This document shows, piece after piece, positions 1 through 64,000 of a stretch of DNA of 64,000 nt. Source of the DNA: Pseudomonas sp. MYb118 (GTDB taxonomy: Bacteria > Pseudomonadota > Gammaproteobacteria > Pseudomonadales > Pseudomonadaceae); the NCBI RefSeq assembly GCF_040947875.1, contig NZ_JBFRXN010000003.1, forward strand, positions 744,001 to 808,000. The letters are read 5' to 3'. Both the position numbers and the translations under genes were made by a program. The notes beneath the pieces were generated by a model. It was not told where the DNA came from. It made no database searches and saw nothing but the letters and a program-made list of their open reading frames with translations. Position 1 is the stretch's first letter; each line of letters begins with the position of its first letter.

Positions 1-1039
1 GCCCGGTCCAACTGCTGACGATCGGCACGCTGGACAGTTGCGGGTACAGGCGACGCAGTTCAGCGGCGACCTTGTCCGCCGCCGGCGACGGTTTCTCGTA
101 CAGGTTGCCGATGCGTCCGGCAAAGGCGAACTGGCCCAGCGGCTTGCCGAACACCACGCGGCCGTCAGGGGTGTTGCGCCAGTAGTTGAGCACGGTGCGC
201 GAGTCGGTCATGCATTCGCCGCCGCTGAAGCCGATGGCGTCCAGCCGGGCCTTGACCGGTGCGGTGGCGACCATGTCGCTGGACATGATTGCGATCATCC
301 GCCGCAGCTCGGGGAAGCGCGCGCCCCAGGCGTTCATCGCCAGCACCACACGGTCGGCTCGCACGGCGCCGCGCTCGGTGTGCACCACCGGGTTCTTGCC
401 TTGTTCGAGGCGGGTCAACGGGCTCTTTTCATAAATCTTCACGCCCAGCTTCAGCGCCACGCGACGCAGGCCACGGGCGAGCATGGCCGGTTGTACGGTG
501 GCGGCGTTGGGGTCGTAGATGCCACCCAGCACCAGCGGCGAGCCGACACGGCCCTGGATGGTCTGGCGGTCCATTTCCTGGAACGGGTTGACGCCCAGGT
601 TCTGCAAACCGTCGGTCAGCACGCGCCAGGAGTTCATCTGCCGCGGGTTGGTCGCGGTCCACAGCCAGCCGTGCTTGCGGTACTGGGCGTCGATGCCGTG
701 TTCTTCGCAGAAGCTGCCGATCTCGTCGATGGCCGACTCGGCGGCCTCGCAGATGCGCCGGGCCTCGACGTCGCCGCAGATGGTGCGCAGCGACAGGTAC
801 TTGCCCCACCAGTTGGTCGCCACGCCGCCGTTACGGCCGCTGGCGCCCGCACCGCAGCGGTCGCGCTCGACGATGACGATGTTCTTTTCCGGGTTGGCCT
901 GCTTCAGGCGGATGGCCGACCACAGGCCGAGATAGCCGCCGCCGACGATGCACACGTCAGCTTGAATCGATTCCTGCAGGGCAGGGGCCAGATCGTTATC
1001 CAGGTCAAGCGCCTGGGCATACCAGAATCCACGGTACAT
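1..1039 (-). CDS. FAD-dependent amine/amino-acid oxidoreductase (DAO family), 3' end outside window
   Basis: About 346 residues are visible and the frame is still open at base 1, so the C-terminus is missing. The ATG at 1039 gives a short N-terminal lead, then the dinucleotide-binding strand VCIVGGGYLGLWSA (about residues 34-47), and later the GAGASGRNGG segment typical of DadA/PuuB-type flavoenzymes. The family oxidises C-N bonds of amino acids or secondary amines to imines with FAD. It follows RidA and cupin genes on the same strand; RidA hydrolyses imines such an oxidase could release, so the three probably form one unit. The substrate is not identifiable. D-amino acid, N-methylamino acid and gamma-glutamylputrescine oxidases are all possible. 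Confidence 0.85.
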   Translation of the reverse strand, partial: MYRGFWYAQALDLDNDLAPALQESIQADVCIVGGGYLGLWSAIRLKQANPEKNIVIVERDRCGAGASGRNGGVATNWWGKYLSLRTICGDVEARRICEAAESAIDEIGSFCEEHGIDAQYRKHGWLWTATNPRQMNSWRVLTDGLQNLGVNPFQEMDRQTIQGRVGSPLVLGGIYDPNAATVQPAMLARGLRRVALKLGVKIYEKSPLTRLEQGKNPVVHTERGAVRADRVVLAMNAWGARFPELRRMIAIMSSDMVATAPVKARLDAIGFSGGECMTDSRTVLNYWRNTPDGRVVFGKPLGQFAFAGRIGNLYEKPSPAADKVAAELRRLYPQLSSVPIVSSWTG

Positions 1040-1183
1040 AAGGGGGTGCCTTCAGCCGATGTTGTTTTGTGAGTACATGATGCGCAGCGGGGGAAGGGGC
1101 ACACTATGATGCGGGGGACAATTGATATGAGGATGTTGCGTGGGGGGGCAGATAATTCAGGTTGGTCCTGGATGCACACAATC

Positions 1184-1291
1184 CCCCTGTGGGAGCGAGC
1201 CTGCTCGCGATGAACTCGCAGACGCCGGGGTGCAACAGGCTCACCGCGTCATCGTTGAAGACCATCGCGAGCAGGCTCGCTCCCACAGGGG
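1184..1291. repeat. REPIN (inverted REP pair)
   Basis: Two inverted GTGGGAGCGAGCCTGCTCGCGA arms face each other around a GC-rich loop, with outer CCCC/GGGG flanks that also pair. It fills the gap between the FAD oxidoreductase start and the RidA stop. The rest of this 282-base gap shows nothing recognisable. Confidence 0.9.
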
Positions 1292-1321
1292 GGGGCATAC
1301 AGAGATTTTGTGTGAGGCCGC

Positions 1322-1660
1322 TTAGAGCTGTCCGAACGCCTGGATCTCGATTCGGTACTCCGGTGCTGCCAGCGCCGCGCCGACACACGCGCGTACCGGC
1401 GGCTGGGCGCCGACCCAGGCGTCGTACACTTCATTCATCGCGGCAAACTCGGCCATGTCCGCCAGCCAGATCTGCATGCGGGTGAGGTTGGCCTTGCCCG
1501 CACCGACCTGCTCAAGCCACTGTTCCAGCTGCGCCAATACGCAACGGGTCTGCGCGGCGATGTCGCCCGGTTGCAGGGCGACGATGCCGCTGGTTTCGAT
1601 GCGACCGTCCACCAGCACCATCTGGCTGGCCCGTGGGCCTGGATTGATTCGTTCGATCAT
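1322..1660 (-). CDS. RidA family (reactive imine/enamine deaminase)
   Basis: This 112-residue protein has the usual RidA length. It carries the family's N-terminal IxPGPRASQMVLVDGRI strand, the LEQVGAGKANLTRMQIWLAD helix and the PPVRACVGAALA segment. The start is the ATG at 1660, 8 bases after GAGGAG. A longer upstream reading in the same frame only antisenses the cupin region and has no RBS. RidA proteins hydrolyse reactive 2-aminoacrylate or other imines to ketones and ammonia in the cytosol. The conserved active-site Arg appears to be the one in PPVRACVG. Placement between a cupin and a flavin amine oxidase suggests it hydrolyses that oxidase's imine product. Confidence 0.9.
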   Translation of the reverse strand: MIERINPGPRASQMVLVDGRIETSGIVALQPGDIAAQTRCVLAQLEQWLEQVGAGKANLTRMQIWLADMAEFAAMNEVYDAWVGAQPPVRACVGAALAAPEYRIEIQAFGQL

Positions 1661-1670
1661 CGAAGACTCC

Positions 1671-2021
1671 TCAGAACAGCACGTAGGTTTTGCGCAGGGT
1701 TTCGCGGATGTCCCACACGCCCTCGCAGTTCTCCGGGAACAGCACCGCGTCACCGGCGCGCAGCTCCACCGGCTCGCCACCGTCGGGGGTGAAGGTGCAC
1801 CAGCCGCTGACGATGTGGCTGAACTCACGGTTCTTCAGGTGGCGCCGGAACACCCCCGGGCTGCTTTCCCAGACGCCGATGCTGGCGCCCACGGCGTCAT
1901 CGGTCTGGGCCTGGCCGGTGGCGGCCACGGCAATCGGTTCGCCAATCGGCAGGCGTGCCGGCGAGTGTTCGCCCAGCGCAGAGGCGGCGGCGTTGCGAAC
2001 GACGGTGAGGACTTGGCTCAT
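1671..2021 (-). CDS. Small cupin-domain protein (DUF861/ureidoglycine-aminohydrolase-like cupin)
   Basis: A 116-residue single cupin. The barrel is readable as GVWESSPGVFRR, then NREFSHIVSGWCTFTPDGGEP, then LRAGDAVLFPENCEGVWDI, ending in TLRKTYVLF. The start at 2021 is preceded by AAGGA at good spacing; an in-frame ATG at 2072 lacks an RBS. Its stop lies 10 bases before the RidA start, so cupin, RidA and FAD oxidase are probably co-transcribed, divergent from the ABC transporter. Proteins of this kind are often annotated only as cupin domain-containing and sit beside amine-oxidising enzymes. The chemistry is unknown. Confidence 0.85.
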   Translation of the reverse strand: MSQVLTVVRNAAASALGEHSPARLPIGEPIAVAATGQAQTDDAVGASIGVWESSPGVFRRHLKNREFSHIVSGWCTFTPDGGEPVELRAGDAVLFPENCEGVWDIRETLRKTYVLF

Positions 2022-2243
2022 GGTTTTTCCTTGTTGTGGGGGCAATCGGGCAAACGGTCGGTACTTTTGCATTGCCCCCCAAGCGCTGCATATAACGGGA
2101 AGGACCAGTCATCGAACGCCGTGTCGCCGCCAGCCGATTTCGGTGTCCGGGATAATACAAATTGACCGGTTCATACAATTCAGGGGGGAGCCACCGGGAT
2201 AGAGTTCAACACGTTCGATCAATAAATATAAAAAGAGGGTCGT

Positions 2244-3161
2244 ATGAACCAGACCGATGAAATTCTCTCGGTAAGGAACATTTTCAAGGTATTCGGGCCC
2301 CGCCCGGACCTGGCCATGAAGATGCTGAACGAAGGTGCCGACAAGAACGAGATCTTCAAGAAGACCGGGCATGTGGTCGGTGTGTTCGATGCCAGTTTCT
2401 CGGTCAAGCGCGGCGAGATCTTCGTGATCATGGGCCTGTCCGGTTCCGGCAAATCGACCATGGTGCGGTTGTTCAACCGCCTGATCGAACCCACCAGTGG
2501 CAGCATCCACCTCAACGGCAAGGAGATCACCGGCCTCTCCGACAAGGCGTTGCTGGACGTGCGCCGCAAGGAAATGGGCATGGTGTTCCAGTCCTTTGCC
2601 CTGATGCCGCACATGAGCGTGCTGGAAAACACCGCGTTCGGCCTGGAGATCTCCGGCGTCAGCGAAAGCGAACGCCACTGCCGGGCCAGGGAAGCCCTGG
2701 CGCAAGTGGGCCTGGCCGGCCAGGAATTCAGCTACCCGCACCAACTCTCCGGCGGCATGCAGCAGCGTGTCGGCTTGGCCCGTGCGCTGGCCAACGACCC
2801 GACCATCCTGCTGATGGACGAAGCCTTCTCGGCGCTGGACCCGCTGATCCGCAGCGAAATGCAGGGCGAACTGATCCGCCTGCAAGCCGAGCAGCAACGC
2901 ACCATCATCTTCATTTCCCACGACATCGAGGAAGCCGTTCGCATCGGCCATCGCATCGCGATCATGGAGGGCGGCCGCGTGGTGCAGATCGGCACGCCGT
3001 TGGAACTGATCGAACAGCCGGCCAACGACTATGTGCGCGCGTTCTTCAAAGGCTTTGATGTGTCCCGCGTGCTCAAGACCGGTGATGCGCCCGCGCTGGA
3101 CCCATCGACGGTCTGCCGGGTCTGCCGCAAAGAGCTTGAACTCGCCCACACCCATCACTGA
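2244..3161 (+). CDS. Glycine betaine/quaternary amine ABC transporter ATP-binding protein (ProV/OpuAA-like)
   Basis: 305 residues. The ProV-type lead with [16 protein letters not shown] precedes the ATPase core. Walker A is GLSGSGKST (64-72), the signature LSGGMQQR starts at about 168, Walker B is ILLMDE (188-193), and the switch histidine is in FISHDIEEA. Classical ProV/OpuAA proteins are about 400 residues because of C-terminal CBS domains that sense ionic strength. Those are absent here, which fits a catabolic rather than an osmoregulated importer. It starts the operon with permease (16-base gap) and binding protein. The 220 bases upstream hold its promoter, which I could not place confidently. 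Confidence 0.93.
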
Positions 3162-3177
3162 AAAGAGGCAAGCCAGA

Positions 3178-4131
3178 ATGTCCGATTTCAGCTTTCTCGA
3201 TCCCTTCCAGACCCTCACCATTCCGCTGGGTGACTGGGTGGAAAGTGTTCTGAATTACATGGTGCAGAACTTTCGTGAAGTGTTCCGCGCCATACGCTGG
3301 CCGATCGACCAGGTGCTCAACGGCATCGAGTACACCTTGCAGAGTATCCCGCCAAGCATCGGCATCATCCTGTCGTCGCTGCTCGGTTGGCAACTGGCGG
3401 GGAAGCGCATGGCCGCGCTGTGTTTTGTCACGCTGACGCTGCTGGGTTTGATCGGCGTGTGGTCGGAATCCATGACCACCCTGGCGCTGGTGCTGACCTC
3501 GGTGTTCTTCTGCGCGCTGATCGGTATTCCCTTGGGCATCGTCTGCGCCCGCAGTGACCGCCTGGAAAAAGTCATCCGACCGATCCTCGACGCCATGCAA
3601 ACCCTGCCGGCATTCGTCTATCTGGTGCCGGTGGTGATGCTGTTCGGTATTGGCAACGTCCCCGGCGTGCTGGTGACCATTGTGTTTGCGCTGCCGCCAC
3701 TGGTGCGCCTGACCAATCTCGGTATCCGCCAGGTGCCCGAAGACAAGATCGAAGCCGCCCGCGCCTTCGGCTGCACGCCACGGCAGATGCTGACCCGCGT
3801 GCAGCTGCCGCTGGCCACCTCGACCATCATGGCCGGCCTCAACCAGACCCTGATGCTGTCGCTGTCGATGGTGGTGATCGCCTCGATGATCTCCGTGGGA
3901 GGTCTGGGCCAGATGGTCTTGCGCGGCATCGGCCGCCTCGACATGGGCCTGGCCACCGTCGGCGGCATCGGCCTGGTGCTCCTGGCGATCTTCCTCGACC
4001 GCCTGACCCAGGCGATGGGCGCCCGCACCAATGCCGACCCGAGCAAACGCTGGTACCACACCGGTCCCGTGGGCGTGCTGCTGCGCCTGGTCGGGGCCGG
4101 GCAACCCGCAGGACGGCGCGAAACCGCCTGA
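3178..4131 (+). CDS. Quaternary amine ABC transporter permease (ProW-like)
   Basis: 317 residues from the ATG at 3178 (AAGAGGCAAGCCAGA upstream). There is a soluble N-terminal stretch containing the ProW-like IPLGDWVESVLNYMVQNF, then five to six hydrophobic helices. The EAA loop is EAARAFGCTPRQMLTRVQLPLA (about 197-218), which docks on the ATPase. ProW-type permeases work as a dimer in the inner membrane with ProV and periplasmic ProX. An upstream in-frame ATG at 3031 would overlap the ATPase gene by 130 bases and is rejected. The next gene, 55 bases on, is the binding protein. Confidence 0.93.
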   Translation: MSDFSFLDPFQTLTIPLGDWVESVLNYMVQNFREVFRAIRWPIDQVLNGIEYTLQSIPPSIGIILSSLLGWQLAGKRMAALCFVTLTLLGLIGVWSESMTTLALVLTSVFFCALIGIPLGIVCARSDRLEKVIRPILDAMQTLPAFVYLVPVVMLFGIGNVPGVLVTIVFALPPLVRLTNLGIRQVPEDKIEAARAFGCTPRQMLTRVQLPLATSTIMAGLNQTLMLSLSMVVIASMISVGGLGQMVLRGIGRLDMGLATVGGIGLVLLAIFLDRLTQAMGARTNADPSKRWYHTGPVGVLLRLVGAGQPAGRRETA

Positions 4132-4186
4132 GATTCACCGTTCTATCTGCCGCAATCCACACAACAATCACAAAAGGTAAGCGAAG

Positions 4187-5224
4187 ATGTACGAGTCCAC
4201 ATTCACCCGCCGTGTCCTGCAATGCGCCTCTGCCGTGGCGTTCAGCGTGGTCTGCCTGGGCGCCAGCGCCTCGGTGGACAAACCGGGGGAGGGGGTGACG
4301 ATCACCCCGGCATTCCCGACCGTCGATGAAGAGCGCTTCCGTGGCGAAGTGGCCCTGGCCGGCCTGCGCGAGCTGGGCTACAAAGTCCAGAAGCCCAAGG
4401 AGACAGAGTACGCCACCATGGTCCTGGCGGTCGGTTTCGGCGACGCCGATTTCACCGTCAACGCCTGGGACAAACTGCATGCGGCGTTCTACGACAAGGC
4501 CGGTGGCGACGACAACATGATCAAGGTCGGCAACGTGCTGCCCGGCGTGTTGCAGGGTTATCTGATCGACAAGAAAACCGCCGACCAATACAACATCAAG
4601 TACATCACCGACCTGAAGAAACCGGAAATCGCCAAGCTGTTCGACACCGATGGCGATGGCAAGGCCGACATGACCGGCTGCAATCCGGGCTGGGGCTGTG
4701 AACTGGTGATCGCGCACCAGATGAAAGCCTACGACCTGGAAAAATCCATCCACGTGAACCAGGGTTCTTACTTCGCCCTGATGGCCGACACCATCACCCG
4801 CTTCAAGGAAGGCAAACCGGTGTTCTATTACACCTGGATTCCGCAGTGGGTGGCCGGCGTGATGGTCGAAGGGCGTGACGTGGTCTGGCTGCAAGTGCCC
4901 AAGACTGACCTGCCGGGTGGCGACAACAGCCTCGACACGATCTACGAGGGGAAAAACCTCGGCTTCGCCCTGGACAAGGTCCAGGCCCTGGTCAATCGCA
5001 AGTTCGCCGAGAAGAACCCGGCGGCGGTGAAGTTCCTGTCGCTGATGCAGATCCCGGCTGCCGACGAGAGTGCCGAGAACCTGAAGATGCAACAGGGCGA
5101 AAAATCCATGGCGGACATTCAGCGCCATGCCAAGGAATGGATCGCTGCCCATCAGGAGCAGTTCGACGGTTGGGTGAAAGCGGCGCGGGAAACCGGCTCC
5201 CAGGCCACTCAAGCAAGCAATTGA
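4187..5224 (+). CDS. Betaine-binding periplasmic protein (ProX-like)
   Basis: 345 residues with a Sec signal peptide ending near CLGASAS (residues 23-29). Three tryptophans that form the betaine cage in E. coli ProX (W65, W140, W188 of the mature protein) correspond to W94, W169 and W217 here, with identical spacings of 75 and 48. The flanking motifs NAWDKL, GCNPGWGCE and YYTWIPQW also match. This is strong evidence that the ligand has a quaternary ammonium or related dimethylsulfonium head group (betaine, proline betaine, carnitine, DMSP). It closes the ABC operon; a GC hairpin separates it from the enzyme gene that follows. Confidence 0.93.
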   Translation: MYESTFTRRVLQCASAVAFSVVCLGASASVDKPGEGVTITPAFPTVDEERFRGEVALAGLRELGYKVQKPKETEYATMVLAVGFGDADFTVNAWDKLHAAFYDKAGGDDNMIKVGNVLPGVLQGYLIDKKTADQYNIKYITDLKKPEIAKLFDTDGDGKADMTGCNPGWGCELVIAHQMKAYDLEKSIHVNQGSYFALMADTITRFKEGKPVFYYTWIPQWVAGVMVEGRDVVWLQVPKTDLPGGDNSLDTIYEGKNLGFALDKVQALVNRKFAEKNPAAVKFLSLMQIPAADESAENLKMQQGEKSMADIQRHAKEWIAAHQEQFDGWVKAARETGSQATQASN

Positions 5225-5235
5225 TTTGATGGCCA

Positions 5236-5260
5236 GGCCCCGATTGTCGTGATCGGGGCC
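5236..5260 (+). terminator. GC-rich hairpin between binding-protein and DddP-like genes
   Basis: The arms GGCCCCGAT and ATCGGGGCC pair perfectly (9 bp) around a 7-base loop, 11 bases after the proX-like stop. There is no clear T-run afterwards, so it may be a weak terminator, an attenuator or a 3' stabiliser separating transporter from enzyme expression. Confidence 0.5.
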
Positions 5261-5291
5261 GCCACATAATTATAGGGATGACGCCTTAGCC

Positions 5292-6623
5292 ATGATGAGT
5301 TCGCCTTTTTCGATTCCCGCAGAAAACCGTCGCATCGACCCCGCCCGCCAACGCGCCGACGGCTCACCGGACGACAACGACCGTACCGAGATCGGCCCGA
5401 CGCCCCTGGCCTTTGCCGAATGGGCGCAACTGGGCCTGCAACCGCCCAACCTTGCAAGCATGCGCGAATTCCGTCTGCAACGGATCAAGGAACAACTGGT
5501 AGCCCGCGACCTGGCGGGCATTTTGCTGTTCGATCCGCTGAACATCCGCTACGCCACTGACACCACCAATATGCAACTGTGGACCACCCACAACCCGGCA
5601 CGCGCCTGCTTCGTCGCCGCCAACGGGCATGTGACGCTGTGGGACTTCCATGGCTGCGATCACCTATCCGCGCACTTGCCGCTGATCACTGAGCTGCGCA
5701 GTGGCGCGTCGTTTTTCTATTTCGAGACTGGCGACCGCACCGAGCAGCACGCCAAGCGTTTCGCCGCCCAGGTCGACGATCTGTTGCGGGTCCATGGCGG
5801 CAGCAACCGCCGGCTGGCGGTGGATCGCATCGAAGTCGCCGGTTTGCGCGCTCTGGAAGCCCTTGGCGTGCAGGTCAGCAGTGGCCAGGAAGTGACGGAG
5901 CACGCCCGAGTGATCAAGGGCCCGGACGAAATCCGCGCCATGCGCTGCGCCGTGGCCTCCTGCGAAGCCTCGATTGGCGAGATGCGCCAGGCCATGCGCA
6001 CCGGCGCCACCGAGAACGACGTGTGGTCGGCGCTGCATGCCGGCAACATCCGCCGCGGTGGCGAGTGGATCGAAACCCGAATCTTGAGCTCCGGCCCGCG
6101 TACCAACCCCTGGTACCAGGAATCCGGCCCGCGGGTGCTCAGCGACGGCGACCTGTTGTCTTTCGACACTGACCTGATCGGCGTCTACGGCATGTGCGTG
6201 GACATGTCGCGCAGCTGGATCTGCGGCGACCGCGAACCCACCGCCGAGCAGAAACGCCTGTACCGCATCGCCCATGACCACATCAGCTTCAACACCGACC
6301 TGGTGCGCCCGGGTGTGGGTTTCACCGAACTGACCCGCCTGGCCCACCGCCTGCCGGAATCGTGCCGCGCCCAGCGTTATGGCGTGATGTTCCATGGCGT
6401 TGGGCTGTGCGACGAATACCCGTGCATCCGCTACCCGGAAGACGTCGATTCCTACGGCTACGAAGGCGTGCTGGAACCGGGCATGGCACTGTGCGTCGAG
6501 GCCTACATCGGCGAAGTCGGCGGCCGTGACGGCATCAAGCTGGAGAACCAGTTGCTGGTCACCGAGGACGGCTGCGAGGTGCTGACCCATTACCCGTTCG
6601 AAAAGAGCTTCCTGGAGGACTGA
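5292..6623 (+). CDS. dddP: M24-fold protein closely resembling DMSP lyase DddP
   Basis: 443 residues. This is not a plain Xaa-Pro peptidase. The N-terminus (RIDPARQ, DGSPDDNDRTEIGPT, FAEWAQLGL) and LFDPLNIRYATDTTNMQLW match roseobacter DddP as I recall it. The iron ligands described for DddP (D295, D297, D307, H371, E406, E421) and catalytic D377 correspond to D292, D294, D304, H368, E403, E418 and D374. All are shifted by exactly 3. Tyr366 corresponds to Y363. DddP cleaves dimethylsulfoniopropionate to DMS and acrylate in the cytosol. It follows a betaine-type importer, which could bring in DMSP. No acrylate-use genes are visible, so another betaine-like substrate remains possible. The start may be the second Met of MM. 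Confidence 0.85.
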   Translation: MMSSPFSIPAENRRIDPARQRADGSPDDNDRTEIGPTPLAFAEWAQLGLQPPNLASMREFRLQRIKEQLVARDLAGILLFDPLNIRYATDTTNMQLWTTHNPARACFVAANGHVTLWDFHGCDHLSAHLPLITELRSGASFFYFETGDRTEQHAKRFAAQVDDLLRVHGGSNRRLAVDRIEVAGLRALEALGVQVSSGQEVTEHARVIKGPDEIRAMRCAVASCEASIGEMRQAMRTGATENDVWSALHAGNIRRGGEWIETRILSSGPRTNPWYQESGPRVLSDGDLLSFDTDLIGVYGMCVDMSRSWICGDREPTAEQKRLYRIAHDHISFNTDLVRPGVGFTELTRLAHRLPESCRAQRYGVMFHGVGLCDEYPCIRYPEDVDSYGYEGVLEPGMALCVEAYIGEVGGRDGIKLENQLLVTEDGCEVLTHYPFEKSFLED

Positions 6624-6643
6624 ACAGACATGGAACAACGCCG

Positions 6644-7573
6644 ATGAAGATGGTTTCTGCGCAGCAGATCAACGCCGTACTGGACTGGGCCGGGGTGCTC
6701 GCCGCCTTGCGCCGCACGCACCTGGGGCCGCGGCCGCGGATTGATGACTTTTTCCTGGGGGACAGCGAGTACGGGCTGTTCAGTCGGGGCGTGATCCTGC
6801 CGGGTGTCGGGGCCGGGGTGAAGATCGCCTCGATCTGCCCTGGCAACCTGCAGGCCACGCCGCCATTGCCGGCCGAGGACGCGGCGTTCCTGGTGGTGGA
6901 CGAGCGCACCCGGGCCATTGCGGCGATCTGCGATGGTCCAGCGATCACTGCCTGGAAAACTGCCGGGGATTCGGCCCTGGCCGGCTCGTATTTGAGCCGG
7001 GAGGACAGCCAGGTGTTACTGGTGCTCGGTGCCGGGCCGGTGGCGCGGGCGTTGACCGAGGCGTACCTGCATGTGCGTCCGGGGATTCGTCAGGTGTTGT
7101 TGTGGAATCGCACGGCCGCCAAGGTTGAAGCCTTCGCCGCGCAACTTCAGGCAAGGGGCATCGAAGCCAGCCTGGTCAGTGACCTGGACCAAGCGGTTGG
7201 CCGCGCCGACATCATCGCCTCGGCCACTGCGTCTTCTGTCGCACTGATCAAGGGGCAGTCCGTGCGCGCCGGCACCCACATCGACCTGGTCGGCGGCTTT
7301 CGCCCGGACATGCAGGAAGCCGACGCGGACTTGGTGGCACGCGCCCGACTGTTCACCGACGATCGCAAGGGTGCGCTTAACTCGGGGGACTTGCAGGTGC
7401 CGTTGCAGGCTGGGTTGATTGACGAGGACTGCATCGAAGCCGATCTGTTCGAGATCTGCCAGGCCAGCGCGCCATGGCGTCAGCCGCAGGACATCACCCT
7501 GTACAAGAATGCCGGCGGCGCGCACCTGGACCTGACGGTGTGCCAATGCGTGCTGGAACGGCTGGCGGGCTAG
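6644..7573 (+). CDS. Ornithine cyclodeaminase/mu-crystallin family (delta1-pyrroline-2-carboxylate reductase-like)
   Basis: 309 residues. The NAD(P)-binding motif is VLGAGPVARALTEA (128-140). The substrate-side motif is GVKIASICPGN (about 58-68, with K60), followed by ITAWKTAGDSALA, where family members usually have Arg in place of K105. Such enzymes reduce cyclic imines (delta1-pyrroline- or piperideine-2-carboxylate) to proline or pipecolate, or deaminate ornithine. It begins 20 bases after the DddP-like gene, so co-transcription is likely. With amine oxidases and a racemase-family enzyme nearby, imine reduction is the best guess. Its TAG stop overlaps the stop of the convergent regulator gene. 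Confidence 0.85.
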   Translation: MKMVSAQQINAVLDWAGVLAALRRTHLGPRPRIDDFFLGDSEYGLFSRGVILPGVGAGVKIASICPGNLQATPPLPAEDAAFLVVDERTRAIAAICDGPAITAWKTAGDSALAGSYLSREDSQVLLVLGAGPVARALTEAYLHVRPGIRQVLLWNRTAAKVEAFAAQLQARGIEASLVSDLDQAVGRADIIASATASSVALIKGQSVRAGTHIDLVGGFRPDMQEADADLVARARLFTDDRKGALNSGDLQVPLQAGLIDEDCIEADLFEICQASAPWRQPQDITLYKNAGGAHLDLTVCQCVLERLAG

Positions 7574-8124
7574 GCGACGATCCGCCGGATCAGCTCGGGG
7601 GTAGAACCCACCGCGTACTTGCGCAGCAGGCTGGCGCGGTGGATGTCCACGGTGCGCGGGCTGATGCCGAGTTTCTTTGCCGCTTCCTTGCTGGTCAGGC
7701 CGTCCACCAGCAGGGCGGCGACGTCGCGTTCGCGGGCGGTTAGGCTGACTTTCTCGGCTGACGCCGGGTCGGCGACATCGGTGAAGACCCAGGCCGCCAG
7801 TTCGTAGGGATTGTCTTCGTTGAAGCCGTAGCCGCGCACGGTCACCCAGAAATGCGTGCCATCCAGGCGGCGCATGATGCGGTCGTCGTGGAACTCGGCA
7901 TGGCGCGAGAGCAGGGGGGCGAAGTGTTCGGCGGCGGATTCGAAGTCTTTCTGTTCGGGGTACAGCAGCGCGAATGAGGCGCCGATGATCTGTTCCTCAC
8001 TGGCGCGGAACATCGTCAGGGCGCGGGCGTTGCAGTTGACGATGATTCGATGGCGGGCGATGACCACCGAGACCGGCAGATGCTGAAGAAGATACTCGGG
8101 TTTCAGGCATTCCTCTTCGATCAT
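7570..8124 (-). CDS. PAS-LuxR transcriptional regulator
   Basis: 184 residues: a PAS domain (about 14-120, with the VNCNARALTMFRASEEQIIG and FWVTVRGYGF strands) followed by a LuxR/GerE helix-turn-helix (about 127-180). The HTH carries LTARERDVAALLVDGLTSKE and LGISPRTVDIHRASLLRK. There is no receiver domain, so this is a one-component sensor in which PAS may bind a small ligand. It faces the DMT transporter across a 194-base gap containing a perfect 16-bp palindrome 43 bases upstream of its start. That is a natural candidate for autoregulation and control of the transporter. Its stop overlaps the stop of the upstream convergent gene. Confidence 0.88.
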   Translation of the reverse strand: MIEEECLKPEYLLQHLPVSVVIARHRIIVNCNARALTMFRASEEQIIGASFALLYPEQKDFESAAEHFAPLLSRHAEFHDDRIMRRLDGTHFWVTVRGYGFNEDNPYELAAWVFTDVADPASAEKVSLTARERDVAALLVDGLTSKEAAKKLGISPRTVDIHRASLLRKYAVGSTPELIRRIVA

Positions 8125-8166
8125 GGGGCGCTGCTCTTTCTCGGTTTCAGAGGTGAGGGAAATGCT

Positions 8167-8182
8167 GATTACCTAGGTAATC
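8167..8182. promoter_or_regulatory. Perfect 16-bp palindrome, candidate LuxR operator
   Basis: GATTACCTAGGTAATC is a perfect palindrome in the gap between the divergent PAS-LuxR and DMT genes. Symmetry and length suit a GerE-type dimer. That the neighbouring regulator binds it is inference. Confidence 0.55.
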
Positions 8183-8318
8183 GCGGCGTTTGGCGTGGCT
8201 GCGCCAGGCTGCTTAAGATCATACCGCAGGCTCTGCCTGCGGGCCTGTTGAATAACAACAATGTGCACGTCTCCCATCCAGGGCGGATGCTGCAAACCGA
8301 TGGAGCGCGCGACCGATC

Positions 8319-9200
8319 ATGAGCACAGTGGCAGAACCCTTGAGTGAAGCAGGGCGCTCGAAAAGCACCCGGTTGGGCATCGGCCTGTGCCTGATGTCGA
8401 TGTTCGTGTTTGCCGCCCAGGACGGGATTACCAAGATCCTGGTCAAGGACCTGCCGGTGTCGCAGTTGATCATGGTGCGCTACTGGTTCTTCCTGCTGTT
8501 CGCCCTGTGTTTCGTGCACATGAAGGGTGGCTTGCGCAGTGCGGTGAAGAGTGGGCATCCGTGGCTGCAATTGAGCCGGTCGCTGATAGCGGTGTTCGAC
8601 ATCATGGTCTTTGGTTTGGCGCTGCGCTTTCTGGGGTTGGCCGAGACCCACGCGATCTACGCGATCTTCCCGCTGCTGACCATGGGGTTGGCGGCGTTGC
8701 TGCTGGGGGAAAAGGTCAGCCCCCGGCAATGTGTGGCGGGGCTGATCGGTTTTGCCGGTACTTTGATCATTCTCCAGCCGGGCATGGGCGTGTTCAGCGT
8801 CACTTCGTTGATTCCGCTGTTGGGCGCGGTGATGTTCGCCTTCTTCAGCGTGCTGACGCGCAAGATCAGCGCGGTCGACAGCTTCAGCACCAACATGCTG
8901 CACATGGGGTTCTGGGGCGCGCTGGCCTCGACCGTGGTGGCGACGCCGCAATGGGTGACACCGTCCTCGACCGAATGGGGGCTGTTGCTGGTGTTGTCGG
9001 TGAGCGGGGTGATTGCCCAGTTGTTGCTGTTGCAGTCGTTGAAGTACGCGGCGGCGGTGACCTTGCAACCGTTCAACTATTCGCTGCTGCTGTTCGCCTC
9101 GGTGTTTGGGGTGACCTGGTTTGGCGAGACATTGGCCACATCGCTGGTGATTGGCGCGCTGCTGGTGGTGTTGGGCGGGATTTATGCATTTCGGCGGTGA
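8319..9200 (+). CDS. EamA/DMT family transporter
   Basis: 293 residues with ten predicted hydrophobic helices in two EamA repeats (about 20-145 and 155-290). Features include FAAQDGITKILVKDLPVSQ near the start, LAETHAIYAIFPLLTM, and LLLGEKVSPRQCVAGLIGF at the end of repeat 1. The DMT superfamily moves metabolites or drugs across the inner membrane, mostly outward. The start at 8319 is the only sensible ATG before TM1. Divergent from the PAS-LuxR gene, it is probably that regulator's target. The substrate is not predictable; export of an amine or amino acid intermediate would fit the context. Confidence 0.88.
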   Translation: MSTVAEPLSEAGRSKSTRLGIGLCLMSMFVFAAQDGITKILVKDLPVSQLIMVRYWFFLLFALCFVHMKGGLRSAVKSGHPWLQLSRSLIAVFDIMVFGLALRFLGLAETHAIYAIFPLLTMGLAALLLGEKVSPRQCVAGLIGFAGTLIILQPGMGVFSVTSLIPLLGAVMFAFFSVLTRKISAVDSFSTNMLHMGFWGALASTVVATPQWVTPSSTEWGLLLVLSVSGVIAQLLLLQSLKYAAAVTLQPFNYSLLLFASVFGVTWFGETLATSLVIGALLVVLGGIYAFRR

Positions 9201-9214
9201 GTGAGACTTCCCCT

Positions 9215-9307
9215 CCTGTAGGAGCGAGCTTGCTCGCGATGAGGGTGTGTCAGTCACAGTTAATTTGCCTGACAGACCGCCATCGCGAGCAAGCTCGCTC
9301 CTACAGG
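9215..9307. repeat. REPIN, tandem copy 1 of 3
   Basis: Inverted CCTGTAGGAGCGAGCTTGC arms around a loop containing a CAGTCAC...TTTGCCTGACA segment. It is the first of three tandem units filling the 393-base gap between the DMT and epimerase genes; nothing else is seen in that gap. Confidence 0.92.
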
Positions 9308-9347
9308 TTTTGAGTCGATCGCATTTATTGTGTACACCCTGAACCAT

Positions 9348-9437
9348 TGTGGGAGCGGGCTTGCTCGCGATGAGGGCGTGTCAGTCACGGTTTATTTGCC
9401 TGACACACTGCTATCGCGAGCAAGCCCGCTCCCACAG
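9348..9437. repeat. REPIN, tandem copy 2 of 3
   Basis: Same loop as copy 1 with GTGGGAGCGGGCTTGC arms. The spacer to copy 3 (TTTTGAGTCGATC...TGTACACC) nearly repeats the spacer between copies 1 and 2, so whole units of about 131 bases were duplicated. Confidence 0.92.
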
Positions 9438-9477
9438 GTTTTTGAGTCGATCACATTTTGGTGTACACCTGAAACCA

Positions 9478-9568
9478 CTGTAGGAGCGAGCTTGCTCGCG
9501 ATAGCGGAGTGTCAGTCGCAGTTCATTTGCCTGACACATCGCCATCGCGAGCAAGCTCGCTCCTACAG
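9478..9568. repeat. REPIN, tandem copy 3 of 3
   Basis: Third unit, with GTAGGAGCGAGCTTGC arms and the shared loop. It ends 25 bases before the epimerase stop codon. Confidence 0.92.
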
Positions 9569-9593
9569 TGGGGAAGGTTGGGTTTACCTAGGC

Positions 9594-10646
9594 TCAGGCC
9601 CAGATATCTCCAATGGTGAAGCCCTCGGTGAACGGATCATCATGGTCGAGCACATAGGTGTTCAGACCATAGATCCAACTTCTGCCGGTGACGGTGGGCA
9701 CCACGGCCTTGTGTGGGCCGATGCTGGTTTCGCTGATCAGGCGGCCGGTGTAGATGTTGCCGATGATGCCCTGGTGGCGGAAATCCTGGTTCAGTGGCAG
9801 TTCGCCCTTGGCGTGCAGGGTGGCCATCTTGGCGCTGGTGCCGGTGCCGCAGGGGCAGCGGTCGAGGGCGCCGGTCCAGGTGGCCGGGTTGTCCCAGGAG
9901 AACTCGCCGCTAGCCATGGTCACCACGTTTTTCCAGTCGGCGTTGGGGTCGTCGCTGGGGCCGGAGAGCTGCGAAATGGTAATGCCCACCCCTGGATAAT
10001 CAGGATGCGCGACCGGCAGTTGTTCGATGGCAGCTTCACGGATCATCGACGACACCCGGGCAATCTCCGCACCATGTTGCGGAATCAGCTCAAGGCCCTT
10101 GAACTGGCGGACATCGGCGATCACGTAGAACATGCCACCCCAGCCGACATCCACCCGCACCTTGCCCAAGTGCGGCACGTCGATCACCGCGTCCAGGTGC
10201 GCAGCGAACGCCGGCACGTTCTGGAAGGTCACGCCCTTGACCTTGCCGTCCTTGCACTCGGCCTTGATGCGAATCAGCCCGGCCGGCGCTTCCAGCACCA
10301 GTTCGGTCAACGGTTCCTTCATCGGCAGCAGGCCCATTTCCAGCAGCACGGTGACCACCGAGATGGTGTTGCCGCCGGACATCACCGGGTACTCGATCTG
10401 CTCCATGATGATGTAGCCGGCGTCCGCCTCGGGATGGCACGGCGGCACGATGATGTTGCAGCAGTGCGCCGGGTAGCCACGCGGCTCGCGCAACATCAGC
10501 TTGCGCAGCTGGTCGTCGTTTTCTTCCAGCCATTTCATCTTGGCGTGCACGGTGTCGCCGGGAATGTGCGGAACGCCGCCAGTGATCACGCGCATGGGCG
10601 TGCCGGCGTGGGTGTCAACGGCGTGGATGGTTCTCTTGAAGGTCAT
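9594..10646 (-). CDS. Proline racemase superfamily: 4-hydroxyproline 2-epimerase-like, Ser/Cys catalytic pair
   Basis: 350 residues with the superfamily start IHAVDTHAGTPMRVITGG. The two catalytic positions are unusual. The first, normally Cys in MCGH, is Ser90 in VMSGGNT, and the following His is also lost. The second is intact as Cys266 in DRCPCGTGTSA. Proline racemase has Cys/Cys and trans-3-hydroxyproline dehydratase Cys/Thr; Ser/Cys members are, to my recollection, linked to 4-hydroxyproline 2-epimerase activity. That reaction converts trans-4-hydroxy-L-proline to cis-4-hydroxy-D-proline, which an FAD enzyme then oxidises. The ATG at 10646 has CAGGAG upstream. It follows the MFS transporter on the same strand and likely shares its transcript. 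Confidence 0.82.
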   Translation of the reverse strand: MTFKRTIHAVDTHAGTPMRVITGGVPHIPGDTVHAKMKWLEENDDQLRKLMLREPRGYPAHCCNIIVPPCHPEADAGYIIMEQIEYPVMSGGNTISVVTVLLEMGLLPMKEPLTELVLEAPAGLIRIKAECKDGKVKGVTFQNVPAFAAHLDAVIDVPHLGKVRVDVGWGGMFYVIADVRQFKGLELIPQHGAEIARVSSMIREAAIEQLPVAHPDYPGVGITISQLSGPSDDPNADWKNVVTMASGEFSWDNPATWTGALDRCPCGTGTSAKMATLHAKGELPLNQDFRHQGIIGNIYTGRLISETSIGPHKAVVPTVTGRSWIYGLNTYVLDHDDPFTEGFTIGDIWA

Positions 10647-10672
10647 GGTGGGCTCCTGTGGCGGTGCACGGC

Positions 10673-10694
10673 CCTGCGTGCACCGGCCTTTAAA
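10673..10694 (-). terminator. Intercistronic hairpin between MFS and epimerase genes
   Basis: GGTGCACG and CGTGCACC pair (8 bp, 6-base loop) 6 bases after the MFS stop and 26 bases before the epimerase start. No T-run follows, so it is more likely an RNA-stability or attenuation element than a full terminator. Confidence 0.4.
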
Positions 10695-10700
10695 GGTTAG

Positions 10701-12029
10701 TCAGACGGCACTGGCCTTGGCCAGGTCCAGCGAGCGGGTTTCCGGGGCCATCAGCCAGGTGAAGAACAGCCCGACCATGGAGATGCCAAACGCGGCGAAC
10801 ATGGTGTTGGCGATACCGATGGAGGACAGCGAGATCGGCACCAGGTAGGTGCCCACCGCCGCGCCGATCCGCGACAGCGAGGTGGCCAGGCCCACGGCTG
10901 AGCCGCGAATTTCGGTGGGGAACAGCTCGTTGGGGTAGACGTATTGGAGCACCTGGGCACCGCCGATGAACAAGGCGTAGCTGCCGAACAACACCAGGGT
11001 CAGCAACGCCGCGCCATCCTTGAACACACCGAGCAGCAGCAGGGCCAGTCCCGACCAGAGGAAGCTGTGCATGAGCATGTTGCGCCGGCCCAGCGGGTTG
11101 ATCAGGCGCACACCGAGCAGGCAGCCGAGTACGAAGATCACCGTGATCGCCACCGCGCCCCAGGACGCCAGTTCACCGGTCAGGCCCATCGCCGCGAGGA
11201 TCTTGGGCGCAAAGGCATAGATGGCGAATTGCGGGATGATCGAGCAGGTCCAGAAGATGCTGACGAAGAAAATCCGCTTGCCGTAGCTGGAGTGGAACAG
11301 CGACCACGCGGTGACCTGGCGTTGCGCGGCGGGCTCGGGCAGGTCGGTGATGGAAAAACCTGTGCCGTAGACCTTCTTGATCACCTTGTCGGCTTCCTGG
11401 GTGCGGCCCTTGCTGACCAGCCAGCGCGCCGATTCCGGGGTGCCGGCACGCATGATCAGGAACAGCACCGCCGGCACCACCGCACTGGCCAGCGCCCAAC
11501 GCCAGGCCTCAGGGCCCATGCTGCGCAGGATCAGCTCCCCGGCGACATAGGCCACCGCCGCGCCGACGAACCACATCATCACCAGGCTGGCGAGGATCGA
11601 GCCGCGCTGTTTTTTCGGCAGGAATTCAGCCAGCAGCGAGGTGGCTAGCGGGTGGTCGGCGCCGATGGCGATACCCAGCAGCAGGCGCAGCGTGATGAGG
11701 GCCCAGGCGGAGGTGACCCAGAACTGCCCGAGGGAAAACACCGCGAGCATCACCAGGACCAGCACGTAAAGGGTCTTGCGTCCGAGTTTGTCGGTGAACA
11801 GGCCACCGACGAATCCGCCGAAGAACATGCCGATCAACGAGGCGGCGGCCACCAGCCCCTCTTGCAGTTCGGTCAATTGCAGGGCCTGGCTCAGTTGCAT
11901 GAGCACCACGCCAATGATGCTGAGGATGTACCCGTCGAGAAACGGCGCGCCGGAGGAGTAGATCGCCAGCTTCTTGTGAAAACTGTTCAGCGGCGCATCT
12001 TCCAATGAAATATTGAGCTTGTTGGTCAT
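10701..12029 (-). CDS. MFS transporter, sugar porter/metabolite:H+ symporter type
   Basis: 442 residues with twelve hydrophobic helices. MFS signatures are DKLGRKTLYV in the 2-3 loop (preceded by GGLFT), LLLGIAIGADHPLATSLLAEFLP in TM4, PESARWLVSKGR in the central loop and YPNELFPTEIRGSAVG in the C-half. The pattern is that of sugar/organic acid symporters. The start is the ATG at 12029; the longer frame to 12182 has no RBS and runs through an inverted repeat. The gene precedes the epimerase on the same strand, so it may import hydroxyproline or a related substrate. That assignment rests on context only. Confidence 0.88.
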   Translation of the reverse strand: MTNKLNISLEDAPLNSFHKKLAIYSSGAPFLDGYILSIIGVVLMQLSQALQLTELQEGLVAAASLIGMFFGGFVGGLFTDKLGRKTLYVLVLVMLAVFSLGQFWVTSAWALITLRLLLGIAIGADHPLATSLLAEFLPKKQRGSILASLVMMWFVGAAVAYVAGELILRSMGPEAWRWALASAVVPAVLFLIMRAGTPESARWLVSKGRTQEADKVIKKVYGTGFSITDLPEPAAQRQVTAWSLFHSSYGKRIFFVSIFWTCSIIPQFAIYAFAPKILAAMGLTGELASWGAVAITVIFVLGCLLGVRLINPLGRRNMLMHSFLWSGLALLLLGVFKDGAALLTLVLFGSYALFIGGAQVLQYVYPNELFPTEIRGSAVGLATSLSRIGAAVGTYLVPISLSSIGIANTMFAAFGISMVGLFFTWLMAPETRSLDLAKASAV

Positions 12030-12060
12030 GGGGTCTCTCTTGCTACGCAATACCGAACGC

Positions 12061-12082
12061 ATTACCCGTCGCAACGGGTAAT
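12061..12082. promoter_or_regulatory. Perfect inverted repeat upstream of MFS-epimerase operon
   Basis: ATTACCCGT and ACGGGTAAT flank a CGCA centre, ending 32 bases upstream of the MFS start. On the MFS strand it begins GATTACC and ends GGTAATG, sharing both half-sites with the 16-bp palindrome at 8167. A common regulator is possible. Confidence 0.5.
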
Positions 12083-12252
12083 CGCTCCTGTTGTTTTTAG
12101 AGTGTGTCTGCGGAGAACATCGGCGTTTCGCCTGGCCTGGACGATTTCCGATGTCGAGAGAAATATCGCACTGCGCGGACATCGCCGATATAACGGCGAT
12201 GACGCGTTATGGAAGATTCCATTGCTGATCGACAGGCAATGGGAAACGCCGC

Positions 12253-12276
12253 GCAAACCTCATGGCAGAGGTTTGC
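12253..12276 (-). terminator. Hairpin downstream of BCCT gene
   Basis: GCAAACCTC and GAGGTTTGC form a 9-bp stem with a 6-base loop, about 100 bases past the BCCT stop and beyond the REPIN. A short T-run (GTTTCCC) follows on the BCCT strand. It is the likely end of that transcript. Confidence 0.5.
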
Positions 12277-12291
12277 ACGGGGGGCACTATC

Positions 12292-12384
12292 CCTGTAGGA
12301 GCGAGCTTGCTCGCGATGGCGGTGGGTCAGCCTGTGTATGTGTCGGCTGACAGGGCCTCATCGCGAGCAAGCTCGCTCCTACAG
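12292..12384. repeat. REPIN overlapping the BCCT stop codon
   Basis: Inverted CCTGTAGGAGCGAGCTTGC arms. The right arm covers the TAG stop of the BCCT gene, so the repeat supplies the gene's last bases. Confidence 0.92.
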
Positions 12385-14007
12385 AGGTTCGGCTAGGCGG
12401 GTATGGCCCGCCAGCACCTCATTGTTGACCTCGGCCGGCGCCAGGCCTGCGTTGGAGCCCAGGGCGCGGATCAGGCCGTAACTGGCCACCAGCATGTAGA
12501 TCGCGATCGGCAGGCCGACCACGATGCTCGCCATCTGGATCGCCACCAGGCCGCCGGCGATGATCAGGCTCGCGGCAATTGCGCCCTCCAACACGCACCA
12601 CAACACGCGCAGCCAGTTCGGCGGGTTGATGCTGCCCAGCGAGTTGAGCATGCACAGCACCTGGGTGCCGGCATCCGCCGCCGTGACGAAATGCACCGCG
12701 AGCAGCAGACAGACAATGATGCTGAGAATGCCGCCCAGGGTCTTGCCATCCAGGCGTTCGAGCAGGGTAAACATCGCCGTGGTGGTTTCCTTGCGCGTGG
12801 CATCGAGGATCGGGCCGCCGGTGAACGGGCCGGCCTGGGTCTGTTCCGCCACCGGCAGGCTGTTGTAGGCCTGGCGGGTTTGCTGCTCGTCCTTGAGCGC
12901 CGTGCCGCCGAACACCGCCATCCACAGAATGGTGACCAGCGTTGGCACCAGCAAGGCGCCGACCACCAGCTCGCGGATGGTTCGGCCACGGGAAATCCGC
13001 GCGATGAACAGGCCAACGAACGGTCCCCAGGTCATCCACCAGGGCAGGTAGAACGCCGTCCAGCTCTTCTGCCAGCCGCTGCCGCTCTGGGTGTCGGTCC
13101 ACAGGCTCAGGCCGACGATGTTCTGCAGGTAGTCGCCGGTCGATTCGAACAGCAAGTTCATGATGTAGTTGGTCGGGCCGAGCATCAGCACCACCAGCAT
13201 CAGCCCCAGGGAAATGAACATGTTCACCGTCGACAGGCGCTTCATCCCGCGCGACACGCCGGCCACCAGCGAGATCGAGGCGATCACGGTCACTACGGCG
13301 ATCAGCCCGAGCTTGAACGACAGGCTCACCGGCACGCCGAACACCTGATTCAGGCCGGTGTTGATCTGCTCGACGCCCATGCCCAGCGATTGCGAGACGC
13401 CAAACGCGGTGACGGCGGCGCCGATGATGTCGACGGTATGGCCGATGGGCCCGTAGATGCGCTTGCCGATCAGCGGGTACAGCACCGAACGCAGCGCCAG
13501 TGGCAGGCCTTCACGGTAGGCGAAGTAGGCCAGGCCGAGGCCGATGATGGTAAAGATCGCCCACGGGTGCAGGCCCCAGTGGAACAGGGTGATGCGCATC
13601 GCCATGGACGCCGCCTGATCGCTCAGGCCCGGGCTGAACGGGTTGCTGGCGTAATGCAGCACCGGTTCGGCCACCGACCAGAAGATCAGGCCGACGCCCA
13701 TGCCGGCGCTAAAGAGCATGGATATCCAGGCGGCAAAACTGAATTCCGGCTTTTCGTCCGGGCGGCCGAGTTTGAGGGTGCCGTGGCGGCTGAAGGCGAT
13801 GTACAGCAACACGCAGAGCACGCCGCTGACCAGGGAAATGTAGAACCACTTGAGGTTGTCGAGGATTGCGTCCGAAGCACGCTTGAACACGCCGGCCGCC
13901 TGGTCGCCGTGGGAGGCGCACAGGATCACGAAGGCGAGGACGATCAGCAGCGACCCGACGGTCACCACGGGGTTGAGGCCCTTGAACAGGCCGGATTTTG
14001 CACGCAT
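12379..14007 (-). CDS. BCCT family betaine/carnitine/choline transporter
   Basis: 542 residues and twelve helices. GMGVG at 102-106 is the Na+-coupled betaine form of the unwound TM3 motif. TM4 carries HWGLHPWAIF (W144, W149, and F152 where BetP has Tyr197). TM8 carries FYLPWWMTWGPF (W323, W324, W327; the first Trp of the usual WAWW is Leu), followed by the family signature ARISRGRTIRE. These form the aromatic box for trimethylammonium. The N-terminus is short and the C-terminus ends soon after TM12, without a long osmosensing tail. A catabolic uptake role with the Rieske pair downstream in the same direction is likely. The stop codon lies in a REP arm. Confidence 0.93.
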   Translation of the reverse strand: MRAKSGLFKGLNPVVTVGSLLIVLAFVILCASHGDQAAGVFKRASDAILDNLKWFYISLVSGVLCVLLYIAFSRHGTLKLGRPDEKPEFSFAAWISMLFSAGMGVGLIFWSVAEPVLHYASNPFSPGLSDQAASMAMRITLFHWGLHPWAIFTIIGLGLAYFAYREGLPLALRSVLYPLIGKRIYGPIGHTVDIIGAAVTAFGVSQSLGMGVEQINTGLNQVFGVPVSLSFKLGLIAVVTVIASISLVAGVSRGMKRLSTVNMFISLGLMLVVLMLGPTNYIMNLLFESTGDYLQNIVGLSLWTDTQSGSGWQKSWTAFYLPWWMTWGPFVGLFIARISRGRTIRELVVGALLVPTLVTILWMAVFGGTALKDEQQTRQAYNSLPVAEQTQAGPFTGGPILDATRKETTTAMFTLLERLDGKTLGGILSIIVCLLLAVHFVTAADAGTQVLCMLNSLGSINPPNWLRVLWCVLEGAIAASLIIAGGLVAIQMASIVVGLPIAIYMLVASYGLIRALGSNAGLAPAEVNNEVLAGHTRLAEPL

Positions 14008-14084
14008 CGGCTTTCCTTATTATTTTTACAAGGCCGTATGGCGGGGGGATGGCTTGCTAGCCAGATTTGCAGTACACCCAAGTT

Positions 14085-14182
14085 CCCCTGTAGGAGCGAG
14101 CTTGCTCGCGATAGCGGTGCATCAGTCAACACAGAGCTGGATGACAGATCGCTATCGCGAGCAAGCTCGCTCCTACAGGGGG
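14085..14182. repeat. REPIN
   Basis: Inverted CCCCTGTAGGAGCGAGCTTGC arms with a loop of about 50 bases, between the reductase stop and the BCCT start. The BCCT promoter must lie in the remaining ~75 bases. Confidence 0.9.
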
Positions 14183-14205
14183 CCGGTGGTGTTCAAGTCA
14201 TGTGT

Positions 14206-15333
14206 TTAGAGATCAATCACCAAATCCGAAGTGGGCCGGCTGCAGCACAGCAGGCGCAGGCCCTTGTCGATTTCGCGCTGACGGATGCCGCCGTTGTGGT
14301 TCATTTCGACGCTGCCTTCGAGTACCGCGGTCTTGCAGGTGCCGCACACGCCCTGGCTGCACGAGGAGGGCACCACGGCGCCGGCTTTCTTGGCCGCCGA
14401 GAGCACGGTCTGTTCGGCGGTCATGGTGAATTCCTTGCCCGAACGGGCCAGGCGCACGGTGAAGGTGCCCTGGGCCTGGCCGGGGGCGGCGCTCGGAACG
14501 GGCTCTACCGGTGCTTCGGCACTGATGTCGAAGCTTTCCTGGTGGTAACGCGCAAGGTCGAAACCGGCGCTGCCGAGCAGAGCCTTGGCGGCGTCCATGT
14601 AGCCCTTGGGGCCGCAGGTGAACACCGAGCGTTCGAGAAAATCCGGAATGCGCTGTTGCAGCTCGGCAATCGACAGGCGCCCGACGGGCCCGGCCCAATC
14701 CGGTTCGTCACCCAGGCCTTCGCAGAAGAACAGCGTGCGCAGGCGCGGCATAGAGCGTTCCAGGCGTGCCAGTTCGTCGCGAAAGATGATGTCCTTGGGT
14801 GTCCGCGCACTGTGCACGAAGACGATATCCAGGTCGGCATGCAGGTCGGCCGCCGCACGGGTCATGGCCATCAGCGGGGTGATGCCTGAGCCGGCGGACA
14901 GGTACAGCAACTTGCGCGCAGGGCCGGCAATCGGCGTGAAAATACCCGCCGGTCCCGACGCCGTCATGGCATCGCCGGCCTTGAGGTTGTCGTGCAGCCA
15001 GTTGGACACCGCTCCACCCGGCACCCGCTTGACCGTGATGGAAAAGGTGAACGGCCGGGTCGGCGTCGACGACAGGGTGTAGCAGCGGGAGATGACCTCC
15101 TGGCCGATCACTGGCGAGATCGTCAGGAACTGGCCCGGTTCATAGGCCAGGGCCGGGTAGTCCGGGCTGTGGAAGGTGAAGGTCTTGACGTCGTGGGTCT
15201 CGGCGACGACGCTCAGGCATTCGATGCGTTTGCTCTCGCCGCTGGCCCACTGGGCGCCGTGGGCGGCCCAATGGTCAGTGTCGGCAAAGCGCTGGTCGGC
15301 GCGCAGGCTGGCGATATTCTCGAAGACAGTCAT
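14206..15333 (-). CDS. Rieske oxygenase reductase (GbcB/CntB-like hybrid FNR-ferredoxin)
   Basis: 375 residues from the ATG at 15333, placed 4 bases after the oxygenase TAA (an in-frame ATG at 15348 is possible). Domains: FAD-binding (RCYTLSS, 83-89), NAD-binding (SAGSGITP, 146-153; CGPKGYMDA near 240) and a C-terminal plant-type 2Fe-2S ferredoxin (C325, C330, C333 and C363 or C364 in LLCCSRP). It passes electrons from NAD(P)H via FAD and the cluster to the oxygenase. This FNR-then-ferredoxin order is that of GbcB (glycine betaine), CntB (carnitine) and stachydrine demethylase partners. Confidence 0.92.
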   Translation of the reverse strand: MTVFENIASLRADQRFADTDHWAAHGAQWASGESKRIECLSVVAETHDVKTFTFHSPDYPALAYEPGQFLTISPVIGQEVISRCYTLSSTPTRPFTFSITVKRVPGGAVSNWLHDNLKAGDAMTASGPAGIFTPIAGPARKLLYLSAGSGITPLMAMTRAAADLHADLDIVFVHSARTPKDIIFRDELARLERSMPRLRTLFFCEGLGDEPDWAGPVGRLSIAELQQRIPDFLERSVFTCGPKGYMDAAKALLGSAGFDLARYHQESFDISAEAPVEPVPSAAPGQAQGTFTVRLARSGKEFTMTAEQTVLSAAKKAGAVVPSSCSQGVCGTCKTAVLEGSVEMNHNGGIRQREIDKGLRLLCCSRPTSDLVIDL

Positions 15334-15337
15334 CACC

Positions 15338-16594
15338 TTATACCCCATGGACGGCGAGACGATCGCTGTACCAGCGCAGGAACTGGTCCACGTACGGCTC
15401 GGTGAATTCGGAGTAGGGGCCCGGAATGTAGGCCGGGTCCTGGGTGCCGCTGTGGGTGATGGCGACCAGGTCGGCATCCTGCTTGGTGGTGGCCACCCAC
15501 ACTTCGGTCAGGCGCTGCACGTCGTAGTCGACGCCTTCGACGGCGTCCTTGTGCACCAGCCATTTGGTGCGCACCAGGGTGCGGTCCGGCGACAGCGGGA
15601 TGATCCAGCTGATCATCGCGTGGTCGCTCATCACGTGGGCCCAGGAGTTGTTGCCCCACAGGTGGGTGTCGCCCAGGTCCTTGCGGGTCAGGTTGCCCAA
15701 CAGCTTGGTGCAAGCAACCTTGGTGTCCAGGGTCTGGGATTCGCCACTGCCGGCGATGATCATGCGCTGGGTGCGGAACTGGGTGGCGGCATCGCCTTCC
15801 AGGTGTTCGAACGTCTCGTACAGGTGCCCGCCGCGGGCCCAGTCGGCTTCGATACCGGCCTTGCGCACTTGATAAGCGTCATAAGAAGCGCGGGCCTCTT
15901 CGCTCATTTCTTCAAGACTGACACCCAGGTCTTCGGACTGATAGGAAACAAGTAACTCGGGGTGAGTGCCCGCGCAGTGATAACACTCGCGGTTATTCTC
16001 CATCACCAACTTCCAGTTGCCGTTCTCTATATAGTCAAGTTCATAGGCGATACGGGTATTGGTCAAGTCGAAAGGGGCAAAACGCGCGCCCATGACTTCT
16101 TCCTGAATGGCAATATCAGCCGGTGCTTCTTCACTCAGGCAAACGAATACGTGGGTGCCGATGACCTTGCAATGTACTGGGATCAGACTGCGGCACTTGG
16201 GATCGAAACCCTTGCCCATGTGCGCGGCATGCTTGAGGCTGCCGTCCAGGTCGTAGGTCCATTGGTGATAAGGGCACACCAGCATGCCGACCGTGGATTT
16301 GCCCGGTTCTTTCAGGCGTGCGCCGCGGTGGCGGCAGACGTTGCGGTAGGCACGGACCTGTTCGTCGTCATCGCGCAGGACCAGGATCGACGACTTGCCG
16401 ATGTCGGTGGTGAACACATCACCGGGCTCGGCGACGTCCGCTGTCACGGCGACCAATATCCAGTGTTTGGTGAAAAATACATCGACGTCGGTTTCAAAGA
16501 TGTCCTGGCGACTGAACACTTCGCCAGGCATGCCAAAACCCGGTTGCCGGGAAGTTATAACTTCGCGGTGAGACTTGATAGACGCAATGCTCAT
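15338..16594 (-). CDS. Rieske non-heme iron oxygenase for a quaternary amine (GbcA/stachydrine demethylase-like)
   Basis: 418 residues. The Rieske 2Fe-2S ligands are C87 and H89 (CRHRGARL) and C107 and H110 (CPYHQWTYDLDG). The mononuclear iron site is H206 and H211 in NNRECYHCAGTHPEL, with D373 in TKQDADLV as the likely third ligand. The bridging residue, Asp in aromatic dioxygenases, is Glu203 here, as in carnitine and betaine oxygenases. Such enzymes hydroxylate an N-methyl group, releasing formaldehyde, or in CntA cleave carnitine. With BCCT and ABC betaine transporters nearby the substrate is a betaine. Glycine betaine, proline betaine or hydroxyproline betaine cannot be told apart from sequence alone. 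Confidence 0.92.
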   Translation of the reverse strand: MSIASIKSHREVITSRQPGFGMPGEVFSRQDIFETDVDVFFTKHWILVAVTADVAEPGDVFTTDIGKSSILVLRDDDEQVRAYRNVCRHRGARLKEPGKSTVGMLVCPYHQWTYDLDGSLKHAAHMGKGFDPKCRSLIPVHCKVIGTHVFVCLSEEAPADIAIQEEVMGARFAPFDLTNTRIAYELDYIENGNWKLVMENNRECYHCAGTHPELLVSYQSEDLGVSLEEMSEEARASYDAYQVRKAGIEADWARGGHLYETFEHLEGDAATQFRTQRMIIAGSGESQTLDTKVACTKLLGNLTRKDLGDTHLWGNNSWAHVMSDHAMISWIIPLSPDRTLVRTKWLVHKDAVEGVDYDVQRLTEVWVATTKQDADLVAITHSGTQDPAYIPGPYSEFTEPYVDQFLRWYSDRLAVHGV

Positions 16595-16625
16595 TATTAT
16601 TCCTCAGGCACTTTCTTGTAATTAG

Positions 16626-16640
16626 TCGTATGTAATACGA
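16626..16640. promoter_or_regulatory. 15-bp inverted repeat in Rieske promoter region
   Basis: TCGTAT and ATACGA flank GTA, 32 bases upstream of the oxygenase start. It sits in the only 119-base gap that can hold the oxygenase-reductase promoter, so it is a candidate operator for the adjacent LysR or the GlxA regulator. Confidence 0.45.
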
Positions 16641-16713
16641 GTGCTGTAAGGATTATCTGAGTGGGTCAAAACACCGTCAATGCGCCTATTTTTACCGTTC
16701 GCATTACATCAAG

Positions 16714-17670
16714 TTATGAGTTGGTTTTTGAGAGAGCTGACAGTGGCGCACGGTCCTGCAACCAGCGGATGATCGCCCAGGCTTCAGGGGTGGCCGTGCG
16801 CCCATGGGGGATGATTGCGTAATAGGCGTCGGTGGGCCGCACGGAAAACGGCTCGAGCCGCACCAGTTCGCCACTGTCCAGCAGATGCTCGATCACACGC
16901 CCCCAGCCCAGGCCGATGCCGTGGCCATGCAAGGCGGCGTGCACCATGTCGGCGTGCAGGTTGCCGCGCAGGGTGAAATGCAGTTTCTGGTTGGAAAGGC
17001 CCAGGCGCTTGAACCAGCCTTGCCAGTTCATCCAGCCTTCGGTGGTCGAGTCGGAGTCGAGCAGGCCGGCCGCCGCCAGTTCCTCCAGGGTGGTTGGCGC
17101 ACTGTGGCGTGCCAGCCAGGCGGGGGAGCAGACCGGGAAGATTTCCTCTTCGTACAACAGGATGGCCTCGCCGTCCTGCCAGCGACCGTCGCCGTAACGG
17201 ATGTACAGGTCGGCGTCCTGGGTGCGCAGGTCGCCGGTGAACATCTGGGTAGCCAGGCCCAGTTGAATGTCCGGCAGGGTTTCACGCAGCGCGGCGAGCC
17301 GCGGCATGATCTGGAACTGCGAGAACGAGGCCGTGACGCCAAGGGTGATTTCCCGGCGGCCGCCTTCCTGGTTGATCTGGTCGAACACCGTGGCGATTTT
17401 TTGCAGGGATTCGGAAATGATCGCGAACAGCGCCTGGCCTTCGTTGGTCAGGTCGATGGAGCGGTGCAGGCGATGGAACAGCTGCGCGCCGACGTTCTCT
17501 TCGAGCATCTTCACCTGTTTGCTCACCGCCGCCTGGGTCACGCCCAGTTCCTTGGCCGCCTGGGTGAAGCTTTTCAGGCGGGCGACGGATTCGAACTGGA
17601 GCAGGGCGGTCATCGACGGGATGATGCGGCGATAGCCCTTGTGGCGGGTGCCGGGGTCCTGGGTTTTCAA
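16714..17670 (-). CDS. LysR-family transcriptional regulator
   Basis: 318 residues. The N-terminal winged HTH (about 18-77) reads FTQAAKELGVTQAAVSKQVKMLEE; the C-terminal effector domain runs from about 105. It resembles GcvA/GcdR-type regulators of amino acid and betaine use. It lies upstream of the Rieske operon on the same strand (119-base gap) and probably controls it. The ATG at 17670 is preceded by an 18-residue lead; an internal start at MTALLQFESV (about residue 20) is also plausible. Confidence 0.9.
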   Translation of the reverse strand: MKTQDPGTRHKGYRRIIPSMTALLQFESVARLKSFTQAAKELGVTQAAVSKQVKMLEENVGAQLFHRLHRSIDLTNEGQALFAIISESLQKIATVFDQINQEGGRREITLGVTASFSQFQIMPRLAALRETLPDIQLGLATQMFTGDLRTQDADLYIRYGDGRWQDGEAILLYEEEIFPVCSPAWLARHSAPTTLEELAAAGLLDSDSTTEGWMNWQGWFKRLGLSNQKLHFTLRGNLHADMVHAALHGHGIGLGWGRVIEHLLDSGELVRLEPFSVRPTDAYYAIIPHGRTATPEAWAIIRWLQDRAPLSALSKTNS

Positions 17671-17713
17671 TTGTTATTGTTCTCGGTATGTGTTCATCAG
17701 GCGCCGCCTCCCC

Positions 17714-17806
17714 CCTGTAGGAGCGAGCTTGCTCGCGATTGCGATGTGTCTGCTACTCATCTATTGACTGACACACCGCTATCGCGAGCAAGCTCGCTCC
17801 TACAGG
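17714..17806. repeat. REPIN
   Basis: Inverted CCTGTAGGAGCGAGCTTGC arms whose outer flanks (GCCTCC/GGAGGC) also pair, between the LysR gene and the ThDP enzyme stop codon. Confidence 0.92.
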
Positions 17807-17820
17807 AGGCGGGGTTGGAT

Positions 17821-19464
17821 TCAGACAGCGAGACTCCGCTCACGCAACTCGCTATTGAGAATCCGGTCATTCTCGCTGTAGTCCACCGGGCAGTCGATCA
17901 CGTGCACACCAGGCGTCTTGATGCAGTGTTCGAGCAGCCCGAGGAAGCCTTCAGCGCTTTCCACGCGATGGCCGTGGGCGCCGTAGGCCTCGGCGTATTT
18001 GACGAAGTCCGGGTTGCCGTAATCCAGGCCGAAATCGGTGAAGCCCATGTTCGCCTGCTTCCAGCGGATCATGCCGTAGCCGTCGTCGCGCAGGATCACC
18101 ACCGTCAGGTGCATGCCCAGCCTGACCGCCGTTTCCAGCTCCTGGCTGTTCATCATGAAACCGCCATCGCCGCACACCGAGACCACCGGGCGATCGGGGT
18201 GCACCAGGTGCGCCGCCATCGCCGATGGCAGGCCGGCGCCCATGGTCGCCAGGGCGTTGTCGAGCAGCACGGTGTTGGGTTTGTGCGCCTTGTAGTTGCG
18301 GGCGAACCAGATCTTGTAGATGCCGTTGTCCAGCGCCACGATGCCTTCGGACGGCAGCGCACGACGGATGTCGGCCACCAGCCGCTGCGGGTACACCGGG
18401 AAGCGGTCGTCGTCGGCGCCTTCGGCGATCTGCGTTTCGTTGGCCTCGCGGATCGCCATCAGGCGGGTGAAGTCCCAGTGCGCGGTGTCGTTCAGGGCTT
18501 CGCCGATCTGCCACACGGCGTTGGCAATGTCGCCGATCACCTCGATCTGCGGGAAGTACACCGCATCCACCTCGGCGGAGCGGAAGTTGATGTGAATGAC
18601 TTCGGTGCCGCCGCGCACCATGAAGAACGGCGGTTTCTCGATCACGTCGTGGCCGATGTTGACGATCAGGTCCGCGGCCTCGACGGCGCGATGGACAAAG
18701 TCGCCGGCCGACAGTGCCGCGTTGCCGAGAAAGCGCGGGTGACGCTCATCGACCACACCCTTGCCCATCTGCGTGGTGATGAACGGGATGCCGGTCTTGT
18801 CGATCAGTTGCTTGAGCACCTTGGCGGTCATCTTGCGGTTGGCGCCGGCGCCGATCACCAGGATCGGGCTGCGCGCGGTGCGTAGCTTGTCGACGGCGGC
18901 CTCGACGGCCTTGTTTTCCGCCAACGGCCTGCGATGCAGACTCGGCGGGATCGGCAGGCTGTCGGTCTGCTCGGCGGCGATGTCTTCCGGCAGTTCGACG
19001 TGCACGGCGCCGGGTTTTTCTTCTTCGGCGAGGCGGAAGGCCTCACGCATGCGCGCCGGGATGTTGTCGGCGGAGGCGAATTGGTGGGTGTATTTGGTGA
19101 TCGGCGCCATCATCCCGCACACGTCGATGATCTGGAATCGACCCTGTTTGGACTTCTTGATCGGTTTCTGCCCGGTGATCATCATCATGGGCATGCCACC
19201 CAGATAGGCATAGGCGCTGGCGGTCACCAGGTTGGTCGCGCCAGGCCCGAGGGTCGACAGGCTGACGCCGGTCTTGCCGGTCAGGCGCCCGTAGGTGGCG
19301 GCCATGAACCCGGCGGACTGTTCGTGACGGGTCAGCACCAGCTTGATCTTCGACTTGCGCAGGGATTCCAGCAGGTCGAGGTTTTCCTCGCCGGGAATGC
19401 CGAACACATACTCGACACCTTCGTTTTCCAGGCATTGCACAACGACATCGGCAGCCTTGGCCAT
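17821..19464 (-). CDS. ThDP-dependent acetolactate synthase-like enzyme
   Basis: 547 residues in the three-domain ThDP layout. The catalytic Glu48 lies in TRHEQSAGFMA, a central domain follows (about 185-345), and the ThDP motif starts with GDGGFMMN (432-439) and ends near DDGYGM. It resembles catabolic acetolactate synthases (AlsS type), without the small regulatory subunit that biosynthetic IlvB needs. It lies 126 bases downstream of the aldehyde dehydrogenase on the same strand. No acetolactate decarboxylase is present. Its reaction here is unclear: it could condense or cleave a 2-oxo acid or aldehyde made by the amine pathway. Annotation as a large subunit in isolation may mislead. Confidence 0.82.
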   Translation of the reverse strand: MAKAADVVVQCLENEGVEYVFGIPGEENLDLLESLRKSKIKLVLTRHEQSAGFMAATYGRLTGKTGVSLSTLGPGATNLVTASAYAYLGGMPMMMITGQKPIKKSKQGRFQIIDVCGMMAPITKYTHQFASADNIPARMREAFRLAEEEKPGAVHVELPEDIAAEQTDSLPIPPSLHRRPLAENKAVEAAVDKLRTARSPILVIGAGANRKMTAKVLKQLIDKTGIPFITTQMGKGVVDERHPRFLGNAALSAGDFVHRAVEAADLIVNIGHDVIEKPPFFMVRGGTEVIHINFRSAEVDAVYFPQIEVIGDIANAVWQIGEALNDTAHWDFTRLMAIREANETQIAEGADDDRFPVYPQRLVADIRRALPSEGIVALDNGIYKIWFARNYKAHKPNTVLLDNALATMGAGLPSAMAAHLVHPDRPVVSVCGDGGFMMNSQELETAVRLGMHLTVVILRDDGYGMIRWKQANMGFTDFGLDYGNPDFVKYAEAYGAHGHRVESAEGFLGLLEHCIKTPGVHVIDCPVDYSENDRILNSELRERSLAV

Positions 19465-19590
19465 TTGCGTGTTACCTCTTGCGGTCTCAAAGGGGGGATG
19501 GGGCTGCCAGGCAGCTTAGCGCGACGCCGTTGCTTGCGGGCAGCGAAAAACGACACCCGGGTAGAGCGCAACGGCGTGGCGATCAGGTTC

Positions 19591-21051
19591 TCAGGCCAAT
19601 TGGTAGGTGGTCTTGACCCGGGTGAAGAACTGCCGCGCATGGGTGCCTTGCTCCCGCGAGCCGAGGCTGGAGGCGCCATTGCCGCCGAACGGCACGTGAT
19701 AATCGACCCCGGCGGTGGGCAGGTTGACCATCACCATGCCCGCCGAGCTGTTGCGCTTGAAGTGTTCGGCGTGTTTGAGCGAGGTGGTGACGATACCGGC
19801 GGACAGGCCGAACGCGGTGTCCTCGGCTGCCGCGAAGGCTTGCTCGTAATCATCGACCTTGAGCACGCTCAGCACCGGGCCGAAGATTTCCTCGCGGTAG
19901 ATGCGCATGTCCGGGCGCACGTCGCAAAACAGCGCCGGGGTGAACAGATAGGCACCCGCGGCGTTGTCGATGCGTTCACCGCCGCACACCAGGGTTGCGC
20001 CTTGCTCGACACCACTGGAGACGTACGACAGGTTCTGCTCAAGCTGACGGGCATCCACCACCGGGCCGATGTCGGTGGAAGCCTGCAAGGCATCGCCGAC
20101 TTTCAGGGCGCGGGTGCGTTCGGCCAGGCGTGCGACGAACGCGTCGTGAATGCCCTGGGTGACGATCACCCGGGAACTGGCGGTGCAGCGCTGGCCGGTG
20201 CTGTAGAACGAACCGTTGAGAGCGACATCGACCGCTTGTTCGAGGTTGGCGTCATCGAGGACGATCAGCGGGTTCTTGCCGCCCATCTCCAGTTGCACTT
20301 TCTTCATGCCATCGGCGGCCAGGCGGGCGATCTGCCGGCCGGTGTGCTCGGAACCGGTGAAGCTGATGCCGTCCACCAGCGGCGAGCGGATCAGCGTGTC
20401 ACCGACGCTGCGGCCGGGGCCGATCAGCAGGTTGAACACGCCAGCCGGCAGCCCTGCGCGGGAAATTATCTCCGCCAGCGCCCAGGCCGAGGACGGTACC
20501 AGTTCCGCCGGCTTGAACACCACGCAGTTGCCGAAACACAGGGCCGGGGCGATTTTCCAGGCCGGAATGGCGATGGGGAAGTTCCACGGCGCGATGATGC
20601 CGATCACCCCCAGGGGCTGGGTGAACACGTCAATGCCGACGTCCTGGCGCACCGACTGGTATTTTTCGCCTTCGGCGCGCAGGGCTTCCTGGGCGTAGAA
20701 CTTGAAGGAACGCCCGGCGCGGTCGACTTCGCCCAGCGCTTCGCGCACCACCTTGCCTTCCTCGCGGGCCAGCAGCACGGCCAGTTCTTCACGGCGAGCG
20801 AGGATTTCGCTGCCGATGAAGTCCAGCGCGTCGGCCCGTTGCTGCGGGTTGCTGCGCGCCCAGCCCGGCTGGGCACGGCGGGCCGCGGCGATGGCGCGTT
20901 CGGTTAGGGCCTGGTCGGCGCGCACGAAGCGCTCGATCACTTCGCCTGGGTTGGACGGGCTGCGATTGTCTAGCAGGTCGCCCAGCAGGTCGCTGCCATC
21001 GGTAGGGAGGAAGGCGCCATCGACGTAGCTGCTCTTGGTGACGGGGTTCAT
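19591..21051 (-). CDS. NAD(P)-dependent aldehyde dehydrogenase, 2-oxoglutarate semialdehyde dehydrogenase-like
   Basis: 486 residues from the ATG at 21051 (AAGGA 10 bases upstream; a start at 21087 would add 12 residues without support). Catalytic features: N157 in PWNFPIAIPAWK, K180 in FKPAEL, the NAD motif FTGSEHTG (231-238), E255 in LEMGGKNP and nucleophile C289 in GQRCTASSR. The sequence type fits semialdehyde dehydrogenases such as the one that converts 2-oxoglutarate semialdehyde to 2-oxoglutarate in hydroxyproline breakdown. A betaine-aldehyde or malic-semialdehyde role cannot be excluded. It is divergent from the GlxA regulator, which probably controls it. Confidence 0.85.
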   Translation of the reverse strand: MNPVTKSSYVDGAFLPTDGSDLLGDLLDNRSPSNPGEVIERFVRADQALTERAIAAARRAQPGWARSNPQQRADALDFIGSEILARREELAVLLAREEGKVVREALGEVDRAGRSFKFYAQEALRAEGEKYQSVRQDVGIDVFTQPLGVIGIIAPWNFPIAIPAWKIAPALCFGNCVVFKPAELVPSSAWALAEIISRAGLPAGVFNLLIGPGRSVGDTLIRSPLVDGISFTGSEHTGRQIARLAADGMKKVQLEMGGKNPLIVLDDANLEQAVDVALNGSFYSTGQRCTASSRVIVTQGIHDAFVARLAERTRALKVGDALQASTDIGPVVDARQLEQNLSYVSSGVEQGATLVCGGERIDNAAGAYLFTPALFCDVRPDMRIYREEIFGPVLSVLKVDDYEQAFAAAEDTAFGLSAGIVTTSLKHAEHFKRNSSAGMVMVNLPTAGVDYHVPFGGNGASSLGSREQGTHARQFFTRVKTTYQLA

Positions 21052-21268
21052 GCGCGGCAAATCCTTATTGTTGGGTTTGCCGGGCATGATGCGCAGCGCC
21101 CCGAGGTGCCTGCTATTACGCGCATGACAATTGATAGGATGCCGGGGCCTCTAAACCGCGGGCCTGTCCTGGATATACGATATAGCTGTCTTTATATGAT
21201 AGGCCGGACGCCCGGCCAGGCTTATGATGAAGCCGTGCCGGACGTCCCGGCCTGCCTGGAGAACGACC

Positions 21269-22294
21269 TTGAACGCACTGCCCGCAGAGGTAAAGCCGGA
21301 CCTTCGAGTCGGTTTCGTGCTGATGAACCAGTTCACCCTGGTGCCGGTGGCGGGCCTGGTCGACTCCTTGCGGTTTGCCGCCGATAAGTCGTTCCGCAGT
21401 CAGCAGGTGTACTGCCAGTGGGACTGGATGACCTGCAACGACCAGTCGATCACCGCCAGTTGCGGCATGCCGATTTCACCCACACGGCCCCTGAACTTGT
21501 GGGCGCAATACGACTACATCGTCATCGCCGGCGGCCTGCTGGGTGAGACGCGCAACCCGCCGGACTGGCTGCTCGATGCGTTGCGTGACGTGCATGCGGC
21601 GAATATCCCGATCATCGCCCTGTGTTCGGCGTCCTTCGTGCTCGGCAAGGCCGGCTTGCTCGATGGCCGGCGTTGCGCGGTGCACTTCACCATTCGCGAA
21701 GAATTCGAAGAGCTGTTTCCCAACGCCACTGCCGTGATCGACAAGAGCTACGTCGATGACCGCGGCATCATCACTTGCCCCGGCGGCACCGCCATTGACC
21801 TGGCCGCCAGCCTGATTCGCCGGCACTGCGGCGAAGTGCGCGCGCAGAAAGGCCTGGAATACCTGTTGGTGGAAGAGCGGGCGGACGAAGAGGAGCAGGC
21901 GGGCAAGGTCTACCAGAACGATCGGGTGGAGCGGGCGATTGCCTTCATGCGTGACAACCTGGACGTGTCGTTGTCACTCAAGGCGGTGGCCGAGGCGGTG
22001 GGCACCCACCCGCGGCAACTGCACCGCGAATTCGTCGCCAACACCCAGGAACCGCCAGCCAACTACTGGCGCAAACTGCGCCTGGACCACGCCCGGCGGC
22101 TGCTGGTGAACACCAGCCAGAACATCACCACCATCGCCCTGGCCAGCGGCTTTTCCGATGCGTCGCACTTTATCCTGTGGTTTCGCAAGCAATATGGCGA
22201 AACCCCGTACAGCTTCCGCAAGCGCCGCCATGAAGTGGAACGCTTCAACGGCGAGCGCCTGGTGGAGCGGGTCGGGATGGACCCCGAGCTTTAA
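21269..22294 (+). CDS. GlxA-type AraC-family regulator (GbdR/SouR-like architecture)
   Basis: 341 residues if translated from TTG at 21269, which has GGAGA 7 bases upstream. An ATG at 21224 in frame adds 15 residues but lacks an RBS. The N-terminal DJ-1/PfpI-like domain (about 12-185) includes IVIAGGLLGETR and ALCSASFVLGKAGLLDG. The C-terminal AraC HTH (about 225-325) includes VGTHPRQLHREF and ASGFSDASHFILWFRKQYGETPYSFRKR. This two-domain form is that of Pseudomonas regulators of glycine betaine, dimethylglycine, sarcosine and carnitine use. It is the best candidate for betaine-responsive activation of this island. Its stop overlaps that of the convergent gene at a TTAA. Confidence 0.88.
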   Translation: MNALPAEVKPDLRVGFVLMNQFTLVPVAGLVDSLRFAADKSFRSQQVYCQWDWMTCNDQSITASCGMPISPTRPLNLWAQYDYIVIAGGLLGETRNPPDWLLDALRDVHAANIPIIALCSASFVLGKAGLLDGRRCAVHFTIREEFEELFPNATAVIDKSYVDDRGIITCPGGTAIDLAASLIRRHCGEVRAQKGLEYLLVEERADEEEQAGKVYQNDRVERAIAFMRDNLDVSLSLKAVAEAVGTHPRQLHREFVANTQEPPANYWRKLRLDHARRLLVNTSQNITTIALASGFSDASHFILWFRKQYGETPYSFRKRRHEVERFNGERLVERVGMDPEL

Positions 22295-23064
22295 CGCGGG
22301 GCGCGGTTGAGCAGGGCGTCGAACACCACTTCACAGGCGGCGCCCCAGGTGGCACTGCCCGGCTGGTGATGCAGCACGTCCAGCCCGGCGGCAGTGAAGG
22401 TGCCTGGTGTGGCAATGGCTTCGCCCATGGCCTTGAGGGTCTGCTCGGGATTGGCGCGGGCACTCGCCAGGCAATCCTGCAGATTGCCCAGCACCAGCAT
22501 GCGCGCCTGATCGGCCGGCAAGCCCTTGTCCACCAGCCAGTGTTGCAGGTCATGCAGCAGGAAGTAGAACCAGCCGTTCATGCACGCGGCTACGGTGGCC
22601 AGCTCGAATTCGGCTTCATCCTTCATCACTACCATTGACCCGAGCGGGTCGAGCAGGGCCTGGGTGGTGGGGTCGGGCGGGTAGACGACCACGGTGGTCT
22701 GGTTCAGTTGGGCGGCGCAGGACAGCATCACCCGCACGCACTCCGCCTCGGCAAAGGTCGCTTGCAGGGTTTGCAGATGCAGGCCGGCGACCAGCGACAA
22801 CAGGCGCTGGCCGGGTTTGATGCGGATCTCTGCCGCCAGTTGCGCCACCGCATCCGGGCGCACGCCCAGCAGCAGAATGTCGGCGTTGTCGACCACCGCC
22901 TGGTTGTCCGGCATCACTTCACAGGCCAGTTCGGCGGCGAGTACCTGGGCCCGTTCGGCATTGCGCGGCGACAGCCGGATCGGTCCGTCGAAGCCGCTGC
23001 GGCGCAGGCCGCGAACGATGGTTTCGGTCAGCGCGCCAACGCCCAGAATGCCCAGACTGTGCAT
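22291..23064 (-). CDS. Pyrroline-5-carboxylate reductase family protein (ProC-like)
   Basis: 257 residues with an N-terminal Rossmann motif (GILGVGALTETIVRGL, about 5-20) and ILLLGVRPDAVAQLA, matching the VKP loop region of ProC. The C-terminal dimer domain is present but divergent. Canonical ProC carries a GSGPA motif that I do not find here; the corresponding stretch is CMNGWFYFLLHDL. The true substrate may therefore be another cyclic imine. It is separated by only 9 bases from the FAD oxidase gene upstream, so oxidase and reductase are co-transcribed. Reduction of an oxidase-derived pyrroline, or a sensor/scavenger role, is possible. Confidence 0.78.
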   Translation of the reverse strand: MHSLGILGVGALTETIVRGLRRSGFDGPIRLSPRNAERAQVLAAELACEVMPDNQAVVDNADILLLGVRPDAVAQLAAEIRIKPGQRLLSLVAGLHLQTLQATFAEAECVRVMLSCAAQLNQTTVVVYPPDPTTQALLDPLGSMVVMKDEAEFELATVAACMNGWFYFLLHDLQHWLVDKGLPADQARMLVLGNLQDCLASARANPEQTLKAMGEAIATPGTFTAAGLDVLHHQPGSATWGAACEVVFDALLNRAPR

Positions 23065-23073
23065 GTTGCCTCC

Positions 23074-24393
23074 TCAGGCTTCGAGACCAGCACGGCGCTG
23101 GCCCCAGTTCAGGTTCAGGTTGACCCCCACGCTCAACAGCGGTTCCGGCGGATTGCGGTTGGGGCCAGGGGAGGCGAGCAGGAAATCGGTCAGTTCGTTG
23201 CGCTCACCGGTCAGCCAGTTGGCGAGCAGGGTGCCGGTGGCCGTGCCACGGGTGATGCCCAGGCCGTTACAGCACAGCGCCGCATGAACCCTGGGCGCGA
23301 GGCTGCCGAAGTACGACAGGTGGTTGCGCGACAGGCACATCGCGCCGCCCCAGGTGTAGTCGAACGACACGTCCGGCAGCATCGGGAAGCGCCGCTCGAA
23401 CGAGGCGCGGTGCTGGCGTTCGGCGCGGTCGAGAAACTTCTGCTGGGCCTGGCCACTGGCGTTGAAGCTGAAACTGTTGCGCACCAGCAGGCGTTGATCC
23501 GGCGTGCGGCGCAGGGTGGTGCCGAACGGGTCGGCGGGGATGATGCCCCAGGTCGGCTTGCCGCCCAGGCGTTGTTGCTCCGCCTCGGTCAGCGGCCGGG
23601 TCATGCTGGCGTAGGTGAAGATCGGCAGCAGGCGCCCCGGCAGGAAACCGAAATGCGAGGCGAAGGCGTTGTTGCACAGCAGCAGTTCGTCGGCAACGAT
23701 CTGGCCGTTGGCGTGGTGCAGGGTGATCTTTTCGCCCTGTTCCAGGCGGGTGATGACGGTGTGCTCGTACAGGCTGACGTTGCTCGGCAGGCTGTCGGCC
23801 AGGCCACGGGCCAGGGCTGCCGGTTGCAGCAGCATGGTGCCGGGGGTGTAGAGCGCCTGGCGGTAGAACGAGGTGCCCAGGTGCTCGGGCAGATCACGCG
23901 CGTCGATCATTTCGTAGGGTTGGTCGAGCTTGTCCAGGCCACTGCGGTAAGCCGCCAGCACCGCCAGGCCCTTGTCCTCGACCGCGGCCTGGTACTTGCC
24001 GTCCGGGCGGATCTGGCAGTCGATGCCGTGCTCGGCCACCAGCGCGCGGATCTGCGCCTGGGCGAAGTGGTTGAGCTTGAGGTTCATCCGCGCCGTGGCC
24101 AGGTCGCCGATGTAATCCGGGGCGCCGATGTCATGGGGTAGGTCGATGGCAAACCCCGAGTTACGCCCGGAGGCGCCGAAGCCGACCTGCTGGCCCTCGA
24201 TCAGGACGATTTCGTCATGGGGAAACTTCAACGCCAGCTGACGCGCCGCGGCAAGACCGGTGAAGCCGGCGCCCAGCACCGCCCAGCGCGCCTGGCTGCG
24301 GCCGCTGTGGGCAGGGCGCGGCGTGCGCGGGGGACTCAGGTGGAACCAGCCACAACCATTGTCGTCTGCCGGGGTGGAGGTGTTTCTGTACAT
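23074..24393 (-). CDS. FAD-dependent oxidoreductase (DAO family; D-amino acid/N-methylproline-type)
   Basis: 439 residues from the ATG at 24393 (AAGGA 9 bases upstream). The FAD motif is VLGAGFTGLAAARQLA (about 39-54), followed by QQVGFGASGRNSGFAID, where a PuuB-like flavin segment is expected, and a C-terminal CCNGLGITRGTATGTLLANWL segment. The reading frame continues upstream to 25515 but only as an antisense shadow of the LysR gene. In the proposed route it would oxidise cis-4-hydroxy-D-proline or an N-methylated proline to an imine. It is divergent from a LysR gene, its likely regulator, and followed by the ProC-like gene. Confidence 0.87.
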   Translation of the reverse strand: MYRNTSTPADDNGCGWFHLSPPRTPRPAHSGRSQARWAVLGAGFTGLAAARQLALKFPHDEIVLIEGQQVGFGASGRNSGFAIDLPHDIGAPDYIGDLATARMNLKLNHFAQAQIRALVAEHGIDCQIRPDGKYQAAVEDKGLAVLAAYRSGLDKLDQPYEMIDARDLPEHLGTSFYRQALYTPGTMLLQPAALARGLADSLPSNVSLYEHTVITRLEQGEKITLHHANGQIVADELLLCNNAFASHFGFLPGRLLPIFTYASMTRPLTEAEQQRLGGKPTWGIIPADPFGTTLRRTPDQRLLVRNSFSFNASGQAQQKFLDRAERQHRASFERRFPMLPDVSFDYTWGGAMCLSRNHLSYFGSLAPRVHAALCCNGLGITRGTATGTLLANWLTGERNELTDFLLASPGPNRNPPEPLLSVGVNLNLNWGQRRAGLEA

Positions 24394-24558
24394 GCTGCCG
24401 GTTCCTTGTTTTTTTAGCACTATCGCACCGGCTGGCGAGTGTGCCCTATAACGAACGGGACAACTCATGGAAGGTTTGGACATGGTCACGCCGAGGGTTT
24501 TCACTGGCGGTGAATGACGTGCAATGATGGTCTCCCGAGCATTTGAGACCTTGCGCCC

Positions 24559-25530
24559 ATGGTGAAGCACACAGAGCCGGATCAGTCGTTGATCAAGTTG
24601 CCGTCGCTGCGTGCGGTCAGGACGTTCGTGGCGGCCGCCAAATACCAGAACTTCACCCGCGCGGCCGAAGCGCTGTGTGTCACCCAGGCGGCGGTCAGCC
24701 GGCAGATCCGCGAGTTGGAGGAGTACATGGGCTCGGCGCTGTTTCGCCGCTCCGGGCGCAATATCGAACTGACTGCTGCGGGCTCTTCGTTTTATGACGC
24801 GGTGCAGTTTTCCTTTGCCAACATCTCCCAGGCAGTCGAGCGCATCCGCGACCAGCACGTCAGCCGCCCGGTCGTCACCCTGTGCTGCACGCCGGCGTTT
24901 TCCAATCTGTGGCTGACGCCGCGCCTGCCGGATTTCTTCGCCCGTTACCCAGGCATCGACCTCAACCTGATCACCACCCAGAAGTTTCTCGACATGGAAC
25001 CGGGCGTTAAGCCGGACATCTTCATCACCAAGCGCAACATGGTCGATGAGGGCCTGCGCAGCCAGCCGCTGGTGTGCGATGTGATCTACCCGGTGTGCAC
25101 GCCGCAGTATCTCAAGCTGCACCCGCAGGTGCGCACGCTCGAAGGCCTGCGCGACAGCGCCTTGCTCAACCTCGGCCCCTATGGCCGCTCGCAGGTCGCC
25201 GAGCACGTGGACTGGGGCTTGTGGCTGGCGTTCCATGACATCGACTTCAAGGACCGGGCCGACAACGCCGGGCATTTTTTCAGTGCCAACGATTACAACA
25301 CGCTGATCCAGCTGGCCTTGAACCATCAGGGTGTGGTGCTGGGCTGGCATTACCTGGTGGCGCCGTTGGTGGAACAGGGTTTGCTGGTGCGCCCGGTCGA
25401 GCAGCAGATGGTCCAGGGTGATACTCAGCATTACCTGAGTTTGCGCCTGGACAAGGAGGACGATCCGGGGTGTCGGCAGTTGCATGACTGGCTGCTGGAG
25501 CAGTTCGCGTTGCATAACGCCAGCTCATGA
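24559..25530 (+). CDS. LysR-family (GcvA-like) regulator
   Basis: 323 residues. The HTH (about 17-76) includes YQNFTRAAEALCVTQAAVSRQIRELEE; the effector domain includes VTLCCTPAFSNLWLTPRLPDFF and PDIFITKRNM. It is divergent from the FAD oxidase/ProC-like operon with 165 bases between, and precedes the DapA-fold gene by 84 bases. It may regulate both sides. Nothing in the gap stands out as a clean T-N11-A box. Confidence 0.9.
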   Translation: MVKHTEPDQSLIKLPSLRAVRTFVAAAKYQNFTRAAEALCVTQAAVSRQIRELEEYMGSALFRRSGRNIELTAAGSSFYDAVQFSFANISQAVERIRDQHVSRPVVTLCCTPAFSNLWLTPRLPDFFARYPGIDLNLITTQKFLDMEPGVKPDIFITKRNMVDEGLRSQPLVCDVIYPVCTPQYLKLHPQVRTLEGLRDSALLNLGPYGRSQVAEHVDWGLWLAFHDIDFKDRADNAGHFFSANDYNTLIQLALNHQGVVLGWHYLVAPLVEQGLLVRPVEQQMVQGDTQHYLSLRLDKEDDPGCRQLHDWLLEQFALHNASS

Positions 25531-25614
25531 TAACCAAGGCCTAAATCTCGTTTTGCGCAGGCGTGGGCGCTGGTTAGTCTGCTGCCAACGAACAACAAGA
25601 AGGGGTTTTGCGTG

Positions 25615-26496
25615 ATGTCTGACTTTCCGTTTGCGGGCCTTAACCTGGCGATCACCACGCCATTCGATGCGCAGGGCCGGATCGACTTCCAGCGTTTTGG
25701 GCAGTTGATCGAGCGTTATATCGAGGCCGGTGTCGATGGTTTTGTGCTCAGTTCCGGGACCGGCATGCATGTGTACCTGTCCAGGGATGAATCCAGCGAG
25801 CTGATTGCTTATGGCGCCAAGGTTATTGCCGGGCGTGCGCGGGTGATTGCGCAGACTTCGGCGCTGTTGGTCGAGGAAGTGGTCGAGCGCACCCGGCGGG
25901 CGGCGGATGCCGGTGCGGAGGGAGTGATGGTGCTGCCGCCGTTTTTCGAAGGGCCGACCGATGATCAAGGCATCGTTGATTTCTATAGCACCGTGGCAAG
26001 TGCCGGGTTGCCGGTGATTGGCTACAACGTGCCGCAGGCAGTGGGTGTCGAGGTGACGCCTTCGTTGTTGCGGCAGTTGTGTGAAATCCGCAATTTTGTC
26101 GGAGTGAAAGACAGCAGTGGCGACCTGGCTGCCCAGGCGTCGTTGATGCGCACCGGTTTGCCGGTGATGAACGGGGCCGATCCACTGGCGCCCTACGCGA
26201 TGTTTGCCGGTTGTGCAGGGTTGATCTGGGGCGGGGCGAACATGGCGCCGAAGACCTGCGTGGCGCTGGTGCGCGCGGCCCGGGAAAAGCGTTGGGACGA
26301 TGCGCGGGAGATCTGGCGGCAGTTGGAACCGGTGATGTCGTTGATCTGGCAGGGCGATTATGTGCAGTCGGTCTACGCCGGCGCACAAATCACCGGCTAC
26401 GACGCCGGCCAGCCACGCCGACCGCTGGCGCGGCTGCCCGCGCAGAAGACCGAAGCATTGCGCGAAGCTTTATCCGCACTCCACGAAACCCTGTAG
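25615..26496 (+). CDS. DapA-fold aldolase/deaminase (candidate hydroxyproline-pathway deaminase)
   Basis: 293 residues from the ATG at 25615 (GTG at 25612 is equally spaced from AAGGGG). The class I aldolase residues Tyr137 (GYNVP) and Schiff-base Lys165 (GVKDSSGD) are present. The GTTGE pocket motif of true dihydrodipicolinate synthase is replaced by SSGTGMHVYLS, so another 2-oxo acid substrate is likely. Delta1-pyrroline-4-hydroxy-2-carboxylate deaminase (hydroxyproline catabolism) belongs to this family and would link the oxidase to the semialdehyde dehydrogenase. The TAG stop comes from the left arm of a REPIN, so the native C-terminus may have been altered. Confidence 0.82.
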   Translation: MSDFPFAGLNLAITTPFDAQGRIDFQRFGQLIERYIEAGVDGFVLSSGTGMHVYLSRDESSELIAYGAKVIAGRARVIAQTSALLVEEVVERTRRAADAGAEGVMVLPPFFEGPTDDQGIVDFYSTVASAGLPVIGYNVPQAVGVEVTPSLLRQLCEIRNFVGVKDSSGDLAAQASLMRTGLPVMNGADPLAPYAMFAGCAGLIWGGANMAPKTCVALVRAAREKRWDDAREIWRQLEPVMSLIWQGDYVQSVYAGAQITGYDAGQPRRPLARLPAQKTEALREALSALHETL

Positions 26497-26583
26497 GAGC
26501 GAGCTTGCTCGCGAAGAGGCCGGCACATGCACAATCGCAGTTGCCTGACCGACCGCTTTCGCGAGCAAGCCCGCTCCCACAGG
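26490..26583. repeat. REPIN supplying the DapA-fold gene stop codon
   Basis: The left arm CCTGTAGGAGCGAGC begins inside the coding sequence, and its TAG is the stop. The right arm is of the CCCGCTCCCACAGG type. Confidence 0.92.
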
Positions 26584-26623
26584 ATTTGTGTCGTACCGGG
26601 ATGTTGCGACACCCTCAAACCAG

Positions 26624-26724
26624 TGTGGGAGCGAGCCTGCTCGCGATAATCGCTAACGGTAACGCGGGAAACCTGATGCCCCGCGGTGTCTGTGGCTCCA
26701 TCGCGAGCAAGCTCGCTCCCACAA
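26624..26724. repeat. REPIN
   Basis: GTGGGAGCGAGCCTGC and GCAAGCTCGCTCCCAC arms around a loop with CTGATGCCCCGCGGTGTCTG. It is the middle one of three in the 365-base gap before the TonB receptor stop; no gene is seen there. Confidence 0.92.
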
Positions 26725-26738
26725 GGCAGGGCGCTGTC

Positions 26739-26843
26739 CCTGTGGGAGCGGGCTTGCCCGCGATGGTCGTTAACGATTACGCGGGACGCCTGTTGCCCCG
26801 CGTTGTCTGGGCTACCATCGCGAGCAAGCTCGCTCCTACAGGG
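26739..26843. repeat. REPIN
   Basis: Third REPIN of this gap, with a mixed GTGGGAGCGGGCTTGC left arm and CTCCTACAGG right arm and the same loop type as its neighbour. It ends 18 bases from the receptor stop. Confidence 0.92.
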
Positions 26844-26861
26844 GCGGGGGCGGGGGGGGGG

Positions 26862-28991
26862 TTAGAAGGTGTAGGCGACGCCCATTTGTACTGTGCGCGG
26901 GGCACCTGGGTAGGCGTAGGTGTTGAAGGCGCCTTCGTCGTAACCTTTGTTGAAGACGTTCTTCACATCCAGGTTCAACCGCACGTGCTCGTTGACCTTG
27001 TAGAAGCTCAGCAAGTCCACCACGCTGTAGCGGTCCATGGTGTAGGTGCTGGCTTCGGTCTGGCCGTTGCGGTCGTCCACGTACTTGACCCCGGCACCCA
27101 GCCCCAGGCCCTTGGCGAAGCCGTCCTGGAATTCATAGGTGTTGAGCAGGCTGAAGCTGTTGCGCGGGATGTTGGCCAGGCGCGTGCCGTTGGGCAGGCG
27201 GTTGTCCTCGATCACTGCGGCATCGACGTAGGCGTAACCACCGATCACTCGCCACTCTGGGGTAATGTTGCCGGCAACGTTGATGTCCAGGCCACGACTG
27301 CGCACCTTGCCTGCCGCCAGGCTGTAGTTGGTGTTCGCCGGATCGAGGGTCAGCACGTTTTCCTTGATGATGTGGTACACCGCCGCATCGACGCTCAGCT
27401 GGCGATCCAGCGCTTCCCACTTCACGCCCAGCTCATAGGATTTGCCCTTTTCCGGATCGAAGCCTCCGCCGGCGAACGGCGTGCCGCTGTTGGGCTTGAA
27501 CGAACGCGCGGTGTTGGCATACACCGCCACGGTGTCGGTCAGGTCATACAGCAAGCCAAAACGTGGCGTGGCCGCGTTCTGGCCCTTGGTGAAGTCCCGC
27601 GAGTTGACGAGCTTGTCGTCGTAATCGTGCTCGAAGCGCTCCAGGCGCACACCGGCCAGGGCCTTCAGGCGATCGGTCAACGCAACCTGGTCCTGGATGA
27701 AGAACGCCCAGGTCTTGAGGTTTTCCTTGTCCCAAGTGGTGGTGCGGGTGAGGGCCGGGCGCGGCTGGCCGAGGACCGGGTTGTAGATGTCGATCGGGTA
27801 GGTGCCGTTGGCCGCCGACGAGCGCTGGATGATCGAGTTGTAGTCGTAGTTCTCGTACTCGACGCCGGTCAGCAGGGTATGGGCAAAGCCTGCGGTGTCG
27901 AAGTGGCCGGTCAGGTTGAGCTGGAAGTCGCGGTCAGTCCATTCCAGCTTGCGGTAGTTGAAGTTGCGCTGCAGCGTGCGGCCATCGGCGGGCGCGCCGT
28001 TGGCTTCGACGGCGTTGCCCTTGAGCGAGCCATCGAGAAACTGGAAGCCGCCACCCAGGGTCCAGTCGTCGTTGAGCAGGTGCTCGAAACGGACCTGGGC
28101 CATGTTGTTGTCGTTGTGCAGCAGGTTGTCGCTGCCTTTTTCCCAGATGTAGGTATCGCGCGAGGCGCTGCCGGTTTGCGTGGCGTAGCGGGGCAGGCCA
28201 CGGTCGAGCGGGTGGTTGTTACGCATGAAATCACCCTCGAAGACGATCTTCGTGGTGTCGTTGACCTGCCAGCTGACCACCGGTGCAACGTCGTAGCGCT
28301 CACTTTCGACATCATCACGGAAACTGTCGCCACCTTCGCCCAGCAGGTTCAGGCGATAGGCCAGGCTGCCATCCTGATTCAGCGGACCGGTCGCATCGAG
28401 GGTGGCGCGATGCATGCCCTGGTCATCGAACTGGCTGCCCAGCGTCACCTTGGACTCCGGCAGCGGCTGCTTGCTGACCACGTTGAAGGTACCGCCGGGA
28501 TCGCCACGGCCATACAGGCTGGTGGCTGGGCCGCGCAACACTTCCAGGCGTTCGATGGTGTTGGCATCCGGCGCGTTGGGGTAACCGCGGTTGATCGGGA
28601 AACCATTGCGGTAGAACTCGCCGGTGGTGAAGCCGCGCACGGTGAAGGTGGTCAGGCCCTGGCCACCGAAGTTGTTGGCGCGGCCCACGCCGCCGGCGTA
28701 ATCGAGCGCATCCTGCAAGCGTGTGGCACTCGTGTCTTCGATGACATCGCGGGGCACCACGCTGACCGATTGCGGGGTTTCGTGCAGGGCGGTGTCGGTG
28801 CGGGTGGCACTGGCAGAACGGGTGGCCTTGTAGCCTTCGACCGGGCCGTCGGCGCGTTCGACATTGAGGGCATCGGCGTTGATGCTCAAGGCGTCGAGTT
28901 CAATACTGGCGGGCTGTTGAGCAGGTTGCTCAGCCCAGGCCAACGAGGGGACAGCGTGGAGCAGACACAGGGAAACAAGCGTGCGGCGCAT
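26862..28991 (-). CDS. TonB-dependent siderophore receptor
   Basis: 709 residues. Signal peptide (cleavage near SLAWA), no STN domain, plug domain (about 65-190, with PQSVSVVPRDVIED and IERLEVLRGPATSLYGRGDPGG), then a 22-strand barrel ending in the BAM-recognised aromatic terminus VAYTF. It imports a ferric siderophore across the outer membrane using TonB. The ligand is not evident from sequence. It has no sigma/anti-sigma partner and no obvious transport operon; the dapA homologue upstream is separated by a terminator. Regulation is probably by Fur, but I see only a weak AT-rich patch near 29045-29070. Confidence 0.93.
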   Translation of the reverse strand: MRRTLVSLCLLHAVPSLAWAEQPAQQPASIELDALSINADALNVERADGPVEGYKATRSASATRTDTALHETPQSVSVVPRDVIEDTSATRLQDALDYAGGVGRANNFGGQGLTTFTVRGFTTGEFYRNGFPINRGYPNAPDANTIERLEVLRGPATSLYGRGDPGGTFNVVSKQPLPESKVTLGSQFDDQGMHRATLDATGPLNQDGSLAYRLNLLGEGGDSFRDDVESERYDVAPVVSWQVNDTTKIVFEGDFMRNNHPLDRGLPRYATQTGSASRDTYIWEKGSDNLLHNDNNMAQVRFEHLLNDDWTLGGGFQFLDGSLKGNAVEANGAPADGRTLQRNFNYRKLEWTDRDFQLNLTGHFDTAGFAHTLLTGVEYENYDYNSIIQRSSAANGTYPIDIYNPVLGQPRPALTRTTTWDKENLKTWAFFIQDQVALTDRLKALAGVRLERFEHDYDDKLVNSRDFTKGQNAATPRFGLLYDLTDTVAVYANTARSFKPNSGTPFAGGGFDPEKGKSYELGVKWEALDRQLSVDAAVYHIIKENVLTLDPANTNYSLAAGKVRSRGLDINVAGNITPEWRVIGGYAYVDAAVIEDNRLPNGTRLANIPRNSFSLLNTYEFQDGFAKGLGLGAGVKYVDDRNGQTEASTYTMDRYSVVDLLSFYKVNEHVRLNLDVKNVFNKGYDEGAFNTYAYPGAPRTVQMGVAYTF

Positions 28992-29116
28992 CGGTAGGGA
29001 AATCCTTGCGGGGGCAGGGGGGGAGAAAAAGCGCGCCGATACTATCTGCGAATAGTTCGTATTAGCAACGTTTTTTTGAGATTATGGTATGCCGCAGAAA
29101 TACCCGTTGCTCAATA

Positions 29117-29139
29117 AAGGTGGCCGTAGCGGCCACCTT
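29117..29139 (-). terminator. Rho-independent terminator of the dapA homologue
   Basis: AAGGTGGCCG and CGGCCACCTT make a perfect 10-bp stem with a 3-base loop, 11 bases past the dapA stop. A TTTATT tail follows on that strand. Confidence 0.85.
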
Positions 29140-29150
29140 CGCTTATCGCG

Positions 29151-30017
29151 CTAGGCATCCAATTCCAGCAACACCCCTTGCAAGCGCGCCATCGTTCCCG
29201 CCGTGCAGGCTTGCATCGGCTCGCGCAGCTCGTTGGCGATCAGGCCCTGAAGGCTCAGTGCAGCTTTCACCACTGCCGGGTTGGCTTCGGCAAAGGCCAT
29301 CTGAATCCATGGCAGCAACTGGTAGAACGTCGTTCGGGCGACGGCGACGTTGCCCTGATCCATGTGCTCCAACAACTGCACGTAGAGCTCGGCCCGCACA
29401 TGGGCAGACGCGGATATCGCACCCGCACCGCCCAGTGCCAGATTGGAGAATATCTGCACGTCCTCGCCCGTCAGCACCTCGGCCTGGTCATCGTTGATCA
29501 GCGCCAGAGTGGTTTCGATGTCGCCGCTGCAATCCTTCACGGCAGCGATGTTCGGATGGCGCACGATGCTCCTCAAGGTGTCGCGCTCGATGCGCACACC
29601 GGTTCGGTAAGGGATGTCATAGACCACAACCGGTACTGAGGAGGCGTCGGCCACGGTGTGGAAGAACGATTGAATACCCTGCTGCGAAGGCCGGATGTAG
29701 CAAGGCGCCGGAACCAGGACGCCGGCGATGTCCCGTGCCTGGACCTTCTGCTGGAACGCCAGCAGTTCCTGCAGGTTGTAGCCTGAAAGTCCCATGATCA
29801 CCTGGTGCGGCTCGGCGATTTTCAGCACGGCATCGAGCATCGCCAGCTGTTCGTCCTTGCCCATGGCCGCCGCTTCGCCCGTGGTGCCACACACCACCAG
29901 GCCGCGCACGCCGTCGGCCAACAGCTTGGTCACCAGGCCGGCAAGGGCGTCGAAATCAACGTGCCCACCACGAAAAGGTGTGACCAGTGCAACCCAGATA
30001 CCGCGAAAATTAGACAT
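29151..30017 (-). CDS. 4-hydroxy-tetrahydrodipicolinate synthase homologue (DapA-like, extra copy)
   Basis: 288 residues. Tyr107, Tyr133 (VYDIPYRTG), Arg138 and Schiff-base Lys161 (AVKDCSGD) fall at the very positions of E. coli DapA. The GTTGE pocket (44-48) is intact, so condensation of pyruvate with aspartate semialdehyde is plausible, unlike the homologue at 25.6 kb. It is probably not the housekeeping dapA, because it stands alone between iron and glucose genes. It is preceded by its own promoter and a roughly 220-base leader with an inverted repeat, a hairpin and a possible short ORF. A good terminator follows. Confidence 0.87.
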   Translation of the reverse strand: MSNFRGIWVALVTPFRGGHVDFDALAGLVTKLLADGVRGLVVCGTTGEAAAMGKDEQLAMLDAVLKIAEPHQVIMGLSGYNLQELLAFQQKVQARDIAGVLVPAPCYIRPSQQGIQSFFHTVADASSVPVVVYDIPYRTGVRIERDTLRSIVRHPNIAAVKDCSGDIETTLALINDDQAEVLTGEDVQIFSNLALGGAGAISASAHVRAELYVQLLEHMDQGNVAVARTTFYQLLPWIQMAFAEANPAVVKAALSLQGLIANELREPMQACTAGTMARLQGVLLELDA

Positions 30018-30099
30018 GCATAACTCCTCAGGCAGACCGATTAGTCGACGTCAGAGGAGAAGAGGGGAATCAAGCAGGGAGAAGGAAACCTGGTGCTCT

Positions 30100-30128
30100 C
30101 TGTCCTGTCAGCTCATCTGACGGGACAG
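30100..30128 (-). promoter_or_regulatory. Leader hairpin upstream of the dapA homologue
   Basis: CTGTCCCGTCAG and CTGACAGGACAG pair over 12 positions with one mismatch around ATGAG, 8 bases after the short leader ORF stop and 83 bases before dapA. No T-run follows, so an antiterminator, attenuator or stability element is possible. Confidence 0.5.
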
Positions 30129-30136
30129 CGCCCCGG

Positions 30137-30241
30137 TCAAATGAGCGACTGTTTCTTCGATTTCTTGGCAACGCACACGCACGCGCAGCCCTGGGCGGAA
30201 AGGCCCTGGGTCGTCAGCATGAGGTGAGCGTCGAGAATCAT
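30137..30241 (-). CDS. Possible 34-residue leader peptide ahead of dapA homologue
   Basis: A short ORF (ATG at 30241, TGA at 30137) starts about 26 bases after a predicted transcription start. It encodes a Cys/Val patch (CACVCV) followed by a lysine-rich KKSKK run near its end. G/C is high at third positions (about three quarters). There is no good ribosome-binding site. Lysine codons just before a hairpin and a lysine-pathway gene recall amino-acid attenuation leaders. The -1 frame is also open across the hairpin to a TGA at about 30108, with the plausible helix RCQEIEETVAHLTG. The element could equally be a gene remnant or pure structured RNA. Confidence 0.3.
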   Translation of the reverse strand: MILDAHLMLTTQGLSAQGCACVCVAKKSKKQSLI

Positions 30242-30259
30242 GAATGATCCGTTGCCAAG
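30164..30259 (-). ncRNA. Candidate structured leader RNA (long-range inverted repeat)
   Basis: CTTGGCAACG (30259-30250 on the transcribed strand) and CGTTGCCAAG (30173-30164) are a perfect 10-bp inverted repeat enclosing 76 bases, including the short ORF start and two CCCAGGGC copies. Pairing would sequester that start. No known riboswitch fold was recognised. Confidence 0.4.
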
Positions 30260-30273
30260 TTGGGTGAAGCCGG

Positions 30274-30303
30274 ATAATGCGCAAGGTGGCGTGCGCAAGT
30301 CAA
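30274..30303 (-). promoter_or_regulatory. Sigma70-type promoter for the dapA leader
   Basis: On the minus strand, TTGACT (-35), an 18-base spacer and CATTAT (-10) lie about 30 bases upstream of the short leader ORF. Five of six and four of six positions match the consensus. Confidence 0.55.
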
Positions 30304-30330
30304 CCACCTATCTCGCGGTTTGCCCGCCCC

Positions 30331-30437
30331 CCTGTAGGAGCGAGCTTGCTCGCGATGGTCGTCAACGATGACGCGGGGGGGGGGCTGATGCCCCGCGGCG
30401 CCTGGGAGTGCATCGCGAGCAAGCTCGCTCCTACAGG
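30331..30437. repeat. REPIN
   Basis: CCTGTAGGAGCGAGCTTGC inverted arms around a loop holding GTCGTCAACGATGACGCG and a GATGCCCCGCGG segment. It lies between oprB and the dapA leader. Confidence 0.92.
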
Positions 30438-30451
30438 TTTTGTGTTGACCG

Positions 30452-30496
30452 CGATGGTCGTCAACGATAATGCAAGCGTCCTGATGCCCCGCGGTG
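30452..30496. repeat. REPIN remnant abutting the oprB stop codon
   Basis: CGCGATGGTCGTCAACGATAA and GATGCCCCGCGGTGTC repeat the loop of the REPIN just upstream, but both outer arms are missing. The remnant ends at the oprB TGA. Confidence 0.7.
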
Positions 30497-31798
30497 TCAA
30501 AGCGCAGCTTTAACCTGCAACCCCACCACCAGCGCATTGTCGATGTCCTGCCCGGAGAACGCCCCCGGCTCGATGATGTATTGCAGGTTCGGTCGCAGGC
30601 TCAGCCAAGGGGTGGCCTGGTAGCCGTAGCCGAGTTCGATCAGTTGTTCGGCGCTGTCCAGGTTCGACAGTGGCGTGCCGTTGGCCAGCGCGGCGTCCTG
30701 TTGCACATCGCGGCTGCGTGGGTTGGGCACGGCGCGGCCGTAGCCCAGGGCAATGGTGTCACGCGGGCGGCCTTCGAACGGTTTGTACAGCACCACGCCG
30801 GTGCCGTACCACTTGCTGAACGGCGATGCCGCTTCGCTGGCTGCCGAGTATTGGCCGAAGGCATGCAGGCTGCGGCCCTGGTCGGTGGACGAGTTCCACA
30901 CCGCCTGGTCGATTAGCAGGTAATGGCCGCCACGACCGGACACTTCCTTGTCGCTGCCGATGCGTTTGACGTCTGAGCTGTCGTAGTAATAACCAACCTT
31001 GTATTCGCCGGGCAGGTTGCCTGCGTGTTTGTACACCAGCTCGATGGGCACCACGGTGCCGGTGGTGTGTTTCGGGCCCAGGTGCCAGGCGCGGCTGGAG
31101 TTGCCGTTGCTCGACGGGTCGACGTTGAACGCGGCCACGCGCAGTTGCCAGGACGACGACAGGTCGTATTTCACCCGCGCCCCCAGGTGAGCGTTGGGGT
31201 AGTTGGTCCAGCCGCTGCCGCCGGACATATTCAGCGGGTGACCGCAGAAACCGGCGTTCATGAAGTTACACAGGATGCCGCTATCGAGGCCGCCCAGGTC
31301 GTTGCCCATGGCCATGTAGCCGAGCTTGACGTTGAGCTTGGGGGTGAACAGCGTGCGCTCGTAGCTCAGCTCGGTCAGGCGGGTGTAGAGGCCGCCGTAG
31401 TTTTCCTGGATCGGCAGGCGGTTGCCCACCAGGTCTTCGGAGGCGCTGTTGCCGCGCCGGTCGTTGATGGTCAACTGGATCTTGCCGGCGTTGTCGACGC
31501 CATACAGCTTGCTCAGGTCGAACTGCGCACCGAGCTTGATGTTCTGCGAGTAGCGCGCCGAGCGGTGCAGGCCGCCGTCGGCGTTGTAGGCGGTTTCGCC
31601 GCTGTATTCGCCGCTGAACTTGATGCCGTCTTCATCGAGCTGGTGGCGCAGGCCGCCCCAGTCGCCGCTCAGGGTGTTGCGGGTGAACAGGTCGGGCTCA
31701 ACGAAGGAGGGCAGGGCAAAGGCGGGCAGGGTGGCGCTGCAGGTGAGACCGAACATCACCCCGGTGACGACGCCGGGGTGGGAAAAACGAACTGGCAT
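30497..31798 (-). CDS. oprB: Carbohydrate-selective porin OprB
   Basis: 433 residues from the ATG at 31798 (AGGAAG 7 bases upstream; the earlier Met at 31843 overlaps the terminator side). A signal peptide ending near LPAFA is followed by FVEPDLFTRNTLSGDWGGLRHQLDEDGI, the OprB N-terminal hallmark, and a 16-strand barrel. OprB admits glucose to the periplasm, where Gcd, encoded just upstream, oxidises it. The protein ends ...LQVKAAL. Leu replaces the terminal Phe expected for a barrel protein, at the junction with a REPIN remnant. A strong terminator lies between gcd and oprB. Confidence 0.93.
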   Translation of the reverse strand: MPVRFSHPGVVTGVMFGLTCSATLPAFALPSFVEPDLFTRNTLSGDWGGLRHQLDEDGIKFSGEYSGETAYNADGGLHRSARYSQNIKLGAQFDLSKLYGVDNAGKIQLTINDRRGNSASEDLVGNRLPIQENYGGLYTRLTELSYERTLFTPKLNVKLGYMAMGNDLGGLDSGILCNFMNAGFCGHPLNMSGGSGWTNYPNAHLGARVKYDLSSSWQLRVAAFNVDPSSNGNSSRAWHLGPKHTTGTVVPIELVYKHAGNLPGEYKVGYYYDSSDVKRIGSDKEVSGRGGHYLLIDQAVWNSSTDQGRSLHAFGQYSAASEAASPFSKWYGTGVVLYKPFEGRPRDTIALGYGRAVPNPRSRDVQQDAALANGTPLSNLDSAEQLIELGYGYQATPWLSLRPNLQYIIEPGAFSGQDIDNALVVGLQVKAAL

Positions 31799-31835
31799 GT
31801 GAAACTTCCTGCTGAAAAGCTTGAACGGAAAACGA

Positions 31836-31857
31836 CGCGGCACCCGAAGGTGCCGCG
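31836..31857 (-). terminator. Rho-independent terminator after gcd
   Basis: CGCGGCACC and GGTGCCGCG form a perfect 9-bp stem closed by a TTCG tetraloop on the gcd strand, followed by TCGTTTTCC. It starts 26 bases past the gcd stop. Confidence 0.88.
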
Positions 31858-31883
31858 CACTGTTGCGATGAAGGGAGCCGCAG

Positions 31884-34292
31884 TTACGGCAGGGCGTAGG
31901 CCATTACGTAGTCGCCGCGATCGGTCGACTGACGCGCACCACCGGCGGTGATAACCACGTATTGCTTGCCGGTTTTTGGCGAAACATAGGTCATCGGGCC
32001 ACCCTGGCTGCCCACCGGCAGGCGGGCTTTCCAGATTTCTTCACCGTTGCCGCTGTTGAAGGCGCGCAGGTAGAAGTCCTGGGTGCCGGCGATGAAGATC
32101 AGGCCGCCCTGGGTCGACAGCGTACCGCCGAGGGTCGGCAGGCCGATCTTGATTGGCAGGTGCATGCGGATGCCCAGGGGACCGGTGTCTTCAACGGTGC
32201 CCACCGGTACTTGCCAGGCGACTTTCTGGGTTTTCATGTCGATGGCGGTCAGGGTACCGAATGGCGGCGCCTGGCAGGGAATGCCGGCCACCGACAGGAA
32301 GCGGTTCTTGTTCACCGCGTACGGCGTGCCCTTGAGCGGCACCGCGCCCATACCGGTGTTCAGTGCTTCGCCACCTGAGGTCGACTGGCCCTTGTTCTGC
32401 GACGGGATCATCTGGATCCACAGGCCCAGGCGCATGTCGTTGACGAAGATGAAGCCGTGCACCGGATCGGTGGAGATGCTGCCCCAGTTCATGCCACCCA
32501 GGGAGCCCGGGAAGCTCAGCGATTTGTCGGTGCCCGGCGCGGTGTACAGGCCGTCGTAGCGCATCGACTTGAAGTCGATCCGGCACAGCAGTTGGTCGTA
32601 CGGCGTGGCGCCCCACATGTCCGACTCGGTCAGGTGCTGGGCACCGATCTGCGGCATGCCCACCGATTTCGGCTGGGTCGGCGAGTACGGCTCGTTAGGG
32701 ATGTTGGACGCCTTGACCGGTACTTCCTTGACCTCGGTCAGCGGCTTGCCGGTCGCGCGGTCCAGCACGTAGATCTGCCCGGCCTTGGTGCCGATCACCA
32801 GCGCCGGGATGGTCTTGCCGTCCTTGGTGAAGTCGATCAGGCTCGGCTGCATCGGCAGGTCGAAGTCCCAGAGGTCGTTGTGCACGGTCTGGTAGACCCA
32901 GCGTTCGGCGCCACTGTTGGCGTCCAGTGCCAGGATTGACGCGCCGTAGGTGTGATCCAGCTTGCTGCGCTCCACCCCATAAATGTCGGTGGACGAACTG
33001 CCCATCGGCAAGAACACCGTGTTGGTGGTGGCGTCGTAGGACATCGGCGCCCAGCTGTTGGGCGTGCTGCGCACATAGGTGCTGCCGTCGGCTGGAGCGT
33101 TGCGATCCTGCGGGTTGCCCGGGTCGAACGCCCAGCGCATTTGACCTGTGGCCACGTCGAAACCACGGATCACGCCGCCTGGCATGTCGGTTTGCACGTT
33201 GTCGGCCACGCGACCGCCAACCACCACCGTGGTGCCCGCCATCAAAGGCGCGGAAGACAACTGATAGTAGCTGTCCGGCACATCACCCAGGCCGGCCTTG
33301 AGGTCCACCTGGCCGTTATTGCCAAAACCCTGGCAGAACTCGCCGGTGTCGGCGTCGACGGCGATCAGTCGCGCGTCGATGGTGTTGGTCAGCAAACGAC
33401 GCTGGCAGTTGGCGCCAGGGGCGACGGCCACCGGTTGCGCCAGCGACGGGGATTGCGGCGCGGCGACAGCGGCAGTGGCGTCAAAGTAAGCCATGCCACG
33501 GCAGCGCTGCCAGACCTTGGACTGGGCGTTGATGGCGTTCTTCCACAGTTCCTTGCCGGTGTCCGCATCCAGCGCGATCAGGTTGTTGTGCGGGGTGCAG
33601 ATGAACACCTTGTTGCCGACCTGCAATGGGGTGAGCTGGTCTTCGGCGCCATTGCCGTCACTCTCGGCGACGTCACCGGTGTGGTAGGTCCACGCCACCT
33701 TGAGCTTGTCGACGTTGCTGCGGTTGATCTGGTCCAGCGCAGCAAAACGGCTGCCGCCCTCGGTGTTGCCGTAGTGCGCCCAATCCTTTTGCGCCTTGGC
33801 CGGTTCCACCGGCGTCAGGCCAGGGCCGGTGCCTGTGGCGGCGACGGTGGGGTGGGCCACGAACATGTTGCCCCCGGCCACGGCCACACCCACCGCCAGC
33901 ACGGCGGCCACGGCATAGGCGCCGCGACCCGGCACGTTACCGCTGGCACGTTGCAACAGCGGGTAGACCAACGCCACCACCAGGCCCACCACGCTGAACA
34001 TGAACAGGCGCGAGAACACCGGCCAGAACACCAGCCCGGCGTCGCTCACTGCCCAGATCGCCGTGCCCACCAGGAACGCGGCGAACAGCCAGGCACCGGC
34101 CGGCTTGAAGCGAGCGATCAGCAGACCGGCGAGGGCCATGACCAGACCACCCACCAGGAAGTACCACGACCCTCCCAGGCTGACCAATTTCACGCCGCCA
34201 GCAGCCAGCGCCAGACCGAGCAGGGCGATGACCACGCCCAGCCCGACCAGTATGAATTTTGATAAGCCCGAGAGGCCTTGACTCTGCTTCAC
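31884..34292 (-). CDS. gcd: Membrane-bound PQQ glucose dehydrogenase
   Basis: 802 residues, full length for mGDH. Five N-terminal transmembrane helices (about 12-150) are followed by a periplasmic eight-bladed PQQ propeller. The propeller has repeated tryptophan-docking segments such as KDWAHYGNTEGGSRFAALDQI, the pocket segment HNDLWDFDLPMQPSL, and a C-terminal PMTYVSPKTGKQYVVITAGG. It oxidises glucose to gluconolactone in the periplasm and passes electrons to ubiquinone. OprB follows. Upstream lies a perfect 7-bp inverted repeat suited to a TetR-type repressor. No PQQ biosynthesis genes are in the window. Confidence 0.96.
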   Translation of the reverse strand: MKQSQGLSGLSKFILVGLGVVIALLGLALAAGGVKLVSLGGSWYFLVGGLVMALAGLLIARFKPAGAWLFAAFLVGTAIWAVSDAGLVFWPVFSRLFMFSVVGLVVALVYPLLQRASGNVPGRGAYAVAAVLAVGVAVAGGNMFVAHPTVAATGTGPGLTPVEPAKAQKDWAHYGNTEGGSRFAALDQINRSNVDKLKVAWTYHTGDVAESDGNGAEDQLTPLQVGNKVFICTPHNNLIALDADTGKELWKNAINAQSKVWQRCRGMAYFDATAAVAAPQSPSLAQPVAVAPGANCQRRLLTNTIDARLIAVDADTGEFCQGFGNNGQVDLKAGLGDVPDSYYQLSSAPLMAGTTVVVGGRVADNVQTDMPGGVIRGFDVATGQMRWAFDPGNPQDRNAPADGSTYVRSTPNSWAPMSYDATTNTVFLPMGSSSTDIYGVERSKLDHTYGASILALDANSGAERWVYQTVHNDLWDFDLPMQPSLIDFTKDGKTIPALVIGTKAGQIYVLDRATGKPLTEVKEVPVKASNIPNEPYSPTQPKSVGMPQIGAQHLTESDMWGATPYDQLLCRIDFKSMRYDGLYTAPGTDKSLSFPGSLGGMNWGSISTDPVHGFIFVNDMRLGLWIQMIPSQNKGQSTSGGEALNTGMGAVPLKGTPYAVNKNRFLSVAGIPCQAPPFGTLTAIDMKTQKVAWQVPVGTVEDTGPLGIRMHLPIKIGLPTLGGTLSTQGGLIFIAGTQDFYLRAFNSGNGEEIWKARLPVGSQGGPMTYVSPKTGKQYVVITAGGARQSTDRGDYVMAYALP

Positions 34293-34327
34293 GTTGAATG
34301 TCCCGTTGAAATGAGGGGCGCAGTATA

Positions 34328-34345
34328 TAGATAGGTAACTATCTA
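34328..34345. promoter_or_regulatory. Inverted repeat at gcd promoter, TetR-type operator candidate
   Basis: TAGATAG and CTATCTA flank GTAA, 36 bases upstream of the gcd start, in an AT-rich patch that also holds the likely -10. Arm length and spacing suit a TetR-family dimer; no such regulator is in the window. Confidence 0.5.
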
Positions 34346-34534
34346 GTTAAATCATAAATTCATGGTGAAGTGTAGTTCGGGGCTGGAAGCAGCGCTTTGG
34401 CTGGGGAAAGGCGGTTTGTCGAGGCAGGCGGGGGATTGGAGAATTGAGCGGATAAGCGATTTTTTGACAGGGGTGCTGTTAGTTTCGACAGGCAGATCCA
34501 GCGGCAACCCCGGATTGAGTGAACAACACAGCCC

Positions 34535-34638
34535 CCTGTAGGAGCGAGCACGCTCGCGATGGAGGCCCAGACACCGCTGGGCATCAGACCACCCTCGTTA
34601 TCGTTGACGACCATCGCGAGCAGGCTCGCTCCCACAGG
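34535..34638. repeat. REPIN, 142-bp tandem unit 1
   Basis: CCTGTAGGAGCGAGCACGC left arm and GCAGGCTCGCTCCCACAGG right arm. It starts a tandem array of three with an exact period of 142 bases. The gap from 34346 to 34534 upstream shows no gene. Confidence 0.92.
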
Positions 34639-34676
34639 TCCAGCGCCAAACCCGGATTGAATGAACAACACAGCCC

Positions 34677-34780
34677 CCTGTAGGAGCGAGCTTGCTCGCG
34701 ATGGAGGCCCAGACACCGCTGGGCATCAGACCACCCGCGTTATCGTTAACGACCATCGCGAGCAGGCTCGCTCCCACAGG
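34677..34780. repeat. REPIN, 142-bp tandem unit 2
   Basis: It repeats unit 1 almost exactly, including the GGCCCAGACACCGCTGG loop and the spacer GATTGAATGAACAACAC. Confidence 0.92.
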
Positions 34781-34818
34781 TCCAGCGCCAAACCCGGATT
34801 GAATGAACAACACCGAAC

Positions 34819-34922
34819 CCTGTAGGAGCGAGCTTGCTCGCGATGGTGGCACAGGCACCGCTGGACATCGGACAGCCCGCGTCATCGTTAACGACCATCG
34901 CGGGCAAGCCCGCTCCTACAGG
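34819..34922. repeat. REPIN, 142-bp tandem unit 3
   Basis: Third unit, with a diverged right arm (GGGCAAGCCCGCTCCTACAGG). It ends 3 bases before the ABC ATPase stop codon. Confidence 0.92.
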
Positions 34923-34925
34923 GGG

Positions 34926-35681
34926 CTAGACGATATCGTCGATAAGAATATGGTGCAGTCCACGGCTGCATTGCTCGATCCGTGCTTCAACCTTGTACAC
35001 GTCGCGCAACATCCGCTGGGTGATGACCTCGTTGCTCGGCCCGCTGCCTTGCGCGGTGCCATCGGCGATGACCAGCACCTGGTCGGCAAAGCGCAGCGCC
35101 TGGTTCAGGTCATGTATGGCGATGAACACTATGACTTCACGCTGGCGCGCCAAGGTGCGCATGAAGTTCAGCACCTGCACCTGCCGGTACATGTCCAGGG
35201 CACTGGTGGGTTCGTCCATCAGCAGGATTTCCGGCTCGCGCACCAGCGTCTGGGCGATCGACACCAATTGCTGCTGACCACCGCTCAATTCCCCGAGATT
35301 GCGAAACGACAGGCCGGTGATGCCCAGCGCGGCGAGGATGTCGTCGACCAGTCTCAATTCATCATCGTGCACGACCCAGCCCGGGGTCAGTTGCTTACGT
35401 GCCAATAGCACCGATTCATAGACCGTCAGCCGCGCGCTGGCATTCAAGCCCTGGGGCATGTAGCTGATGCCGGCCGCGCCTTTGACCGAGTCCTGCAAGA
35501 TGACTTGCCCGGCGCCGTCGATCAAACCGGCCATGCGCTTGAACAGCGTCGACTTGCCCGCAGCGTTCGGCCCGACCACGGCCACCACCTGGCCGCCGAG
35601 AAATGTACCGGTGGTGACGTTACTGATGATCTCGCGCTGGCCGTAGTGGGCGCCGAGGTTCTCCAGTTGCAGCTTTACCAT
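34926..35681 (-). CDS. Iron-siderophore ABC transporter ATP-binding protein (FepC/FecE-like)
   Basis: 251 residues from the ATG at 35681, overlapping the permease end by 7 bases. Walker A is GPNAAGKST (37-45), the signature is ELSGGQQQLVSIAQ, Walker B is EILLMDEP, and the switch His lies in IAIHDLNQA. The sequence upstream in the same frame is a shadow of the permease. It powers import through the FecCD permease. It is the last gene of the receptor-SBP-permease-ATPase run. Confidence 0.93.
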   Translation of the reverse strand: MVKLQLENLGAHYGQREIISNVTTGTFLGGQVVAVVGPNAAGKSTLFKRMAGLIDGAGQVILQDSVKGAAGISYMPQGLNASARLTVYESVLLARKQLTPGWVVHDDELRLVDDILAALGITGLSFRNLGELSGGQQQLVSIAQTLVREPEILLMDEPTSALDMYRQVQVLNFMRTLARQREVIVFIAIHDLNQALRFADQVLVIADGTAQGSGPSNEVITQRMLRDVYKVEARIEQCSRGLHHILIDDIV

Positions 35682-36736
35682 GAGTTTTTCTTCCCGCTGA
35701 GAATCAAGGAAATGAAGAACGGCACGCCGATCAGCGACGTGACCACGCCTATGGGGAAGATTGCGCCCGGGATCAGGGTCTTGCTCACCACGGAGCTGGC
35801 CGACAGGATCAATGCACCGGTCAACAACGAGGCCGGCAGGAAGAACCGCTGGTCTTCGCCGATCAGCATGCGGGCGATGTGCGGGCCGACCAGGCCGATG
35901 AAACCGATGGTGCCAACGAACGCCACCGGGAACGAGGCGAGCAGGCTGACCATGATCAGCGTCTGCAGGCGCAGGCTGCGCACGTTGATGCCGAAACTGG
36001 CGGCCTTGTCGTCCCCCAGGCGCAGCGCGGTCAAGGCCCAGGCGCGTTTGGCGAAAATCGGCAGGGTGATGAGGATCACCACGCAGATCACCGCGAGTTT
36101 CGGCCAGGTGGCCTTGGTCAGGCTGCCCATGGTCCAGAACACCACGGCGGCCACGGCCTGCTCGGTGGCGAAGAATTGCACCAGCGCCAGCAGCGCATTG
36201 AAGGTGAACACCAGGGCGATGCCCAGCAGCACCACGGTTTCGGCGGTGACGCCGCGGCGCATGCTCAGGAAGTGGATCAGTAGCGCCGAGAGCATGGCCA
36301 TGATGAACGCGTTCAACGGCACCATGAACTGCGCCGCCAGCGGGAACAGCGCGACGCCAAAGGCCAGCCCGAGGGCGGCACCGAAACCGGCCGCCGCGGA
36401 AATGCCCAGGGTGAACGGGCTGGCCAGCGGGTTGTTGAGGATGGTCTGCATCTGCGCACCGGCCAGCGACAACGCCGCGCCGACAGCGACCGCCATCAGC
36501 GCCACCGGCAGGCGGATGTCCCACATCACCACGCGTACCTGGGGTGAGGCGCTGTCCGGTGAGAACAGCGCGCCCAGCACTTCGGTGAGGCTATAGCGCG
36601 CCGGCCCCAGGGCCAGGTCGAGCAGGACGCTGCACATCAGCAACGCCACCAGCGCGACCAGGATCAGACGTTTCCGCAGCACCAGGCGCCGGTAGGTGTC
36701 GCGCTGTGCGGCCACCGGATTGGACAACGACGTCAT
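35675..36736 (-). CDS. FecCD-family iron-siderophore permease
   Basis: 353 residues and about ten helices. The BtuC/FecCD features are RLPVALMAVAVGAALSLAGAQMQTILNNPLASPFTLGIS (about residues 75-113) and FVGTIGFIGLVGPHIARML near the C-terminus. Only one permease gene is present, so it should act as a homodimer. Its ATG at 36736 overlaps the binding-protein stop (ATGA), and its end overlaps the ATPase start, showing tight translational coupling. Confidence 0.94.
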   Translation of the reverse strand: MTSLSNPVAAQRDTYRRLVLRKRLILVALVALLMCSVLLDLALGPARYSLTEVLGALFSPDSASPQVRVVMWDIRLPVALMAVAVGAALSLAGAQMQTILNNPLASPFTLGISAAAGFGAALGLAFGVALFPLAAQFMVPLNAFIMAMLSALLIHFLSMRRGVTAETVVLLGIALVFTFNALLALVQFFATEQAVAAVVFWTMGSLTKATWPKLAVICVVILITLPIFAKRAWALTALRLGDDKAASFGINVRSLRLQTLIMVSLLASFPVAFVGTIGFIGLVGPHIARMLIGEDQRFFLPASLLTGALILSASSVVSKTLIPGAIFPIGVVTSLIGVPFFISLILSGKKNSW

Positions 36737-37920
36737 GGTTTCACCTCGGGCTGGCGCAGGCTGACGAAGTAACCCGGTTCATAGGGCACCGGCAGGAACC
36801 GCTCGTGCAACTCGCGAAATGACTGGTCCGGGTCAAGGTCGGCGAACAGCTCGGGATGGAACCATTTGGCCAACTGCTGGATGGCCACGAACTGGTAAGG
36901 GCTGTTGTAGAACTGATGCCAGATGGCGTGGAAGGCCTGGTTTTCCTGGGCCTTGATGCCGGCGTAGGCCGGTCGCCGGGTGTACCAGGCGAGTTTTTTC
37001 CTGGCTTCGGCCATGTCAGCGCCGGGGCCGACACCGACCCAATGGCCGCCCGGTGCAAAGGCTTCCCAGTTGGCAGTGGTGACCACCACATGGGCCGGGT
37101 TGGCGACGATGACCTGCTCGGGGTTCAATTGGCCGAAGGTGCTGGGGATGATGCTGTGGGCGATGTTGTTGCCACCGGCCATGTCGACGAACAGGCCAAA
37201 GTTCTCATTGCCGAAACTCAGGCAGCAGTCATCGGTGTAGCCGCCAATGCGCTCGATGAACACGTTGGGTCGCGATGGATGCTGTTTCTCCAGGACATCG
37301 GTCACCCGGTGAATCTGCTGGTTGCGAAAGTCGATGAACGCTTCGGCGCGCTGCGCCTTGCCGAACAGTTGGCCGAACAGGCGCATGGTCGGCTCGGTGT
37401 TCTGGATCGGGTTGTTGCGAAAATCCACGTAGACCACGGGAATGCCCAGGGCAACGAGCTTCTCGATGTAGCGCGCATCCTCGGTGGCATGCTGCGCCTC
37501 GATGTTGAGGATGATGACGTCGGGGCGTTGCGAAATGGCCTGTTCGATGTCGAAGGTGCCATCCTCGAACCCGCCGAACGTGGGGATTTTGGCGATATCG
37601 GGGAATTTGCGCAGGTACGCGCCATAGGTGTCCGGGTCCGACTGGATCAGGTCCTTGCGCCAGCCGACGATGCGCTCGATAGGGTTTTGCGTATCCAGGG
37701 CGGCAACCAGGTAAAGCTGGCGGCCCTCACCGAGAATGACGCGCCTGACCGGCAGGTGAACCTTGACCTTGCGCCCCAGCAGGTCGGTCACCTCGGTGAG
37801 CGCCGGATCAGCCTCAGCGGCGGTTGCGGCGCGCGCAGCGAAAAGCGCCATGGCCAGGCCCAGCAGCCACGCCATTAGCAGCGCCGCGAGGGCCGGCTTG
37901 CGTCGATCGAAAATCACCAT
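36733..37920 (-). CDS. Periplasmic iron-complex-binding protein
   Basis: 395 residues from the ATG at 37920 (AAAGG upstream; a start at 37962 adds 14 residues). The signal segment ends near ARAATAAE. The protein has the two-lobed class III fold with TEVTDLLGRKVKVHLPVRRVIL at the N-lobe and a long linking helix. It is larger than FepB or FecB (about 300-320) because of an extended C-lobe. It probably receives the iron complex carried by the FecA-like receptor encoded 62 bases upstream. The ligand is unknown; neither the receptor nor this protein gives a clear siderophore class. Confidence 0.87.
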   Translation of the reverse strand: MVIFDRRKPALAALLMAWLLGLAMALFAARAATAAEADPALTEVTDLLGRKVKVHLPVRRVILGEGRQLYLVAALDTQNPIERIVGWRKDLIQSDPDTYGAYLRKFPDIAKIPTFGGFEDGTFDIEQAISQRPDVIILNIEAQHATEDARYIEKLVALGIPVVYVDFRNNPIQNTEPTMRLFGQLFGKAQRAEAFIDFRNQQIHRVTDVLEKQHPSRPNVFIERIGGYTDDCCLSFGNENFGLFVDMAGGNNIAHSIIPSTFGQLNPEQVIVANPAHVVVTTANWEAFAPGGHWVGVGPGADMAEARKKLAWYTRRPAYAGIKAQENQAFHAIWHQFYNSPYQFVAIQQLAKWFHPELFADLDPDQSFRELHERFLPVPYEPGYFVSLRQPEVKP

Positions 37921-37982
37921 GCTCAAAGCCTTTGCAAAGTCAGGCCGCGGGACGGTTCGCACCGCCGCAGGCGCTGAACGTT

Positions 37983-40397
37983 TCAGAAATCGACAGTTGC
38001 CGACAGTAATAGGGTGCGCGGTGAACCCTGGGAGAACGCCCCGTAGGAGGCGACGCCCGACCAGTACTCGTGGTCGAACACGTTCTGCACGGTGGCGCGA
38101 AACGTGGTCGGTCGTTCATCGACGCGGGTGGTGTAGCGCGCGCCGACATCGAAGCGGGTCCAGTCATCGAGTTTCTGCGTGTTGGCCTGGTTCACGTACT
38201 GGCTGCCGGTGTGGATCGCGCCGCCGGTCAGCGTCAGCCCCTCGATCCAGGACGTGTCCCATTCGCCCCAGAGATTGGCTTGAACCTCGGGTACGCCCAC
38301 CGGTTTATTGCCTCGATTGGCCGCCACCGCCGTCTGGGTCAGCTCGGCATCGAGCAGGGTCATGCCGGCGAGCAGGCGGGTGCCTTGGGCGATTTCGCCG
38401 AACACATTCAACTCCAGCCCACGGTTACGCTGCTCGCCCTGCACGGAAAACACCCCGGAGGCCAACTCACCACTGGGTTTGCTGATTTGGAACAACGCGA
38501 GTGTCGAAGTGAAGGTGCCGTAGTCGACCTTGACGCCCAGTTCGTGCTGGCGGGAAACGTAGGGGGCGAAGATCTGGCCGGCGTTCGATGCGGTTGACGG
38601 TGCGATATCACCCTTGCTCAGGCCTTCGATGTAGTTGTAATAGATCGAAACGTGTTCCCAGGGCTTGACCACCGCGCCGAACAGCGGGGTGGTACGACTG
38701 TCGTCGTAGGCGGTGGTGACGACACCGGCGGCGTTGTAGTTGTCGGATTTGATGGTCTGCTTGCGCACGCCCAGGCTGAGTTGAACGCGCTCATCGAGCA
38801 CCGACAGGGTGTCGGCCAGGGCCACACCGGTCAGCTCGCTCTCGGACACCTTGGGCGTATCAGGCTTGGGGATGGCCGGTTTCGGGCGATCTGTCGGGTG
38901 ATAGATGTTCGACAGGATCGGCGCGCCTGAAATGATTCCCCGGGACAGGAGATCGCGGTAACGGCTGACTTGCACGGTGGTGCGATGGCTGATCGGCCCG
39001 GTGTCGAAGTGCAGGCGCGCGCCTGCGTCCACGGTATAGCGCTCGACTTCGAATTTGTAATAGCCGGGGATGGAGGAGGTGTCACCGGCCGCATTGGTGA
39101 TGGTCGGTGTCTGGTCGGACATGCGCGCAACGTCCGACTTACCTCCGCCGGCGTGGGCAAATACGGTCAGCGCATCGTCAAGGTCGTATTCACCACTCCA
39201 CAACGCGGAGGTGTCACGGGTTCTCGACCACCCCCATTCCTGACTCACGTTGGTCCGGCCATTGGCGGCAGGTGGAATGTCCACCCCTTGGGCAATGAGA
39301 AACGGCCTGGAGGCGGCGTCGAAGCTTTCCTTTTGGTGGAGCCAATCGAAGCTGGTCCGCAGACGCTCACCCTGATAGTCGAGGGAAATGGCGCCGATGT
39401 CGAAGTGGCGTGACTGATCATCAATCGCCGTGTCGCCCATTTGACTGCTGGCGTTGATGCGCACGCCAAGTCGACGCTCCTCGCCAAAGCGTCTGCTGAG
39501 GTCAATGTGACCACCCAGCTGCGAGTCCATGGCGTAACTGGCAGTGAAACGGGTCAGGTCTTCATCGAGGGAGCGTTTGGGCACGATGTTGATGACGCCG
39601 CCGACCCCATTGTTGGGCGACATGCCATACAGCAGGGCACCGGGCCCCTTGACCAGCTCGATGCGTTCGGCGTATTCGGTGAACACGCGGTAATTGGGGG
39701 CCACGCCATACACGCCGTCGAACGCCAGTTCACCGAGGTTGCCTTCGCCAACGGGAAAGCCACGGATGAAAAATGAGTCGACGATGCCACCGGCCTGACC
39801 GGTGGAGCGCACTGACGAATCGCGTTCCAGGGCATCGCCGACGGTCACCGCCTGCTGGTCCTTCATCATCGTCGAGGTGTAGGTACTGACACTGAAAGGA
39901 GCATCCATCACATCGGTATTGCCCAGCATGCCAAGACGTCCGCCATTGGCGACCTGCCCACCGGAATACACCGCAGGCAGGACTTGCGAGCGCTTGTCGA
40001 TGCCAATGACTGCCGTTTCATCCAGCGTCACCCGGCGCGGCACCAGTGTGTAGCTGCCGTCGCTGCCCAGCACCATTTCCAGGCCGCTGCCCTTGAGCAA
40101 TATCGCAACGGCTTGCTGAGTCGAGTAATTGCCAACCAACTCCGGGCTGACCAGACCTTCGGTCAGGGAAGGCTGGAACGACAACGCAATGCCCGCATCC
40201 ACGGCAAAGCTCGACAGCGTCGCACCGAGCGGCCCGGAGGGAATGCGGTAGGCCCTGACCGTCACGTCATCCAGTTGCGCAGGCACCAGGGCCTGGGCGA
40301 GGGGGCAAACAGCACCCGTCAGGACAAGGCTGAGCAACGCTGCGCGAACAACTGGGCTGAGCTGAAAATCTGGACGCAGCAGGCGTGCAGCGAACAT
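37983..40397 (-). CDS. TonB-dependent transducer receptor with STN domain (FecA-like, receptor A)
   Basis: 804 residues. Signal peptide to about residue 36, STN signalling domain (about 50-115, with IPSGPLGATLSSFAVDAGI and NYSTQQAVAILLKGSGLE), plug (about 150-270), and a barrel ending SATVDF. It transports a ferric chelate and, through STN, signals via the FecR protein to the FecI sigma factor encoded just upstream. It is closely similar over plug and barrel to the STN-less receptor at 43.5 kb and shares a 28-bp promoter block with it. The ABC importer genes follow directly, so a single FecIRA-SBP-permease-ATPase iron unit is likely. Confidence 0.94.
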   Translation of the reverse strand: MFAARLLRPDFQLSPVVRAALLSLVLTGAVCPLAQALVPAQLDDVTVRAYRIPSGPLGATLSSFAVDAGIALSFQPSLTEGLVSPELVGNYSTQQAVAILLKGSGLEMVLGSDGSYTLVPRRVTLDETAVIGIDKRSQVLPAVYSGGQVANGGRLGMLGNTDVMDAPFSVSTYTSTMMKDQQAVTVGDALERDSSVRSTGQAGGIVDSFFIRGFPVGEGNLGELAFDGVYGVAPNYRVFTEYAERIELVKGPGALLYGMSPNNGVGGVINIVPKRSLDEDLTRFTASYAMDSQLGGHIDLSRRFGEERRLGVRINASSQMGDTAIDDQSRHFDIGAISLDYQGERLRTSFDWLHQKESFDAASRPFLIAQGVDIPPAANGRTNVSQEWGWSRTRDTSALWSGEYDLDDALTVFAHAGGGKSDVARMSDQTPTITNAAGDTSSIPGYYKFEVERYTVDAGARLHFDTGPISHRTTVQVSRYRDLLSRGIISGAPILSNIYHPTDRPKPAIPKPDTPKVSESELTGVALADTLSVLDERVQLSLGVRKQTIKSDNYNAAGVVTTAYDDSRTTPLFGAVVKPWEHVSIYYNYIEGLSKGDIAPSTASNAGQIFAPYVSRQHELGVKVDYGTFTSTLALFQISKPSGELASGVFSVQGEQRNRGLELNVFGEIAQGTRLLAGMTLLDAELTQTAVAANRGNKPVGVPEVQANLWGEWDTSWIEGLTLTGGAIHTGSQYVNQANTQKLDDWTRFDVGARYTTRVDERPTTFRATVQNVFDHEYWSGVASYGAFSQGSPRTLLLSATVDF

Positions 40398-40444
40398 GGA
40401 TGGATGAGCCTATGACAGTACGAAAAAAAACCTCTTCACCTATA

Positions 40445-40490
40445 GCCAGTCGAGATCGAAAAAAGTATCACCCACGGCGGTGTTTTTTTC
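40445..40490 (-). promoter_or_regulatory. ECF-type promoter element of receptor A
   Basis: On the minus strand GAAAAAAAC is followed after 12-13 bases by GGTGATACTTTTTTCGATCT and CGACTGGC. The 28-base core (40445-40472) recurs with one mismatch at 43451-43478, upstream of paralogous receptor B. Confidence 0.6.
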
Positions 40491-40496
40491 GTCGCT

Positions 40497-41474
40497 TCAA
40501 GCCGGGGAGAGCATGACCCAGAAGCCGTTGAGATGGCCGCTGACCTGGATGGGGTAGGTCTTGGCCAGCATCTTCAACATGAGCGAGGTGTCGCCGATGG
40601 GATAGGCACCGGAAATGCGCAGGTCGGCGATCGCCGGATCCAGGCGCAGGAATCCGCGGTGGTAGCGGGTCATTTCGCCAACCAGATCCGCGAGGCGCAT
40701 CTTGTCGGCCATCAACATGCCTTGCGTCCAGGCATCGACGTAGCGCCCGGTGGCAGCGAGCGAACCAAAGGTGTGCGCGGAAAAATCAGTGCGTTGCCCG
40801 GCGTTGACGATCAGCGGCGTTTGCTGGTGATTTGCCGCCAGTTCAACCTTCACGGCGCCTTCCAGCACCGCAAGGTGAGTACGCGGTTCGAGCTCGCGCA
40901 CGGTGAACCGGGTACCCAGCGCCTGCATCCGGCCCTGGCGGGTGCTGACCAGGAACGGCCGTGCCAGCGGTGATACATCCGGTGCGGTCTGTACCAGGAT
41001 TTCACCTTCGCGCAGGTGAATCAGCCGCTGGTTGGTATCGAACAGCACGTCGATGGCCGTGTCGGTGTTCAGCGTGATTTGCGAGCCATCGGCGAGGGTG
41101 AGTTGGCGGCGCTGGCCGACGGCGGTGCGATAGTCGGCCGACCATTGCTGGGACTCGGCCAGTTTCCAGCTGCCCCAACTGGCCGGCAGGATGGCCAGGA
41201 TCAAGGCCAGCTTGCCGATGGCCGCTCGACGTCCCGGGCTGTCCGGGCGATCCAGTGTGGCCATCGCCAGTGACGGTGACAGGCCACCGAACTTGCCCTG
41301 CAACAGTTGCGCGCGGTCCCAGGCGAGCACGCGTTCGGGCGTGCTGGTTTTCCACTGTTCCCACTGTGCACGGTCAGCGTCGCAGAGGTCGCCCTCGCTC
41401 ATGCGGATCAACCAGTCGGCGGCTTCTTCTACGGCCTGAAGGTCAAGCTGTGGCTCATTGCGACGGGAAAGCAC
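40497..41474 (-). CDS. FecR-family anti-sigma/sigma-regulator (pair 1)
   Basis: 325 residues from GTG at 41474, directly after the sigma-factor TGA (TGAGTG). Domains: cytoplasmic DUF4880-like N-terminus (EEAADWLIRMSEGDLCDADRAQ), one transmembrane helix (about 88-105), and a periplasmic FecR domain (VGQRRQLTLADGSQITLNTDTAI). The C-terminal STN-interacting part contains LRISGAYPIGDT. It transmits the receptor's substrate-bound signal to FecI across the inner membrane. It is translationally coupled to fecI and followed by receptor A. Confidence 0.93.
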   Translation of the reverse strand: MLSRRNEPQLDLQAVEEAADWLIRMSEGDLCDADRAQWEQWKTSTPERVLAWDRAQLLQGKFGGLSPSLAMATLDRPDSPGRRAAIGKLALILAILPASWGSWKLAESQQWSADYRTAVGQRRQLTLADGSQITLNTDTAIDVLFDTNQRLIHLREGEILVQTAPDVSPLARPFLVSTRQGRMQALGTRFTVRELEPRTHLAVLEGAVKVELAANHQQTPLIVNAGQRTDFSAHTFGSLAATGRYVDAWTQGMLMADKMRLADLVGEMTRYHRGFLRLDPAIADLRISGAYPIGDTSLMLKMLAKTYPIQVSGHLNGFWVMLSPA

Positions 41475-41990
41475 TCAATTCACCAGCAACAGGCATTGCA
41501 CGTAAGCTTGCTTCATGTAGCGTTTGACAGTGATCAGCGAGACACCCAGTTGCGTGGCGATGTCGTCGTACTTCAGGCCGCTGAGTTGCGAGAGCAGGAA
41601 CGCGCGCTTGACCAGTGGCGGCAGGGTGTCGAGCATCGCGTCGATTTCGTGCAGGGTCTCCAGCACTAGGAAACGCAGTTCCGGCGACGGGACCTCCGGT
41701 TCGGGTAAATGGGTCAGTGCTTCGAGGTAGGCGCGTTCCAGTGCCTTGCGCTGGTACCAGTTGACCAGGATCCCCTTGGCCACGCAGCTCAGGTACTCGC
41801 GGGGCTGTTCGATGACCGTGACCTGCGAGGCCAGGATCCGCGCGAAGGTGTCCTGCGCCAGGTCCGCCGCATCCATGGCGTTGCCCAGTTTTTTTCTCAG
41901 CATGGTGTACAGCCAACCATGGTGGCCGCTGTACAGGGCTTCGATCACGCGCAGGTGGTTGTCATTGTTCGCGGGAAGGGATTCGCTCAT
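41475..41990 (-). CDS. FecI-type ECF sigma factor (pair 1)
   Basis: 171 residues. Region 2 contains MDAADLAQDTFARILAS and PREYLSCVAKGILVNWYQRKALERAYLEAL; region 4 contains LSGLKYDDIATQLGVSLITVKRYMKQAY. It directs RNA polymerase to iron-starvation promoters of the receptor genes. A Fur-box-like sequence lies 20 bases upstream of the start. The likely targets are the shared elements before receptors A and B. Its region 4 recognition helix differs clearly from that of the second FecI at 49.4 kb, so the two should use different -35 sequences. Confidence 0.94.
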   Translation of the reverse strand: MSESLPANNDNHLRVIEALYSGHHGWLYTMLRKKLGNAMDAADLAQDTFARILASQVTVIEQPREYLSCVAKGILVNWYQRKALERAYLEALTHLPEPEVPSPELRFLVLETLHEIDAMLDTLPPLVKRAFLLSQLSGLKYDDIATQLGVSLITVKRYMKQAYVQCLLLVN

Positions 41991-42009
41991 GGCTGCAGGG
42001 ATTCATGCA

Positions 42010-42028
42010 ATTGAGAAGTATTCCCAAT
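42010..42028 (-). promoter_or_regulatory. Candidate Fur box before fecI 1
   Basis: ATTGAGAAGTATTCCCAAT is an imperfect inverted repeat (ATTGxGAA halves). About 10 of 16 positions match the core of the classical Fur site. Position and neighbouring genes support iron control. Confidence 0.5.
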
Positions 42029-42089
42029 GCTAAATTACAACGTGACCACGGCGCAAGCAGCCACAGTCATTGCCTTTGCGGCACCGGCA

Positions 42090-43322
42090 TCAACGCCGCA
42101 AGGGCAGGGTCAACGCAGGCAGGTAGCGCAAGGCAGCCATCGACACCAGTGCGACCCCGTAAGCCAGGCAGACGAACAGATAGGTGTATTGCAAACCGTA
42201 GGCCTGGCTGAGCAGACCCCCTGCGCAAATACCGCTGATCGATGCGAATTGCGCCGTACCCTGGGCGATACCCAGCACATGGCCTTGCCGCGAGCTGTCA
42301 GTGGTTTTCGAAATCAGCGCCATCAACACGGGGGTGGTTGCACCGAGCAAGACGCCCCAGATGAAGTAGGTGATGACAAACACCAGGGGATTGCGCGTAA
42401 CGCCCGCCACGGCGGTGATGAGCACGCAACCGACAACGACCCAGGTGATGCGCTGCAGGGTTTGCCCCTGGCTCAAGTGTTCGAAGTACCGCGTCCAGGC
42501 GGTGGCCGAGACGATGAACCCCATCGCCAGCAGGCCGTAGCACAGGCCGGTGACCGAGTTGCTGACGGCGAACACCGAGCCGACATACAGCGAAAAGGAA
42601 GTTTGCGGCAGCATCCGCGCCATCAGCAGGATGCCCATCACCACCAGCAGCGGCAGCAAGGGCGAGCCGCGCCATACGCTGGTGGAAGCGTTGCCGGGCA
42701 CTGCGTTGTCCGCCGCCGGCGCCTTCTTCACTGGCGGCACATTCGGCAAGCTGACCGCCGCGATCACGGTGCACACGGCACACAGCACCGCGGCGATCAA
42801 ATTGATCCAGAAGAACGTTGAGTAATCGAGGATCAGCCCGCCGACCACCGCACCCAGCAATGAACCGACGTTGGTCGAAATCTGCAGGATCGCGAACAGC
42901 CGTGCCCGTCGTGAGGGCGCTTCGATGCTGACGCCATAGGCCTGGGCAGGTGCGATGTACCCGGCGAAGGCGCCTTGCAGGAAGCGCAGGAGCAGGATGA
43001 CCCAGATGTCGTTGGCCAGCGCCAGCCCCAGCTGGGTCAACGACAGACCGGCCAGGGCCCGAATCATCATCCACTTGTGACCGTAGCGATCACCGATGCG
43101 GCCCCAGAAGGCACTGGTCAGGATGACGCCCAGCATGGGCCCGACATACACGGCGATGCTGGCGAAACTGAAGAACGATTCGGAGGCAGTCAGCCCGCGC
43201 AGGTGGACCGGCCAGAACGGGCCGCTCATCTCCATGGCGCCCATGGACACGAGCTGGATCGTAAACAACAGATAAACCAGGATTCTCACGTTTGAACGCT
43301 GGAGGGCAACGGCATGGGGCAT
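42090..43322 (-). CDS. MFS transporter in iron locus (MdtG-like; possible siderophore exporter)
   Basis: 410 residues from the ATG at 43322 (an ATG at 43349 is alternative). Twelve helices, with the MFS loop motif GRIGDRYGHKWMMI after TM2 and RFLQGAFAGYIAPAQAYG in TM4, a drug:H+ antiporter pattern. It sits 100 bases upstream of fecI on the same strand and is divergent from receptor B. It could export a siderophore or take up an iron complex, but no siderophore biosynthesis gene is in the window. Confidence 0.85.
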   Translation of the reverse strand: MPHAVALQRSNVRILVYLLFTIQLVSMGAMEMSGPFWPVHLRGLTASESFFSFASIAVYVGPMLGVILTSAFWGRIGDRYGHKWMMIRALAGLSLTQLGLALANDIWVILLLRFLQGAFAGYIAPAQAYGVSIEAPSRRARLFAILQISTNVGSLLGAVVGGLILDYSTFFWINLIAAVLCAVCTVIAAVSLPNVPPVKKAPAADNAVPGNASTSVWRGSPLLPLLVVMGILLMARMLPQTSFSLYVGSVFAVSNSVTGLCYGLLAMGFIVSATAWTRYFEHLSQGQTLQRITWVVVGCVLITAVAGVTRNPLVFVITYFIWGVLLGATTPVLMALISKTTDSSRQGHVLGIAQGTAQFASISGICAGGLLSQAYGLQYTYLFVCLAYGVALVSMAALRYLPALTLPLRR

Positions 43323-43431
43323 GGGTGAGTCTCGCAAACAAGCCTGCAAACGATTGAGCCGCGCAGTGTTCCACGAACGCGCAGGCTTCGCCTACAGCAC
43401 TGGTGGATATCTGCGCAGCGTTCGTGATTGC

Positions 43432-43478
43432 GCAAAAAAACAGCGAGGAGGGTGATACTTTTTTCGATCTCAACTGGC
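43432..43478 (+). promoter_or_regulatory. ECF-type promoter element of receptor B
   Basis: GCAAAAAAACA followed by GGTGATACTTTTTTCGATCT and CAACTGGC (43451-43478). It differs from the receptor A element at one of 28 positions and is in the same orientation relative to the gene, though the two genes are on opposite strands. Confidence 0.6.
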
Positions 43479-43494
43479 AATAAGAGTGATTACC
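43479..43494 (+). promoter_or_regulatory. Weak Fur-box-like site before receptor B
   Basis: AATAAGAGTGATTACC matches 11 of 16 positions of AATGATAATCATTATC and lies directly after the ECF-type element. Confidence 0.35.
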
Positions 43495-43525
43495 ATTTTC
43501 CACCGTTGAAAAGGATTCTCACGTC

Positions 43526-45766
43526 ATGCCTGTTGTCAGTCGTCCTTGTGGTGAGCGCGTGTTAACACTCGCCATCCGTACCGCCATGCTGAATTTCGTT
43601 CTGGTCGCAGGAAGCGCCAACGCCTGGGCCGCCAGCCCCGAGCAACAAGACGTTGCCGCCGATCAGACCGCCAGCAGCACGGCTGGGCCATCGACGGATG
43701 ACCGCGCCCCGGCGCTGGAACTGGGCACCACCAACATCAACGCCCGCTACAACACCGCGACCGCATTGCCGGAAACCTTTGCCGGTGGCCAGGTGGCGCG
43801 CGGTGCGCGCTTGGGCATGATGGGTAACAAGGACGTGATGGACACGCCGTTCAGTGTTTCCAGTTACACCGCCAAGACCCTGGCCGACCTGCAAACGGTG
43901 ACCGTCGCCGATGCGCTGGAGCGCGATCCTTCGGTGCGCTCGACCGGGCAGATGGGCGGCATCGTCGATTCGTTTTTCATCCGCGGTTTCCCGGTCGGCG
44001 AAGGCAACCTGGGTGAATTGGCGTTCGACGGGGTGTATGGCGTGGCGCCCAATTACCGGGTGTTCACCGACTACGCCGAACGGGTCGAAGTGCTCAAGGG
44101 GCCGGGCGCGCTGATGTATGGCATTTCACCGAACAGCGGTGTCGGTGGTGTGATCAACATCGTGCCCAAGCGGCCACTGGAGGAGGACCTGACCCGCTTC
44201 ACCGCCAGTTACGCGTCAGACTCCCAGGTCGGTGGTCACCTGGATGTCAGCCGGCGCTTCGGTGACGAAAACCAGTTTGGCGTGCGTTTCAACGGTAATC
44301 TTCAAGGTGGCGACACCGCTGTCGACCACCAGCAGCGCGACGTCGGCATTGGTGCCATTGCCCTTGATTACCGAGGTGAGCGGTTGCGCCTGAACCTGGA
44401 TTTCATCAGTCAGAAGGAAAGTTTTGAGGCGGCTTCGCGGCCGTTCACCATCGCGCCGGGCGTCGAAGTGCCCGGCGCACCGAACGGTCGCACCAACCTG
44501 CCGCAGGACTGGGGCTGGTCGGACACCAAGGAGCAATCAGCGTTGCTCGGTGGCGAATATGACCTGAGCGATTCGCTCACCGTGTTTGCCCATGCCGGCG
44601 GCGGCAGGTCCGACGTCAAGCGGATGTCCGACCAGGTGCCGCGCATCCTCAACGCGGCCGGCGACACCAGCAACATTCCCGGGTACTACAAATTCAACGT
44701 CGATCGCTCCACCGCGGATGTCGGGATGCGCGGCGTCTTCGCTACAGGGCCGATCACCCACACCACGACGGTGATGGCGACCAAGTACCAGGACGAGTTG
44801 TCCCGCGGGATCAACAACGGCACCGAAATCCGTTCGAACATTTACCACCCGGTGGATGTGCCCAAGCAGTACATCAATTCGCCGAAGGTGTTGCGTATTT
44901 CCGAATCGGAACTGTCCGGCGTCGCGTTGACCGACACCATGTCCATCCTCGATGACCGCTTCCAGTTGACCCTGGGCGTGCGTCGCCAGGACATCGAATC
45001 TCGCAACTACAGTGCCACCGGGGCGGTCAGCTCCAAATACGATGACAGCGCCACGACGCCGCTGGTGGGTGTGGTGTTCAAGCCCTGGGAAGACGTTTCG
45101 CTATACTACAACTACGTCGAAGGCTTGAGCAAGGGCGACATCGCCCCCGGCACCGCGGCCAACGCCGGGGAAACCTTCGCTCCTTACGAGTCCAAGCAGC
45201 ACGAGATTGGTGTCAAGTACGAGCACGGCACCTTCATGACGACCCTGGCGCTGTTCCAGATCGAGAAACCCAGCGGCGAAGTCGGTGCCGGCAACGTGTT
45301 TTCCGTGCAGGCCGAACAACGCAACCGGGGTGTCGAGTTGAGCATGTTCGGTGAAGTCGCGCCGGGCACGCGCCTGATGGGCGGCGTGACGCTGCTTGAT
45401 GGCGAGTTGACCGACTCGGCCACGGCCGCCAACCGGGGCAACAAGCCGGTCGGTGTGCCGGATGTGCAGGCCAACCTCTGGGCCGAATGGGACACCCCGT
45501 GGCTTCAGGGCTTCACGCTCACCGGTGGGGCCATTTACACCGACAGCCAGTACGTGAACCAGGCGAACACCCAGGAGCTGGATTCGTGGACACGCTTCGA
45601 CGCGGGCGCGCGTTATGCGACCAAGATCGAAGGTCGGCCGACGACATTCCGTGCCACCGTGCAGAACGTGTTCGATCGTGAGTACTGGTCGGGTGTCGCG
45701 TCATACGGCGCGTTCTCGCCGGGTTATCCGCGGACCTTGCAGTTGTCGGCCACGGTCGATTTCTAA
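43526..45766 (+). CDS. TonB-dependent siderophore receptor without STN domain (receptor B, paralogue of A)
   Basis: 746 residues. Signal peptide (ends near ANAWA), then a short linker instead of an STN domain, plug (about 85-215) and a barrel ending SATVDF. Long stretches match receptor A almost residue for residue, for instance around ADALERDPSVRSTGQMGGIV and GNLGELAFDGVYGVAPNYRV. It can transport but, lacking STN, cannot signal to FecR. The shared promoter element suggests that it is induced by receptor A's sigma factor. It is followed by a strong terminator. A recent duplication with loss of the signalling domain is the simplest history. Confidence 0.93.
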   Translation: MPVVSRPCGERVLTLAIRTAMLNFVLVAGSANAWAASPEQQDVAADQTASSTAGPSTDDRAPALELGTTNINARYNTATALPETFAGGQVARGARLGMMGNKDVMDTPFSVSSYTAKTLADLQTVTVADALERDPSVRSTGQMGGIVDSFFIRGFPVGEGNLGELAFDGVYGVAPNYRVFTDYAERVEVLKGPGALMYGISPNSGVGGVINIVPKRPLEEDLTRFTASYASDSQVGGHLDVSRRFGDENQFGVRFNGNLQGGDTAVDHQQRDVGIGAIALDYRGERLRLNLDFISQKESFEAASRPFTIAPGVEVPGAPNGRTNLPQDWGWSDTKEQSALLGGEYDLSDSLTVFAHAGGGRSDVKRMSDQVPRILNAAGDTSNIPGYYKFNVDRSTADVGMRGVFATGPITHTTTVMATKYQDELSRGINNGTEIRSNIYHPVDVPKQYINSPKVLRISESELSGVALTDTMSILDDRFQLTLGVRRQDIESRNYSATGAVSSKYDDSATTPLVGVVFKPWEDVSLYYNYVEGLSKGDIAPGTAANAGETFAPYESKQHEIGVKYEHGTFMTTLALFQIEKPSGEVGAGNVFSVQAEQRNRGVELSMFGEVAPGTRLMGGVTLLDGELTDSATAANRGNKPVGVPDVQANLWAEWDTPWLQGFTLTGGAIYTDSQYVNQANTQELDSWTRFDAGARYATKIEGRPTTFRATVQNVFDREYWSGVASYGAFSPGYPRTLQLSATVDF

Positions 45767-45774
45767 GCGAGGCG

Positions 45775-45807
45775 GGGCAGGTGCGACGCTGGGGTCGACA
45801 CCTGCCC
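45775..45807 (+). terminator. Terminator after receptor B
   Basis: GGGCAGGTG pairs with CACCTGCCC, and an inner CGAC/GTCG stem extends it. It begins 8 bases after the stop and TTATCATT follows. Confidence 0.8.
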
Positions 45808-45832
45808 TTATCATTCAGGGATGAGGTTACGC

Positions 45833-46213
45833 ATGTCGATAAATCGGGCTTTTACCTCTGATCTTTGCGTTGCGAAGGCGAAGCAACCGGGTTCAGCATC
45901 CGATCGTGGTGTGAACGGTCACATCCGTGAACTGCTGCGCTTGCATGGCCTGCGCACCAGTCTTTTTCGCCTTGAGGTGATCAAGACGTTGATCGAGGCT
46001 GAACGAGAGGGACGTTTCATCGGCACAAGCGGAGTGCATGCGCGTTTGTGCTCGGGTGAGATTTCCATCGTCAGTGTGCGAGAAGTGCTCAGGCGCCTGG
46101 CTGAAGAGGGTGTGATCATTTTTCAGGCCGGCAGAACCTGTTGCTTCACGGCAAAGGCCCAGGACAGCTTGAAGCCCTATCTTGACCGAGACATTGCAAT
46201 GCCCCGTCCTTGA
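45833..46213 (+). CDS. Short Fur-like winged-helix protein lacking the metal-binding domain
   Basis: 126 residues from the ATG at 45833 (GAGG 7 bases upstream; an ATG at 45821 is less likely). Residues about 29-110 follow the Fur N-terminal DNA-binding pattern: RELLRLHGLRTSLFRLEVIKT, a long helix, GVHARLCSGEISIVSVREVLRRL, and the wing GVIIFQAGRTCCFT. Full Fur proteins have about 50 more residues with HHDH and CxxC metal ligands; here the chain ends after the winged helix. It may be a metal-blind dominant regulator, a degraded Fur paralogue, or another wHTH family. Its position between TonB receptors suggests an iron-related role. Confidence 0.65.
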   Translation: MSINRAFTSDLCVAKAKQPGSASDRGVNGHIRELLRLHGLRTSLFRLEVIKTLIEAEREGRFIGTSGVHARLCSGEISIVSVREVLRRLAEEGVIIFQAGRTCCFTAKAQDSLKPYLDRDIAMPRP

Positions 46214-46283
46214 CCCATCGCGGGGTATCAGACGACCTGCGTCATCATTAACGACCATCGCGAGCAAGCCCGCTCCCACAGGT
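46214..46283. repeat. Partial REPIN
   Basis: Loop and right arm (GCAAGCCCGCTCCCACAGG) are present without a left arm, directly after the Fur-like gene stop. It is followed by the 131-bp array. Confidence 0.8.
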
Positions 46284-46309
46284 CCCGGTTTCAATGAACA
46301 ACACCGAAC

Positions 46310-46413
46310 CCTGTAGGAGCGAGCTTGCTCGCGATGGTGGCCCAGACACCGCTGAACATCAGACGATCCGCGTCATCGTTAACGACCATCGCGGGCAAGC
46401 TCGCTCCCACAGG
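46310..46413. repeat. REPIN, 131-bp tandem unit 1
   Basis: CCTGTAGGAGCGAGCTTGC left arm and CTCGCTCCCACAGG right arm. First of three units repeating every 131 bases exactly. The 480-base gap holds only this array. Confidence 0.92.
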
Positions 46414-46440
46414 TCCCGGTTTCAATGAACAACACCGAAC

Positions 46441-46544
46441 CCTGTAGGAGCGAGCTTGCTCGCGATGGTGGCCCAGACACCGCTGGGCATCAGACAGCCC
46501 ACGTCATCGTTAACGACCATCGCAGGCAAGCCCGCTCCCACAAG
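46441..46544. repeat. REPIN, 131-bp tandem unit 2
   Basis: Near copy of unit 1, with the spacer GTTTCAATGAACAACACCG. The right arm has two substitutions (GCAGGCAAGC, CCCACAAG). Confidence 0.92.
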
Positions 46545-46571
46545 TCCCGGTTTCAATGAGCAACACCGAAC

Positions 46572-46675
46572 CCTGTAGGAGCGAGCTTGCTCGCGATGGT
46601 GGCCCAGACACCGCTGGCCATCAGACCACCCGCGTCATCGTTGACCACCATCGCGAGCAGGCTCGCTCCCACAGG
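46572..46675. repeat. REPIN, 131-bp tandem unit 3
   Basis: Third unit, ending 18 bases before the receptor C stop. Confidence 0.92.
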
Positions 46676-46693
46676 GATTAGGCAGGGCAGGGT

Positions 46694-49150
46694 TTAGAAA
46701 TCCACGGTCGCCGACAATTTCAGCGTACGCGGCTCACCCTGGGTCAGGTAGTTGTTGGCCGTCGAAGCCGAGGACCAGTACGCCTTGTTCGCCACGTTCT
46801 CGACGTTGGCGCGCAGGGTGATGTACTTGTCGTCCGCCTTGAAACCATACCGTGCACCCAGGTCCACGCGAGTCCAGGCCGGGATGTTCAAGGTGTTGGC
46901 CGCGTTGACGTACTCGCCTCCGGTGCGCAACAGGCGACCGCTCAGCGCTGCGCCCTGAATGCCCGGCACATCCCAATCCGCGCCCAGGTTGTACTGGAAG
47001 CGCGGCACGCCGGCGGCACGGTTGCCGTCGTTGACGCCGTTGGAGGTCTTCTTCTGCTCGGTGTCCATCCAAGTCGCCCCGGCCAGCAAGCGCAGGCCGT
47101 CCAGCGGTTCGCCGAACACGTTCAACTCCACACCCTTGTTGATTTGCTCACCATCGACGCTGAAGGTCGGCAGGCGGTTGCCGACCAGCGTCGATGTCGA
47201 GCTGTTGGGCATCTCGATGCGGTACACACCCAGCGTCGCGCCGAAGCTGTCCCAGTCAAGCTTGACGCCAGCTTCGGTCTGCTTGGTGCGGTTGGGTGCG
47301 AAGGGTTGGCTCGGGTTAGTTACACCGCTGGCTGGTGCCGTCGGGCCTTGCTGCAAGCCTTCAATGCGGTTGGCGTAAAACGACACGTGCTCCCACGGTT
47401 TGATCACCAGCCCGTAAACCGGAGTGGTGATCGACTTATCGTAGCTTGGGTTACGTTTACCACTGGTGGTGTTCCAGGAATCCACTTCGATGGTCTGACG
47501 ACGTACGCCCAGCGTCAGCAGCACGCGGTCGTCGATGAAGCCCAGGGTATCGGAGACCGCGGCACTCTTGATGCGGTTCTTGCCGACGATGCGCGGGTCA
47601 TGCAGATCGCTGCCGAAATAGGTGTTGGTCGGGCGTGGCACCTGCACCGGGTTGTACAGGTTGCCATTGGGTCGGTTGAGTGCCGTGATCGACTCGAACG
47701 CCGAGCGCTGTTCACCCCAGGTGCCGGACAGGCCGAAATTCATCTGGTGAGTGACCGGGCCGGTGGCAAAGTGGCCGTTCAAGCCGGCGATTGCGCTCTT
47801 GTTGTCTTCGTCATGGGGCGGGTAGAGGAAGCCAACCTTGGCGCTGCCATCATTGCCCACATAGAGCGAAGAATACACGCCGTTTTCCCGGGTATGCTTG
47901 GCGCCGCCGCCGACGTAGGCCGTCCAGTTATCGTTGAGATCGTACTCGGCGTTGACCATGCCGTAGGTGTCTTCCAGCTCCGACCAACTCCAGTCCTGGG
48001 CGTAGTTGTCTTTGGCCGAAGGCACGCGCGGGACCTTGGTGCCGTTGGGATAGACCACGGCGCGACCGTTATTGATGCGCTCTTTCTGGTAGCCCAGGTC
48101 CGTGGAAATGCGCAGGCGATCACCGCGATAGTCCAGGCCCACGGCGATCAGTTGCGAGCTTTTCGACTCATTATCAATCGCCGTATCGCCACCGTGCCTG
48201 GCCAGGTTCACCCGTGCGCCGAAGCGGTTGTCTTCACCGAAGCGCTGACCCAGGTCGATGTGCCCGCCAACCTGATTGTCACTGGCGTAATCGAGGGTCA
48301 CGCTGCGGGTCGGGGTGTCCTGGGCGCGCTTGGGCACCAGGTTGACGCTGCCGCCAATGCCGCTGCCGCCGGGCGCCACACCATTGATGAAGGCGTTCGG
48401 GCCCTTGAACAGCTCAACGCGCTCCAGCGCTTCGGTGGTGATGATTTGCCGTGGCAGCACGCCGTACAGGCCGTTATAGGAAATGTCGTCGGTGGTCAGC
48501 GGCAGGCCGCGAATGGTGAACACCTGGGAAAAGTTGCCGAAACCGGCGGACTGGCGCACCGACGCATCGTTGAGCAGCACATCGCCGACGGTCCGCGCCT
48601 GCTGGTCCTGGATGGTCTTGGCGGTGTAGCTGACCACGCTGAACGGCACGTCATTGATGCTGCGATTGCCCAGCACGCCCAGGCGCGCGGTCTTGGCCAC
48701 CTGGCCGCCGGAGTAGACCTCGGCGTCCTGGGCGATGCCGTTGACCGTGGTGGCGCCCAGTTCCAGCGCCGAGCCGTTATCCACCTGCGGCGCCACGGTG
48801 TAGCTGTCGGCGCCGGTGTTGATCAACGAGAAACCGCTGCCCTGCAACAGTTGGGCGAAACCGGACTGCACGCTGTAGTTGCCTTGCAGGCCGGCGCTTT
48901 GCTGGTTATTGAGCGTGCTGGTGTCAAAGGACAGCAGCACGCCCGATTGCGCGGCGAACTGCGCCAACACACTGGCCAGGGAGCCGGGCGCAATGGCGTA
49001 GTTGCGGGTGGCCTCGGTCTGGGCGGCGTCGGCGGCCAATGCGCTGTGCATCGGCGCCATGGCGCTCAGGGCGATGGCCAGGCTCAGCAGGTTCAGGGGG
49101 AGGCGGGCAGGGCGGATTCTGGAACGCGACAGCGGTGAACTGGAAGTCAT
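46694..49150 (-). CDS. TonB-dependent receptor with STN domain (receptor C)
   Basis: 818 residues. Signal peptide (to about ALAADAA), STN domain (about 48-118, with IAPGSLASVLAQFAAQSGV and NYSVQSGFAQLLQGSGF), plug (about 155-275) and a barrel ending SATVDF. The plug start GGQVAKTARLGVLGNRSINDVPFS is akin to receptors A and B. It is divergent from the second FecI/FecR pair. Its promoter carries the GGTGATAC element of the A/B type rather than the sequence before receptor D, so which sigma factor it uses is open. Confidence 0.94.
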   Translation of the reverse strand: MTSSSPLSRSRIRPARLPLNLLSLAIALSAMAPMHSALAADAAQTEATRNYAIAPGSLASVLAQFAAQSGVLLSFDTSTLNNQQSAGLQGNYSVQSGFAQLLQGSGFSLINTGADSYTVAPQVDNGSALELGATTVNGIAQDAEVYSGGQVAKTARLGVLGNRSINDVPFSVVSYTAKTIQDQQARTVGDVLLNDASVRQSAGFGNFSQVFTIRGLPLTTDDISYNGLYGVLPRQIITTEALERVELFKGPNAFINGVAPGGSGIGGSVNLVPKRAQDTPTRSVTLDYASDNQVGGHIDLGQRFGEDNRFGARVNLARHGGDTAIDNESKSSQLIAVGLDYRGDRLRISTDLGYQKERINNGRAVVYPNGTKVPRVPSAKDNYAQDWSWSELEDTYGMVNAEYDLNDNWTAYVGGGAKHTRENGVYSSLYVGNDGSAKVGFLYPPHDEDNKSAIAGLNGHFATGPVTHQMNFGLSGTWGEQRSAFESITALNRPNGNLYNPVQVPRPTNTYFGSDLHDPRIVGKNRIKSAAVSDTLGFIDDRVLLTLGVRRQTIEVDSWNTTSGKRNPSYDKSITTPVYGLVIKPWEHVSFYANRIEGLQQGPTAPASGVTNPSQPFAPNRTKQTEAGVKLDWDSFGATLGVYRIEMPNSSTSTLVGNRLPTFSVDGEQINKGVELNVFGEPLDGLRLLAGATWMDTEQKKTSNGVNDGNRAAGVPRFQYNLGADWDVPGIQGAALSGRLLRTGGEYVNAANTLNIPAWTRVDLGARYGFKADDKYITLRANVENVANKAYWSSASTANNYLTQGEPRTLKLSATVDF

Positions 49151-49202
49151 GGGGCATGCCTGTGGATGCGTAGATTAATGAAAATTCCTCTACACACCGA
49201 AC

Positions 49203-49242
49203 GAGCGCGGAAAAGGTATCACCGAATCCAAAAATAATTTTC
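49203..49242 (-). promoter_or_regulatory. ECF-type promoter element of receptor C
   Basis: On the minus strand GAAAAT is followed after 13 bases by GGTGATACCTTTTTC. The A and B elements have the same blocks at 12-13 base spacing. Confidence 0.55.
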
Positions 49243-49254
49243 ACCACCCTTTAA

Positions 49255-49357
49255 ATGTGGGAGCGAGCCTGCTCGCGATGGGGGCAGGGACACCGCTGGG
49301 CGTCAGGCAGACAACGTTATCGTTGAAGATCATCGCGAGCAGGCTCGCTCCCACATT
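49255..49357. repeat. REPIN inside a divergent promoter region
   Basis: AATGTGGGAGCGAGCCTGC and GCAGGCTCGCTCCCACATT arms. It lies between the receptor C promoter element and the Fur box of fecI 2, the only REPIN here between divergently transcribed genes. Confidence 0.92.
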
Positions 49358-49359
49358 GA

Positions 49360-49375
49360 TATGAGAATCATTACC
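49360..49375 (+). promoter_or_regulatory. Fur box before fecI 2
   Basis: TATGAGAATCATTACC matches 13 of 16 positions of the Fur core AATGATAATCATTATC, 35 bases upstream of the sigma-factor start. Confidence 0.65.
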
Positions 49376-49409
49376 ACTTATCATCGCGCCTTCTTTTGGG
49401 GGGCGAGTT

Positions 49410-49916
49410 GTGAGTGATGATCGTCTAGGGCTGCTTTACGCAGAGCACAACCGCTGGCTGACGGGCTGGCTGTATCGCCGCCTGGGCTGTAACAGCCAGG
49501 CCGCCGACCTGGCACAGGACACCTTCCTGCGCATCCTCACGTCCCAACGCAAGACCGGTGAGCGCCTGGTCCTGGATCGCCCGCGGGCGTACCTGGCGAC
49601 CGTCGGCCAGCGCCTGGTCTGCGATTTTTTCCGTCGCCAGTCACTGGAACGCGCCTACCTGGACATGCTCGCAACCATGCCGGAAGCCTTCGTCCTGTCG
49701 CCGGAAGAGCAATGGCAGATGCGCGAAACCCTGCTGCAGCTCGACGCCTTGCTCGATCGCATGAAGCCGGTGGTGCGCTCGGTGTTCCTGCTGGCCCAGA
49801 TCGACGGCCTGAGCTACGCGCAAATCGCCCGGGAACTGGGGATCGGCGAACGGTCGGTCAAGCGCCACATGGCCAGCGCCTTTGAAGCCTGCATCCTCAA
49901 CGACGTGACGCTGTGA
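49410..49916 (+). CDS. FecI-type ECF sigma factor (pair 2)
   Basis: 168 residues from GTG at 49410, after a GGGGGGCGAG stretch. Region 2 contains AADLAQDTFLRILTSQ and RAYLATVGQRLVCDFFRRQSLERAYLDML; region 4 contains IDGLSYAQIARELGIGERSVKRHMASAF. A Fur box lies upstream. It is co-transcribed with FecR 2 (stop and start overlap) and receptor D. The region 4 helix (GIGERSVKRH) differs from that of FecI 1 (GVSLITVKRY). Confidence 0.94.
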   Translation: MSDDRLGLLYAEHNRWLTGWLYRRLGCNSQAADLAQDTFLRILTSQRKTGERLVLDRPRAYLATVGQRLVCDFFRRQSLERAYLDMLATMPEAFVLSPEEQWQMRETLLQLDALLDRMKPVVRSVFLLAQIDGLSYAQIARELGIGERSVKRHMASAFEACILNDVTL

Positions 49917-50854
49917 TGCACGCGCAAGCCCCGATCAGTCGTGAAATCGCCCGTCAGGCCGCCCAGTGGCTGGTGCTGATGCACGAGCAGCCGCTCAGCG
50001 CCACCCAACAGCAAGCCTGTGCGCGCTGGCGGCAAACCGACCCGGAGCACGAGCGCGCCTGGCAGCGTGTGGTCCACGTGCAGCAACAACTCGGCGGCCT
50101 GCCACCAGGCATCGCCATCGGCACACTGAACCGCCAGCGGCGTCAGGCGCTCAAGGCATTACTGGTACTGGCAGCCATCACACCGGCCGGTTACCTCGGT
50201 TACCGCATCAGCGCACAACAGGGCTGGATGGCCGACTTCCATACCGCCCTGGGCGAACGTCGACAAATGACACTCGCCGACGGCACGGTGCTCAACCTTA
50301 ATACCGATACTGCCGTCGACGTCAGCTACGACGACAGCCAACGAATGATCCGCCTGATCCGCGGCGAGATCCTGGTGACCACCGCGCCGGATCCTGCCGG
50401 CCGGCCGATGCGAGTGACAAGCGCACAGGGGCTCATGGAGCCCTTGGGCACCCGTTTCAGCGTTCGCCAGTTCGATGGCACCACCCAATTGGCCGTGTTG
50501 CAGGGCAGGGTGCGCGCCACGCCTGTGCACGCGACGGCGCAGATCGTCGAGGCCGGCGAACAACGCTCGTTCAGCGACACCTCATTCGGGCCGTTACGCA
50601 TGACCAGCGCACTGAACGCGTCCTGGACCCAAGGGCAACTGGCGGTCGACAACATGCCGCTGCGCGATTTCTGCGAGGAATTGACCCGTTACCGTCCCGG
50701 CCGGCTGCGCTGTGACGACACTGCCGCCGACCTGCGCATCAGCGGCGGCTTCCAACTGGATGACACCGACGCGATCCTGGCGGCGCTGCCCAACACACTG
50801 CCGGTCAACGTGGCTTATCGAACCCGCTATTGGGTCACGGTGAGCAAGGCTTGA
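49916..50854 (+). CDS. FecR-family regulator (pair 2)
   Basis: 312 residues from the ATG at 49916, overlapping the sigma TGA by one base (TGATG). The N-terminal domain has AAQWLVLMHEQPLSATQQQACARW; one membrane helix (about 78-95) follows, then the FecR domain with LGERRQMTLADGTVLNLNTDTAVDVSYD and a C-terminal DLRISGGFQLDDTDA. It mediates signalling between an STN receptor and FecI 2. Receptor D follows after 73 bases, and receptor C is divergent. Confidence 0.94.
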   Translation: MHAQAPISREIARQAAQWLVLMHEQPLSATQQQACARWRQTDPEHERAWQRVVHVQQQLGGLPPGIAIGTLNRQRRQALKALLVLAAITPAGYLGYRISAQQGWMADFHTALGERRQMTLADGTVLNLNTDTAVDVSYDDSQRMIRLIRGEILVTTAPDPAGRPMRVTSAQGLMEPLGTRFSVRQFDGTTQLAVLQGRVRATPVHATAQIVEAGEQRSFSDTSFGPLRMTSALNASWTQGQLAVDNMPLRDFCEELTRYRPGRLRCDDTAADLRISGGFQLDDTDAILAALPNTLPVNVAYRTRYWVTVSKA

Positions 50855-50927
50855 AAATTTTTGGCCCGTTTTTTCAAGGCGTCCGTCCTTAGTAGTAATC
50901 GGTCATCTCCTAAGGACACCTCGCTCC

Positions 50928-53342
50928 ATGGCTCATCCTCGTTTCCCGCGCACAGCATTGAGCTGCGCGCTCGCCGTATCCCTGTTGACGCTGGCCCTGG
51001 CTGCCCAGCCGCAAGCTGCCCACGCAGACCAAGCCACCCATCATTACAGCGTCCAGCCCACCAGCCTGAGCCAGGCCTTGACCGGTTTCAGCGCCCAGGC
51101 CGGCATCACCGTGCAGTTCACCCCGGCCATGGTCCAGGGCTTGAATTCCAAGGGCGTCGAGGGTGACTACAGCGTAGAGCAGGGGTTCGCCGTGCTGTTG
51201 GCCGGTTCCGGGTTGCAAGCGGTGAAACTCTCGGAACGGATTTACGGACTGGTGCAAGTCAGCCCCGACTCGGCAGGTTCAATGACACTGCCGGACATCA
51301 ATATCAATGGCCAACGCGCAGCAGACGGTTCGGAAGCGGCGGGGTACGTGTCTGAAAACATCAGCAACGTCGGCGCCCTGGGCGGCATGAAGCTGCAGGA
51401 CACGCCGTACTCCATGAGCGTGGTGCCCCAGGCCCTGCTCAAAAACATGCTGGCGACCTCCACCGACGATGTACTCAAGCGCAATCCGTTCACCCAGCTG
51501 TACTCGCCCAAGAGTGCCGGTTACGCCAGCGCCGTGACCATCCGTGGTTTCGGCAGCTCCGCCAGCCTGAACATCGCCAACGATGGCCTGCGTTTCAGCA
51601 CCCTGGCCGATGCCGGCAACTTCATCGAAGACACCGAGCAGCTGGAAGTGGTGACCGGGCTCACCGGTTTCCTCTACGGCCCGGCGTCCCCGGGCGGTCT
51701 GGTCAACTACGTGCTCAAGCGCCCGACCTATCAGCGCTACAACAGCGTCACGCTTGGCAATGCCGGCGGCGAGAACTACTACCTGCACGGCGATTTCGGC
51801 GGCCCGATCGACAGCGAAGGTAAATTCGCCTACCGCCTCAACCTGCTGACCCAGGACGGCGAGACCGCCATCGACCTGCAAAAGCGCCGTCGGCAGATGA
51901 TCAGCCTGGCCCTGGACTGGAACGTCAGCGACGACCTGCAAATCCAGTTCGACGCCTCGCACAAGGAAAGCCAGACCCGCGGCCTGACCAGCTACTGGTA
52001 CTTCGCCAACCAGGCCTATCGCCCAAGCGCTTCCTCGCTGGACACCGACAAGCTGTACAGCCAGAAATGGGCCTTCGCCGACAACGAAACCGACAAGGCC
52101 GGCGTGCGCGCCAAGTGGCGCCTGAACGACACCTTCAGCCTGCGCGCAGCGTTCGCGGCGCAGCAATACACCCAGGAATACACCTACACCGGCCCACAAG
52201 TGGATGCGCCTGGCCGCTACACGCAACCGCTTTACGCCTTTGCGCCGCTCGATACCCAGGAGTATTCCGGCTACCTGTTCCTCGATTCACAGTTCGCCAC
52301 CGGCCCGATCGACCACAAGGTGACCCTGGGTTACCAGGGCAACACCGCGCGCAGCCTGATGTACGAGGACCATATCCCGTCGCAACAATACGTCTCGGTG
52401 ACCGGCCCGGCCATTCCCCTCGATGATCAACCGCAGGTCAGCAAGCCAGGCTACTCGGTCGGCCACGGTGCCCGGCACATCTCCAGCACCACCGACACCC
52501 ACAACCTGTTGATCGGCGACATCATTACCTTCAACGAACAGTGGTCGACGATCCTCGGCGCCACCCATACCCAGATCAAGGCGTACAACAACGACTTCGT
52601 CTATTCAGCCGTTGCCCGCAAGACCGAGTACGACAAGAGCACCACCTCGCCGAGCGTGTCGCTGATCTACAAACCCGTGCCCTGGCTGACCACCTACGCC
52701 ACCTATATCGAAGGCCTGCAAAGCGGCGGCGTCGCCCCGGCACGCGCCATCAACGCCGGCACGGCATTGGCACCGCAGATCAGCGAGCAGTACGAAATCG
52801 GCGCCAAGGCCACCCTCGGCGACACGCTGGTCACACTGGCGCTGTTCAACATCGACAAACCCAATGCCTACACCAACAACGCCCGGGTATTCGTCCAGGA
52901 CGGGCGCCAGGAGAACAAGGGCCTGGAATTCAGCGTCACCGGCAAGGTCACCTCGCAGCTGACCCTGGTCAGCGGCTTCACCTTGCTCGATCCGGAAGTG
53001 AAGAAGGGCGCAACCGCCGCCAACGACGGCAATGCGCCGATCAACGTGGCCAAACAACTGGCCAAGGTCTACGCCGAATACGATATCGCCTCGGCACCGG
53101 GTTTTGCCGTCACTGGCGGGGCGTTCTACACCGGCAAGCAATACACCGACGAGGCGAACAACTACGAGTTGCCGTCGTTCACCACCTATGACGCAGGTGC
53201 CCGCTACCGTCTGCCTATGGGTGAAAACACCCTGACGCTGCGGATGAACGTGAGCAACCTGACTGACAAGAAGTACTGGCTCAACAGCAGCTACCTGGGA
53301 GACCCGCGCACGGTGGCGTTCTCGGCGCAGTTGGAGTTCTAA
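50928..53342 (+). CDS. TonB-dependent receptor with STN domain (receptor D)
   Basis: 804 residues. Signal peptide (ends near QAAHA), STN domain (about 40-110, with VQPTSLSQALTGFSAQAGI and DYSVEQGFAVLLAGSGLQ), plug (about 150-270) and a barrel ending AQLEF. It belongs to a different subfamily from A-C (GFLYGPASPGGLVNYVLKRP). Upstream, GAAAATTTTTGG and a later CGTCCGTCC could form an iron-starvation ECF promoter for FecI 2, without the GGTGATAC block of A-C. The ligand is unknown. Confidence 0.94.
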   Translation: MAHPRFPRTALSCALAVSLLTLALAAQPQAAHADQATHHYSVQPTSLSQALTGFSAQAGITVQFTPAMVQGLNSKGVEGDYSVEQGFAVLLAGSGLQAVKLSERIYGLVQVSPDSAGSMTLPDININGQRAADGSEAAGYVSENISNVGALGGMKLQDTPYSMSVVPQALLKNMLATSTDDVLKRNPFTQLYSPKSAGYASAVTIRGFGSSASLNIANDGLRFSTLADAGNFIEDTEQLEVVTGLTGFLYGPASPGGLVNYVLKRPTYQRYNSVTLGNAGGENYYLHGDFGGPIDSEGKFAYRLNLLTQDGETAIDLQKRRRQMISLALDWNVSDDLQIQFDASHKESQTRGLTSYWYFANQAYRPSASSLDTDKLYSQKWAFADNETDKAGVRAKWRLNDTFSLRAAFAAQQYTQEYTYTGPQVDAPGRYTQPLYAFAPLDTQEYSGYLFLDSQFATGPIDHKVTLGYQGNTARSLMYEDHIPSQQYVSVTGPAIPLDDQPQVSKPGYSVGHGARHISSTTDTHNLLIGDIITFNEQWSTILGATHTQIKAYNNDFVYSAVARKTEYDKSTTSPSVSLIYKPVPWLTTYATYIEGLQSGGVAPARAINAGTALAPQISEQYEIGAKATLGDTLVTLALFNIDKPNAYTNNARVFVQDGRQENKGLEFSVTGKVTSQLTLVSGFTLLDPEVKKGATAANDGNAPINVAKQLAKVYAEYDIASAPGFAVTGGAFYTGKQYTDEANNYELPSFTTYDAGARYRLPMGENTLTLRMNVSNLTDKKYWLNSSYLGDPRTVAFSAQLEF

Positions 53343-53346
53343 ACAG

Positions 53347-54642
53347 TCAGAACCGCCAGGTCGCGCCGCCCCCGATGATGTGCAGCGCGGCATTCTTGTA
53401 GGTGCCCGACAAGGTGGTGCCCGAGCGCGACTTGGTCTGGTCGACGTCCATGTCACCCAGCCAGACCAGGGTGTACGCGGCGTGCACGTCCAGGCCTTCG
53501 TCGACCTGGTAATTCACCCCGGTCGCCACACGCCAGGCTTCACCCATGGGGTTATCGACCGTGCGGTCCTTGTCATCGACGGCCGAGCTGTCGTAGCCCA
53601 GGCCGACGCTCCAGCGCCATTGTTTGGTGGCTTGATACTGGGCACCCACCGAGGCGTGCCAGGTGTCCTTGTACTTGCGGTCGGCGGTGCGGCTGACATC
53701 GGCGGCGCCGGCGTCGACTTCTACGCCGATGTCGCCAAACTCACTCCAGTCCTGCCAACCGAGGCTGCCGAGCAATTTCCATTGCGGGTCGAGGTCGTGG
53801 GCGATGCTGAGCAACACGGTTTGCGGCACCGACATATCCAGCTCCAGCGAATCGACGTCCAGGCGGCGCAGCGCGGCGTTGATGATCGGGTTGTCGACCT
53901 TGCGCACGCTGGGGCTGTCCTTGAATTCCAGGTCGATCTTGCTGGTGTACGCCAGGCCGATCTGCGTGCGCTCGCTCACGCGGTAGAGCAGGCCGAGGTT
54001 GATGCCGGCGCCGACGTCGGTGTCCTTGTATTCGAGCTGGCCATCGGGGCTGTCGCGCAGGCCGAGCAGATTGTTGTTGATCGCCGTTTCGTTGCGGTAA
54101 TAGGCGTACATGATGCGCGGGCCGATGCCGACAGACAGATCATCGGTGAACTTGTGCGCCAGGGTGGGCTGAAACGACACACCAATGATCGCCGCCTCCT
54201 GGTTGAAGTAGCGCCCGGCCCAGTCGTCGTCATAATCCAGGGCCAGGCCGAAGTTGCCATACATGCCAAAGCCGATGGCCGAGCGTTCGTCGATCTGATG
54301 GCTGACGAACAAACTGGCACCCGGCAGGTATTGCAGGGCATTGCCACCTTCGTTGCCGTCAAACTGGTTGTTGCTGTCGCGGGAGAAACGCATGTCACCG
54401 AGGATCACCTGGGCGTTGGCACTGATCTGCGTGCCCTTGAGTTCGGTGAGCCCGGCGGGGTTGCTCATCAGCACGCTGGGGTCGGTGGCCAACGAAGCGG
54501 CCCCGGCGTTGGCCAGACCGTTGCCTTCCTGGCCAGCCTCGTAGATCAGGATGCCGCCGGCCCAGGCGTTGCCGGTCAGCAGGCCCAGGCCGAGCGCCAG
54601 GGAAGATGCATGGAGTTGGCGAACGTAGTGGCGTGTGTGCAT
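53347..54642 (-). CDS. FadL/OmpP1-family outer membrane transport protein
   Basis: 431 residues. The signal peptide ends at NAWAGG. The N-terminal hatch has GNGLANAGAASLATDPSVLMSNPAGLTEL with the NPA motif (about 61-63), followed by a 14-strand barrel ending GATWRF. FadL proteins let hydrophobic molecules diffuse laterally across the outer membrane. Convergent with receptor D (5 bases between stops) and upstream of nothing else on its strand, it lies next to a lipoprotein and an alkyl sulfatase. Uptake of long-chain alkyl sulfates or released alcohols is the likely role. Confidence 0.92.
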   Translation of the reverse strand: MHTRHYVRQLHASSLALGLGLLTGNAWAGGILIYEAGQEGNGLANAGAASLATDPSVLMSNPAGLTELKGTQISANAQVILGDMRFSRDSNNQFDGNEGGNALQYLPGASLFVSHQIDERSAIGFGMYGNFGLALDYDDDWAGRYFNQEAAIIGVSFQPTLAHKFTDDLSVGIGPRIMYAYYRNETAINNNLLGLRDSPDGQLEYKDTDVGAGINLGLLYRVSERTQIGLAYTSKIDLEFKDSPSVRKVDNPIINAALRRLDVDSLELDMSVPQTVLLSIAHDLDPQWKLLGSLGWQDWSEFGDIGVEVDAGAADVSRTADRKYKDTWHASVGAQYQATKQWRWSVGLGYDSSAVDDKDRTVDNPMGEAWRVATGVNYQVDEGLDVHAAYTLVWLGDMDVDQTKSRSGTTLSGTYKNAALHIIGGGATWRF

Positions 54643-54728
54643 GACGCGTCCTCTGCGAAACCATCAACCCATCGACTGTCTGGAAACACGGCCACACGCC
54701 AGGCAAAGCACGGTGGCCGTGGCGCGGG

Positions 54729-55397
54729 TTACTTCTTCAATTGCTGGTAGGACTTGACCATGTCTTGCGCCCAGACATCGAGCACCGCCTTGAAGTCCTT
54801 GGCCTGCAGCACCTGATCGGAATTTTCGAGGTCCGCACCGGCGCCTTTGCGCACCACTTGCGCCACCAGTTTATTGTTGCTGCCATCGAGGAACGCCGCT
54901 TCGGTGGCGAGGCTGGTGTCCTGGTCGCGAATACCGGTGGCGGCACTGACGCCGGCGGCGACCAGCGCGATCGGAATCACTTCATACGGGGCCAGCCCCT
55001 TGGTCTTGGCGCTGGCCGCGGTGATGGCGGGGCGCACCACCAACACTCCCGGGCCAGGACCGGTGGCCAGGGGCAGGGCCTTGACGAAGGCATTCTTCAA
55101 GGTCTGGTCGTAATAGGTCGTGATGCCGTTAAGCGTGCTCTGCGGGATTTTCTCGGTGGGTTGCGGCTTGGGGTACAACTGGCTCGGTTCGACGTAGACG
55201 CTGGTGAATTTGCGGACATCCACCTTCGGATCGATCCAGCGCATCACGTCGGCACCCGAAGGCGATTTCTCTTCCTTCAGGTTGCTGTAGTCCTTGAGAA
55301 ACCCGGAGTACTGCGCGGGGTCGACATACTTGCTGGCGCAACCGGAAAGCGCCAGGGACAACACACACAACGGTACAGCCAGTGCTTTTAATTGCAT
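54729..55397 (-). CDS. DUF3313 lipoprotein
   Basis: 222 residues from the ATG at 55397. The lipobox LALSGC gives a lipidated Cys at about residue 20. The mature part has the DUF3313 pattern: YSGFLKDYSNLKEEKSP, then WIDPKVDVRKFTSVYVEPSQLYP, then VLVVRPAITAA. Function is unknown; it is an outer- or inner-membrane-anchored periplasmic protein. It is 86 bases downstream of the alkyl sulfatase and ahead of the FadL gene, all on one strand. This suggests a role in the envelope stage of alkyl sulfate handling, but that is inference. Confidence 0.88.
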   Translation of the reverse strand: MQLKALAVPLCVLSLALSGCASKYVDPAQYSGFLKDYSNLKEEKSPSGADVMRWIDPKVDVRKFTSVYVEPSQLYPKPQPTEKIPQSTLNGITTYYDQTLKNAFVKALPLATGPGPGVLVVRPAITAASAKTKGLAPYEVIPIALVAAGVSAATGIRDQDTSLATEAAFLDGSNNKLVAQVVRKGAGADLENSDQVLQAKDFKAVLDVWAQDMVKSYQQLKK

Positions 55398-55483
55398 GGG
55401 AACGCTCCATTGTCGAAACCTGGGTAAAGCCGACCTTGGGCAGCATCGGCGGACACCGCCCAAGGCCGGCCTGACTCGAACCG

Positions 55484-57514
55484 TTACGGCGTGACGATGT
55501 TGAACCAGAAGTCGAAGTCATCCATGTAGGACACCAGCTCTTCGAGCTTGCCCTGCGTGCCATCGACCTTGATGTCGCCTTTGGCCAGCGCATCCTTCAG
55601 GGTGGTTTCCTTCAGCACGATCTTGTTCAGGGTGTCGCGGGTCAGGGTCACTTTGCCGTCGGCTTCCTTGGCTTCCACGCCTTCGGTGTGGTTGAGCACG
55701 CCGTTCTCCATTTCCACCGCATACTTCTGGTTCAGATCGGTGAAGTCGAAGTTCAGCGACAAGCGCTTGCCATCGGCTTTCGGACCGTTGAGGCGCATGG
55801 CCAGGAAGTCGAAGAACAGGTCCAGGTCCATCGCCCGCACCGTGTCGGGGCTGGCGGTGTCCGGGGTCGGCAGTTTTCTCACGCCATCGCGCAGTTCCTG
55901 TGCGCCGGTGAGGTAGAAGTTGCGCCAAGGGCCGCTTTCGGCTTGATAGCCCATTTGCTCGAGCGCATCGGCTTGCAGATTCTTCGCCGCCTGATTGTTC
56001 GGGTTGGCAAACACCACATGGTTGACCACTTCGGCGACCCAACGGAATTCGCCTTTGTCCATGTACTCTTTGGCTTTTTTCAGCACGGCGTCTTCGCCGC
56101 CCATCATTTCCACGTAATGCTTGGCGCCTTCTTCCGGTGGCAGTTCATTGAGCGTGGCCGGGTTACCGGTGAACCAGCCCATGTACAAGACGTAGGTGGC
56201 CTTGACGTTGTGATTAACCGAGCCGTAGTAGCCGCGGTTGGAGAACTTGTTGGCGATCTCCTTGGGCAGTTTGAACTGCTCGGCGATCTCCACCATGGTG
56301 TAACCCTTGTTGATCATGCGCAGGGTTTCATCGTTGATGTAGCGGTACATGTCGCGCTGCGAAGACAGTTGCTCACGCACTTCCTTGTTGCCCCAGACCG
56401 GCCAGTGGTGCATGGCATACATCACCTGGACATCGTCACCCCACAATTTCAGCGCCTCATTGAGGTACTTGGACCATGGCAGCGGCTCGCGGATCTTCGC
56501 GCCGCGCAATGAGTAGGTGTTGTGTAGCGTGTGAGTGGAGTCTTCGGCGGTGTTGAGGGCTTTTTTCTCCTTGATGTAGTAGAGCATTTCCGCTGGTGCT
56601 TCACTGCCCGGCGCGTACAGGAACTGGTAGGTCAGGCCGTCGATGATGTGGGTTTCACCGGTGGTCTTGATGATGTCCGTCGGCGGGATCAACGTCACCG
56701 TACCGGCTGACGTGGTGGTGCCCAGGCCTGCGCCCAACTGACCAGTTGCCGAAGGTGGCAGCAGGTTGCCGTACATGTAGCTGGCGCGACGGCTCATGGC
56801 GGTGCCGGCCATGACGTTTTCCGCCACCGCGTGCTCGACGAAGCCCAGCGGCGCATACACCTTGACCTTGCCAGCCTTGACGTCGTCTTCGTTGATCACG
56901 CCGCGTACGCCGCCGTAATGGTCAACGTGGCTGTGGGTGTAAATCACCGCCACCACCGGTTTTTTCGGCCGATGCTGGTAATAGAGGTCGAGGGCAGCCT
57001 TGGCGGTTTCAGTCGAAATCAGCGGATCGAAGATGGTGATGCCGTCCTTGCCTTCGACGATGGTCATGTTCGACAGGTCGTAATTGCGCACCTGGTAGAT
57101 GCCTTCGGTGACTTCAAAAAGCCCGGAAATGTTGATCAGTTGCGACTGACGCCACAGGCTCGGGTTGGTGGTGTCCGGCGCGGCTTCGCCTTCCTTGATG
57201 AACGCATACTTGGCCGGGTCCCAGATCACATTACCCGAGGCTCCCTTGATGACTGCGGAGGGCAGGGGAGCAATGAAACCCTTGTGCGCGAGCTCAAAGG
57301 ACGTCTTGTCGTCGAACGGCAGCTCCTTGAGCAGCGCGTTATTCGCCGATTTGGTGGCGTCCGATGCGGGTTTGGCTTTTTCCGCCTCGGCGGCGATGGC
57401 CTGGGTGGCTATCGCCACGGCCATCACCAACGAGCAAATCCCGCCTGCCACCTTCAGGATTTTCGATTTACGGGTTGGGAAAGTTTGTGCTGTCGAAGTC
57501 ATTTCCAAAGCCAT
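55484..57514 (-). CDS. Secreted alkyl sulfatase, SdsA1/BDS1-type metallo-beta-lactamase-fold enzyme
   Basis: 676 residues with an N-terminal export signal (about 18-42). The MBL zinc motif THSHVDHYGG (193-202; H194, H196, D198, H199) is followed by a second metal-site segment AEDSTHTLHN, an alpha-helical dimerisation domain (WGDDVQVMYAMHHWPVWGN onward) and a C-terminal SCP2-like substrate-binding domain (about 555-676). It hydrolyses primary alkyl sulfates such as SDS to alcohol and sulfate. GGAG 8 bases before the ATG sets the start. The usual LysR regulator gene sdsB is not adjacent. A long AT-richer region precedes it. Confidence 0.93.
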   Translation of the reverse strand: MALEMTSTAQTFPTRKSKILKVAGGICSLVMAVAIATQAIAAEAEKAKPASDATKSANNALLKELPFDDKTSFELAHKGFIAPLPSAVIKGASGNVIWDPAKYAFIKEGEAAPDTTNPSLWRQSQLINISGLFEVTEGIYQVRNYDLSNMTIVEGKDGITIFDPLISTETAKAALDLYYQHRPKKPVVAVIYTHSHVDHYGGVRGVINEDDVKAGKVKVYAPLGFVEHAVAENVMAGTAMSRRASYMYGNLLPPSATGQLGAGLGTTTSAGTVTLIPPTDIIKTTGETHIIDGLTYQFLYAPGSEAPAEMLYYIKEKKALNTAEDSTHTLHNTYSLRGAKIREPLPWSKYLNEALKLWGDDVQVMYAMHHWPVWGNKEVREQLSSQRDMYRYINDETLRMINKGYTMVEIAEQFKLPKEIANKFSNRGYYGSVNHNVKATYVLYMGWFTGNPATLNELPPEEGAKHYVEMMGGEDAVLKKAKEYMDKGEFRWVAEVVNHVVFANPNNQAAKNLQADALEQMGYQAESGPWRNFYLTGAQELRDGVRKLPTPDTASPDTVRAMDLDLFFDFLAMRLNGPKADGKRLSLNFDFTDLNQKYAVEMENGVLNHTEGVEAKEADGKVTLTRDTLNKIVLKETTLKDALAKGDIKVDGTQGKLEELVSYMDDFDFWFNIVTP

Positions 57515-58414
57515 CTTTCACGCTCCTTCATAGTCGGAAATGCGCTAGAGCAAAAGCGCTAATACCAAGCTCAGGTAACGGTAGACGTGTTTAAGAATCA
57601 GTCTAAAAAATACCGCTACAGAACTATGAAGATGGCTAATAGTTAGGTGGATAACGACATCAGAAAAATCGAAAATCCTAGATAGATATTGTTCGGTGGG
57701 CGTTGACGAAAAGAATGGAAAATCTGCACAAATACAATCGTTTGATTCTGCTTGTACGACCTTTATACAAACTGGAAACCGTGGTGAAAGTTTTGGTCGC
57801 CATCGACTCGTGAAACCCCGCATGCCCCGGCCAGCATGGCCCGGTGAGGCGACGAGCGGTACTTAGCCGATGTAGATAACAGTAAATTTGGACGCTGGAA
57901 TTGATTGCACTTCGCCAGCAGTGACAACTTCCAGGGAGGTCGGCCTATGTATAACGAGACTCGAGTTTTTGAACGTACGGATTAATCAACGCTGGCTGGG
58001 GATACTGACTAGTCAATCTCATCACAAGCATTCGAACCGTACTGAGGTTGCTGAGCCTGACGAATTAGTGTTTAACGCTTGGCGGGACTCCCAGTAACTG
58101 TTCGTGCAATATGCGACTGAGCGTGTTGTGCGCCAATGTCCAGACGTTTTCAACGGATGCGGTGTACAGATCATGTCGATGCCTTTAGCTGGAGGATCCC
58201 GAGGAAGAGACACGAGTGCCCGTGGAAAACTGATTCATGGGACCGACACGGAAGGGTCGATTTGGTCGATTGAGCTTGGAGCGAGGTAGGAGATGATCCA
58301 GGTGAGTCATTACTTAAACATCCTGTTTAACATAATATACATTACACGTAACAACGTATTACCAAATCCCCCGGTTACCCACGGCTTTTCACACAGCAAA
58401 TCACCGCTCCAACC
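57515..58414. other. AT-richer intergenic stretch, no recognisable gene
   Basis: About 900 bases, clearly lower in GC than the surroundings (near 40 percent in 57560-57760). Only short unconvincing frames with poor codon use are present. The left part must hold the alkyl sulfatase promoter. One palindrome is noted separately. A decayed gene or small acquired segment is possible; I could not identify any homologous remnant. Confidence 0.6.
58314..58330. promoter_or_regulatory. Inverted repeat in the AT-rich gap
   Basis: TTAAACA and TGTTTAA flank TCC in an AT-rich context. It lies 85 bases beyond the cupin stop and far from any start codon, so its function is unclear. Confidence 0.3.
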
Positions 58415-58915
58415 TCAATCCTCAGTCATCCGTTCAATCAACCCTCGATGCTGCACAAACGCCTCAATCAACGTTTCCCTGTCACCCATCTGCATATCCG
58501 CAAAATCAAAACCCGGTGTGACCGCTTCACTGATCAAACCGAATCCTGCCGAACCCTCCATCAACAGCGAAGCCTTCCACACGCCACCCGGCACATGCAG
58601 CTGCAAACATTCGCCAGCCATCACGTTGTTGCCCATCACCACAGTCTTCAATGTGCCGTCCGCCAATATCAGGCTGTACTCGATGGCGTCGCCCAGTTGG
58701 TAGTAATGCACGATGTCGGATTTGTTCAGATGAAAACGTCCGATCGGCGATTCGGCAGTCAGCAGGTAAAAAATCGACGTCATTGCGTAGCGTGATCCGC
58801 CCGCGGTTTCGACCAGGGGCTGTTGGTCGGCCTGGAATGTTCGTCTGTAGTAACCACCTTCAACGTGCGGTTCCAGGTTCAGCGCCGCGATGACGTCTTC
58901 ACTGTTTGGCTGCAT
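58415..58915 (-). CDS. DUF985 cupin protein
   Basis: 166 residues from the ATG at 58915. A typical DUF985 cupin: NLEPHVEGGYYRRTF near the start, AMTSIFYLLTAESPIGRFHLNKSDIVHYYQLGDAIEYSLI in the barrel, and LMEGSAGFGLISEAVTPGFDFADM at the end. Family members are soluble; some have been crystallised without a settled function, and a role in sugar epimerisation or isomerisation has been suggested by fold only. It stands alone, divergent from the efflux operon. Confidence 0.9.
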   Translation of the reverse strand: MQPNSEDVIAALNLEPHVEGGYYRRTFQADQQPLVETAGGSRYAMTSIFYLLTAESPIGRFHLNKSDIVHYYQLGDAIEYSLILADGTLKTVVMGNNVMAGECLQLHVPGGVWKASLLMEGSAGFGLISEAVTPGFDFADMQMGDRETLIEAFVQHRGLIERMTED

Positions 58916-59062
58916 GGACGACTCCCGTCGTAATGATGGCTCAGAGCTATACACCATAGCGCTTCAATTAGTTTATTCAATAAAACCGGCATGCCCGGTT
59001 TGAGGCTGGCAAGTCTGCAAGCCGTCTATGCTCCTTTGAACTCAATCCACTGGCATACACGC

Positions 59063-60589
59063 ATGCACCTGACGCGACCGGGCCGATTGCTTTTGCTGGG
59101 TGTGCTGGGCCTGACTGGCTGCGTGCGCCTGGGGCCGGATTTTCAGTCGCCGAAACAGCCGTGGATTGATCAGTGGAAGTCCCCTGCCCTTGAACATTCC
59201 AGCCAGCGCGCCAGCGATCCGGATTTGCAGCGTTGGTGGCAGGTGTTCGGCGACCCGGTGCTGGATCGCTTGATTGCCGACGCCGATGCCAACAATTCGG
59301 ACCTGAAGATCGCCGGCCTGCGGGTGATGGAAGCCCGGGCGCAGTTGGGTATTGCCTTGAGTGGGCGTTATCCGCAGGTGCAGCAGGCCAGTGCCGACAG
59401 CCTCTACGTCAACCGCCGGCAATTCGGCGGTAATAACCCGCAGGACGCGCATTTCTGGCAGTACAGCGCCGGTTTCGACGTGGGCTGGGAGCTGGATTTC
59501 TGGGGGCGTTTCAGTCGGGCCATCGAGTCGGCGGACGCCAGTTATTTCGCCGCGCAGGCCAACTATGAAGACGTGCTGGTGCTGCTGCGGGCCCAGGTGG
59601 CGGACACCTATTTCTCCCTGCGCACCACCGAGGCGCGTTTGCGGGTGGCGCAGGCCAACGCCAAGCAACAGAAGCGCAATTTCGAGATCACCGAGAAGCT
59701 GTTCACCAGTGGCCAGCAGGCCGAACTCGATTTGCAGCAAGCCCGGACTCAGTACCTGGGCACCTTGAGCACCATCCCCAACTTCGAGGACCAGGTGCTG
59801 CGCCTGCGCAATGCCTTGGCGGCGTTGATCGGGCAGCCACCAGGGGCTTTGCCGCAGTTGCTGGAGAACCAGGGGCTGATACCGCTGGTGGATCGTGCCG
59901 TGTTGCAGGATGTGCCGGCCAATCTGTTGCTGCGCCGGCCCGATGTGCGCGCCGCTGAATTGAATGTCGCGGCGCAGTCGGCGTTGATTGGTGTCGCCGA
60001 GACCGATTTCTACCCGTCACTGACCTTGCTCGGCAGCATCGTCTGGTCCGCCGATACGCTCAATGGCACCTCGCGCAACCTGGATTTTGTCGGTGGGCCG
60101 AGCCTGCGCTGGAACCTGTTCGACCACGGCCAGATCAGCAACAACGTGCGGGTCCAGGATGCGCGCCTGCAACAACTGATCGAGGCCTATCGCGACAAGG
60201 TACGCCAGGCCGCCCGCGAGGCCGATGATGCCGCCAGCGGCTTGATCAAGTCCCTGGAGCGCGAACGCATCCTGCGTGAAGCCGAGGTCGCGGCGAAACG
60301 CTCGCTGGTGCTGGCCGACGCGCAATACCTGGAGGGTTACTCGGACTTCCAGAGGGTGCTGGACGCCCAGCGCGCCTTGCTCGAGCAACAGGACAATTAC
60401 CTGGTCAGCCGCAGCAACGCGGTCAGCAACGTGATTGCCCTGTACAAGGCCCTGGGCGGTGGCTGGTACAGCCCGCAGCCGAAGGTCGACGCGGCGACCC
60501 GCGAGCAAATGGAGCAACGCACGGACTGGGGTGATCTGCTGGCAGAACCCAGGCCTGCCCACGTGAAAAAGGTCGAGTCCCATGAGTGA
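59063..60589 (+). CDS. NodT-family outer membrane efflux lipoprotein
   Basis: 508 residues from the ATG at 59063, which places the lipobox LGLTGC so that Cys20 is lipidated; the frame from 58991 adds 24 non-signal residues. Two outer-membrane-efflux repeats follow (about 65-260 and 280-460), with DPDLQRWWQVFGDPVLDRLI near the start and LLRRPDVRAAE in the middle. It forms the trimeric outer-membrane tunnel of a tripartite pump. The stop overlaps the HlyD gene start (ATGAGTGA). Confidence 0.92.
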   Translation: MHLTRPGRLLLLGVLGLTGCVRLGPDFQSPKQPWIDQWKSPALEHSSQRASDPDLQRWWQVFGDPVLDRLIADADANNSDLKIAGLRVMEARAQLGIALSGRYPQVQQASADSLYVNRRQFGGNNPQDAHFWQYSAGFDVGWELDFWGRFSRAIESADASYFAAQANYEDVLVLLRAQVADTYFSLRTTEARLRVAQANAKQQKRNFEITEKLFTSGQQAELDLQQARTQYLGTLSTIPNFEDQVLRLRNALAALIGQPPGALPQLLENQGLIPLVDRAVLQDVPANLLLRRPDVRAAELNVAAQSALIGVAETDFYPSLTLLGSIVWSADTLNGTSRNLDFVGGPSLRWNLFDHGQISNNVRVQDARLQQLIEAYRDKVRQAAREADDAASGLIKSLERERILREAEVAAKRSLVLADAQYLEGYSDFQRVLDAQRALLEQQDNYLVSRSNAVSNVIALYKALGGGWYSPQPKVDAATREQMEQRTDWGDLLAEPRPAHVKKVESHE

Positions 60590-61706
60590 AGCGCTACCCC
60601 CCTCCCCCAAACCCGCCAAGGCAGCGGCGGATCCGGCAAAAAAAGGCATCCGCTGGGTGTTGCTGGTGATCCTGCTGAGCCTGGCCTGGTACCTGGCGGC
60701 GGACCGCGTCACGCCCTACACGCAGCAGGCGCGGGTCGGGGCTTTTGTGATTCCGGTGGCGGCTGAGGTGGCAGGCCGGGTGGTGCGCGTGAACGTACGC
60801 AACAACCAGGACGTCAAGGCCGGTGACCTGCTGTTCGAAGTGGATCCGCAGCCGTACCAGATCGCCGTCGACCGCGCCCGTGCCGACCTCGAATCGACGC
60901 GCCGGCAGATCGGCGCCAGCACCGCCGGCATCGCCTCGGCGCAAGCCAATTTGCGCGCAGCCCAGGCCAACGAACTCAAGGCGCGCCAGGACAACCAGCG
61001 CCTGGAAGGCTTGCATCGCAACGACCCCGGGACGATTTCCGTGCGCCTGCTGGAAGTGTCCCGCGCCAATCGCGAACAGGCGGTCAGCCAGGTCGCCGCC
61101 GCCCGCGCCGAAGTGCAGCGCGCCCAGGAACAGGAAGGCGGCAGCGCGGAGGACAACGCCCTCTTGCGCAGCGCCGCCACGGCCTTGTCGAAAGCCGAAC
61201 TGGACCTGGCCAACACGCAGATCCGGGCGCGCTCGGCGGGCTTGATCACCGACCTGCGCACCGACGCCGGGCAGTTCGCGGCGGTGGGCAGCCCGGTCAT
61301 GACCCTGATCGCCATCCATGACATGTGGATCAGTGCCGACATGACCGAGAACAACCTGGGGCGAATCAAGCTCGATACGCCGGTGTCGATCGTGCTCGAT
61401 GCGCTGCCGGGCCAGGTGTTCGACGGGCGGGTGCGCAGCATTGGCTATGGGGTCAGTGTCGGCCAACCCACCCAGCCCGGTAGCCTGCCCACGGTGCAGA
61501 ACAGCCGCGACTGGCTGCGTCCGGCCCAGCGTTTTCCAGTGATCATCGAGTTTTCCGCAGAGGCCGAGGCGCGCCTGCGTGACAGCCGTGCGGTGCGCGC
61601 CGGCGGCCAGGCGGAAGTCATGGCGTTTCCGTCCGAAGGCAGCCTGTTGAACCCGTTGGGTCGGCTGTTCTTCGCGCTGATGAGCTGGCTGTCGTATGCC
61701 TACTGA
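60582..61706 (+). CDS. HlyD-family membrane fusion protein
   Basis: 374 residues. An N-terminal cytoplasmic lead, one membrane helix (about 22-42), a lipoyl/barrel-sandwich half (PVAAEVAGRVVRVNVRNNQDVKAGDLLFEVDP), a coiled-coil hairpin (about 95-205) and a returning beta-barrel (AGLITDLRTDAGQFAAVGSPV). It resembles AaeA/EmrA-type adaptors. It is translationally coupled on both sides: an 8-base overlap with the tunnel gene and 11 bases with the permease gene. Confidence 0.93.
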   Translation: MSEALPPSPKPAKAAADPAKKGIRWVLLVILLSLAWYLAADRVTPYTQQARVGAFVIPVAAEVAGRVVRVNVRNNQDVKAGDLLFEVDPQPYQIAVDRARADLESTRRQIGASTAGIASAQANLRAAQANELKARQDNQRLEGLHRNDPGTISVRLLEVSRANREQAVSQVAAARAEVQRAQEQEGGSAEDNALLRSAATALSKAELDLANTQIRARSAGLITDLRTDAGQFAAVGSPVMTLIAIHDMWISADMTENNLGRIKLDTPVSIVLDALPGQVFDGRVRSIGYGVSVGQPTQPGSLPTVQNSRDWLRPAQRFPVIIEFSAEAEARLRDSRAVRAGGQAEVMAFPSEGSLLNPLGRLFFALMSWLSYAY

Positions 61707-62721
61707 GCGCTCGCCACGGGTCCAGCGCGCCCTGCGCCTGGCGACGGGCACGGCGTTGTGCCTAGCGGCGAGTTTTGGCCTGGCGTTGCCGATTCCGTTC
61801 CTCGCGCCGGTGCTGGCACTGGTGCTGCTGGCCAGCGTCAATCGCCCGTTGCCGCTCAAGGCCGGCCTGGTGTTGGCACTCGCCGCCCTGTTGACCACCG
61901 GTGTCGGCCTGCTGTTGATCCCGGTGCTGCGTTATTACCCGGTCAACGGCGTGTTGCTGGTGGGCGTCTGCCTGTTCCTGTTGTTTGGTTATGGTCTGCG
62001 CGGCGGCAACAACCTGATCGTGACCTTCCTGGTGATCGGCCTGACCATGATTCCCGCCGCCGGCGTCGCCGATTTCGACCTGGCGGCAACGATCATCGGC
62101 GCGCTGGTCAAGGGTTTGCTGCTGGTGGTGCTGATCGTCGCCGTCAGCCACTGGCTGTTTCCCGACCCGCCCAACGCGCCCTCCCCACCCTTTGCCCCGC
62201 CGCTGCCGCCTGAGGAAACCGGGCGGGTGGCGCTGCGGGCGACGTTGATCGTGCTGCCGACCTTCCTGTTGGTGCTGGTGGACCCGGCAAGCTACCTGCC
62301 GATCATCCTCAAGGCCGTGAGCCTGGGCCAGCAAAGCTCCACCACCGCCCGCCACGCCGGGCGCGAACTGGTGGGCTCGACGTTATTGGGCGGTGTACTG
62401 GCCGTACTGTTCTGGTGCGCGCTCAGCCTGTTCGTGCATCTGTGGATGTTCTTTCTGTGGATGCTGCTGTTCGGGCTGGTCCTGGCGCGCAAGCTCTACG
62501 CCCTGAGCCCGAGCCGTTTCAGCCCGGGCTTCTGGCTCAACACCTTCATCACCCTGATCATCCTGCTCGGCCAGTCGGTGCAGGACAGCGCGGCAGGCAA
62601 GGACGTCTATACCGCGTTCGCGATCCGCATGGGCCTGTTCCTGCTGGTGACGTTATATGCGTGCCTGATGGTGCGCCTGCTGGACCGTCGAGCCACGCGC
62701 CCCGCTCACGGATTGACCTGA
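61696..62721 (+). CDS. DUF2955/FUSC-like inner membrane permease
   Basis: 341 residues with about ten helices in two bundles (about 18-150 and 170-335). It matches the DUF2955 type found with HlyD adaptors, related to the aromatic-acid/fusaric-acid exporters. Together with the two genes upstream it forms a compact tripartite efflux operon. Its 3' end overlaps the convergent glycine-zipper gene by 16 bases. The substrate is unknown; aromatic or organic acids are the family precedent. Confidence 0.88.
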   Translation: MPTERSPRVQRALRLATGTALCLAASFGLALPIPFLAPVLALVLLASVNRPLPLKAGLVLALAALLTTGVGLLLIPVLRYYPVNGVLLVGVCLFLLFGYGLRGGNNLIVTFLVIGLTMIPAAGVADFDLAATIIGALVKGLLLVVLIVAVSHWLFPDPPNAPSPPFAPPLPPEETGRVALRATLIVLPTFLLVLVDPASYLPIILKAVSLGQQSSTTARHAGRELVGSTLLGGVLAVLFWCALSLFVHLWMFFLWMLLFGLVLARKLYALSPSRFSPGFWLNTFITLIILLGQSVQDSAAGKDVYTAFAIRMGLFLLVTLYACLMVRLLDRRATRPAHGLT

Positions 62722-63155
62722 TAGCCCTTGCCTTGCAGGCAACTGCTGTAGGCCGTCGCACTGGCCGCTTCATTGCTGTTGCGCTGGGCACGACGCTCCT
62801 GGCGCTGGCGTGAACCACCGACTACCGCGCCCGCCGCGGCCGTCTGTTTGGCGCGGTCCTGGCGGTAATCCTGTTTGCGATCGTCATCGACACGATCATA
62901 GATCTCGTCATGCTGGTTGCCACGAATCTGCGCCGCCGTCGCCCCGGCCGCAGCACCGGCCGCCGCCCCTTTGAGCCGGCCGCCGGAAGGTGTCGAAGTG
63001 GTGGTTTGACCGGCCGCGATGTTCTGGCACTCAGCCATGTCGGACTGGGTCTGCTGCGAACTCTGGCCCTTCATCGGCACCACGGACTGGGCCGCTGCCT
63101 GGGTGGCGACCAGCGAGAGCGCGACACACAGGCCAAGGGAAGACAATCTGCACAT
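62706..63155 (-). CDS. Glycine-zipper small secreted protein
   Basis: 149 residues from the ATG at 63155 (GGAGG 5 bases upstream). The signal peptide ends near QAAAQS. Low-complexity hydrophilic segments surround a glycine-zipper-like GGRLKGAAAGAAAGATAAQI (about 68-87). Two cysteines (MAECQN and SSCLQGKGY) may form a disulfide. Proteins of this kind sit in the envelope, with no specific function known. Confidence 0.85.
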   Translation of the reverse strand: MCRLSSLGLCVALSLVATQAAAQSVVPMKGQSSQQTQSDMAECQNIAAGQTTTSTPSGGRLKGAAAGAAAGATAAQIRGNQHDEIYDRVDDDRKQDYRQDRAKQTAAAGAVVGGSRQRQERRAQRNSNEAASATAYSSCLQGKGYQVNP

Positions 63156-63194
63156 GATGACCTCCGGGCATTGGGGAGCCATCAAGAGTTTAGA

Positions 63195-64000
63195 TCAGCG
63201 CGTCCGCCCTCTCTCGACAGGTGACTGACGGCCATTGGCGCGCTTGAGGGTTTCGCTCGGCAGTTCCCGGAACAGCGCGTGATAGCTGCTGGAAAAGCGC
63301 CCCAGGTGCCAGAACGACCACTGCATCGCCACCTCGGCCACCGTGGTTTGCAGCGGCGAACTGCTGAGCAATTGACGGTGGGCGCTGTTGAGGCGGCGCA
63401 GGCGCAGCCAGTGGGTCGGGGTCATGCCGGTGTAGGCCTTGAACGCGTGTTGCAACTGGCGCAGTGACACGCCCGCGACCTGGGAGAGTTCCAGCAGGTT
63501 GAGGGTTTCTTCCGGGGAATCCGCCGCCCATTCGCCCACACGTTTCATCACCGCACGCTCTTCGGTACGACGCTGCAAGCCGCCACGATCCAGGCAGATG
63601 CACGCGTTATCGAGGATGTACAGGCAGTCTTCGAGCAACTGCTGGGTCAGGGCTTCGCGGCTTGGCGGGTCGATGGTCTGCGCCAGTCGGGTCAGGGTCC
63701 CGCTCAGCCAGCGACTGAACAGCGCGTTCTGCCCGGAATTCAGTGGCGCCATGAACAACCCTTCCAGCCGGGCGACGTTCAAGCCATGACGCTGAACAAA
63801 TTCCGGGCCGAACACCACGGCGATTTCCTGGTAGTTCTCCGGGGTGATCCAGATGTTGCGGCTTTCTTCATTGAGCACGTACAGCGCGTCATCGCTGCGA
63901 TCGAAACAGAACGCCAGGGCGCCTTCCGGCGCACCGAAATTCTGCTCGACCCGGGTGTTCATGTGTTCTTCGTAGATTTCCACGCCTTGCAGGTCGAGGT
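63195..64000 (-). CDS. AraC-family regulator, 5' end outside window
   Basis: At least 268 residues; the frame stays open to base 64000 (GTG at 63983 is internal to LDLQGVEIYEEHMNTR), so the true start is beyond the window. The C-terminal AraC HTH (last ~105 residues) reads LLELSQVAGVSLRQLQHAFKAYTGMTPTHWLRLRRL and WHLGRFSSSYHALFRELPSETLKR. The N-terminal effector part resembles EutR-type regulators. It may govern the convergent efflux operon or genes beyond the window. Confidence 0.88.
   Translation of the reverse strand, partial: LDLQGVEIYEEHMNTRVEQNFGAPEGALAFCFDRSDDALYVLNEESRNIWITPENYQEIAVVFGPEFVQRHGLNVARLEGLFMAPLNSGQNALFSRWLSGTLTRLAQTIDPPSREALTQQLLEDCLYILDNACICLDRGGLQRRTEERAVMKRVGEWAADSPEETLNLLELSQVAGVSLRQLQHAFKAYTGMTPTHWLRLRRLNSAHRQLLSSSPLQTTVAEVAMQWSFWHLGRFSSSYHALFRELPSETLKRANGRQSPVERGRTR

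Follow-up and report, generated by a model that had tools for sequence, protein, structure and literature searches.

DMSP lyases release the climate-active gas dimethyl sulfide (DMS) in the sea, and a gene of one such family, dddP, lies in the genome of Pseudomonas sp. MYb118 directly behind the genes of a betaine importer. The window, by which we mean the whole stretch of 64,000 nucleotides that was analysed (contig NZ_JBFRXN010000003.1, positions 744,001 to 808,000), carries the following features around this gene:

1322..2021, minus strand: RidA and an EutQ-like cupin, divergent from proV (Pfam; kept in the relatives L004 and L005)
2244..3161, plus strand: ProV-type betaine ABC importer ATPase (NCBIfam proV subfamily, 369.6 bits, cut-off 326.6)
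3178..4131, plus strand: ProW-type permease (NCBIfam ProW equivalog, 469.4 bits, cut-off 439)
4187..5224, plus strand: ProX-type betaine-binding protein with Trp cage W94/W169/W217 (NF008334, 457.2 bits, cut-off 215; 355 bits to 1r9l)
5236..5260, plus strand: inverted repeat between proX and dddP, 9-nt arms and 7-nt loop (repeat search)
5292..6623, plus strand: DddP-family M24-fold onium lyase (putative DMSP lyase), 443 aa (family model, score to 4rzy, active site, trees)
6644..7573, plus strand: OCD/mu-crystallin family protein, pyrroline-2-carboxylate-reductase-like (PRK06141, 250.6 bits, under the cut-off of 322; Pfam OCD_Mu_crystall)
7570..8124, minus strand: PAS-LuxR regulator, convergent with the operon (Pfam PAS_9, GerE)
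8319..9200, plus strand: EamA-like (DMT) transporter (weak NCBIfam 2A78 match, 36.9 bits; synteny; the name EamA is assigned here)
9594..10646, minus strand: proline racemase superfamily protein, hydroxyproline epimerase or dehydratase type (T3LHypDht, 320.6 bits, under the cut-off of 550)
12379..14007, minus strand: BCCT transporter (TIGR00842, 464.4 bits, cut-off 407.55)
14206..16594, minus strand: GbcB-like reductase and GbcA-like Rieske protein (GbcB 349.5 bits, cut-off 500; GbcA 381.6 bits, cut-off 670; both below; Pfam Rieske)

The genes proV, proW, proX, dddP and OCD share a strand and are separated by 16, 55, 67 and 20 bases, and the gaps of 16 to 67 bases suggest that dddP would be co-transcribed with proVWX. 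The first-pass annotation had treated proX and dddP as the unit; both reading frames stand as it gave them, and the unit is larger, running from proV through OCD. ProV passes its subfamily cut-off, and its score with the narrower ProV equivalog (401.5 bits) is under the cut-off of 444. In the alignment with E. coli ProX, W65/W140/W188 correspond to W94/W169/W217 of the window protein with spacings of 75 and 48 in both, which bears out the earlier claim of a retained Trp cage. The inverted repeat is absent from the predicted terminator-like sites, and promoter and terminator scans did no better than shuffles. The OCD gene was considered as a conserved partner of DddP and rejected: among the compared relatives' loci it directly follows dddP only in MYb118, it lies about 3 kb beyond dddP in L005, after ADH and aconitase X genes, and it was not found at the L004 locus, where the gene directly after dddP encodes the EamA-like transporter.

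Judged by its sequence, the window protein is a genuine relative of DddP, the similarity being far beyond chance. Among PDB chains it scores 532 bits against RlDddP (4rzy; phmmer E 8.9e-159; 54% identity over aligned positions) and 510 bits against RdDddP (4b28), versus at most 78 bits for the other M24 proteins, the nearest of which is a peptidase; none of the 34 PDB matches at E 1e-5 or better is named creatinase. The NCBIfam DddP equivalog model NF043017 gives 616.8 bits, above the cut-off of 600 by a thin margin, and the same model gives 849.8 bits for the DddP of Paracoccus yeei. The alignment places RlDddP D295, D297, D307, H371, D377, E406 and E421 at D292, D294, D304, H368, D374, E403 and E418, and Y366 at Y363, all eight active-site residues sharing an offset of -3; the first-pass annotation had claimed this constant offset for the iron ligands and the catalytic Asp, to which the tyrosine is now added. 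Relative to 4rzy, the chains 4s01 and 4s00 show N for D377 and A for Y366 in the search alignments. The score gap and the active site support the earlier assignment to DddP, and not to the prolidases or creatinases, and the family cut-off is passed. When the MYb118 genome was searched with the window DddP, no second DddP was found, the next matches scoring 23.5 and 20.3 bits.

True DddP and the lower-scoring DddP-like Pseudomonas proteins, for which we coined the class labels B, C and D, are compared in this part:
DISCRIMINATES
The examined rows score 426-440 bits in class B, 338-355 in class C and 276-339 in class D, and all of them retain the metal ligands and the Tyr. The catalytic Asp is retained in 9/9 rows of class B (8 Pseudomonas and the MAG L045) and 6/6 of class C; in class D, which consists of distant Pseudomonas paralogues, it is replaced in 6/6 rows, by G in five and V in one, with all six ligands and the Tyr intact. 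The ligands alone prove little, since class D holds all six without the catalytic Asp; on these alignments the six metal ligands are not diagnostic by themselves, and the Asp together with overall similarity is. We count L045 in class B and L090 in class C, although the 106-row tree places both apart from those classes. A profile search found DddP above the family cut-off in 22 of 398 Pseudomonas genomes and in 3 of the 148 genomes of the family sample, the window genome being included in both counts.

Two trees were built, a quick one of 106 rows and a careful one of 51 of those rows picked by hand; the large tree omits 12 rows, among them duplicates of the query or of other rows, two short sequences (L044, L105), and L049, a Marinobacter dddP that was not readable as one frame in the extraction. 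Phylogeny had been named by the first-pass annotation as a check against M24 peptidases, and the window protein does fall among the DddPs, in trees that contained no prolidase or creatinase rows. It groups with other Pseudomonas DddPs in both trees, and in the careful tree forms a clade with L004, L005 and P0003 (100/100). Its nearest relatives outside the Pseudomonas group are, in both trees, fungal DddPs: nine fungal-labelled rows (eight by name, P0121 by similarity alone, without a source name) are monophyletic in the careful tree (100/100), and there the Pseudomonas group and the fungal DddPs together form one clade (100/99), apart from the roseobacter and Oceanimonas DddPs. Both free trees nest the fungal DddPs within Pseudomonas, and Pseudomonas is one clade in 1% of 200 bootstrap trees of the careful analysis, but monophyly of Pseudomonas is not rejected by an AU test (p 0.345); we therefore claim only the joint clade.

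The window DddP is likely to be active on DMSP, because it is most closely related to DddPs of Pseudomonas and fungi and an Aspergillus DddP reportedly converts DMSP to DMS: the A. oryzae and F. graminearum proteins are described as doing so when expressed in E. coli (PMC4108388). The identity of the A. oryzae DddP to RdDddP, given there as 50%, fits the fungal clade, whose member P0120 is 51-54% identical to RdDddP by two ways of counting; the exact protein was not matched to any row. The F. graminearum DddP, given as 32% identical to RdDddP (PMC4108388) versus 49-52% for the named Fusarium proteins of the clade, was dropped as evidence for that clade.

Further to the right of dddP lie ALDH, GbdR-like AraC, ProC-like and DapA-like genes. 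To the left of the window (L122), the minus strand carries a Rieske gene, a second proVWX, and D-amino-acid-oxidase-family, DapA-family and ALDH genes, with a LysR gene opposite; the best matches of these genes at relatives' loci are 82-94% identical, and in several Pseudomonas (e.g. L010, L028, L043) genes of the L122 type form one run with dddP. The left-flank Rieske protein matches 3n0q at 537 bits and both 3vca and 4qup at 497 bits, the latter two being labelled in the structure search as ring-hydroxylating dioxygenase and monooxygenase/demethylase; we take them to be the stachydrine demethylase Stc2. Both cut-off-passing ProX genes of the genome lie within about 12 kb of dddP, as do two of its three best GbcA-like Rieske genes. 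The earlier statement that no acrylate genes are nearby holds for the window, in which AcuI/YhdH, PrpE and PrpB, the three families looked for, gave no match; elsewhere the genome encodes an AcuI/YhdH homologue (452 bits, family cut-off 297), a PrpB outside the window and two PrpE-like CoA ligases (546 bits, under the family cut-off of 827).

N-demethylation, betaine or hydroxyproline genes adjoin dddP in many Pseudomonas and in Oceanimonas, Oceanisphaera, Marinobacter, Loktanella and Paracoccus. The loci of Oceanimonas, Oceanisphaera and Marinobacter hold LysR, Rieske and ALDH genes, with BCCT genes in the first two genera and an amine-oxidase-family gene at four of the five loci (the contig of L054 ends early); near the dddP of Oceanisphaera IT1-181 there are LysR, TRAP, RidA and oxidoreductase genes, and a demethylase was not found. 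Loktanella has Rieske, reductase and NADH:flavin oxidoreductase genes, and a Pseudomonas plasmid locus has Rieske, ALDH, oxidase and BCCT genes. In Alisedimentitalea a ring-hydroxylating dioxygenase gene is annotated about 7 kb from dddP; it is uncounted in the tally below, probably cut by the end of the stretch. The gene after dddP in Paracoccus yeei belongs to the enolase superfamily (472 bits to 4e8g, 416 bits to 2pmq and 4h2h), the three structures presumably being proline- or hydroxyproline-betaine epimerases. Such genes also adjoin DddP-like genes below the cut-off: in Rhizobium etli (353 bits) Rieske, reductase, betaine ABC importer, oxidoreductase and ALDH genes and a 4-hydroxyproline epimerase (582 bits, cut-off 376); in Sinorhizobium meliloti (316 bits) an MttB-family gene under the family cut-off, genes for a betaine ABC importer and a gene of the enolase superfamily with unassigned substrate; and in Paraburkholderia Rieske and reductase genes. 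At a Mesorhizobium locus there are a gene of the MttB family and one for a betaine ABC ATPase. Aconitase X, a gene of which follows the ADH gene in L005, is described as cis-3-hydroxy-L-proline dehydratase (PMC5144071), and by our own comparison its reaction would be like that of DddP, with an alpha proton and a beta leaving group.

Ten neighbour families were tallied at loci of at least 9 kb, counting matches at E 1e-20 over half of the query, and 20 control stretches were taken from five DddP-positive Pseudomonas genomes only, the other groups being without a control. A Rieske gene is present in 15 of 29 Pseudomonas DddP stretches, 6 of 18 other DddP stretches, 3 of 23 DddP-like stretches and 0 of 20 controls. 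For any of Rieske, MttB, enolase, flavin demethylase, proline racemase or aconitase X the counts are 21/29 (three via a 28% enolase match, in L006, L014 and L044, and one via a 29% Rieske match, in L027; many of the counted loci are close relatives and not independent), 10/18, 13/23 (enolase matches at 27-35% identity, except L125's own) and 0/20. The query sequences came from the window genome and L005, L029, L086, L125, L126, L128, L129 and L150, which match by construction; without these loci and the window the counts are 19/27 for Pseudomonas, 7/15 for other DddP, 9/19 for DddP-like and 0/20 for controls. About half of the examined DddP loci hold a Rieske N-demethylase, MttB or related betaine/hydroxyproline gene. 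L015, L016, L017 and L020 stand outside the count, their matches being confined to the amine oxidase, DapA and betaine importer families. L011, L024 and L026 match none of the ten families, and the sole match in L046 is a weak BCCT (33%); ALDH and MFS genes do occur at L026, and a LysR gene at L024.

The association was also counted by genome, in 60 Pseudomonas genomes of which 22 are DddP-positive and 38 without a match. A Rieske protein at least 75% identical to the left-flank copy is encoded in 16/22 versus 3/38 (Fisher p 3e-7), and an amine oxidase at least 63% identical in 19/22 versus 7/38, one of the seven with two internal stops (p 3e-7); neither p-value can be taken literally, because the identity cut-offs were set after viewing the lists and the genomes are related.

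We consider it probable that proVWX-dddP serves as a unit to import and cleave onium zwitterions, within a larger betaine- and hydroxyproline-scavenging island. The Trp cage of ProX would bind betaine-like solutes, which ProVW would carry into the cell; there the di-metal centre of DddP would hold the substrate carboxylate and its aromatic residues the onium group, with Asp374 as the base on the alpha carbon. With DMSP, beta-elimination would yield DMS and acrylate, and the acrylate would be cleared by the AcuI/YhdH encoded elsewhere in the genome. In the published accounts of the DddP mechanism the metal centre binds the carboxylate, Trp and Tyr are placed at the sulfonium group, and Asp is the alpha-proton base of a beta-elimination (PMC5395565, PMC4108388).

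Of the import and DMSP-cleavage unit that the first-pass annotation proposed, the ProX-type importer stands and the DMSP task is less secure, since across genomes the surroundings of these genes are often those of N-betaine and hydroxyproline catabolism. DMSP as the real substrate is in question because dddP stands among nitrogen-betaine genes, and we lean only slightly towards its being physiologically relevant. For the import-and-cleave reading count the score gap, the passed cut-off, the retained Asp and Tyr, the active fungal kin, the short gaps, and the AcuI and PrpB in the genome; against it count the N-betaine-catabolic surroundings, the window without AcuI, PrpE or PrpB matches, the two PrpE-like ligases under their family cut-off, the thin DddP margin and a Km of DddP for DMSP given as 14-17 mM (PMC5395565).

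The main natural substrate may instead be an N-betaine, on which the chemistry of DddP could lead to elimination or epimerisation, and the neighbourhoods across genomes strengthen the earlier reservation that some other betaine may be its substrate. The specific form of this reading, in which abstraction of the alpha proton from a proline- or hydroxyproline-type N-betaine is the natural reaction and DMSP cleavage a side activity, is possible and, in our judgement, rather unlikely. The adjoining genes in the genera named above, above and below the DddP cut-off, and the Rieske and amine oxidase counts, with controls at 0/20, argue for it. Against it stand the Pseudomonas loci L011, L024 and L026 and, nearly so, L046; 8 of the 18 non-Pseudomonas DddP loci (L032, L034, L035, L038, L042, L048, L053, L127, all without a match in the tally), which match no demethylase or epimerase family; the near relative G158, whose DddP is 92% identical to the window's and whose best Rieske reaches 48%; and the close Rieske in three DddP-negative genomes. 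Moreover, DMSP is the substrate on which activity in the DddP family has been demonstrated, co-occurrence does not establish a mechanism, and the sampled genomes are related. It is likewise a tentative thought that the family as a whole is at root one of N-betaine catabolism, made up of onium lyases or epimerases whose substrates would be (hydroxy)proline-type betaines imported via ProX- or BCCT-type systems. DMSP lysis would then be a side or secondary activity, retained as well by the fungal copies, which would share a recent ancestor with Pseudomonas DddP; this would explain both the high Km for DMSP and the AcuI, PrpE and PrpB matches missing near the window dddP.

Cleavage of dimethylsulfoxonium propionate (DMSOP) in preference to DMSP is improbable: purified DddP is described as cleaving DMSOP, and the R. 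nubinhibens enzyme as slightly preferring it in E. coli, but most DddPs favoured DMSP (PMC10686828). A misnamed M24 peptidase or creatinase-like hydrolase, which the Pfam M24 domain and the name Xaa-Pro peptidase on some close database homologues would suggest, is very improbable and is rejected on the scores and the active-site Asp, the prolidase alignment having H at that position and RlDddP being described as inactive on Val-Pro (PMC5395565).

Pseudomonas dddP is already on record from sediment metagenomes (PMC7039863) and from P. benzenivorans D13-4 and a P. taeanensis reference genome (PMC9327192), which share genus and gene name with the window dddP and additionally have dddD; NCBI entries already name many such proteins DddP, and the window gene adds a member. 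In one ocean survey dddP made up about 65% of bacterial ddd genes (PMC10686828). Counts of ddd genes are taken as DMS-production potential: if a large part of the DddP family belongs to N-betaine operons, they may exaggerate how much DMSP is cleaved, especially in non-marine settings, and if Pseudomonas DddP cleaves DMSP in cells, pseudomonads would be a concrete source of DMS on land too. In the open-licence literature, covered mostly by listing entry, we recognised no paper linking DddP to N-betaine catabolism, and we know of none that links the family to N-betaine operons.

Set beside known systems, the neighbourhoods of dddP here and elsewhere share with (hydroxy)proline-betaine catabolism Stc2-like Rieske, D-amino-acid-oxidase, DapA and ALDH families, along with 4-hydroxyproline epimerase and betaine importers; to our knowledge that catabolism has no DddP-family step. 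The window importer is of the same family as E. coli ProVWX, with 52% identity in ProX and the cage retained, and a second operon of this kind also lies near dddP in the MYb118 genome. DmpXWV, a DMSP-specific ABC importer whose genes in R. pomeroyi are described as not adjacent to known DMSP genes (PMC10030565), is likewise a betaine-type ABC system with an aromatic cage. For the enzyme, the fungal DddP clade (Aspergillus transmontanensis P0120 and others) has 76-82% identity to the window DddP and eukaryotic hosts. RlDddP (4rzy) and RdDddP (4b28), for which crystal structures exist, have 53-54% identity over aligned positions and the eight active-site residues in common with it; their hosts are marine roseobacters, whereas the window dddP lies in a proVWX operon and a betaine island.

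The operon that carries proX and dddP lies among several further features, one of them just beyond the window in its left flank (L122); negative values count leftward from the window's start:

about -11575 to -4417 (7-14 kb of L122): second proVWX operon, accompanied by genes for an amine oxidase, a DapA-family protein and an ALDH
5236-5260: perfect inverted repeat with 9-nt arms and a 7-nt loop, between proX and dddP
9594-30017: hydroxyproline-type gene set comprising a proline racemase family gene, a dioxovalerate-dehydrogenase-like ALDH, two DapA-family genes, a ProC-like gene and a GbdR-like regulator
17821-19464: acetolactate synthase large-subunit-like gene within the betaine island (924.6 bits; cut-off 509)
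26862-53342: several genes resembling TonB-dependent receptors, next to FecR-like ones, identified solely by eye in the translations

The ProX proteins of the second proVWX operon and of the window operon share 74% identity. The inverted repeat could determine how much binding protein is made relative to enzyme. For the hydroxyproline-type set, curated cut-offs are reached by one DapA match only.

Elsewhere, one Pseudomonas genome (G149) encodes two DddP proteins above the cut-off, at C1:4660686 and C1:5635152, and these group together in the tree. The DddP of a record named Pantoea sp. Ap-967 (L011) is identical in the tree to that of a Pseudomonas genome (L064); the record is likely to be wrongly named or else to reflect a recent transfer. 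A Marinobacter contig (L049) has a dddP match (64%) at 9001-10321 that lacks a single open frame; either the gene is broken or the assembly is in error.

The DddP-like M24 paralogues of Pseudomonas at six loci (L091 and L093-L097) retain all of the metal ligands and have lost the catalytic Asp; these proteins probably have a function other than that of DddP.
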